Position numbers and translations under genes: made by a program. Of a DNA stretch of 64,000 bases, positions 1 through 64,000 are shown one piece after another. Position 1 is the stretch's first letter, and the number at the start of each line of letters is the position of its first letter. The notes under the pieces were generated by a model. It worked only from the letters and a program-made list of their open reading frames with translations, ran no database searches and was not told where the DNA came from. Where the stretch lies: positions 1 to 64,000 of the forward strand of contig DAHUZH010000003.1 in the NCBI GenBank assembly GCA_027306695.1. The letters run 5' to 3'. The stretch is from Acidobacteriaceae bacterium (GTDB taxonomy: Bacteria; Acidobacteriota; Terriglobia; Terriglobales; Acidobacteriaceae).

Positions 1-560
1 ACGACGGCTCGTGGGTTCGCCTGCGGCCACAGCACCGGAACCATGTCTGGAGCTATGACTTCGTCAGCGCGCGTACCCATGATGGCCGGGCGGTGCGGCT
101 GCTGAACCCGATCGACGAACATACGCGGGAGTGCCTGCCGGTCCGTGCTGAACGGCGATGGTCGAGCGCCTTGGCGATCGAAGCGCTGGCCGATGTGATG
201 GTGTTCCAGGGAATTCCAGAACACCTTCGTTCCGACAATGGCCCGGAGTTCGTGGCCAGGGAACTGCGCAAATGGCTCGCCGGTACAGGAGCCAGGACGC
301 TGTATATCGAACCGGGCAGCCCGTGGGAGAACGGCTACTGCGAAAGCTTCAACTCCAAGCTGCGGGATGAGTTCCTGAACGGAGAAATCTTTTACTCGAT
401 CGAGGAACTGCGCGTGCTGGCCGAACGTTGGCGCGTGCATTGCAACACGGTCAGGCCACACTCGTCGCTGGGCTATAAGCCGCCCGCACCGGCAGCATGG
501 CTGACCGCAAACACCACCGGGTGTGGCGAGATAACTGACCCGCTCGTTGCGCTACACTAA
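1..560 (+). CDS. IS3-family transposase OrfB (integrase core), 5'-truncated by window edge
   Basis: This is the catalytic rve-type integrase domain that cuts and joins the ends of an IS3-family element. The frame is open from base 3, so the N-terminus lies outside the window; an internal GTG at 93 is not the true start. The DDE triad is visible: first Asp in SYDFVSAR (upstream of the GTG), second Asp in SDNGPEF, and Glu in ENGYCESF. The C-terminal RPHSSLGYKPP motif is typical of OrfB. The stop codon TAA is at 558-560. No frameshift is seen in the visible part, so the element may be intact on this side. Confidence 0.93.
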   Translation, partial: DGSWVRLRPQHRNHVWSYDFVSARTHDGRAVRLLNPIDEHTRECLPVRAERRWSSALAIEALADVMVFQGIPEHLRSDNGPEFVARELRKWLAGTGARTLYIEPGSPWENGYCESFNSKLRDEFLNGEIFYSIEELRVLAERWRVHCNTVRPHSSLGYKPPAPAAWLTANTTGCGEITDPLVALH

Positions 561-593
561 CTATCCAACTGGTACAAAACATCGGGCAGGCCA
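1..593 (+). mobile_element. IS3-family insertion sequence, right end
   Basis: The window opens inside an IS3-family element. It carries the DDE integrase part of the transposase, and 33 bp after the stop codon lies a candidate right terminal inverted repeat. Read inward from about 593, that repeat begins TGGCCTGCCCGATGTTTTGT, which follows the TG...CA end rule of the family. The left end lies outside the window. Immediately after 593 a dispersed repeat (copy at 594-697) begins, so the element appears to sit at or in such a repeat. The end coordinate is inferred from the TG/CA rule and the repeat boundary. Confidence 0.65.
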
Positions 594-697
594 GCCGCGT
601 TGTTTGCGGCTCATCTGGGAAGAAGATATACAGTGTGGTGAGGGAGTGATCCCCTCCCACATCTCCCCGCAGAAAACGCGGGTAGATGCGGGGCACT
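594..697 (+). repeat. Dispersed intergenic repeat R3, copy 1
   Basis: This copy starts GCCGCGTTGTTTGCGGCTCA and ends with ACGCGGGTAGATGCGGG. It shares these blocks, plus CCCACATCTCCCC in the middle, with the copies at 1374-1495 and 1579-1660. The copy begins directly at the inferred IS end. Confidence 0.75.
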
Positions 698-707
698 TGG
701 CGAATGT

Positions 708-770
708 TTGAAGGATTGTGTACCGCAGTTGAAGGATTGTGCGGAGGAGTTGAAGCACTGTGTAGAAGCC
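708..770 (+). repeat. 21-bp tandem repeat, three units
   Basis: There are three direct 21-bp units at 708-728, 729-749 and 750-770. Units 1 and 2 share TTGAAGGATTGTG, and unit 3 reads TTGAAGCACTGTG. Because 21 is a multiple of three, all frames stay open across it and spurious ORFs with a 7-residue period arise (for example LKDCVPQ-LKDCAEE-LKHCVEA). No gene is assigned. Confidence 0.75.
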
Positions 771-1072
771 GACGCGGTCGAGCAAAGCGGCAAGTCGTTG
801 TTAATACTGGCTTTCTGGAGGCCATGTAGCGCTTTCCAACTGCGAACAGGCGCAGGGCGCCGGATTTTCCGGACTCGACCCCACTCAAGCCAAAAGACGG
901 CTTGAATGGGCCACCCCGCCTCTTCGGGCGGTGCTGCGGCCGGAGATGATGCGCTGAAATTTGTGTCTGTGGACCGGCGGGACGGGCACAGGGAGTTTAT
1001 GACCATTCTACCGCTTTGTATCTATATTCAGCGCCAAGGACAAGCATGGAAGAAGCGGTTGAGTGGGGATAT

Positions 1073-1098
1073 CCCAGGTCTCAGAAGCGAGACCTGGG
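1073..1098 (+). repeat. Hairpin repeat R4, copy 1
   Basis: A perfect 10-bp stem (CCCAGGTCTC / GAGACCTGGG) encloses the loop AGAAGC and is followed by a CCACCCGCC tail. The copy at 1504-1528 has the same outer stem and tail. No T-run follows, so it is not an obvious terminator. Confidence 0.65.
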
Positions 1099-1123
1099 CC
1101 ACCCGCCAGCGTCCATAGAAAAC

Positions 1124-1259
1124 GAGTCATTCCGAGCAGGTCGCCACCGCGACCGACGAAGAATCCAGACGATGCGGGCTCCGTATTTTCATTCGGCATT
1201 CTCTGGATTCTTCACTTCGGACGTTCGCCGTGGCGAACGTCCTTTATTCAGAATGACTC
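1124..1259 (+). repeat. Dispersed inverted repeat R1, copy 1
   Basis: The ends are mutually inverted, GAGTCATTCCGA against TCAGAATGACTC. Inside lies a second inverted pair, GAAGAATCCAG against CTGGATTCTTC. The same layout recurs at 22171-22293 and in part at 1273-1360 and 2193-2239. Confidence 0.8.
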
Positions 1260-1272
1260 TTCTTCAGAAAAT

Positions 1273-1360
1273 GAGTCATTCTGAGGTCGGTCGCTGCGGC
1301 GATGCGACCGAAGAATCCAGAAGGTATCGGCTTCGTATTTTCCAGTCAGTATTCTCAGAG
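1273..1360 (+). repeat. Dispersed repeat R1, left half-copy
   Basis: This half-copy starts GAGTCATTCTGAG, continues through CGAAGAATCCAG, and then loses similarity before a right inverted end appears. It lies in tandem with the full copy at 1124-1259. Confidence 0.7.
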
Positions 1361-1373
1361 CGCCTATTTGAGA

Positions 1374-1495
1374 TGTTTGCGGCTCATCTGGGGAAAAGAT
1401 ATACAGTGTAGTGGGGAAAAGATATGCAGTGTAGCGAGGGAACGAGACCCTCCCACATCTCCCCGCACACAACGCGGGTAGATGCGGGCACCCGG
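1374..1495 (+). repeat. Dispersed intergenic repeat R3, copy 2
   Basis: It shares TGTTTGCGGCTCATCTGGG, CCCACATCTCCCC and ACGCGGGTAGATGCGGGCA with the other two copies. An AAAAGATAT(A/G)CAGTGTAG segment is duplicated inside it. Confidence 0.75.
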
Positions 1496-1503
1496 CAAAA
1501 AGA

Positions 1504-1528
1504 CCCAGGTTAGCTTCGCGAACCTGGG
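1504..1528 (+). repeat. Hairpin repeat R4, copy 2
   Basis: The stem CCCAGGTT / AACCTGGG encloses the loop AGCTTCGCG and is followed by GCACCCGCC, matching the hairpin at 1073-1098. Confidence 0.6.
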
Positions 1529-1578
1529 GCACCCGCCTTCCTGCCATACGACAAGATAAACCTGGGTGCCCCAGATGC

Positions 1579-1660
1579 GCCGCGTTGTTTGCGGCTCATC
1601 TGGGAAGATCGAGGCCATCCCACATCTCCCCATGAAACGCGGGTAGATGCGGGCACCCGG
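1579..1660 (+). repeat. Dispersed intergenic repeat R3, copy 3
   Basis: It begins GCCGCGTTGTTTGCGGCTCA like copy 1 and ends ACGCGGGTAGATGCGGGCA like copy 2. The middle is shorter than in the other copies. It ends just downstream of the minus-strand gene at 1669-1917. Confidence 0.75.
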
Positions 1661-1668
1661 ACAGGGAA

Positions 1669-1917
1669 TCATTGCGTGGAGACTCTGTTGGAATGGCTGA
1701 GACGCGCTTCAATTCGATTCAATAGCCGGATGGCGCTTCCCAGAGCAAACCATAACAGGGTGGCGATAAGAGAAGTCAAAACCATTATCCAGCCTGTTTC
1801 GTCGCTTGCGTTAGTCAGCCCCGCTGTTATAAGTGCAACTAGAGGACAAAGGCACCCAACTACGCGCAAGAAAATCACAATAGCTGGTAAAGGGATGATC
1901 TCGGGTTCAGTGCTCAT
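1669..1917 (-). CDS. Small two-helix membrane protein, unknown function
   Basis: The 82-residue protein has two clear hydrophobic segments (about residues 10-34 and 43-66) and a basic tail containing RLLNRIEARL. I do not recognise the family. The start is well supported: ATG at 1917 is preceded on the minus strand by AAGGAG at a spacing of about 8 bp, which sets this ORF apart from the spurious ones around it. It stands alone between the repeat island and acnA. The 3' end lies 9 bp from a copy of repeat R3. The predicted topology is two membrane helices with a cytoplasmic basic C-terminus. Confidence 0.65.
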   Translation of the reverse strand: MSTEPEIIPLPAIVIFLRVVGCLCPLVALITAGLTNASDETGWIMVLTSLIATLLWFALGSAIRLLNRIEARLSHSNRVSTQ

Positions 1918-2276
1918 GGTAATGACTCCTTCCAGTGGTCGTTTATATCATCCGTTTAACCTTTGCATCTCCGAAAAAACGCATTTAGTTCGCTCGCCTT
2001 CCCCGCCCTCCGGCGGTAGCATAAAGGCAGGCGGCGACACGCTGCCCAATCGTCATGCTCTTCGTACCTAAAATCAACTTCCTCAAACGCTGGCACCGCG
2101 GGAAGCCGGACCGCGGCTAGAGGCCGCCGCATTCCTTAGTACCGCTGAGGAACCCATCCAAATACGGTCATTCTCGACCAGGCACACATTGACTGGATTC
2201 TTCACTTCGTCCGCCTCGGCGGACTACATTCAGAATGACAAGCAATTGCTTCGCAGACAAATAGAGGAGCCACGTT
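1918..2276. other. Intergenic region between divergent genes
   Basis: This 359-bp stretch holds the ribosome site of the minus-strand gene at its left end, a right half-copy of repeat R1 at 2193-2239, and the GAGGAG ribosome site of acnA. I see no gene and no clear promoter. Confidence 0.5.
2193..2239 (+). repeat. Dispersed repeat R1, right half-copy
   Basis: CTGGATTCTTCACTTCG at the left and TTCAGAATGAC at the right match the right half of the copy at 1124-1259. It lies 37 bp upstream of acnA, so it would be in the mRNA leader or promoter. Confidence 0.7.
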
Positions 2277-5090
2277 ATGAACAGTTTTGGCAGCCGGTCG
2301 GAATTGAAATCCGGCAATCGCACCTATGAAATTTTCAAACTGAGCGCGTTGGCGCAGCATGGAGTTTCGCTCGATAGCCTTCCGTACTCTCTTCGCATCC
2401 TGCTCGAAAATCTGCTGCGGCATGAGGACGGCAAGAGCGTCACTGCGGACGACATTCAATTCCTCGCCAAGTGGGATGCGAAGGCCGAGCCTTCGCGCGA
2501 GATCGCCTACATGCCGGCGCGGGTGTTGATGCAGGACTTTACCGGCGTGCCCGCCGTGGTCGATCTGGCGGCGATGCGCGACGCCATGCGCTCGCTCGGC
2601 GGCGACCCGGAAAAGATCAACCCGTTGCAGCCAGCGGAGCTGGTGATCGACCACTCCGTGCAGGTGGACCAGTACGGCACCGGCGATTCCTATTCCATCA
2701 ACGCGCTGCTGGAGTTTCAGCGCAACCGCGAGCGGTACGCGTTTCTGAAATGGGGCCAGACGGCCTTCGATAATTTTTCCGCCGTGCCGCCGGGCATGGG
2801 CATCTGCCATCAGGTGAATCTGGAGTATCTGGCGCGCGTCGTGTTCACCACCCAGCCGGATGCGAAAGGCGTGGCGCAGGCCTATCCAGACACGCTGGTC
2901 GGGACGGATTCGCACACTACGATGATCAACGGCCTCGGTGTGCTGGGCTGGGGCGTCGGCGGCATTGAGGCCGAGGCCGCGATGCTGGGCCAGCCGGTTT
3001 CCATGCTGGTTCCGCAGGTTGTCGGTTTCAAACTTTCCGGCAAGCTGCGCGAAGGGACCACTGCGACTGACCTGGTGCTGACTGTGACCGAGATGCTGCG
3101 CAAGCACGGCGTCGTCGGCAAGTTTGTCGAGTTTTTCGGCGCGGGAATCAGCGAACTGTCGCTGGCCGACCGTGCGACCATCGGCAATATGGCTCCGGAG
3201 TATGGCGCGACGTGCGGAATTTTTCCGGTCGATGCCGAGACGCTGCGCTATCTGCGCCTCACGGGCCGCAGCGAGGAGCAGATCGCGCTGGTCGAGACGT
3301 ATTACAAGGAGCAGGGCCTGTTCCACACGCCGGATGCGCTGGAGGCCAAGTATTCCGCGACGTTGTCGCTCGATCTTGGCACAGTAGAGCCGAGTGTGGC
3401 TGGCCCCAAGCGCCCGCAGGACCGTGTGCGACTCAGCGAGGCAGGCGCGAGTTTCAAAAAACAATTGCCCGCGCTGAAAGGCCCGCATGCAAACGCCAAT
3501 TCCGAGCGTCAAGTGCAGCGCTGGGACGGGGAGGGTGGCCATCCCTCCGCGAACGGAAATAACGGGGCGGGAAATAACGTCGCGAAGGGAGCGCCGGAGC
3601 CGGGCCACGCGGCCTCAGTACAGGAACGGTTCGGTCTAAACGTGGACAAGTATCTCGATCATGGCTCGATTGTGATTGCGGCGATTACGAGCTGCACCAA
3701 CACATCGAACCCATCCGTAATGCTGGCGGCGGGCCTGCTGGCGAAGAAGGCCGTCGAAAAGGGCCTGAGTGTGCCGCCATGGGTGAAGAGTTCGCTCGCG
3801 CCGGGTTCGCGCGTGGTGGCGGACTATTACGAGAAGGCCGGGCTGACAAAATATCTCGACAAGCTGCGGTTCAACATCGTCGGCTATGGCTGCACCACTT
3901 GCATTGGCAACTCCGGCCCGCTGCCGCCAGATGTGACCAAGGCGATTGACGACCACGGCCTGGTGGCTGTCTCCGTGCTCAGCGGCAATCGAAATTTTGA
4001 GGGTCGTATCAACTCCGACGTGCGCGCGAATTATCTGATGTCGCCGCCGCTGGTGGTTGCCTACGCGCTGGCGGGCCGCATCGATCACGACTTCGACCAT
4101 GATCCACTTGGCAAAGACAAGCAGGGCCAGCCGGTTTATCTGCGCGACATCTGGCCCTCGCAGCAGGAGGTGCAGACGACGCTGGCCAACTCCATCGACT
4201 CCGGCATGTTCCGCAAGCAATACTCCACGGTCAGCGATGGCGACAGCAACTGGCAGAGTTTGAAGTTCCCGACTGGAAGCACCTATGGGTGGGAAGCGGA
4301 TTCGACCTACATTCGCAAAGCGCCATACTTCGATGGCATGGCGGCAACGCCCGCGGGTGTTGAAGATATCCATGGCGCGCGCGTGCTGGCGGTGCTGGGC
4401 GATAGTGTGACAACGGACCATATTTCGCCCGCAGGTTCCATCAAACTGAACGGCCCGGCAGGGAAGTACCTCACCGAGCATGGAGTGAAGCCCGCCGACT
4501 TCAACAGCTATGGCTCGCGCCGCGGCAACCATGAAGTGATGGTGCGCGGAACGTTTGCCAATGTGCGCCTGCGCAACAAGCTAGCTCCCGGAACGGAAGG
4601 CGGCGTGACGCGCCTGCTGCCTTCGGGCGGGGCGATGAGCATCTTCGACGCCTCTGTAAAATATGCCGAGCAAAAGACGCCGCTGGTGATTCTCGCAGGC
4701 AAAGAATACGGTTCTGGCTCCTCGCGCGACTGGGCGGCCAAGGGGCCAAAGCTGCTCGGCGTGCGCGCGGTGATTGCGGAAAGCTTTGAGCGTATCCATC
4801 GGTCGAACCTGGTCGGTATGGGGATTCTGCCGCTGCAATTTGAAGCGGGCCAGAACGTCGAATCGCTCGGGCTGACCGGCGAGGAGGTCTACGATTTCAC
4901 AGGCCTGCGCGCGATGCTGAATGGGAAATTCGCCAATGGTCGTAAGTTGACCGTGAAAGCGGAGGCTGCCGATGGCAAGATGAAAGAATTTACCGCGACG
5001 GTGCGCATCGATACTCCGCAAGAGATTCTCTACTACCAGCATGGCGGCATTCTGCTATACGTGCTGCGGCAACTGGCAGGGAAAGCGTAG
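2277..5090 (+). CDS. acnA: Aconitate hydratase, AcnA type
   Basis: The TCA-cycle enzyme isomerises citrate to isocitrate in the cytoplasm with a [4Fe-4S] cluster. Visible hallmarks are [20 protein letters not shown] near residue 209, the first cluster cysteine in [13 protein letters not shown] near 472, the other two in [13 protein letters not shown] near 538, [12 protein letters not shown] near 709, and the swivelling-domain [12 protein letters not shown] near 812. At 937 residues it is somewhat longer than typical AcnA (about 890-910). The extra length lies in a Gly/Asn/Ala-rich insert at about 400-446, before the first cluster cysteine. The ATG follows GAGGAG by 6 bp. A strong hairpin follows the gene. 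Confidence 0.97.
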
Positions 5091-5106
5091 CTGTATTTTT
5101 ATTTAA

Positions 5107-5142
5107 ACAGCCAAGGCCCGGAGCGATCCGGGCCTTGGCTGT
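5107..5142 (+). terminator. Strong hairpin downstream of acnA
   Basis: A perfect 16-bp stem (ACAGCCAAGGCCCGGA and its complement) has a GCGA tetraloop. It begins 16 bp after the acnA stop. The classic T-run is missing on the plus side, so it may act in both directions or with Rho. The inner GGCCCGGA-GCGA-TCCGGGCC core is identical to the terminator at 27815-27847. Confidence 0.7.
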
Positions 5143-5162
5143 CTGCATCCATTCTTACCAGC

Positions 5163-5435
5163 TTAGATGCCTACGCCATACTCCACACTGTTTCCGTTGT
5201 CGCCGGCGTGGGAATAAAAGTCGTACGGCGTCCGACGGTTCAGCCGGTAACGGGCGCGCAGGTTGCGGCCCACAAAAAAGCCGACTGCAACCGCGCCAGT
5301 CGCTACGGACACCCAGCCTATGGTGCGAATCAGTGGCGTCGTTTTCCGGGATAATTTGTTTTTTCTCACTTCTTTTCGCTCAGCTTTCTTCTCTGGACTG
5401 CACCAGTCGACCAGGCATAGATTCCGACCCTTCAT
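5163..5435 (-). CDS. Small hypothetical protein with one membrane segment
   Basis: The 90-residue ORF has a very basic N-terminal third, a hydrophobic segment (about residues 38-56, IGWVSVATGAVAVGFFVG) and a polar Tyr/Asn-rich C-terminus. I recognise no family. No good ribosome site precedes the ATG at 5435, and an internal GTG (about residue 23) could be the real start. It fills the gap between acnA and add and faces the acnA hairpin. It is treated as a probable gene because of its coherent membrane-protein composition. Confidence 0.4.
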   Translation of the reverse strand: MKGRNLCLVDWCSPEKKAERKEVRKNKLSRKTTPLIRTIGWVSVATGAVAVGFFVGRNLRARYRLNRRTPYDFYSHAGDNGNSVEYGVGI

Positions 5436-5507
5436 GCAAAAATCTTATCGCAAATCGATGGCATTGGATGAAGATTCGAGAAATGAACATTCTTTAACAG
5501 ACCCATT

Positions 5508-6557
5508 TCAGGCTTCGAGAGGGTCGGGATACCGTTCAACACGCTGTAACATCTCCAGCTTTCGGCCCGGCGGCAGAAAACTCGCTTCAATGGAATTGCC
5601 AGCCAGCTCCCGCAGATGCTCCAGCGTCAGATCGAAATTTTGATGAGTCAGCAGATATTCGTCGCAAAGATTGCTGCCAAAAATGGCGGGGTCGTCGGAG
5701 TTCAGCGTGACCATCAGGCCATTTTCAAAATATTCGCGCACCGGATGGTCTTCCATTTGCGCGCAGCAGCCGGTGCGCAGGTTGCTGGTGATGCATAGCT
5801 CTACGGGGACCTGTTTTTTCGCCAGCACATAGAGCAGATCTTCATCCCGCCGCGCGCTCAGCGCATGTCCGATCCGCTCCGCGCCAATGTTGAGGGCCGA
5901 CCAGATGCCCTCGGGTCCCACGGTTTCTCCGGCGTGCGCTGTCAGGTGCAGGCCATGGTCGCGCGCTTCTTTATAAAGATCGCGGAATGGCTCGGCCCCG
6001 GTGCGGCGCTCATCGCCGCCAATGCCGATGCCGACAATGGAGGGATGATGCCGCTGCATCTCCGCAGCCTTGCGAAAGACGCGCGCGGCTTCTTCCGGGC
6101 CGAAGTGACGGACGGCGTCGAAGATCCATGCGACAGAGACGCCGAACTCCCGTTCGCCGCGCAGGCGTCCGCGCTCCATGCCTGCAAACAGCGGCTCAAA
6201 CTCAATATGCCGCCAGTAGTAGACGACGCCGACTGACACATAGACCTCCGCGTGCACAATACCCTGCGCGTGCAGTGCTTCCATCATGCGATAGGTGATC
6301 AGTTCGTAATCTTCAGGCGTGCGAAGGCGTTCGGTAATGGCCTTGAAGGCCTGCATAAATCCGGAAAAATCTTTGTACTGGTAGAGTGCGCGCGCCGCGT
6401 CCAGCGTGAGCGGCTTGCTGTCATGATGCTCGCTCATCTTGGCCAGCGTTTCGGGCGCAATGGTTCCTTCCAGATGCAGATGCAGTTCGGCCTTGGGCAG
6501 GCCGCGAATCCAGGATTTTGTGTCGAGAGGGTGTGCGGGTTTTCGCGAGGCGGACAT
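5508..6557 (-). CDS. add: Adenosine deaminase family protein
   Basis: The protein (349 residues from this start) belongs to the metal-dependent adenosine/adenine deaminase family, which deaminates adenosine or adenine in purine salvage. Motifs in order are the zinc-binding ELHLHLEG near residue 19, the LTAHAGET zinc/catalytic segment, GAERIGHA, ELCITSN, and the TLNSDDPAIFG aspartate pair. The ATG at 6557 is chosen because MSASRKP leads straight into the domain and its first base overlaps the TAA stop of the upstream permease (TAATG), so the two are probably translationally coupled. The longer upstream frame is the permease gene read out of frame. Whether the substrate is adenosine or adenine cannot be read from the sequence by eye. 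Confidence 0.92.
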   Translation of the reverse strand: MSASRKPAHPLDTKSWIRGLPKAELHLHLEGTIAPETLAKMSEHHDSKPLTLDAARALYQYKDFSGFMQAFKAITERLRTPEDYELITYRMMEALHAQGIVHAEVYVSVGVVYYWRHIEFEPLFAGMERGRLRGEREFGVSVAWIFDAVRHFGPEEAARVFRKAAEMQRHHPSIVGIGIGGDERRTGAEPFRDLYKEARDHGLHLTAHAGETVGPEGIWSALNIGAERIGHALSARRDEDLLYVLAKKQVPVELCITSNLRTGCCAQMEDHPVREYFENGLMVTLNSDDPAIFGSNLCDEYLLTHQNFDLTLEHLRELAGNSIEASFLPPGRKLEMLQRVERYPDPLEA

Positions 6558-8119
6558 TACCGTTTCCGTTCTGAGGCGGGGGCAAATTCGCTGCGGTGCC
6601 GACTGTAGAAGTAGTAAATCAACAGGCCGATGCCGAGCCAAATGAAAAAGCTGACCCATGTGAGGATGGGCAGACCAAGCATCAGCAGCAGGCAGAAAAA
6701 CACGCTGAATACGGGAATGACCGGGCCACCGGGACAACGAAAGGCGCGCCGGCGATCTGGATCCTTGAGGCGCAGAACGATCACTCCTGCTGAGACCAGC
6801 ACAAAAGCAAAGAGCGTGCCGATGTTGGACAGGTTGGCGAAGGTCCCGATGTCCAGCAGCCCGGACGGCAGGCCGACAAAGAAACCTGCAATCCAGGTAG
6901 CCGCCGCGGGCGTACGGAAGCGGGGATGCACGCGGCTGAACAGGGAAGGTAGCAGGCCGTCCCGCGACATGGCGAACCAGACCCGCGCCTGGCCTATCTG
7001 AAAGACCAGGATGGAGGAGATCATCCCCAGCAGCGCGCCGAACAAGACCGCCAACTGCACCCAGTGCAGCGTCACGCTATGGTTTTCGAGATACAGCCGG
7101 CGCAGAGTGTTCACCACAGGCGCCGCATCGTCCGTCAACAGATGCCAAGGTACCAGGCCGGTCAGTACCAGGGCGACCGCGACGTAGAGGAGGGTGGCGA
7201 TGACCAGCGTGGCGATGATGCCGATGGGTACATCGCGCTGCGGATTTCTGCATTCTTCTGCGGCGGTCGAGACGGAATCGAAACCGATATAGGTAAAGAA
7301 AATGATCGACCCGCCAGTCAACACGCCGGACCATCCGTTGGGATAAAAAGGATGCCAGTTGGAAGTGTGGATAAAATGCGCTCCGAAGCTGACAAACAGA
7401 AGGACCGCGCCAATCTTGAGCAGCACCATGATGTTATTGGTTTCCGCCGATTCGCGGATGCCGCGGACAAGTACCACAGTCAGCAACATGACGATCAGAA
7501 AGGCAGGAACGTTGAAGCCAAAATGCCAGCCGGGCGGGTACAGCGCCGCTCCGCTCAGGCTCTGTAGCCCACTGGGCAGATAGGCTGGAGATATCCAGCG
7601 CAACGCGGGATGGATACCGAACCAGTCCATCAGGGCCACGACGTGTGCGGCGAACCCGACGCTGACCGCCATATTCGAGAAGGCATATTCCAGAATCAGG
7701 TCCCAGCCGATGATCCAGGCCACCAGCTCTCCCATGATGACGTAGGTATAGGTATAGGCGCTGCCCGCGATGGGGATCATCGAGGCCAGTTCTGCGTAGC
7801 AGAGGCCGGTGAAGGCGCAGACCACCGCCACCAGCAGCAGTGAGACCGCCAGCGCCGGACCCGCGCCAGGGCGACCGAGCATCGCCGTGTGACGCACCAC
7901 GTAATCCAGCACGGGTGTATTCAGGATGGAAGAACTATCGAAGCTTTGTCCCGCAATCGCCGTGCCGATGACGGTGAAAATCCCGGAGCCAATCACCGCG
8001 CCGATGCCCAGCGCCGTCAGCGACACCGGGCCCAGCGTCTTTTTCAGGCTGTGCGCCGGGTCCTCGGAGTCGAGGATAAGTTTGTCGATGGATTTTGTGG
8101 CGAAGATCTGTTTCGACAG
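6557..8119 (-). CDS. APC-superfamily amino-acid permease (cationic amino-acid transporter-like)
   Basis: This is a polytopic inner-membrane amino-acid transporter with about 12-13 hydrophobic segments. It opens with the APC signature GIGAVIGSGIFTVIG and contains GFDSVSTAAEECRNPQRDVP, typical of the CAT/YfnA group. Homologous family members carry a 30-residue cytoplasmic leader resembling the one here (KSIDKLILDSEDPAHSLKKTLGP), but no ATG, GTG or TTG lies upstream of it in frame. The best start is a CTG at 8119 with CAGGAG 8 bp upstream; a GTG at 8026 would remove the leader. Alternatively a frameshift separates it from an ATG at 8142. The stop overlaps the add start (TAATG). Confidence 0.85.
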   Translation of the reverse strand: MSKQIFATKSIDKLILDSEDPAHSLKKTLGPVSLTALGIGAVIGSGIFTVIGTAIAGQSFDSSSILNTPVLDYVVRHTAMLGRPGAGPALAVSLLLVAVVCAFTGLCYAELASMIPIAGSAYTYTYVIMGELVAWIIGWDLILEYAFSNMAVSVGFAAHVVALMDWFGIHPALRWISPAYLPSGLQSLSGAALYPPGWHFGFNVPAFLIVMLLTVVLVRGIRESAETNNIMVLLKIGAVLLFVSFGAHFIHTSNWHPFYPNGWSGVLTGGSIIFFTYIGFDSVSTAAEECRNPQRDVPIGIIATLVIATLLYVAVALVLTGLVPWHLLTDDAAPVVNTLRRLYLENHSVTLHWVQLAVLFGALLGMISSILVFQIGQARVWFAMSRDGLLPSLFSRVHPRFRTPAAATWIAGFFVGLPSGLLDIGTFANLSNIGTLFAFVLVSAGVIVLRLKDPDRRRAFRCPGGPVIPVFSVFFCLLLMLGLPILTWVSFFIWLGIGLLIYYFYSRHRSEFAPASERKR

Positions 8120-8204
8120 GACACTGGCTCCTGAAAATGCATTTCAAATCTACAGGCCATGTGGTCGCCGGGCTTACATCCTTGGCAGCTCGGCGACCTG
8201 TGAT

Positions 8205-8360
8205 CTAGCGCTTGGCTGCTCCACGGGCCAGCTTCTTCAACTTCTGTTTATTGGAGCCGCGCGGTGTGGTGCGCTTCGGTTTTGCAGCGGCCTTTTTGCG
8301 CGCCGCACGCTTCAATTTTTTGCGTTCCGCTGTATCTGTGATTGCTTTTGTATTTGCCAT
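8205..8360 (-). CDS. Very basic small protein (51 aa), possibly nucleic-acid binding
   Basis: The protein begins MANTKAITDTAERKKLKRAA and 20 of its 51 residues are Lys or Arg. Blocks of Ala-Lys-Pro recall histone H1-like tails and short basic ribosome- or DNA-associated proteins. The ORF starts with ATG at 8360, preceded by an AGAGAGA purine tract, and stops at TAG 8205. It lies between the permease and repeat R2 / pcrA, all on the same strand. The function is not known; binding to DNA or RNA is inferred only from charge. Confidence 0.6.
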   Translation of the reverse strand: MANTKAITDTAERKKLKRAARKKAAAKPKRTTPRGSNKQKLKKLARGAAKR

Positions 8361-8394
8361 AATTTTCTACAATCTCTCTCTTGTAATTCCAAGT

Positions 8395-8482
8395 GTGTGA
8401 ATCTTTAATTCGTTACACAAATTTGTCATCCCGACCGGACCCTGAGCGCAGTCGAAGGGGAAGTGGAGGGGCCTGCGTTTCA
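8395..8482 (+). repeat. Dispersed intergenic repeat R2, copy 1
   Basis: The core TTTGTCATCCCGACCG is followed by a variable centre and AGTGGAGGGGCCTGCGTTTC; the left flank is TGTGAATCTTTAATTCGTTACAC. Copies recur at 17134-17205, 51717-51755 and 60927-61010. The right end of this copy overlaps the pcrA stop codon. Confidence 0.75.
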
Positions 8483-11149
8483 GACGCGCTCCAGTTGTGC
8501 AAATTTCTCCACCAGCTTTTTTATGCCGAACCGATGAAATTGTACCGTAATCTTTGCATCTTCCCCGTCTCCTTCGCGTTTGAAGACAACGCCTTCTCCA
8601 TATTTGGGGTGTCGCACGCGCTGTCCGCTGCGAAATCCAGTCTTACCCTTCGGTTCGGGGACCGGCATTTTAGGCCGGGCAATCTTCTGCCCGCGCGCAC
8701 CGAAAAATTGCGCAATGTTGTCGATCGAGCCGCTGCCTGCGACGCTGCCAGCGCGCGTTCGAGACGCTGGGGTATTGGACGTAGCCGGAGAACTTTGATC
8801 TTCGTCTTCGTAGCTCCAATGCTGGTCGCTGTCGTCATTGCGTGCGATGCGATGGCTGTTCGAACGGGTCGATTGTGCCGCGTAACCGCCCCAGGTGTTC
8901 GCCGGGACCGGCGCGCTCAGGTCGTCGATCAGGTGCGCGGGAATTTCGGCGAGAAAGCGCGACGGCGTCGAGTGCTCCGGCGCGTCGTTGCCGTAGCGCC
9001 GCCGGAAGCGCGCGCGTGTGACCAGCAGCGCGTCCATGGCGCGGGTGATGCCGACATAACAAAGCCTGCGTTCCTCTTCGAGACCGTCGCCGTCGTTGAT
9101 GGTGCGCGAATGCGGGAAGAGTCCTTCTTCCATGCCCGCCAGAAAGACCAGCGGAAACTCCAACCCCTTGGCGGCGTGCAGCGTCATCAGCGTTACGCGG
9201 GATTCGGGATCGTACTTGTCGGTATCGCTGACCAGCGCGGCATGGTCGAGGAACTCTGACAGCGTTTCGCCGCGCTCATGCGCATCCTGCGCTGCATTGG
9301 CGAGTTCCCGCAGGTTTTCAATGCGCGACTGCGACTCCGGCGTGGCTTCGTCCTCCAGCACTCGAATATATCCGCTGCGATCGATCAGGAATTTGATGAG
9401 TTCCGGCAGCGTCGCCGCATCTCCGGGCTTGCGAAAGGTATGCTCTTCGCTGCCTTCCGAGGTTTCCACGGAAGATTTTTTTGCAAGCGGAGTAAGTTTT
9501 CTGGTGCTCTCAGCCGTGGCTGCAAATGGGGAGAACTCGGCTGGATCGAACGATGCGGCGAGGTTGTCGCTGCTGTCCTCATCCTCCGATGTTCCAAAGT
9601 CGAAGCTGGTGTCCGTATCGTAGTTCGCTGCCGGAATACCTTCGACGCCCGCAACGTCCTCACCGGAGGCGGCAAGGTCCGCGCTGAGTTTCTCCGCGAA
9701 GCCCGGCGCCAGCATGGCGCGCGCGTCTTCGATCATGCGGCGAAATCCTTCGAGCGATGCGACGGTGCGCGCCGACACCAGCCGCTGCGCAATCACCTGT
9801 TGCATGGCGGCCCAGGTGCTTGTGCCGGTTTCGAGCGCCAATCGCTCCATGGTCTCAACGGTCGTCTTGCCGATGCCGCGCGGCGGAGTATTGATGGAAC
9901 GCTGCAATGCAATGGAGTCGTCTGGATTCAGCACCAGCTTCAGATAGCTGAGCATGTCTTTGATTTCCGCGCGGTCATAGAAAGAAAATCCGCCCACCAT
10001 CGTATATGGAATGCCATAACGGCGCAGCGCTTCTTCCACCAGTCGCGACTGCGAGTTGGTGCGATACAACACAGCAATGCGCGGCAGGTCGGCATCGTTG
10101 GCCGTCTGGCGTATATATTTCTGGATGTAGTCGGCGACGAACAGCGCCTCGCCTTCGCCGTCCAGCGCTTCATAGTAGCCAATTCGCGCGCCGCCATCGC
10201 GCGAGGTCCACAGCGTTTTTCCCTTGCGTCGAATGTTGTTCGACACCACCGCGCCTGCCGCTTCCAGAATCACCTGCGTGGAGCGGTAGTTCTGTTCCAG
10301 TCGAATGATCTTCGTCTGCGGAAAATCTTTTTCAAACTCCAGAATGTTGCGGATGTCCGCGCCGCGCCAGGAATAGATGCTCTGGTCCTCATCGCCGACG
10401 ACGCAGATATTTTTTTCTTCTCCGGCCAGCATCTTCATCAGTTCATATTGCGGACGGTTGGTGTCCTGATATTCGTCGATCAAAATATAGCGAAAGCGGC
10501 GGTTGTAATAATTGCGCACTTCGGGAACGGCGCGCAGCAGGCGCACTGCTTCCAGCAGCAGATCGTCGAAGTCGAGCGCATTCGCGCGCTCCAGCTCCTT
10601 GGTGTAAATGTCGTAGAGATGGGCAATGCGCTCCGTTTTCGGATCCGGGGATTGCAGGTAGATTTCCTGCGGCTCCAGCATATGGTTCTTGGCCCAGGAG
10701 ATGCGCGAAAGCACGATGCGCGGCGTCATTTGCTTATCGTCCAGGCCAAGCCGGCGCATGGCCTGCTTGATGAGCGCCTGCTGTTCCGTTTCGTCGTAGA
10801 TGACAAAATCTTTTGTGCGCCCGCGTCCACCAGTGCGCAGTGCTTCAATATCGCGGCGTAGCACGCGCACGCAAAAGGAGTGGAAGGTCGCGAGCAACGG
10901 CCGCGCCAGGCTGCGGCGATCCATCAGCCGTTCGACGCGCTCGGACATTTCCGCAGCGGCTTTATTGGTAAAGGTGACGGCCAGGATGGCGTCGGCGGGG
11001 ACGCCGCGCTCTTCAATTAAATAGGCGATGCGATGCGTGATGACGCGCGTTTTTCCTGAACCGGCGCCAGCCAGGATCAGCAGCGGGCCGTCGACATTTT
11101 CAATCGCAGCGCGCTGCTGCGGGTTCATATTTTCAAACAATCGGGACAC
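8480..11149 (-). CDS. pcrA: ATP-dependent DNA helicase PcrA/UvrD
   Basis: This superfamily 1A 3'-5' helicase acts in repair and in replication-fork or transcription-conflict resolution. It has the Walker A motif GAGSGKT near residue 28, DEYQDTNRPQ near 226, GDEDQSIYSWRGADI, LEQNYRST, LMTLHAAKGLEFPLVFLAGM and the RRLCYVGITRA motif VI. The last 50 residues (RSGQRVRHPKYGEGVV...) are the PcrA-type Tudor-like C-terminal domain that contacts RNA polymerase in known PcrA. A Ser/Glu-rich insert lies before motif V. The chosen GTG at 11149 gives the usual short leader VSRLFENMNPQQ and has AGGAG 10 bp upstream; ATG at 11128 is the alternative. The length is 889 residues. Confidence 0.95.
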   Translation of the reverse strand: MSRLFENMNPQQRAAIENVDGPLLILAGAGSGKTRVITHRIAYLIEERGVPADAILAVTFTNKAAAEMSERVERLMDRRSLARPLLATFHSFCVRVLRRDIEALRTGGRGRTKDFVIYDETEQQALIKQAMRRLGLDDKQMTPRIVLSRISWAKNHMLEPQEIYLQSPDPKTERIAHLYDIYTKELERANALDFDDLLLEAVRLLRAVPEVRNYYNRRFRYILIDEYQDTNRPQYELMKMLAGEEKNICVVGDEDQSIYSWRGADIRNILEFEKDFPQTKIIRLEQNYRSTQVILEAAGAVVSNNIRRKGKTLWTSRDGGARIGYYEALDGEGEALFVADYIQKYIRQTANDADLPRIAVLYRTNSQSRLVEEALRRYGIPYTMVGGFSFYDRAEIKDMLSYLKLVLNPDDSIALQRSINTPPRGIGKTTVETMERLALETGTSTWAAMQQVIAQRLVSARTVASLEGFRRMIEDARAMLAPGFAEKLSADLAASGEDVAGVEGIPAANYDTDTSFDFGTSEDEDSSDNLAASFDPAEFSPFAATAESTRKLTPLAKKSSVETSEGSEEHTFRKPGDAATLPELIKFLIDRSGYIRVLEDEATPESQSRIENLRELANAAQDAHERGETLSEFLDHAALVSDTDKYDPESRVTLMTLHAAKGLEFPLVFLAGMEEGLFPHSRTINDGDGLEEERRLCYVGITRAMDALLVTRARFRRRYGNDAPEHSTPSRFLAEIPAHLIDDLSAPVPANTWGGYAAQSTRSNSHRIARNDDSDQHWSYEDEDQSSPATSNTPASRTRAGSVAGSGSIDNIAQFFGARGQKIARPKMPVPEPKGKTGFRSGQRVRHPKYGEGVVFKREGDGEDAKITVQFHRFGIKKLVEKFAQLERV

Positions 11150-11277
11150 GAACGGGAAGACTCCTGCGGTTGCGGCGAGTTGCAGCGATGCGTCCGTGCA
11201 TCCTCTGACTAACTCACGGGAACACTTCAGTGTATCGTGCCGCCTGGGCAACAATTTGCGCGCTATCCTTGTGGAAG

Positions 11278-11838
11278 ATGAGCACAACAACGCCGAAACA
11301 AAAGACAATCTGCGTTTATTGCGGTTCTGCCGATGGAGCGCGCCCGGAATATCGCGCGGCGGCGCAGGAGTTGGGCAGCGGCATGGCTGCGGCTGGTTTC
11401 CGGCTGGTCTATGGCGGCGCACATGTTGGATTGATGGGCGCAGTCGCCGACGCCGTACTTGCCGCCGGAGGGCAAGCCATCGGCATCATTCCGCAGCACC
11501 TGGTGGACAGGGAAGTAGCGCATCGCGGCCTGACGGAATTGCATATCGTCGCCGATATGCATCAGCGCAAACGCAAAATGGCGGAGATGGCCGACGCATT
11601 TATCGCGCTGCCCGGCGGCTACGGCACATTGGATGAGTTGTGCGAGGTGCTGGGCTGGACGCAGCTCGGCCTGCATCGAAAGCCGATTGTTCTGCTCGAT
11701 ATCGCGGACTACTGGCAGCCATTGTTCGCGATGCTCGACCGCGCCGTGCAGGAAGGATTTTTGAAACTGGAAAATCGCGAGTTCGCCACGCGGGCGGCAA
11801 GCGTAGCGGAAGTCTTTACAATTTTGCAGCAGACCTAG
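11278..11838 (+). CDS. LOG-family protein (TIGR00730-type Rossmann fold)
   Basis: The 186-residue protein belongs to the LYSINE DECARBOXYLASE-like/LOG family. Members hydrolyse nucleoside 5'-monophosphates (cytokinin ribotides in characterised cases) to base and ribose phosphate. It has the N-terminal VYCGSADG, a VYGGAHVGLMG nucleotide loop and the signature PGGYGTLDELCE. The ATG at 11278 starts MSTTTPKQKTICVYCGS; an earlier in-frame start would add 16 residues. It is divergent from pcrA, and its 3' end overlaps that of the DUF971 gene on the other strand by 23 bp. The natural substrate is unknown. Confidence 0.88.
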   Translation: MSTTTPKQKTICVYCGSADGARPEYRAAAQELGSGMAAAGFRLVYGGAHVGLMGAVADAVLAAGGQAIGIIPQHLVDREVAHRGLTELHIVADMHQRKRKMAEMADAFIALPGGYGTLDELCEVLGWTQLGLHRKPIVLLDIADYWQPLFAMLDRAVQEGFLKLENREFATRAASVAEVFTILQQT

Positions 11839-12268
11839 CGGCTTCGGCCTTGCATGCTTCGCATTGGCATATCGACCGCAGATAATGCCAGGAATAAATG
11901 CCGCTGGTGTGGCCGTCATTCCAGTCGAAGCTGATGGCGTAGCGTCCAACCGGACGCACTTCTCTGGGGCGCACCGCCGCCTTGAACATCGGCAGCAGCG
12001 TGGCGGGCTGCGGTTTCGGCTGGCCCGGTTCGCGCCCCTCAACCTCGCGCTCTTCCACGCAGGTCGCGCACGGGCACGCATCGCGCAGCCAGGCAAAGCT
12101 CCAGTGGCTAGCGTGGCCATCTTTCCAGTCGATCTCCACTCCCGTGCCCTCGGTCTTATTCACGCGCACACGCAGGGGAGTGATGGCCTCGCGCGGCAGT
12201 TCGCGTTCGTCTGCCGTGGCCTTACGCGCAGCGTCTTCGGATACAAAGCGGATGCCTTCGTGGCTCAT
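11816..12268 (-). CDS. DUF971 protein with two Cys clusters
   Basis: This 150-residue DUF971 protein is related to the N-terminal domain of gamma-butyrobetaine hydroxylases. Two similar halves are visible: EIDWKDGHASHW followed by RDACPCATC, and SFDWNDGHTSGIYSWHYLR followed by CQCEAC. The paired CxCxxC clusters suggest zinc or iron-sulfur binding. Its start overlaps the stop of the SemiSWEET gene (ATGA), so it is the last gene of a coupled three-gene operon. The C-terminus converges on the LOG gene with a 23-bp overlap. The function is unknown; homologues are often encoded near Fe-S or cofactor genes. Confidence 0.85.
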   Translation of the reverse strand: MSHEGIRFVSEDAARKATADERELPREAITPLRVRVNKTEGTGVEIDWKDGHASHWSFAWLRDACPCATCVEEREVEGREPGQPKPQPATLLPMFKAAVRPREVRPVGRYAISFDWNDGHTSGIYSWHYLRSICQCEACKAEAARSAAKL

Positions 12269-12588
12269 GTTCTTTTTCTACACCGATCTGTGCCAGTCTG
12301 CTGGATGTGGTCGTACCGCACCTTCAATACCAAAATGGCCACCGACAAGACTAGCGTAACGGCATTGGCTGCTTCGACGGGACGCGCGTGGATCTGCACG
12401 CCATAAACGAACCACAGCAGCACGCCGATAGCGAACAGAAAAAACATGCCGAGCGAGATGTCGCTTGCACTCTTGCGTTGCCATACACGCACCAGTTGCG
12501 GCACCAGAGAGACGGTGGTGCAGACGGCTGCGACCGAACCCAACAACTCCGTCGATTGAGAAGAAAGAATCAAAACTGTAGTGATCAA
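12265..12588 (-). CDS. SemiSWEET-type sugar transporter subunit
   Basis: The 107-residue protein has three hydrophobic segments and the PQ motif SLVPQLVRVW. It carries the SDISLGMF and VYG features of bacterial SemiSWEETs, which form dimers that pass small sugars across the inner membrane. Both ends overlap neighbours by ATGA (TSUP stop/SWEET start and SWEET stop/DUF971 start), showing translational coupling. The C-terminal tail is basic (HIQQTGTDRCRKRT). The substrate cannot be told from the sequence. Confidence 0.85.
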   Translation of the reverse strand: MITTVLILSSQSTELLGSVAAVCTTVSLVPQLVRVWQRKSASDISLGMFFLFAIGVLLWFVYGVQIHARPVEAANAVTLVLSVAILVLKVRYDHIQQTGTDRCRKRT

Positions 12589-13364
12589 TGAAGTTTCCAG
12601 AAGAAATAAGCCGTGACAATGCAGCCCATAACAATAATAAAAAAACGAATGCTTTTGGTTGGGCGCTTGCGCGCACTCCGCGCACTAAAGTAGCCGCCGA
12701 TGCTGGCCGCAATCATCATGAACAGGCCGTAGTGCCAGAGCACTGCGCCGTAGAACACGAACGTGATGGCGGCAACGCTGTTCGACACGCTAGTAATTAT
12801 TGTTTTCAATGCATTCACTTCATGCACGCTGTCGATACCGGCGAAACTCAGGACGCCCATAATCAGCAGACCTGAACCTGCGCCGAAAAAGCCGACATAG
12901 AGGCAGACGACAAAAATGCCAATTGGCAACAGCACGCGAGCCACCGGTCGCAGCCCAGTGGCATGGGCATGCGGCTTTTGAAACAGTCGCTGTTGCAAGG
13001 GTGGTCCGCCCGCGAAGAGAAGTGTTGCCGTAAGCAGCAGCCATGGGACCATGCGGAGAAACAGTTCCTGTCGCGTGGCCATCAGTAGTCGCGCACCCAG
13101 CAGGCCGCCTGCGAGGGCCGCAACCAGCAAAGGCAGTAGCAGGGAACGATAGCGATGCAGTTCCCGCCGATAGGCGGCTGCTGACGTGAACTGTCCTGGT
13201 AGCAGAGCGACGGTATTCGTCGCGTTGGCCTGAACCGGCAGAACGCCCGCTTGCAGAAGCGCAGGAAACGACAGCAGCGATCCGCCGCCCGCAATTGCAT
13301 TTACGCCGCCCGCAAAAAATGCGGCAGCGGCCAGCCATACGGCGCGAAATGTGAGAAGCGGCAT
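12585..13364 (-). CDS. TSUP (TauE/SafE-like) membrane transporter
   Basis: This 259-residue integral membrane protein has about eight hydrophobic helices. It carries the family hallmark near the N-terminus (GGVNAIAGGGSLLSFPALL) and the second-half GFFGAGSGLLIMGVLSFAGID. TSUP proteins move sulfite, sulfonates or other small organic anions. It is the first gene of the coupled operon with SemiSWEET and DUF971, with an ATGA overlap to the next gene. No substrate can be inferred from the neighbours. Confidence 0.88.
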   Translation of the reverse strand: MPLLTFRAVWLAAAAFFAGGVNAIAGGGSLLSFPALLQAGVLPVQANATNTVALLPGQFTSAAAYRRELHRYRSLLLPLLVAALAGGLLGARLLMATRQELFLRMVPWLLLTATLLFAGGPPLQQRLFQKPHAHATGLRPVARVLLPIGIFVVCLYVGFFGAGSGLLIMGVLSFAGIDSVHEVNALKTIITSVSNSVAAITFVFYGAVLWHYGLFMMIAASIGGYFSARSARKRPTKSIRFFIIVMGCIVTAYFFWKLH

Positions 13365-13446
13365 CTACTAAGATTGTAGCCGGTGCTATGAGCGCGAAAT
13401 GCGGCGTAGAGAAGAGTTGAGGAGGAGTTTTTCAGTATCCAGCAAA

Positions 13447-14364
13447 TCAAACGCGCTTTAGCCCACTGGAAGAACTGCGCGGTACGCCCACACTGCTTTG
13501 CATAATTTCAATGAATGCCTGCGCCGCCCGGCTCAACGATTTGTCTTTGCGATAGACCAATACTAGGTCCCGTGCAATGCGCACGTCTTCCAGTTCGACG
13601 ACGCCCAGCAGTCCCGCCGCCAATTCTGCAACTGCATTCGACCGGGCAAGAAAGCCCACTCCGACGCCGGCTGCGGCGAACCGTTTGATCAGTTCATTCG
13701 ATTCCAGTTCCATGGAAATTTCCGGTTTGAGCTGGCGGCGCGAGAATAACTGGTCGATGGCGTCCCGTGTGCGGCCCTGTTTGGGCAGGATCAGCGGAAA
13801 CGCCGCAACCTGCGCCAAAGGCGTGCTGCGCTTTGCGGCGAGCGGATGTCCCACAGGTGTAATCACTACCATCTCATCCTGATGCACCGGCACGACGGTC
13901 AGTCGCGGGTCGTTGATGGGCTGTGCAACCACGCCAAAGTCAACCTCCTGCGCCAGCACGGCCTCAACGGTTCTCGACCGCTCATTGCGCGCGATGGAAA
14001 CAGACACGCGAGGATACTTGCGCTTGAACTGTGCGAACACCTGCGGCAGGATGTAGAGGCAGGAAGCTTCATTCGCGCTGACCACCAGTTCTCCGCGTGG
14101 GGTGCGGGCCACTTCAGCCACAGCGCGGATGATGTTGCGGCGCGCCTGCAAAGATTCTTCCGCATACTGCAAAAAGATTTTGCCGCCGACCGTCAGTGTG
14201 ACGCGACCGCCGGTCCGGTCGAACAGCCGTGCGCCTACATCTTCTTCCAGCGCGCGTATCTGCGCGGAAATGGCTGGTTGCGTACGAAACAGTTTTTCCG
14301 CTGCCCGGGAAAAACTGGCGTTGCGGGCCACTTCGACAAACGCTTTGAGTTGTTCAAAGTCCAT
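13447..14364 (-). CDS. LysR-family transcriptional regulator
   Basis: The 305-residue protein has an N-terminal winged helix-turn-helix (FVEVARNASFSRAAEKLFRTQPAISAQIRALE, residues 10-42) and a periplasmic-binding-protein-like effector domain from about residue 90. The C-terminal Ser-rich tail ends SSSSGLKRV. It is divergent from the glutamine synthetase homologue with 194 bp between them. That region contains a perfect T-N11-A palindrome 42 bp before this gene. Autoregulation and control of the neighbouring glutamine synthetase are plausible inferences. The effector is unknown; the Cbl/CysB/CynR branches are the nearest in feel. Confidence 0.92.
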   Translation of the reverse strand: MDFEQLKAFVEVARNASFSRAAEKLFRTQPAISAQIRALEEDVGARLFDRTGGRVTLTVGGKIFLQYAEESLQARRNIIRAVAEVARTPRGELVVSANEASCLYILPQVFAQFKRKYPRVSVSIARNERSRTVEAVLAQEVDFGVVAQPINDPRLTVVPVHQDEMVVITPVGHPLAAKRSTPLAQVAAFPLILPKQGRTRDAIDQLFSRRQLKPEISMELESNELIKRFAAAGVGVGFLARSNAVAELAAGLLGVVELEDVRIARDLVLVYRKDKSLSRAAQAFIEIMQSSVGVPRSSSSGLKRV

Positions 14365-14405
14365 AGGGGTGTCGGCTGCAATCGAAGAACAGCATAAAAA
14401 AAAGC

Positions 14406-14418
14406 TATTCGTAGAATA
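14406..14418. promoter_or_regulatory. Candidate LysR-type operator (T-N11-A palindrome)
   Basis: TATTCGTAGAATA is a perfect palindrome around GTA with the T-N11-A form of LysR-family boxes. It lies 42 bp upstream of the lysR ATG and 140 bp upstream of glnA. A weaker CTATCGTAG follows 9 bp further on. This is assigned by pattern only. Confidence 0.45.
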
Positions 14419-14558
14419 AAGGAAATCTATCGTAGTTTACGCGGCGCGCTGCATCACGTAAGGTGAGAAAAAGCGCTCTGTTCGACAAACAGCCACATTT
14501 CACCTGAAATAGGCCATCTTTGCGGATGGGCGCAGTTCTCATTTTATGAAGGAGATTC

Positions 14559-15989
14559 ATGTCCAACGAACTTCGCGATTTCCTGGCGCTCTCATACGAT
14601 GAACTGGAGCAGTTGAACCTACAGGCCAAAGAGCAACGGAAGAACCGCGTTGCTCCACATACGATTCAGGAAGAACGGTTGAAATATCTGACGGATGAAA
14701 AACGCATCAAGGCGGTCACTGTCCTGTTCAGCGATCTGGAAGGTCGCCTGCACATGCTCGACTACGACAAGAAATTTCTTGTAAAGAGCTGGGACAATCT
14801 CACCTTCGACGGCTCTTCCATTCGCGGGTTTACCGCCCAGCGGGAAAGCGATCTGCGGCTCGGCATCGATTGGAGCGCCTTCTATTGGGCGCCCGCAGAC
14901 TTCTTTGGCGGCGGTAAAGTGCTGGTATTCGGAGAAGTCATCGACAAGAACGGAAAACTGTATTCCGCGGACATCCGCGCAGTGCTGAAGCAGTTTGCCC
15001 AGGAGCAGTACGACCAGGAAGGCTACACGCTCAACGCCGCGAATGAGATCGAAGGATTTCTTTTTCAGGGGACGGACGCCGAACAGCAGTATCACGAGAC
15101 GGGAAAATTCGAGTATGTGAATACGGGCGGATATTACCACTCTCTGCCCGGCGATCCGCTACGGACGTTCATCGATACAACGGCGGAAGTGCAGCGCGCC
15201 ATGGGTTTTGAAAATGAAAAGGACCATCCCGAGGTCGCGCCCTCGCAGTTTGAGATCAACTACAGTTATGGCGAAGTGGTTGCAGCCGCCGACCAGATTC
15301 AGCTCTATAAACTGGTCTGCCGGCAGGTGGCCACCAAGATGGGCCTGACAGCGTCTTTTCTGCCGAAACCGGTAGTGGGCGTCAATGGCAGCGGCATGCA
15401 CACCAATATCTCCGTCAGCAAGAAGGGCAAAAACATGTTCTGGGACCCCAAGGGCGAAGAAAAACTCAGCAAGTTTGCCTGGTCGTTCAGCGATCGCATT
15501 CTGACTCATGGCAACGATCTCTGTTTGCTGCTGAATGCCAGCGTGAATGCGTATCGCCGCCTGGACCCACACTTTGAAGCTCCGAACCAGATCAAGACTT
15601 CTGCAACCGACCGAGGCTCGATGGTGCGCGTGCCGATCGGAAACGAAAAGAGTTCGCGCGTGGAGGTCCGCTCCGTCAGCCCGGATGCCAACCCGTATCT
15701 CGTGCTCTATTCCATCTTTAAGGCGGGCCTGCAAGGCTCGACCGCCAAGATCAAGAACCTTCGTCAGGCGGAACGGTATCTGCCAGACAACATCTACACG
15801 GCGCTCGAAAACTTCCGCGCGTCGGAGTGGACGACGAGTCTGCTGGGTGCGGATGTGAAGGCCCGATATGCGGACTTGAAGCAAGGCTCGGCGGATCGCT
15901 GTCCACGCCTGCTGGGGACCTTTGTCAAAGCGCCCGAGGTGCAATACCACCACGATGTATACAATCAGTTTCTTTGGAACATGTTCTAA
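14559..15989 (+). CDS. glnA: Glutamine synthetase homologue (GSI fold)
   Basis: The 476-residue protein is of the class that makes glutamine from glutamate, ammonia and ATP. It has DGSSIRGF near residue 85, the metal-ligand ANEIEGF near 163, GVNGSGMHTNISVSKKGKNMFWD near 278 and a glutamate-binding segment DRGSMVRVPIG near 356, where canonical GSI has NRSA-RIP. The adenylylation-type loop NLYDLP seen in enterobacterial GSI is absent, so regulation by AMP-ylation is unlikely. The ATG has an excellent AAGGAGA site 5 bp upstream. The divergences in the substrate region leave open a GS-like (gamma-glutamyl-amine) activity. An intrinsic terminator follows. Confidence 0.88.
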   Translation: MSNELRDFLALSYDELEQLNLQAKEQRKNRVAPHTIQEERLKYLTDEKRIKAVTVLFSDLEGRLHMLDYDKKFLVKSWDNLTFDGSSIRGFTAQRESDLRLGIDWSAFYWAPADFFGGGKVLVFGEVIDKNGKLYSADIRAVLKQFAQEQYDQEGYTLNAANEIEGFLFQGTDAEQQYHETGKFEYVNTGGYYHSLPGDPLRTFIDTTAEVQRAMGFENEKDHPEVAPSQFEINYSYGEVVAAADQIQLYKLVCRQVATKMGLTASFLPKPVVGVNGSGMHTNISVSKKGKNMFWDPKGEEKLSKFAWSFSDRILTHGNDLCLLLNASVNAYRRLDPHFEAPNQIKTSATDRGSMVRVPIGNEKSSRVEVRSVSPDANPYLVLYSIFKAGLQGSTAKIKNLRQAERYLPDNIYTALENFRASEWTTSLLGADVKARYADLKQGSADRCPRLLGTFVKAPEVQYHHDVYNQFLWNMF

Positions 15990-16012
15990 ACTCTGGAACC
16001 GCAATTTCGCAA

Positions 16013-16038
16013 AAAGGCATGGCTTTGGCCATGCCTTT
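16013..16038 (+). terminator. Intrinsic terminator after glnA
   Basis: The stem AAAGGCATGGC / GCCATGCCTTT has loop TTTG and is followed by GTTGTTT. It lies 24 bp after the glnA stop. Confidence 0.85.
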
Positions 16039-16277
16039 GTTGTTTGCCGACAGCGCGGGTGGATTGCACATCCATCATTGGCGAACTGCATCCATAAAAG
16101 CCCTTTGCTGAGGCGCGCTTGAAATAATTCGCAACTTTCACATCTTCTTTGACGTCTTTATATATGCACTTCACAACCTGATGTTTCTACTTCTGCCCCT
16201 CTTTTGTTAGTGGAAGCCTAATACCATCCACTTGGCACAGCTTCCACGTTCTAATTTTAATTACGCAGGATTGCTCT

Positions 16278-17114
16278 TTGATGATCGATAGTGTTTTGGG
16301 TTCTCGCGTCAGGTTGGCAACTGGCTGCATCGTGTTTCTAAGCTTGACTTTGCACGCCCAGGTCGCAATCCAGCCGGCCATAGAGACTGTTTTGGACGCA
16401 CCTAGCGCCGCCCAGACCCAGACCGCAGCAACGCCGCAAAGCCAGGCCATACCGCAGGCGCCTGCTTCACAGCGCGATCAGGCCGAGCAGCAACTGAAAG
16501 AGCAGGAAAAGCAGCGTATTCTCGGCGTCATCCCAAACTTCAATACCACCAATATTCAGAATGCCGCTCCACTGTCTCCCAAACAAAAATTCCATCTGGC
16601 ATATCGTAGCGCCCTTGATCCATTTCAATTTGTGGCCGCCGGCGCGCTAGCTGGTTGGGGTCAGGCTGAAAATGACAACGCTGGCTATGGCCAGGGTGCG
16701 GAGGGATATGCAAAGAGATACGGCGCATCCTATACGGACAGCGCCGACGGCGTCCTGTGGGGAAATGCAATTTATCCGATATTGTTTCATGAAGACCCCC
16801 GTTATTTTCGCAAGGGAACAGGCAGTTTTCGGAGCCGCTTTTTCTATTCCGTTTCGACAACCGTGCGAACGAAAGGTGATAACGGAAAGTGGGGCTGGAA
16901 CTATGCCAATGTTCTTGGCAATCTTACAGCCGGTGGAATTTCAAATCTCTACTATCCCAGCACGAACCGGGGCGTAGGACTGACGTTTGAAGGCGCTGCG
17001 ACGGTGACTGCCGAGGGCGCGCTCGGCGCGCTCGGCGTAGAGTTCTGGCCGGACATATCGCGCATACTCTTCCACAAAAAAGATCATATTCCAGCAGCCG
17101 TTGCGCCAAAATAG
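16278..17114 (+). CDS. Exported hypothetical protein
   Basis: The 278-residue protein has a signal peptide-like N-terminus (hydrophobic VRLATGCIVFLSLTLHAQ), then a Gln/Ala/Pro-rich linker (about 36-75) with a charged helix QAEQQLKEQEKQRILG. A Gly/aromatic-rich body follows, containing FHEDPRYFRKGTGSFRSRFFYS and YYPSTNRGVGLTFEG. The alternating aromatic and glycine pattern suggests an outer-membrane-associated beta structure. I recognise the style from acidobacterial exported proteins but know no function. The ATG at 16278 has AGGA about 10 bp upstream. It is a single gene between glnA and a repeat R2 copy. Confidence 0.75.
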   Translation: MMIDSVLGSRVRLATGCIVFLSLTLHAQVAIQPAIETVLDAPSAAQTQTAATPQSQAIPQAPASQRDQAEQQLKEQEKQRILGVIPNFNTTNIQNAAPLSPKQKFHLAYRSALDPFQFVAAGALAGWGQAENDNAGYGQGAEGYAKRYGASYTDSADGVLWGNAIYPILFHEDPRYFRKGTGSFRSRFFYSVSTTVRTKGDNGKWGWNYANVLGNLTAGGISNLYYPSTNRGVGLTFEGAATVTAEGALGALGVEFWPDISRILFHKKDHIPAAVAPK

Positions 17115-17133
17115 ATCGAGTTCCCAGTGCAGG

Positions 17134-17205
17134 GATCTTTAGTTCATTGCATAAAGTTGCCATCCCAACCGGAGGTCGCTGCTCCGCACGCACCTCTCAA
17201 TGTAG
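17134..17205 (+). repeat. Dispersed intergenic repeat R2, copy 2 (degenerate)
   Basis: ATCTTTAGTTCATTGCATAA followed by GTTGCCATCCCAACCGGAGG is similar to the left half of the copies at 8395 and 60927. The right end is diverged. It fills the gap between two convergent genes. Confidence 0.55.
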
Positions 17206-17231
17206 CTGCGAATTCCAGAACGCTACATCGC

Positions 17232-18404
17232 TTAGCTCGCAAGAGCTTGTCCAGCAGCGTAACCCGACGCCCACGCCCACTGGAAATTGAAACCGCCTAA
17301 CTGGCCTGTGACATCGACCACCTCGCCAATGAAGAACAGTCCTCGCACTTTGTGGCTTTCCATCGTCTTCGCCGACAACTCGTTCGTGTCCACGCCGCCT
17401 GCCGTGACCTCCGCCTTGTCATAACCTTCTGTACCTGCGGGAACAATCGTCCAATGGTGCAATTCTCGCTCCCACAAAGCGAGCGCGTGGTTGGTCCAGT
17501 CTGCGGGTGGATGCAGCACAAGCCATCGTTCTGCAAAACGCTGTGGCAGAATGCCACGCAGCACGTTCTTTGCGTTCACTGCATTGCGTGGGACGTGCGG
17601 ATCGCGAAGAGGTCTAGTCCACTGCTGTTCCGGCGCCAGGTCGAGTGTCAGTGGCTCGCCGGGTCGACAATAGGAAGAGATTTGAAGGATAGCCGGCCCA
17701 CTCAACCCGCGATGCGTCACCAACATCTTTTCGCGAAAATGCTGGCCGTTGCATTTGGCCACAACCTCTGTCGAAACTCCCGCCAGATCGCCGTAATCGG
17801 AAAGGTCTCGGCTGGAAAACAGAAGCGGAACCAGCGCAGGTCGGCAATCGCACACCGCAATGCCAAATTGCCGGGCCAATTCATAGCCGAACGTGGTCGC
17901 GCCTATCTTTGGAATGGACAGGCCGCCGGTCGCAACCACCAATGCCGCTGCGGAAAAATCCGCGTCGTCTGTGCGGACCTGAAATCCTACACTGTGCCGG
18001 ACTTCTTCGACTCTCGCATTCAGAAAAATCTGCACGCCCGCCGCGCGGCATTCTTCTTCCAGTAAAGAAACAATGTCCTGCGCGGAGCGGTCGCAGAAAA
18101 GCTGCCCGAGCGTTTTTTCATGGTAAGGAATCTTGTGCTTCGTCACCAACGCCAGAAAATCCTGCGGAATGTAGCGGGCCAGGGCGGATTTGCAGAAATG
18201 CGGATTGGCGGAAATAAAATTCTCCGGGCTGCAATGTAGGTTGGTGAAGTTACAGCGGCCGCCGCCGGAGATCAGAATTTTTTTGCCGATGCGGTCGGCA
18301 CGCTCCAGCACGGCCACGCGCTTGCCGTGTTTTGCGGCCTCCATGGCGCACATCAGGCCAGCCGCGCCAGCTCCGAGAATCAGGACGTCGAAAGTTTGAG
18401 TCAC
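17232..18404 (-). CDS. NAD(P)/FAD-dependent oxidoreductase, BaiN/HI0933 family
   Basis: The flavoprotein of about 390 residues starts with the dinucleotide fold LILGAGAAGLMCAMEAAKHG. It carries the family-specific GKKILISGGGRCNFTN and ends with the second FAD segment GLFFIGEVVDVTGQLGGFNFQWAWASGYAAG. Characterised relatives act on bile-acid-like or unknown substrates; most, including housekeeping YhiN, are uncharacterised. The GTG at 18404 (VTQTFDVL) places the fold at the usual distance from the N-terminus; a TTG two codons earlier is an alternative. No good ribosome site is visible for either. It is divergent from the DUF3565 gene. Confidence 0.88.
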   Translation of the reverse strand: MTQTFDVLILGAGAAGLMCAMEAAKHGKRVAVLERADRIGKKILISGGGRCNFTNLHCSPENFISANPHFCKSALARYIPQDFLALVTKHKIPYHEKTLGQLFCDRSAQDIVSLLEEECRAAGVQIFLNARVEEVRHSVGFQVRTDDADFSAAALVVATGGLSIPKIGATTFGYELARQFGIAVCDCRPALVPLLFSSRDLSDYGDLAGVSTEVVAKCNGQHFREKMLVTHRGLSGPAILQISSYCRPGEPLTLDLAPEQQWTRPLRDPHVPRNAVNAKNVLRGILPQRFAERWLVLHPPADWTNHALALWERELHHWTIVPAGTEGYDKAEVTAGGVDTNELSAKTMESHKVRGLFFIGEVVDVTGQLGGFNFQWAWASGYAAGQALAS

Positions 18405-18495
18405 AAGCAAAGATCATACGCAAGAAATGTGTGCGAAAAGATGTTTTGGGTTTCGAGCGGGTGCAGCGCGTCGATCCATTACCCTTATTATGTAG

Positions 18496-18699
18496 ATGGA
18501 GCAGGGAACGCAATCCACGATCGTCGGTTTTCATCAGGATGGGTACGAAGATTGGGTCGCCGATCTTTCCTGCGGGCACACGCAGCATGTGCGCTACCAT
18601 CCACCATGGATGCTTCGGCAATGGGTCATTACCGAAGAAGGCCGCAGAAAGCATCTCGGCACAACGCTCATGTGCCACAAATGCATGCAGGAAAAATAA
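18496..18699 (+). CDS. DUF3565 domain protein
   Basis: The 67-residue protein matches the DUF3565 family over its length: TIVGFHQDGYEDWVADLSCGHTQHVRYHPPW, then WVITEEGRR and a final CHKCMQEK. Conserved Cys-Gly-His and CxxC residues suggest a small zinc-ribbon-like fold. The function is unknown. It is convergent with the SCO gene, with a 3-bp gap, and divergent from the BaiN-like gene. Confidence 0.85.
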   Translation: MEQGTQSTIVGFHQDGYEDWVADLSCGHTQHVRYHPPWMLRQWVITEEGRRKHLGTTLMCHKCMQEK

Positions 18700-18702
18700 T
18701 TT

Positions 18703-19626
18703 CTACGCGGTGGCGGTCGGCGAAGACGGCGGAAAGTTTCTTCCCTTAGGTTTGCGAGTCAGCAGGTAGAACATACCCAGAACGATTAGGATGGTCACGC
18801 AACCGGCCAGACCTAAGACCCGCAGGATCGCGACCGTATATTTGCCCGAAGTCGGATTGTAGTTGCAGCAATAAAGCAGAAAAAGATCGGTCGCCGTGCC
18901 GATTTTATGGTCGGACGCATCGACCATTGCCAGGCGCAGATCGCGCGGTGCGTATTCAATGCCGGAAAAGTATTTCGACAACCGCCCATCCGGCGTTGCG
19001 ACCATGATGACACTCGAATGCGCGAACTGGTCCAGCTTGCCATCTGGCCCCGGCACGCGGACGTAGTGAAATCCCGTGGCCCCGGTCAACGCATCGATCG
19101 ACGGCTGCGTGCCAGTCAAAAAATGCACACCCGAAGCTGCCGAGGGATCGCCCAGCCAGTTCAGGAATCGTTGCTTCTCCTGCGCCGCTTGCTGGGACGT
19201 GTCCTGAGGATCGAAGCTCGCCACCACCACGTCGTAATCTTTGCCCGCCTTGAGCCCGGTTTGCTTCAAAGAGTCCGCAGCGCCGTGCAAGACCTGCGGG
19301 CACAGCATGCCGCAGTTGAAGTAGACCTCTGCCAGCACGATAGGCCGCTTGCCAAAATACTGGCCGAACGCGACGGTCTTGCCGGAGGAATTGATGAACT
19401 GCGCGGACAGCGGCAGTTTGCGATTCAGATTTTGCGCTATGCCTGCATTCTTCAAATAGGCAGGAAGGCCTGTTTGCGGCGTGCCGCCCGTTGGCTGGTC
19501 TGCGGAGTATTGCGCCTGTGACGGCATGGCGCATGCAACGAGCGCCAACAATACTAATACGGGCATCCATGCTCCGCGTAATGGGAAGCGGCGAACTGTG
19601 GAATGCAGGACGAAGTGGCTGACCAT
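18703..19626 (-). CDS. SCO1/SenC-family copper chaperone-like protein
   Basis: This exported, membrane-anchored thioredoxin-fold protein of the SCO family delivers copper to, or reduces, the CuA site of cytochrome oxidases. A signal sequence covers residues 1-38. The copper-binding CGMLC is at residues 105-109, with the conserved distal His in [11 protein letters not shown]-terminal membrane helix ([20 protein letters not shown]) precedes a basic tail. ATG 19626 has AAGGA 4-5 bp upstream and gives a sensible signal peptide, whereas the longer frame adds an unlikely 63-residue leader. It is divergent from icd. No oxidase genes are in the window. Confidence 0.9.
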
Positions 19627-19781
19627 GGATTCCTTACCCGACAGCATTGCTGAAAACCTCTTCGCAACGCCGCACCTTCTATGGTAGCCGAGATGGGGCC
19701 ATCGCGTCGGTCTTTGCCGGTGATGGAAATGGAATGTTAGCCTGTTACGTAGCAATTTATTCGCATTGGAGAAAGCACTCG

Positions 19782-21203
19782 ATGCAGGCAAGTTATAGCG
19801 GCGTAGCGTTGCCAAAAGATGGCGAGCCGATCCAATATTTTAACGGAATGTATCAAGTACCCGACAACCCCATCATCCCTTACATTGAAGGCGACGGCAC
19901 GGGCCGCGACATCTGGCACGCCTCGCAGCGTGTCTTCGATGCTGCTGTGGCCAAGGCCTATGGCGGCAAGCGCGCGGTGAAGTGGTTTGAAATCTTCGCC
20001 GGAGAAAAGGCATACGCCCGCTTCCAGAACTGGCTGCCGGACGACACCATCCAGGCTGCGCGCGATCTGCGCGTCTCCATCAAAGGCCCGCTGACGACGC
20101 CGGTTGGCGGCGGCATCCGTTCCCTGAATGTAACGCTGCGCCAGATGCTCGACCTGTACTCCTGCATTCGTCCGGTGCGCTATTACCAGGGTGTGCCCAG
20201 CCCGGTGAAGCATCCAGAGAAGCTGGACATCGTCATCTTCCGCGAGAACACGGAAGACGTCTATGCCGGAATAGAGTTCAAGCAGGGAACTCCAGAAGCA
20301 AAAAAAGTCATCGACTTTCTGAATAACGACATGCTGGCGGGCAGCAAGAAAAAAATTCGCGAGGACTCCGGCATTGGCATCAAGCCGATGTCGATCACCG
20401 GAACCAAGCGCCTGGTACGCGTGGCCATTGCGTTTGCGTTGAAGCACAAACGCAAATCGGTCACGCTGATGCATAAGGGAAACATCCAGAAATTCACCGA
20501 AGGTGCATTTTGCCAGTGGGGATATGAAGTCGCCGTGGATGAGTTTCGCGACACCGTCATCACCGAGCGCGAAAGCTGGATTCTCGGCAATCTGGAAGCA
20601 ACTCCCAATCTTTCAGTCGAGCAGAATGCGACTTTGATCGAGCCGGGCCTAGAGCACGCGCCACAGAAATTCCGTGACGAAGTGTATGCGGAAGTTAAGC
20701 ATGTCGTCGAAAGCATTGGCGCCAGCCACGGAAAAGGGAAGTGGAAGCAGAAGCTGCTCGTCAACGACCGCATTGCCGACTCCATCTTTCAGCAGGTGAT
20801 TGTGCGCCCCGACGAATACAGCGTGCTGGCCACGCCGAATTTGAACGGCGATTATATTTCCGATGCCTGCGCGGCCCAGGTGGGCGGACTCGGCATTGCG
20901 CCCGGCGCCAACGTCGGCGATGGCTACGCGGTGTTTGAAGCGACCCACGGCACGGCGCCCAAATATGCGGACAAGGACGTCATCAATCCCGGCTCCGTCA
21001 TGCTGTCTGGCGTGATGCTCTTCGACTTTATCGGTTGGGGCGAGGCCGCGCGGCTGATTGAAAATTCCATGGAGCGCGCCATCCAACAAAAATTTGTCAC
21101 CTACGATTTCGAGCGGCAGATGCAGGGCGCTACCAAAGTTGGCACCAGCGAATTTGCCACGCGCATGATCGAAAATATGACCGAATTATCGAAAAATCTA
21201 TAA
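19782..21203 (+). CDS. icd: Isocitrate dehydrogenase (NADP-type)
   Basis: The enzyme oxidatively decarboxylates isocitrate to 2-oxoglutarate in the TCA cycle. Motifs are [26 protein letters not shown] (the Ser phosphorylated in E. coli is conserved), [14 protein letters not shown] and the cofactor segment [19 protein letters not shown] with [18 protein letters not shown]. The start is set at ATG 19782 ([10 protein letters not shown]), with GGAG about 10 bp upstream, giving 473 residues. The upstream extension of the frame runs into the divergent promoter region. mdh follows after 9 bp, so the two form an operon. Confidence 0.96.
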
Positions 21204-21212
21204 AGGGGAACT

Positions 21213-22139
21213 ATGCGGAAGAAAGTATCGATTGTAGGCGCGGGCAATGTTGGAGCCACCACCGCGCATTGGATTGCAGCCAAGGAACTGGCGGATATCG
21301 TCCTGGTGGATGTTGTCGAAGGCGTGCCGCAGGGCAAGGCACTCGATCTGATGGAGGCCATGCCGATTGAAAAACGCGATGTCCACGCGGTCGGCTCGAA
21401 CGATTACGCCGCTACGGCGAACTCGGATGTCGTCGTCATCACGGCGGGCATTCCGCGCAAACCTGGCATGAGCCGCGACGATTTGTTGCACACCAATTAC
21501 AAAATCATGTCGGATGTGGTCGGCAAGGTTGTGGCGGCCTCGCCGGACTGCTTTCTGATTATCGTTTCCAATCCGCTTGACGCCATGGCGCAGGCCGCGT
21601 ACAAGCTCTCGAAGTTCAATCGCGAGCGTGTCATCGGCATGGCTGGCGTGCTGGACTCGGCCCGCTTCCGCACTTTTATCGCGGAAGAGTTGAAGGTCAG
21701 CGTCGAGAATGTCACCGCTTTTGTTCTGGGCGGACATGGCGACACCATGGTCCCGCTGGCGCGCTACTCCACGGTCGCGGGCATACCCATTACAGAGTTG
21801 ATGGACAAGGCCACCATTGAGCGGCTGGTGCAGCGCACACGCGATGGCGGCGCGGAGATCGTGAAGTATCTCAAAACAGGCAGCGCCTTCTATGCGCCTT
21901 CCGCGGCAGCCGTCGAGATGGTCGAAGCGATTTTGAAGGACAAGAAAAAGATCCTGCCCTGCGCAGCATATCTCGAAGGCGAGTACGGCATTCACGGACT
22001 CTTCGTGGGCGTGCCGTGCAAGCTGGGCGCACGCGGACTGGAAGAAATCATCCAGATCAAACTGACACCGGAAGAGCAGGCTGGCCTGCAAAAGAGTGCG
22101 GACTCCGTGAAGGAACTCTGCGGCGTAATTGGCGTTTAG
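21213..22139 (+). CDS. mdh: Malate dehydrogenase (LDH-like type)
   Basis: This NAD-dependent enzyme oxidises malate to oxaloacetate. The 308 residues include the [10 protein letters not shown] nucleotide loop (residues 9-18), the substrate loop [14 protein letters not shown] with the Arg typical of malate rather than lactate enzymes, [22 protein letters not shown] and the catalytic His in LGGHGDTM. It has a ribosome site AAAGGGG 6 bp upstream. Co-transcribed with icd, it encodes a TCA pair. An inverted repeat R1 copy follows and might help end the transcript. Confidence 0.96.
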
Positions 22140-22170
22140 AACAGCTTGTCTGCCGCTAAAGATTCATAAA

Positions 22171-22293
22171 GAGTCATTCTGAGCGTAGCGAAGAATCCAA
22201 AGAGTGATGGCGACGTAATCCAAAGCGAATATTTTCTGGATTCTTCGCTACGGTTCCTTCGCCGCAGCGAAGGACCTCCGATCAGAATGACTC
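22171..22293 (+). repeat. Dispersed inverted repeat R1, copy 4
   Basis: The ends GAGTCATTCTGA and TCAGAATGACTC are perfect inverted repeats. Internally, CGAAGAATCC is inverted as GGATTCTTCG, followed by CGAAGGACC-type sequence. It lies between the convergent mdh and SDR genes. It could fold into a long hairpin on either strand. Confidence 0.85.
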
Positions 22294-22328
22294 ATTTTAA
22301 TACGGACACTTACAGGCCACCGTTTTGC

Positions 22329-23069
22329 TCACCAGGGCAGCGCCTTACCCAGATGAATAAACGCACCCGTAGGGCCGTCATCGGTCAGCGTCGCCAGCGC
22401 TACAGAGGTCTTTGCACCCTCCTCAATGTCCATGGGCGCCGCATCCGTGCCCATGTCTGTCTTTACCCATCCGGGATGTGCCGAATTGACTTTGATATTC
22501 GTGTCGCGCAACTCGTGGGCCAGGTGAATGGTAAAGGCATTCAGCGCTGCCTTGGAAGCGTCATAGGCAAAAGGTTTGATGCCGTAGATTGGTGATTTTG
22601 GCTCGCTATGCAACGTCAGTGAACCCATAATGCTCGATAAATTTACAATGCGTGCCGTATGACTTTTGCGCAGCAGGGGCAGCAGGGCCTGTGTCAAAGC
22701 GACTGGAGCGAACAGATTGGTTTCAAATGTCTGCTGTAATGTCTGCAAGGGCGTCGAGCTTGTCTTGTTCCCGCCCCAACCGCCCTCGACTGCAATCCCG
22801 GCGTTATTGACAAGAATGTCGAGCTTGCCGAAATTTTTCTCGATAAATTTTACGGCTGCATCCCTGTCCCCGGCAGACGTGACATCCAGTTTGAGTGCGC
22901 GGGCATCGATTCCCTCCGCGCTCAGCTTCTTCGCCGCCGTTTCGCCTTTGCTGCTATCGCGCGCACCCAGCAGGACGGTGATGTTCAGCTTGCCCAATTG
23001 CCGTGCTGTTTCCAGCCCCAGCCCTTTGTTTGCGCCAGTAATAAGCGCTACCCGATTCTCTTGATTCAT
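22329..23069 (-). CDS. Short-chain dehydrogenase/reductase
   Basis: This classical SDR has 246 residues from this start. It carries the cofactor loop TGANKGLG, LDVTSAGD, NNAG, the catalytic Ser in NLSSIMGS and the catalytic YDASK. It resembles carbonyl-reductase-like SDRs that accept NADPH. The substrate is unknown. ATG 23069 is preferred because GGGAG lies 7 bp upstream; the ATG two codons earlier is too close to it. It is downstream of the cyclophilin genes on the same strand but with a 124-bp gap, so it probably has its own promoter. Confidence 0.9.
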   Translation of the reverse strand: MNQENRVALITGANKGLGLETARQLGKLNITVLLGARDSSKGETAAKKLSAEGIDARALKLDVTSAGDRDAAVKFIEKNFGKLDILVNNAGIAVEGGWGGNKTSSTPLQTLQQTFETNLFAPVALTQALLPLLRKSHTARIVNLSSIMGSLTLHSEPKSPIYGIKPFAYDASKAALNAFTIHLAHELRDTNIKVNSAHPGWVKTDMGTDAAPMDIEEGAKTSVALATLTDDGPTGAFIHLGKALPW

Positions 23070-23193
23070 CGTCATTCTCCCGTACCCGATTTCGTTTTGT
23101 CGCAGTAATGTTTGGATTCAGCACGACGCGGAAAAGTTTCGTATACGGGAGTTATTCTTCACCTGAAATTTGGAGACATGAAAAAGTAGCGCG

Positions 23194-23724
23194 CTATGCA
23201 ATTCGCTCAATCACAACTTTTTCAATGACGACGGGCTTGCGCGGCTTGTCCGAACGGTCGCGGTCGAGCTCAGAAATTTTGTTGGCAATGTCCTGGCCTT
23301 CGACCACTTCGCCAAAGATGGTGTGGTTGCCGTCCAGCCATGGGGTCGCCGCAACGGTGATAAAGAATTGCGAGCCGTTGGTGTTGGGGCCGGAGTTCGC
23401 CATGGCCAGTTTGCCGGGTTTGTTGAAGCTGTGTGGCGAGCCTTTGGTTTCATCCTCGAATTTATAGCCAGGCCCACCAAAGCCAGTGCCCGCAGGGTCG
23501 CCTCCCTGGATCATGAATTTTGGAATGATACGGTGAAATATCGTGCCATCGAACAGTTTGTCTTTCGACTTCCTGTTATTTGTCGGGTGCGTCCATTCGC
23601 GGCTGCCTTCGGCAAGCTCTACGAAATTGGCGACAGTTTTGGGTGCGTCTTTCTCATGCAGGCGGCAAGTGATATTGCCTTCCGAGGTATGGAAAACTGC
23701 GTAGGTTCCAGGTGCTTGGGTCAT
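23194..23724 (-). CDS. Cyclophilin-type peptidyl-prolyl isomerase, cytoplasmic
   Basis: The 176-residue isomerase has no signal peptide. It carries the active-site FHRIIPKFMIQGGD and the core LAMANSGPNTNGSQFFIT, then WLDGNHTIFGEV. It catalyses cis-trans isomerisation of Xaa-Pro bonds during folding. It lies 40 bp after the exported paralogue on the same strand, so the two are probably co-transcribed and serve two compartments. Confidence 0.93.
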   Translation of the reverse strand: MTQAPGTYAVFHTSEGNITCRLHEKDAPKTVANFVELAEGSREWTHPTNNRKSKDKLFDGTIFHRIIPKFMIQGGDPAGTGFGGPGYKFEDETKGSPHSFNKPGKLAMANSGPNTNGSQFFITVAATPWLDGNHTIFGEVVEGQDIANKISELDRDRSDKPRKPVVIEKVVIERIA

Positions 23725-23764
23725 ATCGTCGAGACTCCCTTATAGAACGAGTGGAATAAGAACT

Positions 23765-24571
23765 TCAATTGACTGAAGGCTGCGCGGTCGCTGGCGAACT
23801 GGGTTGTGGGGCCGCTGGTGGAACAGGTGGTAGTGGCTGTCCGTTTTGTACGATGGTGAGTTTGTTCAGGTACACAGGTTCGAGCGGTTTGTCCCGGTCG
23901 TTCCTCGGTACCTGGGCGATAGATTCCACAATGGGAATGCCGGCGGGGTCGCATTGCCCGAAGATTGTGTAATGCTGGTCGAGCGATGGCTGCGGCGTCT
24001 CGGTAATAAAGAACTGGGAGCCGTTGGTGTTCGGCCCGGCATTCGCCATGGCCAGACGTCCGGCCACGTTGAAGTTCAAGTCCGGGTCGATCTCATCGTT
24101 GAAGAAAGAGCCTGCATCACCAGTTCCCGTCGCAGTCGGATCGCCGCCCTGGATCATGAAACCGGGGATGACGCGATGAAAAGTGGTCCCGTCATAAAAC
24201 GATTTGCCTTCGACTTTTTTATGCGTTATTGGGTCTGTCCAGGTTTTCGTTCCAGTGGCCAGTCCGACAAAATTCTCTGTGGCCTGCGGAGCTTCCTTGG
24301 AAAAGAGTTGGCACACGATCCTGCCCATGCTGGTATCGAAGACGGCTGTTGGTCCCTCCGGTTCCAGCGGCGGCTGAATGTGGGCAATTGTCCCAGGATC
24401 GTCGGGCAGGGCAGTGGGTTGTGAAGTGTCTGGGGATGTGGGTGGGGCCTGTTGTTGGCTCGGCGCTGCCTGCGTGTCTGGTTGGGAAGGTGCGGATTGC
24501 TGCGCGTAGGCCATCAGGCTCAACGTGGCTACCGAAAAAATGAGGACGATGCGAGACGTAGAGCGAAACAT
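23765..24571 (-). CDS. Cyclophilin-type peptidyl-prolyl isomerase, exported
   Basis: This is the second cyclophilin. A signal peptide (MFRSTSRIVLIFSVATLSLMAYAQ) is followed by a Gln/Pro/Ser/Thr-rich linker (about 25-85). The isomerase domain contains FHRVIPGFMIQGGD and LAMANAGPNTNGSQFFIT, and the tail is Pro/Ala-rich. It is therefore expected in the periplasm, where it would assist protein folding. ATG 24571 is chosen since the signal peptide starts there; the in-frame start 14 codons earlier adds residues unlike a leader. Confidence 0.9.
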   Translation of the reverse strand: MFRSTSRIVLIFSVATLSLMAYAQQSAPSQPDTQAAPSQQQAPPTSPDTSQPTALPDDPGTIAHIQPPLEPEGPTAVFDTSMGRIVCQLFSKEAPQATENFVGLATGTKTWTDPITHKKVEGKSFYDGTTFHRVIPGFMIQGGDPTATGTGDAGSFFNDEIDPDLNFNVAGRLAMANAGPNTNGSQFFITETPQPSLDQHYTIFGQCDPAGIPIVESIAQVPRNDRDKPLEPVYLNKLTIVQNGQPLPPVPPAAPQPSSPATAQPSVN

Positions 24572-24647
24572 CACTTTGTATTGTAACGGGTCTCGTCCCA
24601 GCCTGGCATGCACGATCTGGAAGTAAAAGCCCTCAGCGACGGCCTCT

Positions 24648-25943
24648 TCATTCTCCTGGCTGGCGCTCGGTGAGCCGAGGCCGCGTCTCTGGCGCGTTGG
24701 CCTGCATGTCTTTCGCCACCTGTTCCACCTGGCTGAAAACGCGCATCACGTTGCCGCCAAGTATTTTTTGCATGTCTGCCGCGGTGTAGCCGCGCGCCAT
24801 CAGGGCCGCGGTAATCTTCGGCAAGTCCGCCGGTGAGTCGATCCCTTCCGGCAAAGACGGCACGCCATCGAAATCCGATCCCAGGCCAACATGGTCGATG
24901 CCCGCAACTTTGGCAATGTGGTCGATCTGGTCGATCAGATTGTTCAGCGGAGGACGCGGAATCTTTGCGGCAAATTCGCGGTCGATACGGTCATACTCAG
25001 CATACGGCGGTGTGGACTGACCGGCGGCCTGGGCACGCGCCAGGGCCGCTTGCTTGGCCTCCGCGCGCAGCGGGGCCTGTGCGTTTGAGGCCGTTCGATA
25101 TGCCTCGCTGATAAATCCAGAGTAGAAATTCACCTGCACCACGCCGCCATTCACGGCCAATGCATGCAACATGGCATCCGTCATATTGCGTGGGCTGCCG
25201 CACAATACGCGCGCACCGGAATGAGACGCAATCACAGGCGCGCGCGAGATCACCAGCGTCCGATAAAACGTTTTGTCGGAGACATGCGAAATGTCCACCA
25301 TCATGCCCATGCGGTTCATCTGGTACACGACATCTTTGCCAAATTCGCTCAGGCCATCCTTCGTGTGCGGTATGGTGGTGTCGTCAGCGTCGCCGGAGGA
25401 GTCTGCCCAGCCGTTGGAATTACTCCAGGTCAGCGTCATATAACGGACGCCGAGCCGGTAATAGTCGCGCAGAATGCCGAGATTGTGGTCGATGGCATGG
25501 CCGCCTTCGACACCCATCAGCGCCGCAAGTTTATGTTCGCGGTGCGCACGCTCAATGTCCGCCGGAGAAAACGCCATGGCCATCTGGTCCGGGTGCTTGG
25601 CCGCCTGTTGATACACTGCATCGATCAGTTCCAGCGCGCGTGCGACTTCGTGTCCTTTATATTGATCGGGATCGACCCAGATGGAGAAAAACTCCGCACC
25701 CAGATTGCCCTGGCGTGCGTCTGGCAAACTCCACTGCCCATTGCCGCGCGGAGCATCCAGGTCGTAGTGCTCATCGACCAGCCGCTGCGGCGTGTCAGCG
25801 TGGGTGTCGATTACCAGCGCGGAAGCATGCACCGCTGCGGCGCTCGCGGGTTTTGCATGATCTTTTGAGGTTTGTGCATTGGTATTCATAGGTGTGTTTA
25901 TCGCTATGCATACCAGACACAGCAGACCACGCAGATATTTCAT
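24648..25943 (-). CDS. Membrane dipeptidase, peptidase family M19
   Basis: This 431-residue exported zinc dipeptidase of the renal-dipeptidase family cleaves dipeptides, often including D-residues. A signal peptide (about 1-23) precedes VIDTHADTPQRLVDE (first metal pair), GVEGGHAIDHNL with the bridging Glu, DISHVSDKTF, SHSGARVLCGSPRN and VGLGSDFDGV. An AGGAG lies 10 bp before the ATG. A periplasmic role in peptide scavenging is likely. It stands alone with a 375-bp upstream gap. Confidence 0.92.
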   Translation of the reverse strand: MKYLRGLLCLVCIAINTPMNTNAQTSKDHAKPASAAAVHASALVIDTHADTPQRLVDEHYDLDAPRGNGQWSLPDARQGNLGAEFFSIWVDPDQYKGHEVARALELIDAVYQQAAKHPDQMAMAFSPADIERAHREHKLAALMGVEGGHAIDHNLGILRDYYRLGVRYMTLTWSNSNGWADSSGDADDTTIPHTKDGLSEFGKDVVYQMNRMGMMVDISHVSDKTFYRTLVISRAPVIASHSGARVLCGSPRNMTDAMLHALAVNGGVVQVNFYSGFISEAYRTASNAQAPLRAEAKQAALARAQAAGQSTPPYAEYDRIDREFAAKIPRPPLNNLIDQIDHIAKVAGIDHVGLGSDFDGVPSLPEGIDSPADLPKITAALMARGYTAADMQKILGGNVMRVFSQVEQVAKDMQANAPETRPRLTERQPGE

Positions 25944-26318
25944 CCTGCCACGGCTCCTTTAGGGATGAGGATGCGCGAAGTGTAACAGAGTGCAGGGAAA
26001 GAACGCACATGCCCTGTGCAGCTTTCAGGTCGTGGCGTGCTTGCCGGAGAATGGAAAGATAGTGTCTGTTGGAATGTAAAAACTACCTTCTCTGCGCATG
26101 TTTTTCAAGACCGCAAATTTCCCAAAATGGAATGGTTATCTCGAAAGTTAACCCCTCATCTTTGCCATGCAGCATTGAATTCAGAGTAGTTTACGAAACA
26201 CGAGAATATTGTAGTCGCATCTGGCAACACGGCTGCTTCTTTTGGCATCGCGCGTGCAAGCATATGGGCACAACCAATTTTTTACCAGTTAAGCTTTGCT
26301 TCTAAAAATGGAGAATAA
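25944..26318. other. Intergenic region upstream of the first DUF4382 gene
   Basis: No convincing gene is seen here; a 78-codon ORF at 26069-26305 lacks any features. The region is AT-richer than its surroundings. It holds a sigma-54-like promoter element at 26242-26258, 60 bp before the lipoprotein start. Confidence 0.55.
26242..26258 (+). promoter_or_regulatory. Sigma-54-like (-24/-12) promoter of DUF4382 gene 1
   Basis: TTGGCATCGCGCGTGCA has GG and GC exactly 12 bp apart, as required for RpoN promoters. It keeps TGGCA and TGC of the consensus TGGCACG-N4-TTGC. The same arrangement occurs upstream of the paralogue (28072-28088), where it matches better. The predicted transcript start is near 26269, leaving a leader of about 50 bases. 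Confidence 0.5.
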
Positions 26319-27794
26319 ATGCGTACCACGCTGCTCCCCACATGCGCGGCATTGCTTTTGTGCGTTTTGAGTTTTGGCTGTGGTGGAGGAGTTCCTCTCA
26401 CCTCTGCGACCGGAACCACGACCAATGTAAACAATCCTGGAAACACTACAAACAATACCGTTCCTCCCACTCCGACTGCGTCCGTATCTCTCATGCTTAG
26501 CGATTCTGCGGCCTGCAAGGCCCCGAACGGTCCCATGGCGCACGTCTACCTGTCCATCGCAGACATCAAGGCCAGCATCAGTGCGACCGCTCCAGCGAAT
26601 GACCCGAGCTTCGTGGACATTACCCCGGGATTGTCAGGACAGCCGCGCCAGGTCGATCTAATGGGAAAGGCCGACAGCAAGTGTTTCCTGGCATCGTCAA
26701 TAGGTACAGCGCTGCAACTCGCTCTTGGAAATTATCAGCAGATCCGCATCATTTTAGCGCCGGATACAGCGGCCTCCTCGGTATCCCAAAATGCCTGTGG
26801 CGCTTCTTATGCCAACTGCATTGTGCTCAGCGATAACAGCCTGCATGATTTGCAGGTTGGCGCGGCGGCAACCAACGGAGTAGAAATCCCCGCAAATCAG
26901 ATTGCCAATGGCGGCCTGACCATCAATGCGGGGGAACAGCCTGCAATCGACTTCAATTTCGATATCTGTTCCTCCATTGTTCTTACGTCGGACGGTGGTT
27001 ACGAATTCAAACCTGTGGTGCATGTCGGTCTAGTTTCCTCCTCTGGAGGAAATATCACTGGGACAATCGTCAGTTCGGCCACCGGAGTGGCATTGAATGG
27101 CGGTACTGTTGTGGTGGCGTTGGAACAGAAGGACACCAGCGGCATCGATCGCGTGCTGATGCGTACGGTTGCCAGTACCGATGGTTCCTTTGTTCTGTGC
27201 CCCGTACCGCAAGGCACGTATGACATCGTGGCCGTCGGTGTGGACGGAGCGAATGTCGCCTATTCGGCGGGCGTGGAGACGGGAATCCAGTCTGGACAGA
27301 TTGCGGGAGAAATTCCTCTCGTGCCTGGCTCCAGTCAGGGGACGTTGCAGGGACTGATGAGCACGCAGAATGCAGCTCTTCCGCCTGCCGCCACAGTGGG
27401 CGCCATGCAGGCAGACGCTCTGCAGAAGATCGGCGGCAACGGGGTGACGATTACAGTGCCGCTGTTGCCGACGCAGAGTCCTTACAATGAGGCGATGTTG
27501 ACGGCCAGCGCGCAAAACTGCCCCGCAGGCACGGACTGCGCTTCTTACTCCATGCTGCTGCCGACAACGACCCCCAACGTTCTGGCCTGTTCGTCGCAAA
27601 CAACCTCGTTCAGCCAGCAGGGAACACCGCCAGACTACATTGCGGAATCCTTCGCGCAGAACGCAGGCTCCGGTTCGCAGGATTGCACATCGTCGAACCT
27701 GCGCGCTACAACTACTCCGAGCGGAGGTAATTTGGCGCTCAATCCAGGATCGAACACAGCAGCAGCGAACATGACATATACACAATGTAAGTAG
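26319..27794 (+). CDS. DUF4382 lipoprotein with carboxypeptidase-regulatory-like domain (paralogue 1)
   Basis: This 491-residue predicted outer-surface or periplasmic lipoprotein has a signal sequence with lipobox LSFGC (Cys about 21), then a Thr/Asn/Pro-rich linker. A DUF4382 domain covers about 48-235 (SVSLMLSDSAACKAPNG...YLSIADIKASIS...YQQIRIILAPD). A beta-sandwich resembling the carboxypeptidase regulatory/SD-repeat fold follows at about 243-335 (GNITGTIVSSATGVALNGGTV...PQGTYDIVAVG). The C-terminal part is unrecognised, with paired cysteines. DUF4382 has no established function; a surface or carbohydrate-contact role is a guess. The next gene is a full-length paralogue. Confidence 0.9.
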   Translation: MRTTLLPTCAALLLCVLSFGCGGGVPLTSATGTTTNVNNPGNTTNNTVPPTPTASVSLMLSDSAACKAPNGPMAHVYLSIADIKASISATAPANDPSFVDITPGLSGQPRQVDLMGKADSKCFLASSIGTALQLALGNYQQIRIILAPDTAASSVSQNACGASYANCIVLSDNSLHDLQVGAAATNGVEIPANQIANGGLTINAGEQPAIDFNFDICSSIVLTSDGGYEFKPVVHVGLVSSSGGNITGTIVSSATGVALNGGTVVVALEQKDTSGIDRVLMRTVASTDGSFVLCPVPQGTYDIVAVGVDGANVAYSAGVETGIQSGQIAGEIPLVPGSSQGTLQGLMSTQNAALPPAATVGAMQADALQKIGGNGVTITVPLLPTQSPYNEAMLTASAQNCPAGTDCASYSMLLPTTTPNVLACSSQTTSFSQQGTPPDYIAESFAQNAGSGSQDCTSSNLRATTTPSGGNLALNPGSNTAAANMTYTQCK

Positions 27795-27814
27795 TAATAG
27801 CAGCCCTCCCCCAC

Positions 27815-27847
27815 AAAGGCCCGGAGCGATCCGGGCCTTTGTTTTTT
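27815..27847 (+). terminator. Intrinsic terminator after DUF4382 gene 1
   Basis: The stem AAAGGCCCGGA / TCCGGGCCTTT has loop GCGA and is followed by GTTTTTT. It is a textbook terminator 20 bp after the stop, and it separates the two paralogues into separate transcripts. Confidence 0.93.
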
Positions 27848-27913
27848 AAGTGATGACATAGACGGGCTTACACCTGTTTTTTTCGAGAAAAAGTTACAGA
27901 TTCTGTGCAACAG

Positions 27914-27950
27914 TTACATGGAAAGCCTTGGTAAGGCTTTCCCAATGTAA
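27914..27950 (+). promoter_or_regulatory. Long inverted repeat upstream of the sigma-54-like promoter
   Basis: The arms GGAAAGCCTT and AAGGCTTTCC flank GGT, and the outer arms TTACAT / ATGTAA extend the pairing past a small bulge. No T-run follows. It lies about 120 bp upstream of the -24/-12 element, the distance at which RpoN activators usually bind. It could be an activator site or just a hairpin. Confidence 0.35.
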
Positions 27951-28071
27951 GATTACTTCTGTACCCATTTTCATTTATATTCTTTTAGGGGTTTAGGTCT
28001 AAGTTGTTGCAAATACGCAACAAAATCCTAAGACGTATTCTCATCTGTTCCTTGCTTGACCACAGCAAAAT

Positions 28072-28088
28072 TTGGCATGGAAGTTGCA
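28072..28088 (+). promoter_or_regulatory. Sigma-54-like (-24/-12) promoter of DUF4382 gene 2
   Basis: TTGGCATGGAAGTTGCA matches YTGGCACG-N4-TTGCW with one mismatch (T for C). GG and GC are spaced correctly at 28074 and 28086. The predicted transcript start is near 28099, about 59 bases before the ATG. Confidence 0.65.
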
Positions 28089-28157
28089 AGTATGCTCGCA
28101 CAGCGGGTTGCGCTCGATTGACCCGGTGATACGACCAATAATTTTTCTGGAGGTAAT

Positions 28158-29627
28158 ATGCGTTTATTTCTTACCCTATTTTCTGGGATTGCTGTGTCGG
28201 GTCTGATTATCATCGGGTGCAGTTCCGGTACATCTACCAGCACCACTCCGAAGGCAACCACCGTCAATGTGAGTCTTAGCGATCCGGCGGCGTGTCAGGC
28301 GCCGAACGGTCAGTTTTCCCACGTTTATGTAACAATCACGGACGTCAAGGCCAGCACCAATGCGAACGCTGCAAGCGGTGATCCTAGTTTCGACGATCTC
28401 ACTCCCAATCTTTCCTCCTCACCCTCCTCATCTATGCAGGTAGATCTTTTAGGACAGGCCAACCCCCAGTGCTTCCTTGCCATGCTGGGTTCCACGACGG
28501 AGCTCCAGGCGGGCAGCTATCAGCAGATTCGCATTATTCTCGCGCCCGACTCCCAAGCCCCTTCGATTGCAAACAATCACTGCGGCAGCTATGCCAACTG
28601 CGTTGTGACCTCCGATGGCGTCACGCACGATCTCGCCCTGTCGAGCGAGTCTAAAACGGGGCTTAAAATTCCTTCCGGCCAGATCGCGAATGGTGGTTTT
28701 AACGTAGGCTCCGGCCAGACGGAAGATCTCGACATCAACTTCAATACTTGTTCTTCGATTGTGGACGAAGGCAATGGAACCTTCCGGTTGAAGCCGGTCC
28801 TGCATGCGGGAGAAGTGAGCACAACCGCGACCTCCATCAACGGGACTGTCATCAGTTCGGCGACGAACAAGCCGTTGGTCGGTGCTGTTGTCGCTGCAGA
28901 GCTAAAGGACACGAGCGGAACCGACCGCATTATGATGCGCACGATGACGGACTCCAACGGTGGATTTGTCTTCTGCCCACTACCTGCCGGGACCTATGAC
29001 ATCGTTGCCGTTGGTCCAGTGACAGGAGCAACGTCCTCGCTGCCAGCCGCCTCCTATTCCGCTGGCGTGGTTCTTAGCGTGCAGCCTGGAGAAACGACAG
29101 GACCCATTCCATTGGTTCCGAATACACAGGAGTCATCGCTGTACGGTCAGGTGACTTCGCAGAACAGCTCGAATGCTGGCACAGTTGTCGATTTACAACT
29201 TGCTGCGCTCCAGCAGGTCCCTGGAAATGGCCCGACAATCACAGTGCCACAGCTTCCGATGACACCGGGGATCAACGGCGTCGCTTCCACCTTTAGCACG
29301 GACGGGGTGTATGCGACGGCCCCAAGCAGCACAAGCAACGTTTGTCCGACAGGTACGGATTGCGTCAGTTATACGCTTTACGTCCCATCTGTATGGCCCA
29401 ACGTTGCCACCTATGCGGCGAACGGGGCAACCTTCAGCCAACAGCAATCCACATCGACGACCCCAGTCGATTACACGATGGATGCATTGGCAGAGATTCC
29501 AAGCTCCGGAGGTAAGTCGGACTGCACACCACAAAGTGAATTGAAGACGAGCACGGCGGTAGGCGGCGGGCCACTGACAGCAACATCCGGAAATGCTTCC
29601 ACACTGGCATTTGTTGGATGTCAGTAG
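28158..29627 (+). CDS. DUF4382 lipoprotein with carboxypeptidase-regulatory-like domain (paralogue 2)
   Basis: This 489-residue paralogue of the preceding lipoprotein gene has the same order of parts: signal with lipobox LIIIGC (Cys about 22), DUF4382 (NVSLSDPAACQAPNGQF...YVTITDVKAST...QQIRIILAPDSQ), a beta-sandwich (SINGTVISSATNKPLVGAVV...PAGTYDIVAVG) and a C-terminal region with TVPQLPMTPG and a final Cys. Similarity runs end to end but is lower in the linkers and C-terminus, so the duplication is not recent. GGAGG lies 6 bp before the ATG. It has its own sigma-54-like promoter and its own terminator. Confidence 0.9.
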   Translation: MRLFLTLFSGIAVSGLIIIGCSSGTSTSTTPKATTVNVSLSDPAACQAPNGQFSHVYVTITDVKASTNANAASGDPSFDDLTPNLSSSPSSSMQVDLLGQANPQCFLAMLGSTTELQAGSYQQIRIILAPDSQAPSIANNHCGSYANCVVTSDGVTHDLALSSESKTGLKIPSGQIANGGFNVGSGQTEDLDINFNTCSSIVDEGNGTFRLKPVLHAGEVSTTATSINGTVISSATNKPLVGAVVAAELKDTSGTDRIMMRTMTDSNGGFVFCPLPAGTYDIVAVGPVTGATSSLPAASYSAGVVLSVQPGETTGPIPLVPNTQESSLYGQVTSQNSSNAGTVVDLQLAALQQVPGNGPTITVPQLPMTPGINGVASTFSTDGVYATAPSSTSNVCPTGTDCVSYTLYVPSVWPNVATYAANGATFSQQQSTSTTPVDYTMDALAEIPSSGGKSDCTPQSELKTSTAVGGGPLTATSGNASTLAFVGCQ

Positions 29628-29637
29628 GCGTTGAGTC

Positions 29638-29668
29638 AAAGGGGGGCCAGCAGATCGGCCCTCCTTTT
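29638..29668 (+). terminator. Terminator after DUF4382 gene 2
   Basis: AAAGGGGGGCC pairs with GGCCCTCCTTT (one wobble), with an 8-base loop and TTTT at the end. It starts 11 bp after the stop. Confidence 0.8.
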
Positions 29669-29738
29669 CATCGAAATTCTGTAGTTGTGCAACCTCTTCC
29701 CGCCATACAACCATCCCTCTAAACAGAGGGAAAACAAT

Positions 29739-29918
29739 ATGGCAGAAATTCTCGATCTCAACAAGAATGTACCGGCAACAGCGCCCCATGTGGATGGAAA
29801 GACAAAGGAGGAGGAGGCTGTGCATCGGCATGCGGAGCACGAAGCCATGGATGCGGCCAAGCGGGCAGGTGAACGCATGAAGAAAAATGAAGCCGGAAAC
29901 GACATCATCAGCAAATAA
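29739..29918 (+). CDS. Small hydrophilic protein, unknown function
   Basis: The 59-residue charged protein begins MAEILDLNKNVPATAPHV and continues with a Glu/Lys/His/Ala-rich helix-forming segment (EEEAVHRHAEHEAMDAAKRAGERM). It ends NDIISK. It has no hydrophobic segment and no Cys. The ATG at 29739 has GAGGG about 9 bp upstream, and a terminator follows 24 bp after the stop, so it is a complete single-gene unit. I do not recognise the family. Its composition resembles small stress-induced hydrophilic proteins, but this is only an impression. Confidence 0.7.
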   Translation: MAEILDLNKNVPATAPHVDGKTKEEEAVHRHAEHEAMDAAKRAGERMKKNEAGNDIISK

Positions 29919-30246
29919 ACCATCAGGTGTGCAAAAAGAAAGAGGCCCCGCTCTGGGGCCTTTTTCAATTCCTTCCGCTGCGTTTCCTGACGCACATCGA
30001 TTTCAATCCTCCAGACGGGAGTTTCTTGACTCTGCTGCGGTTGCGAACCAATAATGAGTGTTGACCCTTCCACAGTCTCAACAGCAGTCATCGTCCGTTT
30101 CCATGTAGTTGGTTCCGACGGTCAATTTTGTAATTTTTCACTCGGCTGTGCCTGCATGCCTCGAAGCAGCGCATGACCGATCGAGTCTGAATGCAATAAG
30201 AAGAGGATTTCAACATGATTCACTTCGACAAGGCTGGGAATAATCG
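29919..30246. other. Intergenic region upstream of sdhCAB
   Basis: The region holds the terminator of the small gene at 29943-29965. The remaining 280 bp must include the sdh promoter. I see no gene, no tRNA and no clear -35/-10 pair. Confidence 0.5.
29943..29965 (+). terminator. Intrinsic terminator after the small hydrophilic protein gene
   Basis: AGGCCCC / GGGGCCT with loop GCTCT is followed directly by a run of T. Confidence 0.9.
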
Positions 30247-30936
30247 ATGAGCGCAACTGCGGCGCTTCCGCGTCAAAACCGGGCGGTAACTTTCTGGCAG
30301 TCCACCAATGGCAAAAAGGTTGTCATGGCGGTCACTGGCGCCATGATGTTTCTCTTTGTGATCGGCCATCTGCTGGGCAATCTACAGGTCTTTGAAGGCC
30401 CGGAAAAGATCAATGCCTACGCCCACTTTCTGCACACTATTGGGGAAGTGCTCTGGCTCGTGCGCATCACACTGATTGTCGCGATCGTTCTGCACATCAC
30501 CGCGACCGTACAACTGGCGCTGCGCAGCAAACAGGCGCGGCCCGTCGGCTACTCGCGCAAAGAGGCCATCAACTCCTCCTATGCATCGCGCACCATGTAC
30601 TGGAGCGGCCCCATCGTTCTGGCCTTCATCATTTTTCACCTGCTCCAGTTCACCGCCGGCTACATCCATCCAGAGGCGCAGTTCATTGAAGGCGATGTCT
30701 ACCACAATCTGGTGTCGGGCTTTCAGGTCTGGTGGGTCTCGGCCTGGTACATTTTCGCGATCACATTGTTGGGCTTTCACCTGCGTCACGGCCTTTGGAG
30801 CATGTTCCAGTCCGTTGGTCTTGCCCATCCGCGTCACACGCTGGCCTTGAAGAATGCGGCGTTCTTGATTGCCACTCTTATCGTTCTGGGATACATTTCC
30901 ATCCCGATTAGCATTTTGCTGGGGATCGTAAAATAA
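30247..30936 (+). CDS. sdhC: Succinate dehydrogenase cytochrome b558-type subunit
   Basis: The 229-residue membrane anchor of complex II has five predicted helices and conserved His residues in [31 protein letters not shown] and LGFHLRHG, suited to two haem b groups. This single-subunit di-haem anchor belongs to the b558/fumarate-reductase-like class, not the SdhC/SdhD pair of enterobacteria. Its TAA stop overlaps the sdhA ATG (TAATG), so translation is coupled. No strong ribosome site is visible before the ATG at 30247. Confidence 0.93.
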
Positions 30937-32849
30937 TGACACTCGACGCAAAAATTCCTTCCGGCCCCATCGAGTTGGCGTGGGACAAGGCCCGCTTCGA
31001 TATGAAGCTGGTGAATCCCGCCAACAAACGCAAGCATTCCCTCATCGTCGTTGGATCCGGCCTGGCGGGTGGGGCAGCAGCGGCCTCGCTCGGTGAGCTT
31101 GGCTATAACGTAAAATGTTTTTGCTTTCAGGACTCACCACGCCGCGCCCACTCTATCGCCGCGCAGGGCGGCATCAACGCGGCAAAAAATTATCCGAACG
31201 ACGGCGAGAGCATTTACCGCCTGTTTTACGACACCGTTAAGGGCGGAGACTTCCGTGCGCGCGAGGCCAACGTCTACCGGCTGGCGCAGATCAGCGTTCA
31301 TATCATCGACCAGTGCGTGGCCCAGGGCGTTCCCTTTGCCCGCGAGTACGGCGGCACGCTGACCAACCGCTCCTTCGGCGGCGCGCAGGTCTCGCGCACT
31401 TTTTACGCGCGCGGCCAGACGGGGCAGCAGCTTCTTCTCGGTGCGTATCAGGCGCTCGAACGTCAGGTCCGCGCCGGGACCGTCACGATGATCCCGCGCA
31501 CAGAGATGCTCGACCTCATCGTGATCGACGGACAGGCGCGCGGCATCGTCGCCCGCAATCTGGTCACGGGCGAACTCAGCGTGCACATTGCCGATGCGGT
31601 CATCCTCGCCACCGGCGGTTATGGCAACGTCTATTATCTGTCCACTAACGCCAAAGGTTCCAACGTGACGGCAAGCTGGCGCGCCTACAAGCGCGGAGCG
31701 CTCTTCGCCAATCCGTGCTTCACGCAAATCCATCCCACCTGCATCCCAGTCTCGGGCGATTATCAGTCGAAGCTCACGCTGATGAGCGAGTCGCTGCGCA
31801 ACGACGGACGCATCTGGGTCCCCAAGATGAAAGGCGACCAGCGCTCACCCGACCAAATCCCAGAAGACGAGCGCGATTATTATCTCGAACGGCGCTATCC
31901 GAGCTTCGGCAATCTTGTTCCGCGCGATGTCGCCTCGCGCAACGCCAAGGCCGTTTGCGATGAAGGCCGCGGCGTCGGCAAGTCCGGTCTCGGCGTGTAC
32001 CTCGATTTTTTCGACGCCATCGCCCGCGTGGGCGAGAAGACGATTCGCGAGCGCTACGGAAATCTTTTCGACATGTACCAGCGCATCACGGACGAAGACC
32101 CCTACAAGGTCCCCATGCGCATCTACCCCGCCATTCACTACACCATGGGCGGCCTGTGGGTGGACTATCAGTTGCAGAGCACCATACCCGGTCTGTTCGT
32201 GCTGGGCGAAGCCAATTTTTCCGATCATGGGGCCAATCGCTTAGGCGCGAGCGCATTGATGCAGGGCCTTTCGGACGGCTACTTCGTCATCCCCTACACA
32301 GTCGGAAATTACCTCGCGACCAATAAATTCAAGAAAGTCGACGCCTCGCACAGCGAAGTGCAAAGCGTTGTTGCCGCCGTCCAACAGACGACCGACAAAC
32401 TGCTCTCTATTCGCGGCAAGCGCACCGTCGATTCCTTCCATCGCGAATTGGGCAAAATCGTTTGGGACTACTGCGGCATGGCGCGCACGGCGCAGGGTCT
32501 GGAGACCGCCATCGGAAAAATTCGCGCGCTGCGCGAGGAGTTCTGGCAGAACGTGACCGTCCCGGGCAGCGGCGACGACTTGAACCAGAGCCTCGAAAAA
32601 GCGGGCCGCGTGGCAGACTTCTTTGAACTTGCCGAGTTGATGTGCATCGACGCCCGCGAGCGTAACGAGTCCTGCGGCGGCCACTTCCGCGAGGAATATC
32701 AGACGCCAGACGGCGAGGCCCAGCGCGACGATGAGCGCTACTCCTACGTGGCCGCCTGGGGCTATCGCGGCCCCGGAAATACTCCGGAATTGACCAAGGA
32801 ACCGCTGGAATTCAACTATGTCCATCCGAGTCAGAGGAGTTACAAATAA
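30936..32849 (+). CDS. sdhA: Succinate dehydrogenase flavoprotein subunit
   Basis: This 637-residue catalytic subunit of complex II oxidises succinate to fumarate. It has the FAD fold [19 protein letters not shown] near residue 38, the flavin-linking His in [12 protein letters not shown], the substrate segment [15 protein letters not shown] near 401, and [20 protein letters not shown]. It is coupled to sdhC upstream and sdhB downstream by TAATG overlaps. Its closer likeness is to the Bacillus/epsilon-type enzymes than to the E. coli SdhA, judged from the companion sdhC. Confidence 0.97.
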
Positions 32850-33649
32850 TGAAGCTCACCTTGAAAATCTGGCGGCAGAAGACGCACAAAGACAAGGGCG
32901 CGTTCGTCAGCTATACCGTCGATCATGTCGATCCTGAGATGTCGATGCTCGAATGTCTGGATGTCCTAAACGAGACCCTGACCGAGCGCGGCGAAGAGCC
33001 GGTCGCCTTTGAGCACGACTGCCGCGAAGGCATCTGCGGCTCCTGCGGCTTCATGATCAACGGTGTGGCCCATGGTCCCGAGCGCGCAACGACGGTTTGC
33101 CAGTTGACCATGCGGCATTTTAATGACGGCCAGGAACTGGTCCTCGAACCGTGGCGCGCCAAGGCATTTCCCGCCATTAAGGACCTCGTTGTCGATCGCC
33201 GCTCCTTCGATCGCATCATTGAGTCCGGCGGATATATTTCTGTCTCCACCGGTCAGGCCCCGGATGGCAATACCATCCTCGTCGGCAAAGAAACAGCGGA
33301 CCAGGCGATGGACGCCGCCGCCTGCATCGGCTGCGGGGCCTGCGTGGCCGCGTGCCCCAACGCAGCTGCGGCGCTTTTTACTGGGGCCAAAATCGCGCAC
33401 CTCAGCATTCTTCCGCAAGGCAAACCGGAACGCGACCGACGCGCGCTGCACATGGTTGCGCAGATGAACGCCGAATTATTTGGCAACTGCACCAACATTG
33501 GCGAATGCACCGGCGTATGTCCCAAGGAAATTCCGCTTGAAGTGATCGCCACCATGAACCGCGATTACTTGCGCGCCAGTTGGAAGAAGCGGGAAGATTT
33601 GGAAGCTACCATTCCACCCGCAACCGAGTGGAGCGCAAACCGAACCTGA
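32849..33649 (+). CDS. sdhB: Succinate dehydrogenase iron-sulfur subunit
   Basis: This 266-residue electron-transfer subunit has [2Fe-2S] ligands in [11 protein letters not shown] with a further Cys in TTVCQL. The ferredoxin-like domain carries [13 protein letters not shown] and [12 protein letters not shown] for the [4Fe-4S] and [3Fe-4S] centres. It is the last gene of sdhCAB. Its TAATG start overlaps the sdhA stop. It converges on rdgB with a 30-bp gap, where no clear terminator is seen. Confidence 0.96.
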
Positions 33650-33679
33650 AGATTGGTCAGGCTGCGCGGCCAAAACTTC

Positions 33680-34309
33680 TCAGGGCAGAAGCTGCCGCAG
33701 TAATTCCCGCAGCGCGCGACCGCGATGGCTGATCTTGAGTTTTTGTTGCAGGTCGATCTCCGCCATCGTCCGGTCAAGTTCATCGATATAAAACAGCGGG
33801 TCGTAGCCAAATCCACCCGTGCCGCGCGGCGCGTCGAGAATGGTTCCTTCCACAGCGCCATGGCCGACTGCGACGCATTCGCCATCGTGTGCAGCCGCCA
33901 GTACGCAGCGATAGCGTGCGGTGCGCCGGTCTTTCGCAACACCAAGTAAATTTTTCAGCAGAAAAAGATTATTGCGCTCGTCCTGCGTCTGGCTGCTGGA
34001 TAGCTTTGGATCGAAGCCGCTGTCCTCCGCATAACGCGCGGAACGCACACCGGGCGCACTGCAAAGCGCGTCCACTTCCAGCCCGGAATCATCGGCCAGC
34101 ACCATGCATCCCGGAGCGTGATGGCTATACGCCATCGCTTTTCTGCGGGCATTTTCTTCAAACGTGGAAGCATCCTCCGGTGGAGGAGCAATGTTTTCTA
34201 AATCCGGCAGCGGAAGAAACTCCACGCCATCGGCATACTCTTGCGCGGCCACGGAAAAATCCCGCAGCTTGCCCGGATTGCTGGTTGCGACATAAAGCAT
34301 GAGCGGCAT
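33680..34309 (-). CDS. rdgB: RdgB/HAM1 non-canonical purine NTP pyrophosphatase
   Basis: The enzyme hydrolyses ITP, dITP and XTP to monophosphates, cleaning the nucleotide pool. Its 209 residues include VATSNPGKLRDF (the SNxxK motif), FEENARRKA, the catalytic ADDSGLEVDAL, GGFGYDPLFYI and SHRGRAL. The ATG at 34309 (MPLMLYVATSN) is the best fit to family length; a second ATG three codons later is possible. The frame extends further upstream but reads through non-coding DNA. No strong ribosome site is visible. Confidence 0.93.
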   Translation of the reverse strand: MPLMLYVATSNPGKLRDFSVAAQEYADGVEFLPLPDLENIAPPPEDASTFEENARRKAMAYSHHAPGCMVLADDSGLEVDALCSAPGVRSARYAEDSGFDPKLSSSQTQDERNNLFLLKNLLGVAKDRRTARYRCVLAAAHDGECVAVGHGAVEGTILDAPRGTGGFGYDPLFYIDELDRTMAEIDLQQKLKISHRGRALRELLRQLLP

Positions 34310-34367
34310 CTGTGGGGTGCGGGCAGAGCAGATGGATTTGCTCTGCCTGCTGCGATCTGTAAAAAAA

Positions 34368-34691
34368 CTACTTGCCTGCTTTGACAGAAGAAACATCCAC
34401 CGTCATTCCGGAGACCTTTCCGGTGACAATAGCACTTTCGCCTGCCAGCTTATCCAATTCCGCAGAGTGGCCTTTGAGCGTATACACTTTGCTGCCCACC
34501 ACCAGCGCGTATGGCGACCCATTCTTGACGCATTCGCGCGTGCATTTCGCTGCGCCGCCATCCATCATGTGTTTGGCGCCGCACATCTGGTCGCTGACGA
34601 CGCCTTTCAGCGTGGCGCTTTGCGCCAGTGCAAGACTGCTCGTCATCAGGCCGAAGGCGGCGAGTGTGCTCAAAATATTTTTAATTTTCAT
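34368..34691 (-). CDS. Small exported protein with conserved Cys/His residues
   Basis: The 107-residue protein has a signal peptide (MKIKNILSTLAAFGLMTSSLALAQ). A compact domain follows with VSDQMCGAKHM, AAKCTRECVKNGSPYALV and VYTLKGHSAELDKLAGE, and the tail is beta-rich. It has three Cys and two His in the mature part, which could form a disulfide or bind a metal. A clear AAAGGG site lies 7 bp before the ATG. I have seen similar proteins in acidobacterial genomes but know no function for them. Downstream lies rdgB on the same strand, after a 58-bp gap containing a GGCAGAGCA hairpin. Confidence 0.72.
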   Translation of the reverse strand: MKIKNILSTLAAFGLMTSSLALAQSATLKGVVSDQMCGAKHMMDGGAAKCTRECVKNGSPYALVVGSKVYTLKGHSAELDKLAGESAIVTGKVSGMTVDVSSVKAGK

Positions 34692-34765
34692 GGAAGGTCC
34701 CTTTCATTTTTTGCAATCCGCGCATGCAGGCGCGCGTGGAAAGTATACCCGATTTCCACCTGTAC

Positions 34766-35473
34766 TCAGGGCGGAAATGGCTGCAACGGGCAGTCTTCGC
34801 AGCGCGGGGTTGTGCCGCAATGGCGCTTGCCAACTTCAACGATTAGTGCGTGAAGTTCATTTCCGTGGCGCGCCGTTTCTTCCGGCATCGCGCTCGCGAT
34901 GGCAAGGTCGCCCAGCGATTGCAGCTCCGCATAGCGTGCGTTCGCAGGGACCATCTCATGGCGCGTGGCCACGCGTCGGAAGTATTCATCGACGACAAAC
35001 ACTGGATGACCCAGCGCATAGAGCAGAATGGCGTCGGCTGTTTCCGGTCCTACGCCGGGCAGAGCTAACAGTTGCAAACGTAGTACGGCGGTGGACTGCT
35101 CGGCCATCTTTTCGAGCGAGCCGTTATAGTGCTCATCCAGGAATCGCACAAATGTTTTGATGGAAGCTGCCTTGCGCACCACGAAACCGGAAGGCCGGAT
35201 AATCTCTCGCAGCTTTTCTTCTGGAATCGAACGAATGTCTTCGACGTTGAGCAGCCCGGCGGCGTGCAAGTTGGCGATAGAACGCTCCACGCTGCGCCAT
35301 GCCGTAGCCTGCGTTAGAAACGCGCCAAGGACCACTTCAAACGGTGTGTCGGCGGGCCACCATTGGCGCGTCCCATAGGTTTTGAGCAGCGCGGCATGCA
35401 TTGCGCGCAGACTTTCACCGGACTTTTTTGCGCCGTTCGATGTGCCTGGAGTTTTTGTTCTAGCGCGGGCCAT
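34766..35473 (-). CDS. HhH-GPD DNA glycosylase, MagIII/endonuclease III-related
   Basis: This 235-residue base-excision repair glycosylase carries the helix-hairpin-helix LALPGVGPETADAIL (residues 137-150) and the catalytic Asp162 in VFVVDEYFRR. Where bifunctional endonuclease III has the lyase Lys (GRKTAN), this protein has Glu144 (GPETAD). The C-terminus has Cys219, Cys225 and Cys228 but no fourth Cys, so the usual [4Fe-4S] cluster is probably not complete. Both points favour a monofunctional enzyme such as the 3-methyladenine glycosylase MagIII. It starts 9 bp after the ABC exporter gene and is probably in its operon. Confidence 0.85.
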   Translation of the reverse strand: MARARTKTPGTSNGAKKSGESLRAMHAALLKTYGTRQWWPADTPFEVVLGAFLTQATAWRSVERSIANLHAAGLLNVEDIRSIPEEKLREIIRPSGFVVRKAASIKTFVRFLDEHYNGSLEKMAEQSTAVLRLQLLALPGVGPETADAILLYALGHPVFVVDEYFRRVATRHEMVPANARYAELQSLGDLAIASAMPEETARHGNELHALIVEVGKRHCGTTPRCEDCPLQPFPP

Positions 35474-35482
35474 GGGTGCAGG

Positions 35483-37240
35483 TCATCCAACGACAGCGAG
35501 TTCCTCTTCCAGCATCTGCTTTTCATGGAGCTGCGTGTAATACCCGTTCCGCGCGACCAGTTCCTCATGCGTCCCCAGCTCGACAATGCTGCCATTTACC
35601 AGCACTGCGATCTGGTCGGCGTGGCGCACAGTGGAAACACGGTGAGAAATGAAAATCGTTGTGCGCCCACGCATCGCCTCCGCCAGTTCGTGCAGAATGC
35701 GCTCTTCGGTGTAGGTGTCCACACTGGACAGGGCGTCGTCCAGAATCAGAATGCGCGGATCGCGCACCAGCGCGCGCGCGATGGCGGCGCGCTGCTTCTG
35801 GCCGCCGGACAATGTAATCCCGCGCTCGCCCACCAGCGTGCCGAAGCCCTTGGGGAATTCAAGAATTTCGTCGCGAATATGGGCGGTGCGCGCAGCTTCC
35901 AGGACCGCTTCTTCCGTTGCCTCAGGCGCTCCAAAGGCCACATTCTCACGGATCGTTTCGCTGAAGAGAAACGTCTCCTGCGGCACAAATCCGACGGCAT
36001 GCCGCAGCGTCGCCAATGGATAATCCATGATCGAACGGTCATCGATCGAAAGCATGCCGCGCTCTACTTCAAAGAGCCGCGGAACCAGATTGACCAGCGT
36101 CGTCTTACCCGACCCAGTCGGCCCGACAATGGCGAGGCTGCTGCCTTCTGGAATGCGCAAATTGATGTTTCGCAGCACTGGCGCTGCGTTGTTGGCGTAG
36201 GTAAAACTTAGATTGCGAAATTCAATTTCGCCGCGAATCTCCGTTACTGCCGGGCCGCCCACAGGCAGCGTGGCGTCGGAGATGGATGGTTCCGCGATAA
36301 GAATTTCATGAATGCGCCGCACCGAAGCCGTGCCGCGCTGTACCAGGTTGACGACCCAGCCTAATGCAATCACCGGCCAGGTCAACATCATCATGTATGT
36401 AGTGAACGCGACAAACGCGCCGACAGAAATCCTGTGCGAGACGACTTCGTGGCCGCCCACCAGCAGCACTACAACCAGCGAAAGTCCAAGCAGAAATTCC
36501 AGCGTCGGCCACAGCATTCCCATCAGTCGCACCAGACGCAGCGCGCGGCGAATGTACTCTGTATTGGCCCGCTCAAAGGCGCGAATCTCCGGTTCTTCCT
36601 GCGCAAAGGCGCGCACCAGGCGCGCCCCGGAAACATTTTCCTGCACCTGCGCGGAAATCTCCGAATACATGGCCTGAATGCGCTCGAACCTGTCGTGGAT
36701 TCTGCGGCCAGAATACTGTACCAGAATGCTGGCCGCAGGCAGCGGCACAAACGCCAGTAGCGTGAGCCACGGGCTGATGCGGACCATAAAGATCAGCGCG
36801 CCAACCGTGAACAGCAGAGTGTTCAGGCTATACATGATCGCCGGACCCAGCAGCATGCGGACGGCATTCAGATCATTGGTTGCGCGCGCCATGATGTCGC
36901 CGGTGCGATGCTCTTGAAAATAGGAAGAAGACTGGCGCTCCAGCACCCGGAACAGATCGTTGCGTATGTCGTACTCGATATCGCGTGAGATGCCGATGAG
37001 CACCCAGCGCGTGAGAAAAAGAAAAATTCCCTTCGACAGCGCGACGATCACCAGCAGGCCAGCGTAAAACAAGATGCCCCGGTAGCTCAGGTGTCGCGTC
37101 ATGTCGTCGATGGCGCGCCGGATCACCTGGGGAAACATCACCCAGATGGCGTTGCTGCAGACTGCGAACAGAACCCCGACCATCAATCCGCGCCGATAGC
37201 GCCGCATGTACGGGAACAGGGGCTGTACATTTTCGAGCAT
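35483..37240 (-). CDS. ABC exporter, fused membrane and ATPase domains (MsbA/MdlA-like)
   Basis: This half-transporter of 585 residues from this start has six membrane helices in residues 15-300. The nucleotide-binding domain carries Walker A GPTGSGKTT, signature ITLSGGQKQR, Walker B ILILDDALSSVD and the H-loop FISHRVS. Dimers of such proteins flip lipids or export drugs and peptides. The upstream gene is the fused lipopolysaccharide exporter lptFG (69-bp gap), so a lipid A flippase role like MsbA is an attractive but unproved inference. The alternative start at 37276 adds 12 residues. Confidence 0.9.
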   Translation of the reverse strand: MLENVQPLFPYMRRYRRGLMVGVLFAVCSNAIWVMFPQVIRRAIDDMTRHLSYRGILFYAGLLVIVALSKGIFLFLTRWVLIGISRDIEYDIRNDLFRVLERQSSSYFQEHRTGDIMARATNDLNAVRMLLGPAIMYSLNTLLFTVGALIFMVRISPWLTLLAFVPLPAASILVQYSGRRIHDRFERIQAMYSEISAQVQENVSGARLVRAFAQEEPEIRAFERANTEYIRRALRLVRLMGMLWPTLEFLLGLSLVVVLLVGGHEVVSHRISVGAFVAFTTYMMMLTWPVIALGWVVNLVQRGTASVRRIHEILIAEPSISDATLPVGGPAVTEIRGEIEFRNLSFTYANNAAPVLRNINLRIPEGSSLAIVGPTGSGKTTLVNLVPRLFEVERGMLSIDDRSIMDYPLATLRHAVGFVPQETFLFSETIRENVAFGAPEATEEAVLEAARTAHIRDEILEFPKGFGTLVGERGITLSGGQKQRAAIARALVRDPRILILDDALSSVDTYTEERILHELAEAMRGRTTIFISHRVSTVRHADQIAVLVNGSIVELGTHEELVARNGYYTQLHEKQMLEEELAVVG

Positions 37241-37309
37241 AGTCGAGCAACGCCTCTCAGCTTCCATTGTAGTCAACGCGGCTCAGCGAGTGGTGGCCGT
37301 AAGAAAGGT

Positions 37310-39643
37310 TTACGTTGGCGTACGCAAAAGCAGGTAGCCGCCAACCAGCCCAAACAGGACGTCGGGCGACCAGGCCGCCAAAACAGCGGGCAGCGTATTC
37401 ACATTGCCCATCGCCTCCAGCAGTCCCGCAGCCACCCAATACGCAATGGCCACGCCGATGGCGATTGCAACTCCGGTCAGCGAGCCTCGCCGCCCCATCG
37501 AGATTGCGAAAGGAACCGCCAGGATTGCCATGACCAATGTGACCAGCGGATACGCGATCTTCTTGTTGAGTTGCACGCGCAGCGGCAGTGTGTCAAAACC
37601 GCTCTGGCTCAAGTCGTGGATATAGTGGGCCAGCTCGGTAAATGTCATTTCCGACGATTGCAGATCTTCTTTCTTGAAGTATCCCGGTGGCTCGACGATT
37701 TCGGGAAAAATCTGCGTGTTGAACGTTGCGTAGGAAGAAATTGTGCCGCCCTGAAATGTCCGCTCCCAACCCTTCTGAAAAATCCATTGGCGCTGCTGCG
37801 GGTCCCAGGAAACGTCGGAAGCGAAGATGCGCCGCGCCAGCGTAAAGCTGTCGGGCTGGAACTCCAGCACTGTCAGATTGGCGAAGCGGTTATTCGCGGA
37901 GTCGAAGAATTCATAATAAAAAATGCGTGCCGGTTCGCCCGGCTTTTGTTCACCAAATACCCATTCGCGGTCTGGCCGCAAAAAGGTGCGCGGCGGTTTG
38001 CCTTTGATCTCGCTGCGCAGCGATTCCTGTTTACGGTTTGCAGTTGGCAGGTAGAACTGGTCGAAGGTGAACATTGCCACGGACAGCACGGTCGCCACCA
38101 TGAAGATCGGCAACACCACGCGGTACAGGCTTACGCCGGTCGCCTTCATCGCGGTCAGCTCGCTCGAACGATTCATCACGCCGAGCGTCACCAGCACTGC
38201 GATCAACACGCTCAGCGGCGTAATGCTGTAGATCATGCTCGGCGTCAAGTTCAGCAGATAATTCCCAACCAGCGCCAGTGAGGCATGGTTGTGGACGATA
38301 TCGCTCAGCAGCTCAAAGAGAGAAAAGATCAAAGAAAGCAACACGAAGCTGATTTCCACCAGAAAAAAACTGCCGAGAAACGAACGCAGCACATAATCGT
38401 CCAGGATCAGCGGAAAGCCTTCATATAATGTGCGCCGTGGAATCGCCGCGAACATGGCCTCCATGGCAGGATCATTTTTGCGTCCCATTTTTGTGCGGAG
38501 CGAATCTGAGACCCGTATCGTGGGGAAGCGCACCGTGCCGCGCGCCATCTGGCGGAGCAACAGCAGTCCCGCCACAGCGAACAGCACATTCGCGGCCCAC
38601 ACTCCGGCGATGACCGGAATTTTTCCCTGCTTGGCCAGCGCCATGCCCGTGGAGGACAAAAAATAATAGATGAAGACCAGAAAAATGGTCAGCACAAAGC
38701 CCATGCTCTTACCGCCGCGCCGCGAGGACAGGCCCAATGGAACGCCTACCAGCATCAGCACCAGGCAGGCCGCCGGATAGGCGAAACGTTTCTGCATTTC
38801 AATTTGATACCAGCGTCCGCCCAATCCCTGCGAACGCCGCTCCAGCTCATGGTCCGACATGGCGAGAATGGGCACATCGCTATGCCCGATGTGGGCCGTG
38901 TCTTGGCTGCTATTGATCTGTACGGGCAGGTCCGTCTGTGTGAACGTGGAGATGTTGTAAGAGCCGGAATTACCGCCAGAGCTGTTTTGCGGCATCTCAT
39001 GCTGCTCGCCGTTGCGCAGCCGCATGCGCAGATCATGGTGTCTGCCGCCCACCACCGTCGCCTGTTCGGCCAGCGTGATTTTTGGCGACTTGGGATCGCT
39101 CAAATCGGCAAGGAAAACATGCGACCACACTGAGGCATGCCGGCCATTGCGCACGTCCTGCACGTAAAGGACGGCATTGCGAAAGTCCTCGTAGAAGACG
39201 CGCGGTTGCACCTGAAATGTGGCCTGCGAATCGCGCAGAGAGTTTTCCACGCGCAGCATGGCGGCGGTGGCCCTGGGCGCAAGATACAGAGAATTGAACA
39301 GGCCCAGCAGCCATGCCGCCACGCCGACGATGGCCACAATGCGGACAAATTGATACACGCCGAAGCCGCAGGCGCGCATCGCCGTCACTTCACTGTCCGC
39401 AGCCAGACGGCTCAGCCCCAGCAGAATGCCGACCAGCACCGCCATGGGAATGGTGACGGTAAAGGAATTCGGCAGCGTGAAGGCAATCAGTTTCAGCACG
39501 CTTATTGGAGAGGCGCCGTCCTGCACCACCAGTTCCAGAATCTGCACCAGGTTGGGCATGAACAGGACAAACGTGAACAGGACCATCCCCAGCAGGGAGT
39601 GAGAGAGGACTTCACCGAGAATGTAGCGTGTGAGGATGCGCAC
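37310..39643 (-). CDS. LptF-LptG fusion permease (LPS export)
   Basis: At 777 residues this is twice the size of LptF or LptG and contains two YjgP/YjgQ units. Unit 1 (about 1-370) starts MRILTRYILGEVLSHSLLG, has three N-terminal helices, a periplasmic jellyroll-like middle and three C-terminal helices. Unit 2 (about 405-777) starts LDDYVLRSFLGSFFLVEISF and repeats the plan, ending AWSPDVLFGLVGGYLLLRTPT. Both have the SELTAM or SEVTAMRA coupling segment. In other bacteria LptF and LptG form a heterodimer with LptB ATPase, drawing LPS from the inner membrane. The fusion would give a single-chain permease. The joining segment (about 370-405) is predicted to be cytoplasmic. Confidence 0.92.
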   Translation of the reverse strand: MRILTRYILGEVLSHSLLGMVLFTFVLFMPNLVQILELVVQDGASPISVLKLIAFTLPNSFTVTIPMAVLVGILLGLSRLAADSEVTAMRACGFGVYQFVRIVAIVGVAAWLLGLFNSLYLAPRATAAMLRVENSLRDSQATFQVQPRVFYEDFRNAVLYVQDVRNGRHASVWSHVFLADLSDPKSPKITLAEQATVVGGRHHDLRMRLRNGEQHEMPQNSSGGNSGSYNISTFTQTDLPVQINSSQDTAHIGHSDVPILAMSDHELERRSQGLGGRWYQIEMQKRFAYPAACLVLMLVGVPLGLSSRRGGKSMGFVLTIFLVFIYYFLSSTGMALAKQGKIPVIAGVWAANVLFAVAGLLLLRQMARGTVRFPTIRVSDSLRTKMGRKNDPAMEAMFAAIPRRTLYEGFPLILDDYVLRSFLGSFFLVEISFVLLSLIFSLFELLSDIVHNHASLALVGNYLLNLTPSMIYSITPLSVLIAVLVTLGVMNRSSELTAMKATGVSLYRVVLPIFMVATVLSVAMFTFDQFYLPTANRKQESLRSEIKGKPPRTFLRPDREWVFGEQKPGEPARIFYYEFFDSANNRFANLTVLEFQPDSFTLARRIFASDVSWDPQQRQWIFQKGWERTFQGGTISSYATFNTQIFPEIVEPPGYFKKEDLQSSEMTFTELAHYIHDLSQSGFDTLPLRVQLNKKIAYPLVTLVMAILAVPFAISMGRRGSLTGVAIAIGVAIAYWVAAGLLEAMGNVNTLPAVLAAWSPDVLFGLVGGYLLLRTPT

Positions 39644-39834
39644 GGAGCTTGGCCTTGGTGCTATTTCTGGCGTCGATATTCAGTGTATCGCCAGAAGAGG
39701 CTGCGCATGATGGATGGAAGCCGGTTGGCGGTGGATGGGATGCGCGGAGCCGGTTATCGGCTTCGCAGTGCATATCCAAACGCAGTGTCGTTTGAAACGG
39801 TGCTGTGAGTTTATATGCCCAGATTGCTTTTCGC

Positions 39835-41085
39835 TCAAATTGTGCGCTTATGAAACCGTCCGTCTTTCATGATGATGGGAAGATGTTTCCCATCCTGGGC
39901 CAGCAGCGAGATGTCCTCGAGAGGATTGCCATTCACGACCAGAATATCTGCTGCAGCGCCTTCGCGGATGCAGCCGAGCCTGCCTGACTGGCCCAGGATC
40001 TCCGCATTCACGCTCGTGGCCGAACGCAGGATATCGATAGCGGGCAGCGCCTGAGCGCGAAGGGTGAACTCCGTGCATTGCCGAACGTGCAGATGGCCGA
40101 GCAGGTCTGTTCCGAAGCCCATTTTTACTCCGGCGCGCTTCATGATTTCCAAACTACCCAGCGCACGGTCAGCTATCCTGCGCAGCTTGTCCATACTCAC
40201 GGGAGGGAAGCCAAGCTTTTCGCCCTCTTCGCTCAGACCCGACATGATTGCCATGGTTGGTACGGTAAACGCGTGCTTTTCGGCCACGAATTCCGCCGTC
40301 TCGCGGTCGATCAGTGTGGCATGCTCGATCGAGCGCACGCCCAGGGCCGCCGATCGCCGAACGGCTTCGGCCGGGTGGCAGTGAGCTGCGACATAGGAAC
40401 CAGCACGGTCCGCTTCATCGACAGCGGCCTGGATTTCCTCGTCGGAATATTGGCAGCGTTCCAGTGGGTCGGTCGGAGACGCCACGCCGCCAGAGGCCAT
40501 GATCTTGATATGCGAGGCCCCCCGCCGAAGCTCTTCACGCACTGCGCGACGGACTGCGTCCACGCCATCGGCGATGACAGCGATCGCGTCGGCGTGACAG
40601 GCGCATCCGCAGTGACAGGCAAGTTCGAGCGCGTGATCGCCAGGTCGCAAATCGCCATGGCCGCCCGTTTGCGAGAGCACGCGTCCGCCATAGTAGAGCC
40701 TTGGGGCCATGCCAAGGAGTCCCTCCTTGAGAGCACATGCCAGTCCCACATCGCCGCCGCCTACATCGCGTAGCGTCGTGAACCCGCGATCCAGACTTGC
40801 ATGCAAAAAATGGGCCGCGAAATGGGCCAGATACGAGAAGGGCGATTGAGCAATGCGGCTAAGGTTGAGGCTTGCAGCGTAGACGTGAACATGCGCGTCG
40901 ATCAATCCCGGCATAAGGACGCGGCCCGAGCAGTCGATCGCCTCAATTTCTTTGTCCGCCTTGGGAGAATGCTCGGAAATTCTGGCGATGACGCCGTCCA
41001 CCACCAATACATCGGAAGCGTCCCGTAGATTTTGATGTTCGCCGTCGAAAACACGGACATTGCGGAACACTGTCCCATGACTCAT
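39835..41085 (-). CDS. Metal-dependent amidohydrolase (imidazolonepropionase/prolidase-like)
   Basis: The 416-residue amidohydrolase-superfamily member has the metal pair DAHVHVY, the carboxylated-Lys region HIKIMASGGVASPTDP, AAHCHPAEAV, SIEHATLID and the final Asp in GFGTDLLG. This pattern fits the group that includes Xaa-Pro and Xaa-Arg/Lys dipeptidases and imidazolonepropionase-like enzymes. There is no signal peptide. ATG 41085 is preferred because AAGGGTGGG lies just upstream; the longer start would place this ribosome site inside the coding region. It is a single gene and the substrate is unknown. Confidence 0.88.
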   Translation of the reverse strand: MSHGTVFRNVRVFDGEHQNLRDASDVLVVDGVIARISEHSPKADKEIEAIDCSGRVLMPGLIDAHVHVYAASLNLSRIAQSPFSYLAHFAAHFLHASLDRGFTTLRDVGGGDVGLACALKEGLLGMAPRLYYGGRVLSQTGGHGDLRPGDHALELACHCGCACHADAIAVIADGVDAVRRAVREELRRGASHIKIMASGGVASPTDPLERCQYSDEEIQAAVDEADRAGSYVAAHCHPAEAVRRSAALGVRSIEHATLIDRETAEFVAEKHAFTVPTMAIMSGLSEEGEKLGFPPVSMDKLRRIADRALGSLEIMKRAGVKMGFGTDLLGHLHVRQCTEFTLRAQALPAIDILRSATSVNAEILGQSGRLGCIREGAAADILVVNGNPLEDISLLAQDGKHLPIIMKDGRFHKRTI

Positions 41086-41312
41086 CGCATTCCCACCCTT
41101 CACTGCTTACAGTTTCAATCACTGCACATTTGCGAATGTTCATCATAACGCAGCCAACGATTGATCCGGCCCAAGCATTGCATTCCGGTCCTCTATCCTT
41201 CGCGTCTTTTCTTTTTGCGAAGGGTGGGATGAGATTTTCTACACCCGCGAAGCCAGTGAAAAGTATGACTCCCCCACCCTTGCTGCGCAAGGACGGGGCC
41301 CTCGGCAATTTA

Positions 41313-42095
41313 TCACTTTTCCACCTCAGCCTCCGGCACAAAGCGGTAGCCGACGCCACGCACGGTTTGCAGATGGACAGGATGCGCCGGATCATCTTCG
41401 AGATACCGCCGCAATCGGACGATAAAGTTGTCGATGGCGCGGGTGTCTGTGTCCTCATGCAGATGCCAGACCTGGTCGAGAATCTCACTGCGTGAAATGG
41501 CGCGGCCCGGATTGCGCACCAGATGGCGCAGCAGTTCGGTCTCCATCAGCGTCAGGCGCGTGTGCTTGTCGGCGGCACGCAGCTCCAGCAGGGAAAAATC
41601 GATGGTCTTGCCGGCGAAGGTATAGACATCGGCAGGCGTGGTGGCTTGTTCACCAGACTGCTCGGTCAAAGATGGCGGCCGCAGCCACTGCGTGCGGCGC
41701 AGCAGGGCCTTCAGTCGCGCCAACAGGATGGAAAGTTCAAACGGCTTCTGCAAATAATCGTCGGTCCCGGCGGTAAAGCCTTCCAGCACATCTTCCGGGC
41801 GTCCGCGCGCGGTCAGCATCAGCACCGGCGTGTAGTTTTGCGCCGCGCGCATGGCGCGCGCGACAGCAAAACCATCGATGCCGGGCAGCATCACGTCCAG
41901 CAGGACGGCATCGAACGGCTCCCGCTTCTTCAGCAGCCAGTCGAGCGCGGCCTCGCCGTCCCCGGCAACGATCACCTCATGGCCCTCCGCCTGCAAGTTG
42001 AATAACAGTCCCTGCGCGAGATGCGTTTCATCTTCGACAACGAGGATGCGGCCCGCGGTTTTATCGCTGCTCGTTCCGTTTCCGTCTATCTCCAT
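41313..42095 (-). CDS. Two-component response regulator, OmpR/PhoB family
   Basis: The 260-residue protein has a receiver domain (acidic pair Glu21-Asp22, phosphoacceptor Asp67 in VLLDVMLPGIDG, Lys in DDYLQKPF). After a polar linker comes a winged-helix DNA-binding domain (LTLMETELLRHLVRNPGRAISRSEIL...RAIDNFIVRLRRYLEDD...VRGVGYRF). It is downstream of its histidine kinase on the same strand with a 31-bp gap. ATG 42095 was chosen as the start just before the receiver. Phosphorylation by the adjacent kinase is expected. The target genes are unknown. Confidence 0.92.
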   Translation of the reverse strand: MEIDGNGTSSDKTAGRILVVEDETHLAQGLLFNLQAEGHEVIVAGDGEAALDWLLKKREPFDAVLLDVMLPGIDGFAVARAMRAAQNYTPVLMLTARGRPEDVLEGFTAGTDDYLQKPFELSILLARLKALLRRTQWLRPPSLTEQSGEQATTPADVYTFAGKTIDFSLLELRAADKHTRLTLMETELLRHLVRNPGRAISRSEILDQVWHLHEDTDTRAIDNFIVRLRRYLEDDPAHPVHLQTVRGVGYRFVPEAEVEK

Positions 42096-42126
42096 AGTCT
42101 TGTCCGCATTGGCTTCCTCGATTTCC

Positions 42127-43035
42127 TTACGGTTGCAGCAGGCGCGGCAGTTGCAGCGTGATTGTTGTGCCACGGCCTTCGCCTTCGCTCGTCGCGCTGG
42201 CGTCTCCGCCATGCTGCCGGGCGATGGTGCGCACCAGAAACAATCCCAGCCCTGTGCCTTTGGCGCGCAACACGGCCATGCTGGGCACACGATAAAAGCG
42301 TTTGAAAATACGCTTCAAGTGGTTGCTCGAAATACCGATTCCATTGTCCGCCACGCGCAGTACCACCCAAGCGTCGTGCTCCACGCTCAGATGGACGTGG
42401 ATCTGCGGCCCTCTCGGTGAATACTTCACGGCATTGTCGAGTACGTTGGTCACGGCAATGCGCAAATCCTCCGGGTTGCCCAGGACGACGGCGGACATAT
42501 TGCCCGTATCATCGAACAGCGTAAGCGCCTCCAGCGCCAGGTGATTGCGCAGCCGGACGACGGTCACGCATTCTTCCACTATGGCCTTCATATCCACGCG
42601 GATATTCACGTCGTCGGAACTGCGCTGGCCGACCTCTCCAGCCTTCAGCACCTGCTCCACTGTGGCCAGCAATCGCTCGCTGTCGTCCAGCATGATGCGG
42701 TAAAACTCCTGCCGTTTTTCCTCGCTCAGGTCGCGGCGTTGCAGCGTTTCCAGGTATAGCCGGATGGAGGCGATCGGTGTCTTGAGTTCGTGCGTCACCG
42801 CGTTGAGGAAGCTGTCATGCCGCTCGTTGCGGCGAATTTCGCGCACCAGAAAGATGGTGTTCAGCACAACGCCCGCAATCAAAATGCAAAAGAAGAAGAT
42901 GCCCAGAATCAGCGGAACGATCTCTCGCCAGTTCAGGATGACCCAGCCGACATCCAGCGCGATCGCCAGCGCCACCAGGCATGCACCCAGAGTGATGAAG
43001 AAGGCGATGGTTCCGCGTCGGCGTGTGAATTGCAT
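42127..43035 (-). CDS. Two-component sensor histidine kinase
   Basis: The 302-residue inner-membrane kinase has two membrane helices (about 8-30 and 39-64) with almost no periplasmic loop. The HisKA domain has phospho-accepting His82 in NAVTHELKTPIAS. The ATPase domain shows N-box DNAVKYSP, G1 VADNGIGIS, the F-box FKRFYRV and G2 GTGLGLFLV. The very short external segment suggests that it senses membrane state or a partner protein and not a free ligand. It is co-transcribed with the response regulator. Confidence 0.93.
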   Translation of the reverse strand: MQFTRRRGTIAFFITLGACLVALAIALDVGWVILNWREIVPLILGIFFFCILIAGVVLNTIFLVREIRRNERHDSFLNAVTHELKTPIASIRLYLETLQRRDLSEEKRQEFYRIMLDDSERLLATVEQVLKAGEVGQRSSDDVNIRVDMKAIVEECVTVVRLRNHLALEALTLFDDTGNMSAVVLGNPEDLRIAVTNVLDNAVKYSPRGPQIHVHLSVEHDAWVVLRVADNGIGISSNHLKRIFKRFYRVPSMAVLRAKGTGLGLFLVRTIARQHGGDASATSEGEGRGTTITLQLPRLLQP

Positions 43036-43061
43036 AGTTGGGCAGGCTTCGGAGCAACGAA

Positions 43062-43093
43062 AAAGCCTGACGGCAGTATAGCCGTCAGGCTTT
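43062..43093 (-). terminator. Intrinsic terminator of the desaturase gene
   Basis: On the minus strand AAAGCCTGACGGC pairs with GCCGTCAGGCTTT across a 6-base loop, then TTTTTC follows. It starts 40 bp after the desaturase stop and insulates the downstream kinase operon. Confidence 0.9.
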
Positions 43094-43132
43094 CAGGGCA
43101 GGAGAGGGACCTTGTGGTCCAGCTTGCTGATG

Positions 43133-44122
43133 TTACGCACCAGCCGGTTTAGGGTCGTTCGGATCGAATTTTGCGATCTTTACCTGGCGGGCCAGCCCCA
43201 GCTTCTTGAGCAGCCAGATACCGTAGTAATTGGGATCGAATTCATACCACGCCAGTCCGTGTCTTGCGGAGACGGGATGCGCGTGATGGTTGTTATGCCA
43301 TCCTTCGCCGCCGGTCAGCAACGCCACCCACCAGCTATTGCGCGAATCGTCGCGGGTCTGGAAGCGCCGCGAACCCCATTTGTGAGTTGCGGAATTTACC
43401 AGCCACGTCGCATGCAGGCCGATTGTTACGCGCAGGAAAATTCCCCAGAAGACCCATGGCCATCCACCGACTGCCAGCAAAATAAAGCCAAGCGTTGTCA
43501 GCGGAACCCAGTGATATTTGCTGAGCAGAACATAAAAGCGATCTTTGGCAAGGTCTGGAGCATAGCGGGCCAGCATGGCGGTTTCCGTATGCAGCGCTTT
43601 GCCCTTCAAAATCCAGCCCGCGTGCGCCCACCAGGTCCCTTCGGTCGGGGTGTGCGGGTCGCCGACTTGGTCGCTGTGCTGGTGATGCACGCGGTGCGTG
43701 GCCACCCAGAACATCGGGCCGCCTTCCAGCGCCGTCGTGGCGCAAACGGCCGAGGCATATTCCAGCCATTTGGGGACCTTGTAGCCGCGATGCGTCAGCA
43801 GCCTGTGATAGCACATCCCGATGCCGACATTGATCGACAAAACATATGTGACGACGAAAACCACCAGCGCGCTCCAGCTAAAAAAGAAAAAGGCCGCGAT
43901 GGCCCCAATATGGAAGAGAGCCAGAAATACAGCCGTGGTCCAGGTAATGCCGTGGTCCTGCGTTGCACGGCCTAGTACAGGCAGCACCGACTTTGCGGGT
44001 GCAGCGGCGACTGGCATCGCCAGGGGAACAGCCACGGGTGTACCGATAAAGGACGCCTCGGCAGTTTCAATGGGGGTGTCGAGAGTGCCGGTCTCGACGT
44101 TTGCGTAGGATGTTGGGGTCAC
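43133..44122 (-). CDS. Acyl-CoA/fatty-acid desaturase (delta-9 type)
   Basis: This membrane di-iron desaturase introduces a cis double bond in fatty-acyl chains and so adjusts membrane fluidity. The three His boxes are H106-RLLTH, H143-RVHH and WHNNHHAHP near residue 285, between four hydrophobic helices. The GTG at 44122 is proposed as start because GAGG lies 6 bp upstream (329 residues); the longer frame to 44263 has no ribosome site and adds a polar leader. The N-terminal 45 residues are low-complexity Pro/Ala/Thr. A terminator follows. The electron donor is not encoded nearby. Confidence 0.9.
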   Translation of the reverse strand: MTPTSYANVETGTLDTPIETAEASFIGTPVAVPLAMPVAAAPAKSVLPVLGRATQDHGITWTTAVFLALFHIGAIAAFFFFSWSALVVFVVTYVLSINVGIGMCYHRLLTHRGYKVPKWLEYASAVCATTALEGGPMFWVATHRVHHQHSDQVGDPHTPTEGTWWAHAGWILKGKALHTETAMLARYAPDLAKDRFYVLLSKYHWVPLTTLGFILLAVGGWPWVFWGIFLRVTIGLHATWLVNSATHKWGSRRFQTRDDSRNSWWVALLTGGEGWHNNHHAHPVSARHGLAWYEFDPNYYGIWLLKKLGLARQVKIAKFDPNDPKPAGA

Positions 44123-44317
44123 AAAATACCTCAGGAGGAGTTGAAAACCGGTCTTCCTATCTTTGAGGCTACTAGCCTCTGTGACGGGCAAATGTAAGAG
44201 TTTTGTAATTGCCTCGATCTGGATATGTTTGTGGTTATCACGGTAAAAATCCGTTGAATCCATAGTCCGGAATGCAGATTGGTGAGCGTCTTTTGATATC
44301 GTGGAGGGGCCGTGACA

Positions 44318-47176
44318 ATGACGATTCGAAGCACCCGTTCTTCCGCCGGTCTCCTATCGGCCTGCTTTTTGTTTTCCGTCTGCATCTTTGCGCAAAACCC
44401 TACGCCTGCGCAGCGGACGATCCCGCTGCCGACCAGCAAAGCGCTGACGGAGCCTGTGCCGGGCGCGCCGCAAAAGACCAACAGCCTGCCCATGGCGATG
44501 GCTGTTTCCCCCGATGGCCGTTATGTCGCCATTGTGAATGCCGGTTATGGGACATCGGAGTCGAAGGGCGATCAGTCCATCGCGGTCCTGGATACAAAAT
44601 CCGGCAAGCTGTTGGATTTCCCCAGCGCGCATACTCCAAACCGTGCGCAGCAGACGCTCTACTCCGGGCTGGCTTTCAGCAGCGATGGCAGCCACCTTTA
44701 CGTCAGCATCGCTTCGCTGACTGATCCTTTGCCGGACGGCAAGAATACCGTCGGCAATGGCATCATCGTCTACGGCTTTGAAGCAGGCAAAGTGACGGAA
44801 CGGCGCATTCTGCCTATTCCATTGCAAAAGCTGGCGGAAGGGAAGCAGCAGAATGATATGGGCCGCAAGCCGTTGCCTTTCGGCATGGCGAACCCATTTC
44901 CCTCTGGATTGGCGGTCGTCCATGCACCCGGTGGCGACCAACTTCTCATCGCGGACAATCTCTCCGATGACGCGCTGCTGGTGAATGCCGCGGACGGAAA
45001 AATCCTGTATCGCTTCGATCTTTCCACCAGTAACACGATTCCCGCCTCCTATCCCATAGCCACGCTCGCCACGCGGGACGGGAAGCGAGGATTTGTCGCG
45101 CTATGGAATGCGTCCGAGATTGCCGAACTGGATCTGGCGCACGGGCGCGTGTTGCAGATGCTGCCTCTGTTGCCGCCGCGCGATCCCATCGATCCCAGCT
45201 CGCATCCCACGGCGATGGTGCTGAATGCAAACGAATCGATTCTCTACGTTGCACTGGCGAATCGGGATTCTGTCGCAGCGGTTGCTGTCGGCAAAGGCCA
45301 CGCATCCATGCGCACGCGGGGATTCTTCGACACACGCCTTCCCGGCCAGACCTATTTTGGCGCGGTGCCGGATGCGCTCGCGCTTTCTCCCGACGGCAAT
45401 CGTCTTTACGTTGCCGACGCCAGCCTGGACGCTATTGCCGTCTTCGATCCGCACGCCCTCACACCCAGGACGCGAGTGCCGCTCCGTGCCCATGGATTTG
45501 TTCCCACTGAATGGTATCCGACAGCGCTGGCCGCGACCGCCAACCATCTATATGTAGCCACGGGTAAAGGGCAGGGAACTGGCCCGAATAATTTTTGGTC
45601 GCCGGGATTGCGTCCGTCGATGGACGCAAAGGCCAACCAGCCGCCGCATACTTATATCGCCGCGCTACTCTATGGTTCTCTTGCGGCCATGGACCGCGCC
45701 CAGTTGGACGCGCAACTGTGGCGACTGAGCAATGCAGTGATGGAAAGCAATCGCATGCGCGCCGCGCAACAGCAGATCGCCTTTCATAGCGGTGCGAATC
45801 CCATCCACCACATTATTTACATCATCAAAGAAAATCGTTCCTATGATCAGATTTTCGGCGACCTGAAGGCTGGCAATCGTGACCCCAGCTTGACCATGTA
45901 TGGCGAAGCGATCACGCCCAACGAGCACAAACTGGCTGAGCAATTTGGCATACTCGACAACTTTTACGACTCCGGCGAAGTCTCCGGCGACGGCCACGTC
46001 TGGTCCACCGCCGCCATCACCAGCGACTATACCGAGAAGACCTGGCAGCAGAGTTATCGCGGCGGTCAGCGAAACTACGATTACGAAGGCATCGTCGCGA
46101 AAGGTTCACCGTTGCTGGAAAAAATCTCCGACATCGATGAACCGGCCAGCGGATACCTGTGGACCAACCTCGCCCGGCACGACAAAACTTATTACCACTT
46201 TGGCGAATTCATCTCTTCCAAATTTTGCGATGACACCGCCAAGCCGACCCAGGAGAGCACGCCGCGCGAAGGAACGCCCGAACCCAGTCCAATGACCTGC
46301 ACGCGCAGTTCCATTCGCAAGGGCGAGTCCATCCCGGAAAATTACGGTGGCGGCGTCAGCCAGTATCCGTGGAAGATTCCCCTGCTCGCCCGCAATACAG
46401 CCACCAAGCCGGAGTTGGTGGGCCATTTCGATCCGCAGTATCAGGACTTCAACCTCAGCGTTCCCGACCAGTTTCGTGTGGCGGAATTTCTGGTGCACTT
46501 TCATCAGTGGGTCGCCGACCGCGCACAAGGCAAGGACACCATGCCTGCGTTCGTCATGCTGCGTCTGCCTGACGATCACACCGCCGGGACGCGCCCCGGA
46601 ATGCCGCGCCCGGAGGCTTCCATCGCCGACAACGATCTGGCCGTGGGCCGCGCCGTCGATGCGGTTTCCCACAGTGCCTTCTGGAGCGATACAGCCTTCT
46701 TCATTCTTGAGGATGACGCGCAGGACGGCGCCGATCATGTGGATGCGCATCGCAGCCTGATGCTGGTTGTCAGCAAATATGCGCCGCTGCGCAGGCCCGA
46801 CGACACGCCATTCGTCGACAGTAATTTTTATACGACCGTCAGCGCAGTACGCACGCTGGAAAGCCTGCTTGGCCTGCCGCCGATGAATAACAACGATGCC
46901 TTTGCGCCTCTGATGGCCCCGGAATTTTCTGGAGCGGGAACCCAGCCAGCATTCACCGCGGATTACGTCAATCGCGACAATGGCCGCATCTATGAAGCGA
47001 ACACTGCAAAAAGTTATGGGGCCAAACAGTCCGCGAAGATGAACTTCACCCACGCCGATATGGCGGACACGCAGAAGCTGAACATCATTTTGTGGCGCGA
47101 CGAAATGGGAAATCGCCCTGTTCCACCGCAGCTATTGCAGCCGCATCCACACCATGCCGACCCCGACGGCGATTAG
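44318..47176 (+). CDS. YncE-like beta-propeller fused to phosphoesterase-family domain
   Basis: The 952-residue exported protein has a signal peptide (about 1-26) and a beta-propeller (about 55-420) with repeated SPDGRYVAIVN-, SSDGSHLYVSI- and SPDGNRLYVAD-type blades. The phosphoesterase domain of the phospholipase C/alkaline-phosphatase-like family begins at IIYIIKENRSYDQIFGD near residue 497 and includes HVDAHRSLMLVVSKYA near 805. Known relatives cleave phosphate or phospholipid esters. This fused architecture is described in annotations as a bifunctional YncE/alkaline phosphatase family protein, with unknown substrate. ATG 44318 has GGAGG 10 bp upstream; a GTG two codons earlier is possible. 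Confidence 0.88.
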   Translation: MTIRSTRSSAGLLSACFLFSVCIFAQNPTPAQRTIPLPTSKALTEPVPGAPQKTNSLPMAMAVSPDGRYVAIVNAGYGTSESKGDQSIAVLDTKSGKLLDFPSAHTPNRAQQTLYSGLAFSSDGSHLYVSIASLTDPLPDGKNTVGNGIIVYGFEAGKVTERRILPIPLQKLAEGKQQNDMGRKPLPFGMANPFPSGLAVVHAPGGDQLLIADNLSDDALLVNAADGKILYRFDLSTSNTIPASYPIATLATRDGKRGFVALWNASEIAELDLAHGRVLQMLPLLPPRDPIDPSSHPTAMVLNANESILYVALANRDSVAAVAVGKGHASMRTRGFFDTRLPGQTYFGAVPDALALSPDGNRLYVADASLDAIAVFDPHALTPRTRVPLRAHGFVPTEWYPTALAATANHLYVATGKGQGTGPNNFWSPGLRPSMDAKANQPPHTYIAALLYGSLAAMDRAQLDAQLWRLSNAVMESNRMRAAQQQIAFHSGANPIHHIIYIIKENRSYDQIFGDLKAGNRDPSLTMYGEAITPNEHKLAEQFGILDNFYDSGEVSGDGHVWSTAAITSDYTEKTWQQSYRGGQRNYDYEGIVAKGSPLLEKISDIDEPASGYLWTNLARHDKTYYHFGEFISSKFCDDTAKPTQESTPREGTPEPSPMTCTRSSIRKGESIPENYGGGVSQYPWKIPLLARNTATKPELVGHFDPQYQDFNLSVPDQFRVAEFLVHFHQWVADRAQGKDTMPAFVMLRLPDDHTAGTRPGMPRPEASIADNDLAVGRAVDAVSHSAFWSDTAFFILEDDAQDGADHVDAHRSLMLVVSKYAPLRRPDDTPFVDSNFYTTVSAVRTLESLLGLPPMNNNDAFAPLMAPEFSGAGTQPAFTADYVNRDNGRIYEANTAKSYGAKQSAKMNFTHADMADTQKLNIILWRDEMGNRPVPPQLLQPHPHHADPDGD

Positions 47177-47205
47177 CGTGAATCCCTATCTTGGCTGCAA
47201 TCAAG

Positions 47206-47589
47206 TCATTGGTTCATATTCCAGATGTCGATGTGCCACTTCCATAGGCCAGCTTCTTCTTTCCAGTGGACGACATACTTGACCGTCAGCATCTGACCTT
47301 GATCCAGCGTCAGAGTAGCTTGGCCCACCTCAATGACGCTGTCTCCAGCGGCTTGAGCGTCCACCGTAGTCAGCTTCGCATCCTTCAGACCCAAACCAGC
47401 GATCGCCTGCTGCCAAAAGGCTTTAATCTGAGCCCGGCCTTGAATTAAATTCGCTCCTGGTGGAAGAATCCGAGCGTCAACTGTATAAATGTTGTCGAGC
47501 GCATCGATCTCTCCGTTCTTTACCACGGAGGAGCTGAATAGCGCATTGGTTCGCTGCATACCTGTTCTTACAGATTCGGGAATACCCAT
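47206..47589 (-). CDS. NTF2-like (SnoaL/DUF4440-type) protein
   Basis: This 127-residue single-domain protein has the cone-shaped NTF2 fold. Its helical N-terminus is followed by IDALDNIYTVDARILPPGANLIQGRAQIKAFWQ and a beta-sheet ending WKWHIDIWNM. Members include ketosteroid isomerase-like enzymes and stress proteins, and the function here is open. AAGGTG lies 5 bp before the ATG. It is convergent with the phosphoesterase fusion and stands alone. Confidence 0.82.
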   Translation of the reverse strand: MGIPESVRTGMQRTNALFSSSVVKNGEIDALDNIYTVDARILPPGANLIQGRAQIKAFWQQAIAGLGLKDAKLTTVDAQAAGDSVIEVGQATLTLDQGQMLTVKYVVHWKEEAGLWKWHIDIWNMNQ

Positions 47590-47699
47590 GGATCACCTTC
47601 CTGACAATTACAAGCGCCGGACGCGCCGTGTCTCGGTAATCCTACACCCACTGTCATTCGGATGTGTATGAAGCATTGCCTGCGCTACTTCCTGTAGCC

Positions 47700-48557
47700 C
47701 TACTCCGCAAAGTCCACCCGAACCGGATCGGGAATGACCCCGCGCTCATGCCCCATGGCCAGCAGTCGCCGGATGGCATCCTTGCCGTCTTCGCCGTAAT
47801 CGAGCGTGCGCTCGTTTACATACATTCCTACGAAGCGGTTCGCAGAAGGCGTGTCCAGATCGCGCGCGTATTGCATCGCGTGCGCCAGCGCTTCCTCTCG
47901 ATGGTGCAACGCGTAACCGACGCTGTCGCGCAGCGCCTGGTTCATCATGCGATGTACCGGCGCGCCAAGGTCGCGGCGGATAGCATTGCCTCCCAAGGGT
48001 AGCGGCAGGCCAGTCTGTTCGCGCCACCACGTTCCCATGTCCATCACACAGGTCAACCCGTCCCGTGCATACGTCAACTGGCCTTCGTGGATGATCAGTC
48101 CCGCGTCGTACTTTCCGGCGAGCACCTGTGGAATGATCTGGTCGAAGGGAACAATCTCCGTCGCAACGCCGGGCAGCGCCATCTGCAAAACAAGATTGGC
48201 CGTGGTCAGCTTGCCTGGGATGGCGATCTTCAAGCGACGAACTTCCTCCAGCGTGTAACCGCGCTTGGCGACGATCATCGGGCCATAACCTTCGCCGACG
48301 CTGCCACCGCAGGGCATCAGCGCATACTTGTCCTGTACGTATGGATATGCGTGGAAAGAAATCGCTGTCACGTCGTAAAAGGCTTCGCGCATCGCCTTCT
48401 GGTTCAGCGTTTCAATGTCGGTCAAAGTGTGAGTAAAGCGGTAGCCTGGGACCGTGACTTTATCGGTCGCCAGTCCATAAAACATAAAAGCGTCGTCCGA
48501 GTCTGGACTGTGCGCAATGCTGATTTCCCGTACTGCCGCTGCTGCTTCGATTGCCAT
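47700..48557 (-). CDS. mqnD: 1,4-dihydroxy-6-naphthoate synthase MqnD
   Basis: The 285-residue enzyme of the futalosine route to menaquinone converts cyclic dehypoxanthine futalosine to dihydroxynaphthoate. It has the periplasmic-binding-protein fold with EISIAHSPDSDDAFMFYGL, DIETLNQKAM, ISFHAYPYVQDKYALMPCGGSVGEGYGPM and LIIHEGQLTY. The ATG at 48557 has AGGGAGC 7 bp upstream. No other mqn gene is in the window. Menaquinone use fits the di-haem SdhC encoded at 30247-30936. Confidence 0.92.
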   Translation of the reverse strand: MAIEAAAAVREISIAHSPDSDDAFMFYGLATDKVTVPGYRFTHTLTDIETLNQKAMREAFYDVTAISFHAYPYVQDKYALMPCGGSVGEGYGPMIVAKRGYTLEEVRRLKIAIPGKLTTANLVLQMALPGVATEIVPFDQIIPQVLAGKYDAGLIIHEGQLTYARDGLTCVMDMGTWWREQTGLPLPLGGNAIRRDLGAPVHRMMNQALRDSVGYALHHREEALAHAMQYARDLDTPSANRFVGMYVNERTLDYGEDGKDAIRRLLAMGHERGVIPDPVRVDFAE

Positions 48558-48646
48558 GATTGCTCCCTGTATAAGAGTAAAGCAAGGAGCAACACTGAAT
48601 GCACCACATGCCAACATGCTTCGAGAGGCCCAGGTTCGGTCGATAT

Positions 48647-49201
48647 TTAAGCCACATGACGTCGTGAAGACGTCTGCACCCGCGCGCGGGAACGGCTTCG
48701 CTGCGTTTGTATCAGTGCAACTGCGGACATGCCGATGAGGAAGCCTTTCAAGAGTAATGTGTAACCGGAATCTACGCTGTTGCGTGAGGAAATCGCGCGG
48801 CTGTTCGCAGGCTCTCGCGTACCGGATTTCTTGCTTACAGGCTGTTCTGCTACCGTCGGCGCAACACGCTGCTCGACCGCTGGCTGCGCGGAAAGCGGGT
48901 TTGTTGGAAGCTCTTCCACAACCGTCTCCTTTAATGCGGGGGCTGGCATAGGTTCCGGCGTAGGTTCCGGGATAGGTCCGATCACGGCATGGACTAACGA
49001 AAAATCGGGCAGCTCCATGTCCTCGTCATTCTCGTCTTTCCTCGCATACGTGTCTGCGCTGCCACGTCTCTCGTTAATTCCAGAAAGAGATAGGTCCCCA
49101 CTTTGCAATGGAGAAGCCCGCAGTATTCGGCGCGCCACCGAGAACAGCGCCAAGCACAGGGTGAAAATGGTGCCGATGGCCAGTACATATAAAATCTGCA
49201 T
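48647..49201 (-). CDS. Hypothetical membrane protein with Pro/Glu-rich linker
   Basis: The 184-residue protein has a hydrophobic N-terminal segment (MQILYVLAIGTIFTLCLALF), an acidic then Pro/Glu/Val-rich linker (about 55-125; IGPIPEPTPEPMPAPAL), and a second hydrophobic segment near 150-166 (LLLKGFLIGMSAVALIQ). The tail is very basic (RSRSRARVQTSSRRHVA). This two-anchor layout with a long flexible linker could span a compartment. No family is recognised. GAGGAAT lies 6 bp before the ATG, supporting a real gene. It lies upstream of mqnD on the same strand. Confidence 0.65.
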   Translation of the reverse strand: MQILYVLAIGTIFTLCLALFSVARRILRASPLQSGDLSLSGINERRGSADTYARKDENDEDMELPDFSLVHAVIGPIPEPTPEPMPAPALKETVVEELPTNPLSAQPAVEQRVAPTVAEQPVSKKSGTREPANSRAISSRNSVDSGYTLLLKGFLIGMSAVALIQTQRSRSRARVQTSSRRHVA

Positions 49202-49340
49202 CGCAATTCCTCAGACCGCTTCAAAAATAAAAAACTGGAGTGCAGCCATCATAGCAAGTTTGTTCCATTTTAGGATGAAACATGTGCAAAGAGTAGTTGG
49301 AATGGCAATAGTTCTGGCGGTGTGGGTGTTCTGCTGTGTA

Positions 49341-49670
49341 TTATTGCACTGCATTGCGGCTGGCTGCGAGCAGCCACGCCAAATACGGGTCACTCCCGTC
49401 GGTCACATGCAGGACGACAAATTCAGGAAGCTGGTAGGGATGTAATTTCTCCACTTCTTCCTTTAGCGCCGCGATGCGTTCCACAGTCGTTTTGATAATC
49501 AGTAGAATCTCATCGGCGGTTTCCACATTGCCCTGCCAGCGGTAAACGGAGCGCACCCATTCCACCAGATTGACACAGGCCGCCAGACGCAGCTCTACCA
49601 GATGCGTGGCGAGTTGGTGGGCCTGCTCCGCGTCGTCTAGTGTGGTCAGTACAATCCGCGCATCGGTCAT
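49341..49670 (-). CDS. cutA: CutA1-family divalent-ion tolerance protein
   Basis: The 109-residue protein forms trimeric ferredoxin-like folds in the characterised family, linked to copper tolerance or signalling. The sequence ARIVLTTLDDAEQAHQLATHLVE, LAACVNLVEWVRSVYRWQGNVE and HPYQLPEFVVL is diagnostic. ATG 49670 gives the normal length; the start 12 codons earlier lacks a ribosome site too. It is divergent from the phosphohexomutase gene. Confidence 0.92.
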   Translation of the reverse strand: MTDARIVLTTLDDAEQAHQLATHLVELRLAACVNLVEWVRSVYRWQGNVETADEILLIIKTTVERIAALKEEVEKLHPYQLPEFVVLHVTDGSDPYLAWLLAASRNAVQ

Positions 49671-49809
49671 AGGGCCATTATCCGCGAAATCGACAGACGC
49701 TGGCATCTCAGTTGGCGCCGGGCGATGATTCTATCTCCAACTGCATCCAACATTCAGTATTCTGGTTCTTCAGGAAAGTTCTTGCGTACATTTTTTACAG
49801 GGAACAATT

Positions 49810-51210
49810 ATGTCGACGCAAATTCATTTTGGGACCTCCGGCTGGCGCGCGATTGTCGCGGACGAATTCACCATCCCCAACATCCGCCGCGCTGTGGTGG
49901 GCATTGCCCGCTATGTGTCGAAGCAGCCGGGCAGTCACCGCATTCTAGTTGGCCGCGATCCACGCTTCATGGGTGAAATCTTTGTCGAAGAGGCCGCGCG
50001 CTTGCTGGCCGAGCATGGCATTGTTCCTGAAGTCATCGCCGAACCCGCGCCAACGCCGGCGATCTCCTACGCCGTGCGTCAGCGCAAAACCAGCGGAGCG
50101 ATCAACTTCACCGCCTCGCATAACCCGCCGGAGTATAACGGCATCAAATTTTCCACTCCCGACGGCGCGCCCGCGCTGCCTGAGGTGACCAAGCAAATCG
50201 AAGCAGAAATCGCCGCCCTCGGCGACGCCGAGCAGCACGCTGGCAGCAGTGACAAGAAATTCTCCGCCGTCGATGTGAAGCCGGACTATTTGAAGCGGCT
50301 GGCCGAGTTGATTGACCTGAAGGCCATCGCGAAAGCGCAACTGCGGATCGTCGTCGATCCTTTCTGGGGCGCCGGTCGGGGCTACGCACAACAGGTCCTC
50401 GCCGAACATGGCGTCTCTGCCGTCAGCGTGCATGACTATCGCGATGTGCTCTTCGGCGGCCACGCGCCGGAGCCGGATGGCCCCCTGTTGGACGACTGCA
50501 AAGCGAAGATGCGCGAGGTCAACGCACACCTCGGCATTGCGTCCGATGGCGACGCCGACCGCTTCGGTATTGTCGATCGCGACGGAACATTTATCCAGCC
50601 GAATTACATCATCGCCTTGTTGTTCGACTATCTGGTCGAGTCGCGCGGCTGGCGCAACGGTGTCGCGAAGAGCGTGGCCACCACCAACTGCATCAACGCG
50701 CTCGCCGATCACTATAAGGTTCAGCTCTACGAAACCCCCGTCGGCTTCAAATATATCGGCGAGCTGATCAATCAGGACAAGATCGCCATTGGCGGGGAAG
50801 AGAGTGCAGGGCTGACCATTCGCGGCCACGTTCCCGAGAAGGACGGCATCCTGGCCGGGCTGCTGGTTGCCGAAATGGTGGCCGTGCGCGGCAAGTCGCT
50901 GGGTGAGCAATTGCAGGCGCTGTTTGCCAAAGTGGGTTCCTTCTACCCAGTTCGTGAGAATTTCCACTTGACTCCACAGGCCAAAGACAAATTCACTGAG
51001 AAGTTAAAGACGAATCCGAAAGAACTCGCAGGACGCAAAGTCTCCGCCATTGTCCGCACCGACGGATTGAAACTCATCTTCGACGACGGAGCGTGGGTCT
51101 GCTATCGCCTGTCCGGTACGGAACCTGTCGTGCGCGCCTACACGGAAGCGCGGTCTGAGGCAGATTCGGCCAAGCTGACGAAAGCAGCAGAGCATTGGGT
51201 CATGGAATAG
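49810..51210 (+). CDS. Phosphoglucomutase/phosphomannomutase family enzyme
   Basis: This 466-residue alpha-D-phosphohexomutase interconverts hexose-1- and -6-phosphates. It has the active serine in TASHNPPEYNGIK (Ser103), the metal loop SDGDADRFG near 247, the sugar-recognition loop GGEESAGLT near 330 and the phosphate-binding RLSGTEPVVRAY near 435. AGGGAAC lies before the ATG. Glucose-1-phosphate made by such an enzyme would feed glycogen or nucleotide-sugar synthesis. Substrate preference (glucose, mannose or glucosamine) cannot be settled by eye. An FtsB-like gene follows in the same direction. Confidence 0.93.
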   Translation: MSTQIHFGTSGWRAIVADEFTIPNIRRAVVGIARYVSKQPGSHRILVGRDPRFMGEIFVEEAARLLAEHGIVPEVIAEPAPTPAISYAVRQRKTSGAINFTASHNPPEYNGIKFSTPDGAPALPEVTKQIEAEIAALGDAEQHAGSSDKKFSAVDVKPDYLKRLAELIDLKAIAKAQLRIVVDPFWGAGRGYAQQVLAEHGVSAVSVHDYRDVLFGGHAPEPDGPLLDDCKAKMREVNAHLGIASDGDADRFGIVDRDGTFIQPNYIIALLFDYLVESRGWRNGVAKSVATTNCINALADHYKVQLYETPVGFKYIGELINQDKIAIGGEESAGLTIRGHVPEKDGILAGLLVAEMVAVRGKSLGEQLQALFAKVGSFYPVRENFHLTPQAKDKFTEKLKTNPKELAGRKVSAIVRTDGLKLIFDDGAWVCYRLSGTEPVVRAYTEARSEADSAKLTKAAEHWVME

Positions 51211-51262
51211 CATCAAATATTTTGATAACAAGAATGAGAAACACATTGGCAGGTATGCGGAA

Positions 51263-51682
51263 ATGAATGCTGGAGCGCAGAAAGATTTGCAACGACCGTT
51301 AATCCCCAGCCGTCCGCGCACCAGCTTGCTCGAAGATCCAGTCAACAGCCGCGCATCGCGTCTATATGCAAACGCATTGGGCATGCGGCGTAAAGCTGCG
51401 ACTGTCGTTCTGGTCGCGCTGTCTTTGTGGGTGGGGGCCTATGCCATCTTCGGTCACGATGGCCTCGTTGCCTATCAGCAGAAGAGGCATCAGGCGCAAC
51501 TACTTCACCAGCAGATTTTGAGCCTGCAGAAGGAAAACGAGCGCATGACGCTCCACGACCAGCGCCTCCAGAACGACCGCGACACGATTGAGTATGAAGC
51601 CCGCGAACAGATGCATTACACCCGTCCCGGAGAAGTCATTTACACGCTGCCCAAGGCCCCCGGAACTGCACAACATAAATAG
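51263..51682 (+). CDS. FtsB/DivIC-like septum formation initiator protein
   Basis: The 139-residue bitopic protein has a polar cytoplasmic N-terminus (about 1-43), one membrane helix (ATVVLVALSLWVGAYAIFG) and a periplasmic coiled coil (about 70-110; LLHQQILSLQKENERMTLHDQRL). The conserved tail YEAREQMHYTRPGEVIYTLP closes the protein. FtsB/DivIC proteins bridge FtsL and FtsQ in the divisome. The N-terminal extension is longer than in E. coli FtsB (103 residues). Confidence 0.9.
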   Translation: MNAGAQKDLQRPLIPSRPRTSLLEDPVNSRASRLYANALGMRRKAATVVLVALSLWVGAYAIFGHDGLVAYQQKRHQAQLLHQQILSLQKENERMTLHDQRLQNDRDTIEYEAREQMHYTRPGEVIYTLPKAPGTAQHK

Positions 51683-51716
51683 AAGCGTTTTCACGGCTGC
51701 TCTATACAAACATAGG

Positions 51717-51755
51717 TGTGTCATCCCGAGTCGAGGAACCTGCGTTTCAGTACTT
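51717..51755 (+). repeat. Dispersed intergenic repeat R2, copy 3 (short)
   Basis: GTGTCATCCCGAGTCGAGGA is followed by ACCTGCGTTTCAG. It matches both ends of R2 with the variable centre deleted. It lies between convergent genes. Confidence 0.65.
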
Positions 51756-51784
51756 CACAACGAGTCGCAAGTGTGAGTAACCCT

Positions 51785-53332
51785 TCAAAACTCCAAATGC
51801 AGACGCACGCTTTGTACGTCCACCGGTCCGCGGTCTTGATTGTAACCGGGATGCTCGATGAAAAAGTTGCTGACCGCGTAATACAACCCCCGCCAGGCGT
51901 GCACGTTGTAGTAGCTCTCCACAATGTCCTCCCGCGCGTAGTTCAATCGGCCATCGCCAAGCAAAAATCCTAGGCCTCCGAACTTTAAATAGTTCTGATG
52001 GTCTTTCTTGATGGCGTTCGTGTTGAACGCAACGCCAATCTTATCCAGCTTGCGATGCCACGCGGTCCCGGCGTAGTCTCCGCCAACCAAAAATGTCTGG
52101 TCGTCCTCGGTGTAGGCGAACGACTCGTGCTGTCCTTCATTCCATCCAAAACGTCCGCCGAGGCGAAGATTGTCGGTCACGTTCTGCTCCACATTGACGC
52201 CGACGCCATATTTCAGCACTCCAAAATGCTCGACGGAAACGATCTCCGGCGTAGGCGTCAGGCCCTCCAGATAATGGTCCACCGCCTCGCGATAGTTGCC
52301 CATGTGCGCATTGTTGCCATAGGCGAGCAGCCGAATACTTCCCGCCCGGCCCGGCAACAAACTCTTGCGAATTTCCAACTCCATGTTCTGTCCGTGTGCG
52401 CGCCGCAGGGCCCAGTCCAGCGTAATACCATTGGCCACGGTTGGCATCAGGGCCAGCACGTAACGCAGCGCCCAGTTGCGGTCCTGATATTCAATCGCCG
52501 TGCCGTAGGTATAGCCACGCGTGTCTGCGGCGTAGTCCCACGCACCATTGTTGTCCACGGTCCAGTCCATAAACTGCTGATGGCTGTCGCTCAAAACGGC
52601 GTTCACGTCCAGCATGTCGGGCAATGTAAATTTGCCCACGCGAAGATCGAGCCGCCGCACTGGGACGCGAGTGGCCAACGCCAGAGGCCCGCGATCTTGA
52701 GGCACTGTTTCATCCGTGAAGCCTATGGTCTGGTGTACTTCCACACGCGCAGTGTAGGGAATTATACTCAGATTTGGATTTCGTACTACGTCGAGATTGG
52801 TGAATCCAGCCAGCCCCAGTGCCTGGCTGAGTCCGCGGCCGCCAGCATTTTCTTCGTCGTAAATTACCTCTGTTTCATAGCGTGGCTTTGGGTTGAGCTG
52901 ATACGCCAGATATAACGTGCCGACTTCGGAGGCCTTGTATTCAAACGGCGCGGTGAAGCTATTCAGTCCTTGATACGGGGAGTGGAAGTTTCCATGCATC
53001 TGATAAATGCCATTGGCTTGTCCGCTGGCCCAGTATCGGGTGTCGTCTGGATGACTAAAAAAAGTGAGCGGATTGTTGTCCTGCGGTTGGATTTTTTGCG
53101 CAAGGGCCTGTTCCTCGTTCACTCCACGCGATTGCGGCTTGAGCAACCAGTCATTGGCCGCAGCTTCTTCACGCGCCATATTCGCACTACAGTTTTTGTC
53201 GGCGGTAATCACGCCGGATACGAGCGTATATTGCCGCAGAATTGGTTGCTGGATGCTGGGTGCAAACTGCGTCGATGGCTGCAACGGAGTCAGCAGCATA
53301 CACGCAGCGATTTGTAGACAACAACTCAGCAC
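51785..53332 (-). CDS. Carbohydrate-selective porin, OprB family
   Basis: The 515-residue outer-membrane beta-barrel has a signal-like N-terminus followed by alternating aromatic strands (for example TLYLAYQLNPKPRYETEVIYD, LRLLAYGNNAHMGNY-type segments). It ends VRLHLEF with the terminal Phe typical of barrel proteins. The OprB family admits mono- and oligosaccharides. The GTG at 53332 has TGGAG 6 bp upstream. It is next in line, after 184 bp, to the K+ transporter gene of the osmotic-stress block and may be independent. A role in sugar entry or exit is inferred from the family only. Confidence 0.85.
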   Translation of the reverse strand: MLSCCLQIAACMLLTPLQPSTQFAPSIQQPILRQYTLVSGVITADKNCSANMAREEAAANDWLLKPQSRGVNEEQALAQKIQPQDNNPLTFFSHPDDTRYWASGQANGIYQMHGNFHSPYQGLNSFTAPFEYKASEVGTLYLAYQLNPKPRYETEVIYDEENAGGRGLSQALGLAGFTNLDVVRNPNLSIIPYTARVEVHQTIGFTDETVPQDRGPLALATRVPVRRLDLRVGKFTLPDMLDVNAVLSDSHQQFMDWTVDNNGAWDYAADTRGYTYGTAIEYQDRNWALRYVLALMPTVANGITLDWALRRAHGQNMELEIRKSLLPGRAGSIRLLAYGNNAHMGNYREAVDHYLEGLTPTPEIVSVEHFGVLKYGVGVNVEQNVTDNLRLGGRFGWNEGQHESFAYTEDDQTFLVGGDYAGTAWHRKLDKIGVAFNTNAIKKDHQNYLKFGGLGFLLGDGRLNYAREDIVESYYNVHAWRGLYYAVSNFFIEHPGYNQDRGPVDVQSVRLHLEF

Positions 53333-53516
53333 AAAAATCTCCAGAGGCGCACGAAATAGTCAGAGTTTATTTGACGCTTGTGGAGTAGGTAATCCCAGCG
53401 TGAAAACGCCCAATCTATCATACCCCGGTTGGGTATCAAAATACAAACATGCCCCACTCTCATTGTGCGGAAACAATGTGAACGCATGAAGAATTTTTTT
53501 GCGGCAATGAAACGTT

Positions 53517-55418
53517 CTACTTGCTCTCGGTTGATGGTGTACCGTTCGCCGACGGCTCCAGATACCACGGAACGTTGGCCACAATGATGCGCTGCGTGCC
53601 ACGCAGATAGAGCAGCGTCTTTAGCGCAGCCGCGCGTTGGTTATGCAGTACGTAAAAATACCATCGGTTTTCGACCAACTCCGGCAGCAAAACTATCAAT
53701 TGGCGGTCGGGGTTCTCCTGTTCCGTTTGAAGTATCTGGTCCAGTATTGGTCCGATGATCCGTCGTGTTGGAGATTCAATCTGGATCAGCTTTGCTTCGG
53801 GAAGTCCCGCCTGTTGCAGAGGCGTCGCGACATTTTTTTGCCATAGCGCGTTCAAATCCTGCTCACCTTCTTCCGTCTTCACATGGATGCAATACACCTC
53901 TTTGGAAAGCGAGAGGGCAAAGCGAAGCGCCTTGGCTGTGACGCGGTTCCATCCAGGAATCGGCAGCACAACGATCGGCTCGCTCAGCTTGCTGGTGTCC
54001 AGCGCACCCTTGGCCGCAACCTGGCGTCCCACCCAGCGATAGTGATGATGCACCCCCAGCATCATCAGGATAATGAGCGGAATCAAAAGTGCGGTCATCC
54101 ACGCGCCAGAGGTAAATTTCGTAACCAGCACCACGCATACCGTGATACCGGTGGCGATGGCCCCTACTCCGTTCAGCGCCAGGCTGAACTGCCAGCCTTT
54201 ACCGCGCGTGCGTCGCCAATGCTGCACCATGCCCGCCTGAGAAAGCGTAAAGGCGAGAAAGGCACCGATGGCGAACAACGGGATGAGCCTGTCGGTCACA
54301 CCACGGAAAATAATCAGCAGTAACGCTACGAAAAAGGCCAGCACATACACGCCGCCCGAATAAACCAGCCGCCGTCCACGCAGCGTAAATGCGAACGGCA
54401 AATAGCGGTCGCGCGCAATGTTATGGCACAGTCGGGGGAAATCCGCGAAGCCCGTATTGGCGGAAAGCGCCAGTACCAGCAGAATGGACGCAATGCTGAC
54501 GTAGTAAAAAACTCCGCGTCCGCTGATAGCAGCGATCAATTGCGACAGCACGCTCTGATAACCAGAACCGGAAGGATCGGTCGCCGCAATATGATATGCG
54601 GGGACCAGAAACGCAATTCCCAGCAGCAGAATTCCGAGCAATGCGATGATGATCGTCAGCGTAAGCTGCGCGGATTTTTCGTGCGGTTCCTTGAATGCGC
54701 CCACGCCATTGCTGACGGCTTCCACGCCAGTCATCGCCGTACAGCCGCTGGAAAATGCCTTCAGCAACAGCCATAAACTCAGGACTTCCGTCGCATGCCC
54801 AAGCTGCGGCGGCGCAACCACCGCGTGAGGATGACCGCCTGAGGCAATCACTTTCACCACGCCCCAGCCAATCACTCCCAGCATGCAGACGATGAATAGG
54901 TAGGTCGGCGCCATGAACGCTGCGCCCGCAGCGCGTGCTCCGCGAAGATTCATCAGCGTCAGTATGACGAGTATGCCTAGACAAAGGGACAGCGTATGCG
55001 GCTGGAGTTTCGGAAGCGCCGACACCAGCGCGCCAACGCCAGCGGAGATACCTACCGCGACTTCCAGAATGTAGTCCACCATCAGCGCGGAGCCGGCCAG
55101 CAGCCCCGGCACAGCGCCCAGATTTTCGCTCGCCACCGTGTACGAGCCTCCGCCGTTGGGGTAGGCAGCAATCGTTTGTCGATATGAGAAGTAGAGAATC
55201 GTCAACAGCGCCAGAATGGCCACCGTGATCGGCATCACGTAATGCACGCCAGCCATGCCCAGCGGAATCAGCAGCGTCAGCGCGGCTTCCGGCCCGTACG
55301 CCGCAGAACTGAGCGCATCGAGGCCGAAGATGGGAATGCCCCGAGACGCACCTATCTTTTCCGCGCGGTCTTCGTATGTGGCCAGCGGACGGCCAAAAAG
55401 TAGATCAATGATTTTCAT
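53517..55418 (-). CDS. KimA-like K+ transporter (APC superfamily)
   Basis: The 633-residue protein has twelve hydrophobic helices in residues 25-450 and a soluble C-terminal domain. Segments LSSAAYGPEAALTLL, YPNGGGSYTVASENLG, LLLKAFSSGCTAMTGVEA, SANTGFADFPRLCHNIARDRYLP and the tail IVANVPWYLE match the KimA (YdaO) family of K+/H+ symporters, known from Bacillus. There the C-terminal domain binds the inhibitor c-di-AMP. The next gene upstream (31 bp) is an MscS-related membrane protein, so the pair may balance K+ entry and solute exit. No strong ribosome site is seen, in line with translation from a shared message. A general amino-acid permease role is the alternative. Confidence 0.85.
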   Translation of the reverse strand: MKIIDLLFGRPLATYEDRAEKIGASRGIPIFGLDALSSAAYGPEAALTLLIPLGMAGVHYVMPITVAILALLTILYFSYRQTIAAYPNGGGSYTVASENLGAVPGLLAGSALMVDYILEVAVGISAGVGALVSALPKLQPHTLSLCLGILVILTLMNLRGARAAGAAFMAPTYLFIVCMLGVIGWGVVKVIASGGHPHAVVAPPQLGHATEVLSLWLLLKAFSSGCTAMTGVEAVSNGVGAFKEPHEKSAQLTLTIIIALLGILLLGIAFLVPAYHIAATDPSGSGYQSVLSQLIAAISGRGVFYYVSIASILLVLALSANTGFADFPRLCHNIARDRYLPFAFTLRGRRLVYSGGVYVLAFFVALLLIIFRGVTDRLIPLFAIGAFLAFTLSQAGMVQHWRRTRGKGWQFSLALNGVGAIATGITVCVVLVTKFTSGAWMTALLIPLIILMMLGVHHHYRWVGRQVAAKGALDTSKLSEPIVVLPIPGWNRVTAKALRFALSLSKEVYCIHVKTEEGEQDLNALWQKNVATPLQQAGLPEAKLIQIESPTRRIIGPILDQILQTEQENPDRQLIVLLPELVENRWYFYVLHNQRAAALKTLLYLRGTQRIIVANVPWYLEPSANGTPSTESK

Positions 55419-55449
55419 GAATAGGTAGTTTCATTATGGCGCGGCAAGC

Positions 55450-56148
55450 TCAAAAATGATGCACGATATCTTCCTCTTGAGATGGCTTGTTGCTTTCCCG
55501 CTCCAGCGACCGGCTCACCAGGTCTCGCGAGCCGAGGCCCACGGCCAGCGCCAACGCCAGCACGATGCCGCCGAACAGAATGCCGAAACCAAGGTCCACA
55601 ATCCCCCGTGCAATTTCCAGATGGTCCAGCACCATGGCGGCGGTGAACACCAGCACCAGCCATTTCACGCCCAAGCTCAGCAGGCGCGCGTGTTGCAGGT
55701 TCATGTTGACGCCGTTGATGAGGACGCTTCTGGAAAGAAATCTCGCAACGATGATGCCGACCAGCAGTACCACCACGGCTGCAACGATCTTGGAAAGATA
55801 GCCCACCATGTACGCCGACAGACCCGAGGCGGAGGAAGCATCGAACGCCGCGATCCCAACAAAGAGGCCGACAATAAAGGTCGCCCAGAACACAATGCGC
55901 GTCACCAGAAAGGTGGGACTGTTCGACGGCGACCAATTGGAGACGCTCGTGATGCCCCATTTTTCCACCCGTGTATCGAACTGGATTGCGATCAGAAGCC
56001 TCCGCAGGACGAGCGCCAAAAGCCATCCGATGCCCGTAAAGATCAGCAACGCCAGTACCAGCGCCAGCACTCCGGGTAGTAGCGTTGCGACCTTGAAGAT
56101 GACCCGCTCGATCGATGCTTGCAGTGCCTGCTTGACCTGTTCCCACAT
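55450..56148 (-). CDS. MscS-related/conserved TM-helix (CmpX-like) membrane protein
   Basis: This 232-residue protein has about five membrane helices and two conserved TM-helix repeats (VLALLIFTGIGWLLALVLRRLL and LVGIIVARFLSRSVLING), as found in CmpX/mechanosensitive-channel-related proteins. It ends with the pore-like glycine pattern GFGILFGGIVLALALAVGLGSRDL that resembles TM3 of MscS, but the C-terminal cytoplasmic vestibule of true MscS is missing. AAGGAG lies 7 bp before the ATG. It sits between a glycosyltransferase and kimA with gaps of 48 and 31 bp. A gating or accessory role in osmotic response is inferred. Confidence 0.82.
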   Translation of the reverse strand: MWEQVKQALQASIERVIFKVATLLPGVLALVLALLIFTGIGWLLALVLRRLLIAIQFDTRVEKWGITSVSNWSPSNSPTFLVTRIVFWATFIVGLFVGIAAFDASSASGLSAYMVGYLSKIVAAVVVLLVGIIVARFLSRSVLINGVNMNLQHARLLSLGVKWLVLVFTAAMVLDHLEIARGIVDLGFGILFGGIVLALALAVGLGSRDLVSRSLERESNKPSQEEDIVHHF

Positions 56149-56196
56149 TGCGCGCTCCTTGGTATTCTTCGACGTTCTACAACATGGTGCGACCCG

Positions 56197-57495
56197 TTAA
56201 GGATGGAACCTATCCGGCCAGCGCCAACGCGACAGTAGATAAGGTTTCTCCGCTTCATAAGCGATGGCCAGTTGCTCCACTCGTTCTTCCGCCACCGCCA
56301 TACCGGCCCGGTTCAACTCCACCGCGTAGGATGCGGCCCACCCGAGATAGAGAGGCGTGAGCGCACCGAACAGATGCGTGCGATGAATGTTGCGCAGCCG
56401 GTGGGCCAGCGCAAAGTCATATACGATGCGCGCCCACAGCGCGTCCGGCATTTGAAATTCATTCGGCGCCAACCGCGAGAGCTTCATCAGTTCCAGCAGT
56501 GTGACTGGAGGCAGGATGAGCGACCATATCTCCCGCAGGTTGCGCATGCCCAACTGGAATGCGTCCACCATGCGGCTCACATCGACCGCATCCACAGCAT
56601 CGGCGGACGTCTCCGCGTTTCCGAAGGTTGGGACATCGTGCGAACCGCGTACCCGCTGCCAGAAAGCGGCGTTGTCTTCCATGTCGGTAAACAACGGCCC
56701 CGCCAACTGCGCCAGAGCGCCGCTCAGTTCAATGCCTTCGTGGCTCTGCGGACGCTTTGCTCCCAGATATACCTGGCAGATTTTCAGGTTTTGATTTGCT
56801 GCAATGCTGGCCAGCCATAGCAGTCTGGCCTGTTGCCGCGCGGAGTCTCCTGCCGCGTTGGAGGGAATTTTTTGCAGCAGCTTGGCCGAAACCTGAAACT
56901 CGCTTCCCAGCGGATTGCGCACTCGTTGCCCATACAACACTCGCGTCAGTGGATACAGAATGCTTTTGTTCAGCAGGTCGTCGAACGGCTGCATTGTGTA
57001 GAGAGGCATCACCAGGTCGAAGCGTCCTTCCATGCCGGGGCCAAGCAGCAGCGTAAGTTTTTCTGGGGTAATAGATTTATCCTTGAATGTCGCGTCCGTT
57101 CCCAGCACGGTGCAGGCGCGCGCGCTCAGCGTGTTCGCGAGCGAGAAAATCGCTCGACTGATATTGGCGCTCGTCAGCCATGGGGTCGCGACGGGATCGG
57201 ACGCCGCCAGCGGATAGTTCACATAGCGCAGCGGATGCGCCTGCGGCGAGACACCCGCCAGGTCGCTCGGAAGTTCAGTCGGACGCTCCGCCAACTGGTC
57301 CTGCGCGGTCCCACACGGCAGTGCCAGGACGACTTCGCAGGGCGCAATAAGAAGCCGGCAAGCATCGGCAAGTTTTTTCAGCGTGGAGGAAAAAATTTCG
57401 CTGCCCAGCGCCGTCGGAATGGCGACCAGAAGATCGGTCGTGCTGGTTCCGGCGTCGTCCCGTTTCGACTCTTCCAGTATTTCCGCTTCAGCCAT
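56197..57495 (-). CDS. Putative glycosyltransferase, GT81/GpgS-like
   Basis: The 432-residue cytoplasmic protein has an N-terminal nucleotide-sugar-type fold (LLVAIPTALGSEIF). The divalent-metal motif corresponds to TDA (133-135) in VLGTDATFKDKSITPE. The segment ILYPLTRVLYGQRVRNPLGSEFQVS (about 179-203) closely resembles glucosyl-3-phosphoglycerate and mannosylglycerate synthase relatives. The helical C-terminal half (about 210-432) is not assigned. AAGG lies 6 bp before the ATG. It follows treS-mak by 47 bp and precedes the MscS-related gene by 48 bp. Making a glycosylated compatible solute is the leading guess; donor and acceptor are unknown. Confidence 0.72.
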   Translation of the reverse strand: MAEAEILEESKRDDAGTSTTDLLVAIPTALGSEIFSSTLKKLADACRLLIAPCEVVLALPCGTAQDQLAERPTELPSDLAGVSPQAHPLRYVNYPLAASDPVATPWLTSANISRAIFSLANTLSARACTVLGTDATFKDKSITPEKLTLLLGPGMEGRFDLVMPLYTMQPFDDLLNKSILYPLTRVLYGQRVRNPLGSEFQVSAKLLQKIPSNAAGDSARQQARLLWLASIAANQNLKICQVYLGAKRPQSHEGIELSGALAQLAGPLFTDMEDNAAFWQRVRGSHDVPTFGNAETSADAVDAVDVSRMVDAFQLGMRNLREIWSLILPPVTLLELMKLSRLAPNEFQMPDALWARIVYDFALAHRLRNIHRTHLFGALTPLYLGWAASYAVELNRAGMAVAEERVEQLAIAYEAEKPYLLSRWRWPDRFHP

Positions 57496-57542
57496 CGTGT
57501 GCCTTCGTCTTGTTCAGGCAGAGAAGTTTTCCATCCATAGAA

Positions 57543-60500
57543 CTATTGCAACAGGGAAGCGATTCCCATCAGCGGTATCTTCACCCAGTCGGGCCGACTG
57601 TTCAATTCATACAGCAATTCGTAAAAGGCCTTGTCCAGCAAATGGAGATTCAGCAGGTTTTGAAATTCCTTCGCATCCGAAGGGACCAGTCCACTGCCGG
57701 AGATCGTCGCGCAATAGGCATGCAGAAACTCCGCGCACGCCGACTCGTCCCACAGGCGCGCCCACGGTTCCAATCGGGCCTGGTCCTCCGACCGGCGCGA
57801 GGAGTATTTCATCAGCGCCACCCACGCCGCGTAATTGAACGAGCGCAACATTCCCGCAACGTCCTTCAACGGAGAATGTTTGGCCCGGCGAGCTGACAGC
57901 GGGCGCGCCGGTTCTCCCTCAAAATCCAGAATGACAAAGTCCGTCTTCACGCGCAGCACCTGGCCCAGATGATAGTCCCCATGGATGCGCGTACGCTGCC
58001 CCAGCGCATCGCCTGCACCCGCAGCGCTCCCATTGGCTGCGCCAAGCCCATCCAGCACGCGCGTCCGGCGGCTCAGCAAAAACGCCGCCATCTCCACCGT
58101 ATCGTCCGCCAGCAGCAACATATTTTTCTTCAACAATTCGTATGCCTGCGTCCCTTGCACATTGATCGCCGCTTGCAGGCCTTCCACATACGCCGCAGTC
58201 ATCGGCTCAGGAGAAAAAGCCTCGTTCGTTTTGGAAGACGCCAGCGCCAAGTGCATCGCCGCCGTTCTTTGTCCCAGCACGGCGGCGGCATCCAGCGCGA
58301 CCCCGGCATGGTCCAGCGCGAAGGTCGAAGCGCGCGCCTCGCAGGCGTGCGTCGCAGCTTTCGCGTGCGACCGCAATTCCTCTGCGGGGATCGTCTCCTT
58401 CACGTAGTTTTCGTAATAGCGTTCCAGTTCTTCCAGCACCCACGTCCATCCATCGCCCTGGTTGGCGACCAGCCCTTGCAGCATGCCCAGCGTGGCTGGC
58501 TGCTCATCCTCACGTACATATTCAATGGAGCCGCCGAACTGCGGAATGTTTGCAAAATGCGCTTCCTCGGTCAGGAACCGGCCAATCTCGCAGTCGGGAT
58601 TCAACCCCGGTTCTGAATGGCGGAAGAGCTTCATAATCAATCGTTCACCGAATAAAATTGAAGTATTGCTTTGCTCCACTAAACTGCGGCGTGGCGACAG
58701 CAACTTGTCGGCTGGTCCTTTCGTTTTTGCCAGCATTCGGGTCAGCGCACTGCTGCCCGCGCCCTGCATCGTTCCGTGTTGCGTGGGGAACTCCTTCGAC
58801 GTGGCGATCAGATCCAGCAATCCTTGGCACGCTACTGCGTCGAAGGTCGCGTCGTATAAAACGCCTTCTCCATTCGGAGAAAGCAGCGTCGACAGAATCG
58901 AAGCCGGAGAGTTTCCTCGAAGAGTCTGCGCCGCGCTGCCAAAGGCAATCGCAAGCGGCAAAAGATATCGGTCGGCTTTGCCGGTGTCGTATTCCACCTG
59001 CACCAGGCAGACCATCGCGCCGATGCAGTCCAGCTTGCCCCAGTCTGCCATGTGTGTGCTAAGGATCGGCGTGGATTTATTGCCGAACCAGCGCTGCCTT
59101 GGAATATAAGCCGGAAGAATCGTCTCCTCCAACTTGCGCCGGTTCGCACCCTCGAACAAACTCTTCCAGTCCGACGCATCCGCTAGCAGCAACGTTGCAC
59201 CATCCGATGGCGCGGCAGCGTCTTCGGGAGCCGGATGCAGCTCCAGCCACAAAAATCCATACGGCGCGAGGGTAACGGAATACGGCTGCTTGCTGATCGT
59301 CGGAAACTCGACATAGCCCAGCATCTCCACCGGGACCATGCCGTTGTAGTCGCCCAAATCAAGTTGCGCTGGCTGCGCGAACCGCGAAAGATTGGCGACG
59401 CACAACACAATCTCATCGCCATCTTCGCGGACATACGCCAGTACTTTGCGGTTCGATGGATTGAGAAACTTCAGCGCGCCGCGCCCGAAGACGCGAAACA
59501 GCTTGCGCAGCGCAATCAGGTTGCGCATCCAGTTCAGCAGAGAAGACGAATCGCTCTGCTGCGCCTCCACATTGATCGCTTCGTAGCCCCAAATGGGGTC
59601 CATCACCACCGGGCTGTAGAGCTTCGCCGGGACCGCGCGCGAAAATCCGGCATTGCGGTCGCCCGTCCATTGCATCGGCGTGCGTACGCCGTTGCGGTCG
59701 CCCAGATAGATGTTGTCGCCCATGCCGATCTCATCGCCGTAGTAGAGGATCGGCGTTCCCGGAAATGAAAACAAAATACTGTTCAACAGCTCAATGCGGC
59801 GGCGGTTGTTATCGAGCAGCGGCGCCAGCCTCCGCCGAATCCCAATGTTGATGCGCATGCGCGGGTCCGCGCTATACGCGAGATACATGTAATCCCGCTC
59901 CTCCTCGCTCACCATCTCCAGCGTCAGTTCATCGTGGTTGCGTAGAAACAGTCCCCACTGGCAGTTGTTGGGAATCGCAGGCGTCTGCGCCATGATGTCC
60001 GTAATCGGCAGCCGGTCTTCCTGGCGCAGCGCCATATACATGCGCGGCATCAGTGGAAAGTGGAACGCCATATGGCACTCATTGCCATCACCGAAGTAGG
60101 GGCGCACATCGGCGGGCCATTGATTGGCTTCGGCCAGAATCACGCGGCCTTCATAATGCGCGTCGATCTCCGCGCGAATCTTCTTCATCACGGCGTGTGT
60201 TTCCGGCAAGTTCTCGCAGCTTGTGCCTTCGCGCTCCACTAAATAAGGAATAGCGTCGATGCGCAGCGCGTCCACGCCCATGTCCAGCCAGAAGCGCATA
60301 ATGCGCAGCACCTCTTCCAGCACCAGCGGATTGTCGTAGTTCAGGTCGGGCTGGTGCGAGAAAAATCGGTGCCAGTAATAGGCCTTCGCCACCGGGTCCC
60401 AGGTCCAATTGGACTTTTCCGTGTCGGTAAAAATGATGCGCGCGCCTTTGTATTTTTCATCCGTGTTGCTCCACACGTAGTAGTCGCGCTCGGGCGATCC

Positions 60501-60878
60501 GGGCGGCGCGAGCCGCGCCTGCTGAAACCATGCATGCTGGTCGGATGTGTGGTTCACCACCAGCTCAATCATTACCTGCAGGCCGCGATCATGCGCCGCC
60601 TGCAGAAAGGTCTGGAAGTCCTCCAGCGTGCCGTAGCTGGGATGCACCGTCAGGTAGTCGGAAATATCGTAGCCGTCGTCGCGCAAAGGAGACGAAAAAA
60701 AAGGAAGCAGCCAGATGCAGGTAATGCCCAACTCCTGCAAATAATCGAGCTTGCCCAGCAGACCCTGAAAGTCTCCCACGCCGTCGTTGTTGGCATCGGC
60801 AAACGCTTTGACGTGGAGTTCGTATAGGATCGCGTCCTTATACCAGAGAGGGTCCGACGCACTGCCCGCTTGCTTCAA
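57543..60878 (-). CDS. Trehalose synthase/maltokinase fusion (TreS-Mak)
   Basis: This is a bifunctional protein of 1111 residues. Residues 1-555 form a GH13 trehalose synthase interconverting trehalose and maltose (YELHVKAFADANNDGVGDF, the nucleophile region RIDAIPYL near 205, ILAEANQWP near 247, FLRNHDELTLEM near 315). Residues 575-1111 form a maltokinase with IPRQRWFGNK and the kinase-like HGDYHLGQVL and ILDFEGEP motifs near 968-985. Together they turn trehalose into maltose-1-phosphate, the donor for GlgE encoded upstream. The TTG start at 60878 has AGGAG 7 bp upstream. In mycobacteria the two activities are separate proteins that associate. Confidence 0.95.
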   Translation of the reverse strand: MKQAGSASDPLWYKDAILYELHVKAFADANNDGVGDFQGLLGKLDYLQELGITCIWLLPFFSSPLRDDGYDISDYLTVHPSYGTLEDFQTFLQAAHDRGLQVMIELVVNHTSDQHAWFQQARLAPPGSPERDYYVWSNTDEKYKGARIIFTDTEKSNWTWDPVAKAYYWHRFFSHQPDLNYDNPLVLEEVLRIMRFWLDMGVDALRIDAIPYLVEREGTSCENLPETHAVMKKIRAEIDAHYEGRVILAEANQWPADVRPYFGDGNECHMAFHFPLMPRMYMALRQEDRLPITDIMAQTPAIPNNCQWGLFLRNHDELTLEMVSEEERDYMYLAYSADPRMRINIGIRRRLAPLLDNNRRRIELLNSILFSFPGTPILYYGDEIGMGDNIYLGDRNGVRTPMQWTGDRNAGFSRAVPAKLYSPVVMDPIWGYEAINVEAQQSDSSSLLNWMRNLIALRKLFRVFGRGALKFLNPSNRKVLAYVREDGDEIVLCVANLSRFAQPAQLDLGDYNGMVPVEMLGYVEFPTISKQPYSVTLAPYGFLWLELHPAPEDAAAPSDGATLLLADASDWKSLFEGANRRKLEETILPAYIPRQRWFGNKSTPILSTHMADWGKLDCIGAMVCLVQVEYDTGKADRYLLPLAIAFGSAAQTLRGNSPASILSTLLSPNGEGVLYDATFDAVACQGLLDLIATSKEFPTQHGTMQGAGSSALTRMLAKTKGPADKLLSPRRSLVEQSNTSILFGERLIMKLFRHSEPGLNPDCEIGRFLTEEAHFANIPQFGGSIEYVREDEQPATLGMLQGLVANQGDGWTWVLEELERYYENYVKETIPAEELRSHAKAATHACEARASTFALDHAGVALDAAAVLGQRTAAMHLALASSKTNEAFSPEPMTAAYVEGLQAAINVQGTQAYELLKKNMLLLADDTVEMAAFLLSRRTRVLDGLGAANGSAAGAGDALGQRTRIHGDYHLGQVLRVKTDFVILDFEGEPARPLSARRAKHSPLKDVAGMLRSFNYAAWVALMKYSSRRSEDQARLEPWARLWDESACAEFLHAYCATISGSGLVPSDAKEFQNLLNLHLLDKAFYELLYELNSRPDWVKIPLMGIASLLQ

Positions 60879-60926
60879 ATCGTTACTCCTAATGGCCTGA
60901 TATGCGCACTTTGAAGTTGCTTTAGC

Positions 60927-61010
60927 ATGTGAATCTTTTATTCATCACAAAAACTTGTCATCCCGACCGAAGTCCGCAGCAGCGGACAAAGTGGAGGGAC
61001 CTGCGTTTCT
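60927..61010 (+). repeat. Dispersed intergenic repeat R2, copy 4
   Basis: TGTGAATCTTTTATTCATCACA is followed by CTTGTCATCCCGACCGAAG, a GTCCGC...GCGGAC inverted pair, and AGTGGAGGGACCTGCGTTTC. It is the fullest copy of R2 and occupies most of the 188-bp gap between glgE and treS-mak. Confidence 0.8.
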
Positions 61011-61066
61011 TCTTTTCGCTCCCACTCGCCAGCTTGTTTCTGTAAACGTATGCATGATTCACATCC

Positions 61067-63079
61067 TCACGCCTGTCCACCCACGCGTACATGAAAAATG
61101 TGCGCCTGACCCGGTTGCAACTGAATAAAATTTCGCGTGCCTTTCCATGTATAGTGCGCGTCCGTCAGCAGATCGTGTACATCGAACTGCTGGTCGGCGC
61201 CCACGCCTAACTTCGTCAGATCCAGTTCCACCCATCCCGCTTGCGTGTTCTGAAAGTCCAGATTGACCGCCGTTAAAATGACATCCTTTCCACTCGCATC
61301 CGTTTTGCTGTAGCAAAGAAGTTGCGGCTGGTCGGTCTCGTGAAAATGCAGGCTGCGATTGTTCTGCAACGCAGGATGCGTCCTGCGAACCTCGTTCACG
61401 CGCGCAATCCGCGTCTGCACATTCTGCGACCCATCGATGTCCCAATGACGCAGTTGATATTTCTCGGAGTCGAGGTACTCTTCGCTGCCTGGTTTGACCG
61501 GCGTGTTTTCGCACAACTCAAAGGCCGGCCCATAAATGCCGCAATTCGCCGCCAGCGTCGCCGCCAGTATGTACCGGGCCATAAACGCTGGCCGACCTCC
61601 TTTCTGTAGCGCTTCGTGCAGAATGTCCGGCGTGTTCGGCCAGAAATTTGGCCGGAAAAATTCCACCACCTCGGTCTGCGTCAACTCCTCCAGATACTCG
61701 GTCAGATCTTCCTTCGTGTTCCGCCAGGTAAAGTAGGTGTAGGATTGCGTGAAGCCCAGCTTGCCCAGCCGGTACATCACCTTCGGCCGCGTGAACGCCT
61801 CGGCCAGAAAAATCACCTCAGGATGCGCGGCCTTGACTTCGGCAATTACCCATTTCCAGAATGGGAAGGACTTGGTGTGCGGATTGTCGACGCGAAAGAT
61901 GAGCACGCCCTGCTCGATCCAATAGTCGATCACGCTTTTCAGTTCCGCCCAAAGCGCGCGCCAGTCCTCGGTCTCGAAGTCGAGCGGATAAATGTCCTGA
62001 TATTTCTTCGGCGGATTTTCCGCATATTGGATCGTCCCATCCGGCCGCTTGCGGAAAAAACTCGGATGCTCGCGCACATACGGATGGTCCGGCGAACATT
62101 GAAACGCAATATCCAGCGCAATCTCCAGTCCATGCTCCTTCGCCTTCGCAATCAACGACTGAAAATCTTTCAGCGTGCCCAGCCGCGGATGAATGGCCTT
62201 ATGCCCGCCCTCCTCCGAACCGATGGCCCATGGGCTTCCAACATCGTCCGGCTCCGCTTTCTCGCTATTATTTTTTCCTTTGCGGAACGAGTTGCCAATG
62301 GGGTGGATCGGCGGCAGGTACAACACGTCGAAGTTCATCGACGCAATGTAAGGCAGCCACGCCTCGCAATCTTTGAAGGTCCCATGTTGTCCCAGCGTCG
62401 CCGAACAGGAGCGCGGAAAAATTTCGTACCACGTCGAAAATCCCGCGCGTTCGCGGCCCACGTTCACCGCCAGCTCCTTCGCATAGCGCGTGCAAAAGGC
62501 GTGCTCGGCATATTTTTGCATCAAAGCTTCCAGCGCAGGATCGGGCGCCGCAGCCGACGCTGCTTCGAGATTCGATTCGTCATTCAGCTTGCCGGCAAAC
62601 TCCGCCAGCTTCTTCGCATCGCCACCCTTGGCCCGCTTTGCTGCGGCAGAAACAAGCATTCCGCCCGACTTCACTTCAACATGCACATCCTGTTTCGCGG
62701 CAATGCGTTTCTGCATTGCATGCTGCCAGGTGGCAAACGGGTCGACCCAGCCCTCCAGCGTGTAGCGGTATTCGCCCAGTTCCGTAACAGGGAACTCTGC
62801 GTGCCAGCGATCGTTGCTCAGCGCTTCCATCGGTACGGTCTTCCAACTCCGCTCCTTCGGTCCGCGATACAGCAGTTGCGCGGCCACGACGTCATGACCG
62901 TCGGCAAAAATGTCCGCCTCCACCGTCACCGTTTCTCCAACCACACGCTGGATCGGATATTCCCCGCCATCGATTTCAGGACGTACGCCTTCGATGACCA
63001 CCCGGCTTCTGCCTTCCAGTTTTGTCGCGATGTTGGCTGCCATCGGTTCCTTGCGGCCCACCTTGCCCTCAGTTTTCAT
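61067..63079 (-). CDS. glgE: Alpha-1,4-glucan:maltose-1-phosphate maltosyltransferase
   Basis: This 670-residue GH13 enzyme adds maltosyl units from maltose-1-phosphate to growing alpha-1,4-glucan. An N-terminal beta domain (VVIEGVRPEIDGGEYPIQRVVG) precedes a helical insert and the barrel with FSTWYEIFPRS, YLPPIHPIG, FRKGKNN, the nucleophile in FRVDNPHTKSFPFW near 396 and the acid/base in FLAEAFTRP near 424. It accepts the product of the downstream TreS-maltokinase, completing the GlgE pathway. ATG 63079 has AAGGTG 10 bp upstream; ATG 63043, after AAGGAA, is an alternative. A branching enzyme (GlgB) is not in the window. Confidence 0.95.
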   Translation of the reverse strand: MKTEGKVGRKEPMAANIATKLEGRSRVVIEGVRPEIDGGEYPIQRVVGETVTVEADIFADGHDVVAAQLLYRGPKERSWKTVPMEALSNDRWHAEFPVTELGEYRYTLEGWVDPFATWQHAMQKRIAAKQDVHVEVKSGGMLVSAAAKRAKGGDAKKLAEFAGKLNDESNLEAASAAAPDPALEALMQKYAEHAFCTRYAKELAVNVGRERAGFSTWYEIFPRSCSATLGQHGTFKDCEAWLPYIASMNFDVLYLPPIHPIGNSFRKGKNNSEKAEPDDVGSPWAIGSEEGGHKAIHPRLGTLKDFQSLIAKAKEHGLEIALDIAFQCSPDHPYVREHPSFFRKRPDGTIQYAENPPKKYQDIYPLDFETEDWRALWAELKSVIDYWIEQGVLIFRVDNPHTKSFPFWKWVIAEVKAAHPEVIFLAEAFTRPKVMYRLGKLGFTQSYTYFTWRNTKEDLTEYLEELTQTEVVEFFRPNFWPNTPDILHEALQKGGRPAFMARYILAATLAANCGIYGPAFELCENTPVKPGSEEYLDSEKYQLRHWDIDGSQNVQTRIARVNEVRRTHPALQNNRSLHFHETDQPQLLCYSKTDASGKDVILTAVNLDFQNTQAGWVELDLTKLGVGADQQFDVHDLLTDAHYTWKGTRNFIQLQPGQAHIFHVRVGGQA

Positions 63080-63187
63080 CCAGAAATGTCACCTTGATTG
63101 AAAGTTTCGTTACCTAAGAGAGATGCAGTTTTCTTGGTTTTTGTTTTCGCAAGCAGCGTAACCATATATATCTACTGTATGCGCACC

Positions 63188-64000
63188 CTACGGTGTACTG
63201 CGCCCTGTAGCCGCTTCACCGGCTGCCCAATAGCTGGCCCTTGCCGCGACTAGCAGCTTGGGATAGTTTTTCAACGTCACTTGAATTGTATGCAGTCCCA
63301 GCGTCGGCGAAACCGGTTGGAAGCTGAGAAGGTAGCGATTGGGAAGGTCGTTCGCGAACGCGAACAGCCCGCTCTCCAGTTCCCGTTCATTGTCGAACTT
63401 CCTGTACTCGCCGCCAGTCAGCCGCGCCACTGTTCTTGGCGTATTCCGACTCAATCCATTCATGCCGAGCCGGGTGGCAAAAAGAATCAGAGGCATAAAG
63501 CTCGCGCAGCTGTCCTGGTTCCCTAAACGCCCACCAGCGGATTGCGTGGCATGTTGGGAGCAGCCCTTGGAAGTAGGAGAAGAAGGCGTATTGGTCCGCT
63601 CTGCTCCGACCGCTGCGTTCAAAGAAGAGAACGCGAAGCTATACGCTGGGTCCGTTCCGCTGGCGGGCTGGGGAGAGGGTTTGTCCGCCAAATTTGTTTG
63701 TACCTGTGGTTCGTGGACTGTCGTATTTGCATGGCTGGAAGAGGGCGAAGAGGGCGTGTTCGTCAACGCGGCCTTCACCTCAGTTTTCGTGGTGGAGAAC
63801 GCCATGCTGTAGACCACCGTGTTCGTTTCGCTCACCACGCGCAACGCCTCGTCGAGTTTTGTCTGGCTTCCATGATCGACGGTTCCGCTGATCAGCAAAA
63901 CAGCGCGGCGAAATTCCGGCGGCTGCTTCCGAACCATATTGATCGACACCGCGAGACCATCCAGAATGGCTGCTCCACCATCGCCCGGATGCGTGGCTTG
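63188..64000 (-). CDS. VWFA-related acidobacterial protein, N-terminus outside window
   Basis: The frame stays open to base 64000, so this is the C-terminal part (about 270 residues) of a VWFA-related protein of the type abundant in Acidobacteriota. The half-site segment RRAVLLISGTVDHGSQTKLDEALRVVSETNTVVYSMAFS corresponds to the VWA strand after the metal site. The C-terminal RTVARLTGGEYRKFDNERELESGL and RYLLSFQPVSPTLGLHTIQVTLKN complete the domain. In between lies an unusual Ser/Pro/Thr-rich insert with two similar YS(M/F)AFS...TNTPSSP units. Proteins of this kind are exported and their role is unknown. Confidence 0.88.
   Translation of the reverse strand, partial: QATHPGDGGAAILDGLAVSINMVRKQPPEFRRAVLLISGTVDHGSQTKLDEALRVVSETNTVVYSMAFSTTKTEVKAALTNTPSSPSSSHANTTVHEPQVQTNLADKPSPQPASGTDPAYSFAFSSLNAAVGAERTNTPSSPTSKGCSQHATQSAGGRLGNQDSCASFMPLILFATRLGMNGLSRNTPRTVARLTGGEYRKFDNERELESGLFAFANDLPNRYLLSFQPVSPTLGLHTIQVTLKNYPKLLVAARASYWAAGEAATGRSTP

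Follow-up and report, generated by a model that had tools for sequence, protein, structure and literature searches.

On sequence evidence, predicted sigma-54 (RpoN) promoters recur in front of genes for DUF4382 lipoproteins in the Acidobacteriota, although this link is not obligatory. In the window, which is the whole 64 kb stretch of DNA analysed here, there are two such genes, referred to as A and B, and it is very probable that each is transcribed from a sigma-54 promoter of its own. This reading of the two promoter elements is well supported by comparative evidence from the genus and the order.

The pattern shared by the two upstream regions, TTTGGCAT-N6-TGCA, is found at 26241–26258 and 28071–28088, and these are its only exact matches on either strand of the window. 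Extended through TGCAAG, the matches end at 26260 and 28090. The A element, TTGGCATCGCGCGTGCA (26242–26258, forward strand), and the B element, TTGGCATGGAAGTTGCA (28072–28088, forward strand), both contain GG-N10-GC, with GG and GC 12 bp apart. Relative to YTGGCACG-N4-TTGCW, there are three mismatches in the A element and one in the B element. An earlier note had described this motif and spacing before both DUF4382 lipoprotein genes, and had placed the second element one mismatch from the RpoN consensus; both observations held, the first at the exact positions. With a matrix that represents the published consensus, the B element scores 18.2 and the A element 12.2 (first and third among the forward-strand sites of the window), and by this measure the A element is only moderate. 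A weaker second match of the −24/−12 type, CTGGCAACACGGCTGCT, lies at 26221–26237, 21 bp upstream of the A element, and GGCAAC alone is kept there in some relatives.

Transcription from sigma-54 promoters starts about 12 nt after the GC. The predicted start regions, CACAA for A (26269–26273, forward strand) and CACAG for B (28099–28103, forward strand), have the same spacing from TGCA, and both predicted starts fall on CACA, ten bases past TGCA. Starts at 26269 and 28099 would give leaders of 50 nt and 59 nt, respectively. The distance from the first base of the 17-mer to the ATG is 77 bp in A and 86 bp in B, so the 50–60 bp given in the earlier note fits the predicted start sites and not the elements. 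No sigma-70-type site was found at 25940–28170.

Gene A (26319–27794, forward strand) encodes a DUF4382 lipoprotein of 491 aa (PF14321, E 7e-13, 49.4 bits; lipobox LSFGC). Gene B (28158–29627, forward strand) encodes one of 489 aa (PF14321, E 2.6e-20, 73.5 bits) that also contains a CarboxypepD_reg (CnaB/transthyretin-like) domain (PF13620, E 9.2e-9). The gathering score for PF14321 is 25 bits. By motif, a signal peptide and a lipobox (FGC in A, IGC in B) are present in both proteins, and the lipobox cysteine (Cys21 of B) is invariant among 64 aligned relatives. Modelled with a pLDDT of 87, B is almost entirely beta strand, and its residues 223–323 match CnaB/transthyretin-like domains such as 8bdw_H (Z 9.3, rmsd 2.2, 88 aligned). 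A and B are exported lipoproteins made up of beta-rich domains, and they probably belong to the cell surface. The DUF4382 domain modelled alone reached a pLDDT of 91, and a Foldseek search with this model returned no significant match (all E-values above 0.03). Its best structural match was 4qb7 (Z 7.2, rmsd 3.7, 132 aligned), and the top matches included Bacteroides fimbrial/adhesin-type folds with Z of 6–7, a level that unrelated folds commonly reach. No solved structure related by sequence to the DUF4382 protein was found. Because of the Foldseek E-values, the fimbrial/adhesin-type match is only a lead, and an adhesin or fimbria role for the DUF4382 lipoproteins would be a guess from these models.

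An intrinsic terminator, consisting of a strong hairpin followed by a T run, separates the two genes (27813–27842, forward strand). The window contains two copies of its 20-base stem, GGCCCGGAGCGATCCGGGCC, at 5115–5134 and 27818–27837 (0.01 expected), within longer hairpins that differ from one another.

The genome examined is a 4.0 Mb assembly that is about 91 % complete. It contains one complete rpoN gene with the activator-interacting (AID), core-binding (CBD) and DNA-binding (DBD) domains, together with seven genes that strongly match the sigma-54 activator domain. Six of these activators were inspected, and the GAFTGA motif is present in four, appears as GAFTGT in one and is absent from one; none of the six scanned passed an equivalog cut-off. 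The absence of rpoN, which the earlier note had named as an argument against its proposal, does not apply to this genome, where a complete rpoN and GAFTGA activators are present. Among the relatives with DUF4382 genes, rpoN was found in 65 of 71. Two further matches were noted in the same genome. TTGGCACCATGGTTGCA (G000:C222, L063 3331–3347, minus strand) lies 87 bp before the ATG of an OmpA-family gene, a distance near that of gene B, and this gene is possibly a further sigma-54 target at the cell surface. TTGGCACACAGCGTGCA (G000:C27, L056 2553–2569, minus strand) is flanked by a GAFTGA activator gene and, downstream, by a gene for a Cu-oxidase_4 (laccase-type) protein.

Within the genus, the A element is fixed and the B element is patchy. 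All seven A genes, including the one described here, keep TGGCA[TC]-N6-TGCA with GG-N10-GC at −72 to −81, and in all of them CACAA or CAAAA is found 10–11 bases past the element, at the predicted start, while the flanks otherwise vary. Outside the genus, GG-N10-GC is kept at −72 in G016. The B element is near the start in three of nine genomes, namely here, in G066 (−122) and in G064 (−111), and it scores 17 bits or more in the latter two. In G061 and G063 a weak form is found near −190, whereas G060, G062, G067 and G068 have none; it is also missing in G147. The earlier proposal that the element was selectively kept after duplication therefore stands cleanly for A and only in part for B. In three of the genomes that lack the B element (G062, G067 and G068), an intact A with its own element precedes B and no terminator separates the two, so the A promoter could serve both genes there. 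Upstream of the B genes of sister species (L072, L073, L074, L075 and L097), 30–80 bp before the start, there are common blocks resembling TTCCATTTTT and AACGTCTATG, which are perhaps a different promoter.

This patchiness allows for a reading in which the A element alone is a genuine sigma-54 promoter, while the B element is a chance match or a decaying relic and B is expressed from another promoter. The genomes in which the B element is missing or displaced to about −190 favour that reading. However, no other forward-strand site in the window scores as high for sigma-54 as the B element, which is also at a usual distance, and here the terminator cuts B off from A. In addition, it retains its high score in G064 and G066, where gene A, just upstream of B, has decayed to a fragment of about residues 307–414 (L110 and L109, respectively). 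We therefore consider it unlikely that B lacks a sigma-54 promoter in the window.

To examine recurrence, 106 distinct A/B-type DUF4382 genes of the order and of its closest relatives were scanned without a matrix for TGG[CA]-Nk-TGC[AT], with k from 3 to 14, within 250 bp upstream. At k=8, the sigma-54 spacing, 28 of the 106 genes have a match in the sense direction and 2 in the antisense direction, whereas every other k gave 0–5. With the matrix and a score of at least 11.5, 22 sites were observed, where the remaining DNA of these loci would lead one to expect 1.3 (antisense, 1), though the genes compared are related and not independent and the Poisson figure overstates the case. Strong elements were found in at least nine genera, which belong to two families. 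On the protein tree, the element is clustered (15 changes versus a mean of 24.1 after shuffling, with none of 500 shuffles as low); the A clade has it in 7/7 genes and one large clade in 1/41. No other promoter motif was found in the 41-gene clade that is without elements. Elsewhere in the phylum, 46 DUF4382 genes gave 5 sense and 0 antisense sites at the threshold, an enrichment weaker than that in the order. Roughly three in four DUF4382 genes of the order have no recognisable element, and one clade has it in a single gene, so the link is not obligatory.

These comparisons also bear on whether the shared 17-mers could be functionless leftovers of the duplication or chance matches. Loose patterns of the sigma-54 type are common in the genome (19 matches versus 11 for the reversed control, few of them intergenic) and, when three mismatches are allowed, the window has no more matches than its shuffles. 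Against this, the element is kept in every A gene of the genus while the flanks vary, and the enrichment over the 106 genes is confined to a single spacing and controlled by the antisense strand. The comparative data already speak against functionless 17-mers in the case of A, and we regard this explanation as highly improbable. It is just as improbable that some other DNA-binding protein, one sharing these half-sites, recognises the element in place of sigma-54: the element fits the consensus and the spacing of RpoN sites, its distance from the start codon suits a promoter, it is confined to the sense strand, and the genome has rpoN and activators.

The sigma-54 interpretation of the two elements is thus supported by the presence of rpoN and its activators and by the upstream regions of orthologues, which the earlier note had suggested as a check and which proved positive both for A and, through the exact-spacing enrichment, across the order.

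In the sigmulon of Desulfovibrio vulgaris, the inverted repeats that serve as activator sites are at least 100 bp upstream (PMC4641369). A candidate site of this kind for gene A is TTCCCAAAATGGAAT (26119–26133, forward strand), an imperfect form of a palindrome that is perfect in relatives, as TTCCCAAAATGGGAA or TTCCCGAAACGGGAA. The palindrome precedes the −24 element by 123–134 bp in 5 of 7 A-type genes. In G062, G065 and G068, TTCCCAAAATGGGAA is 132–134 bp before the element; in G016, which belongs to another genus, TTCCCGAAACGGGAA has both arms changed symmetrically; and in this genome TTCCCAAAATGGAAT is at 123 bp, about one helical turn closer. The perfect palindrome occurs once per genome in G062, G065, G068 and G016, each time before A. 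Its position and symmetry are those of a site for an enhancer-binding protein, but it is missing upstream of A in G061 and G063 and for this reason remains a candidate. The lone match in G060 is elsewhere in the genome and not before a DUF4382 gene. Upstream of B, a perfect 7-6-7 inverted repeat, TTGTTGC-AAATAC-GCAACAA (28004–28023, forward strand), was considered as a possible activator site and rejected, as the window has 12 repeats of this kind and this one is not beyond chance. Among 28,348 gapped words, none was convincing as an activator site common to all sigma-54-positive genes.

In the mechanism we propose, sigma-54 RNA polymerase would bind the −24 GG and the −12 GC and wait as a closed complex until an enhancer-binding protein, bound upstream, opened it on receiving its signal. 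For gene A, this activator would most likely bind at the TTCCC-N5-GGGAA palindrome, and RNA synthesis would start near 26269 (A) and 28099 (B). We can also picture a wider arrangement, which is speculative and less likely to be right than wrong, in which Acidobacteriota have an activator-controlled surface module of adhesin- or fimbria-like DUF4382 proteins. A dedicated enhancer-binding protein would read TTCCC-N5-GGGAA before A, and members that share a locus would rely on either one or two sigma-54 promoters, depending on which terminators and gene copies had been gained or lost.

The mechanism is a textbook one, and the novelty lies in the recurrent pairing of a sigma-54 promoter with DUF4382 lipoproteins in the Acidobacteriota. 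In the literature searched, we found no description of sigma-54 regulons in this phylum and none of a recurrent sigma-54/DUF4382 lipoprotein link, and DUF4382 itself is scarcely named. The −24/−12 consensus tGGcacg...tTGCt, the 10 nt between GG and GC, upstream inverted repeats as activator sites (here a candidate one) and the bias towards the cell exterior are all shared with the D. vulgaris sigmulon (PMC4641369; for the exterior bias, also PMC3162934). However, the phylum is a different one here, and we found the target family, DUF4382, in no described sigma-54 regulon. In floc-forming bacteria, genes for PEP-CTERM surface proteins are RpoN-dependent (PMC9850573), which likewise places RpoN over surface proteins of poorly known role. 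Unlike in that system, the proteins here are lipoproteins, and none of the activators scanned exceeded the NCBIfam cut-off for the PEP-CTERM response regulator. A glycosylated DUF4382 (PF14321) protein with a lipobox, HVO_1030, is known from Haloferax volcanii (PMC8241124). The DUF4382 domain and lipobox-type export are common to this archaeal protein and those described here, whereas here, in a bacterium, DUF4382 is followed by a CnaB/transthyretin-like domain and a beta-rich C-terminal part. Sigma-54 is not known to occur in archaea.

Sigma-54 promoters in general stay off until an activator switches them on and give conditional expression, which would point to tightly conditional expression of the DUF4382 lipoprotein family. 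The pairing is consistent with the view that control of the cell exterior is the main role of sigma-54 in bacteria (PMC3162934). As the Acidobacteriota are a dominant soil phylum, a recurring promoter signal before their DUF4382 lipoproteins offers a direct handle on when these proteins are produced, and once the activator and its signal are found, the role of the family would become testable.
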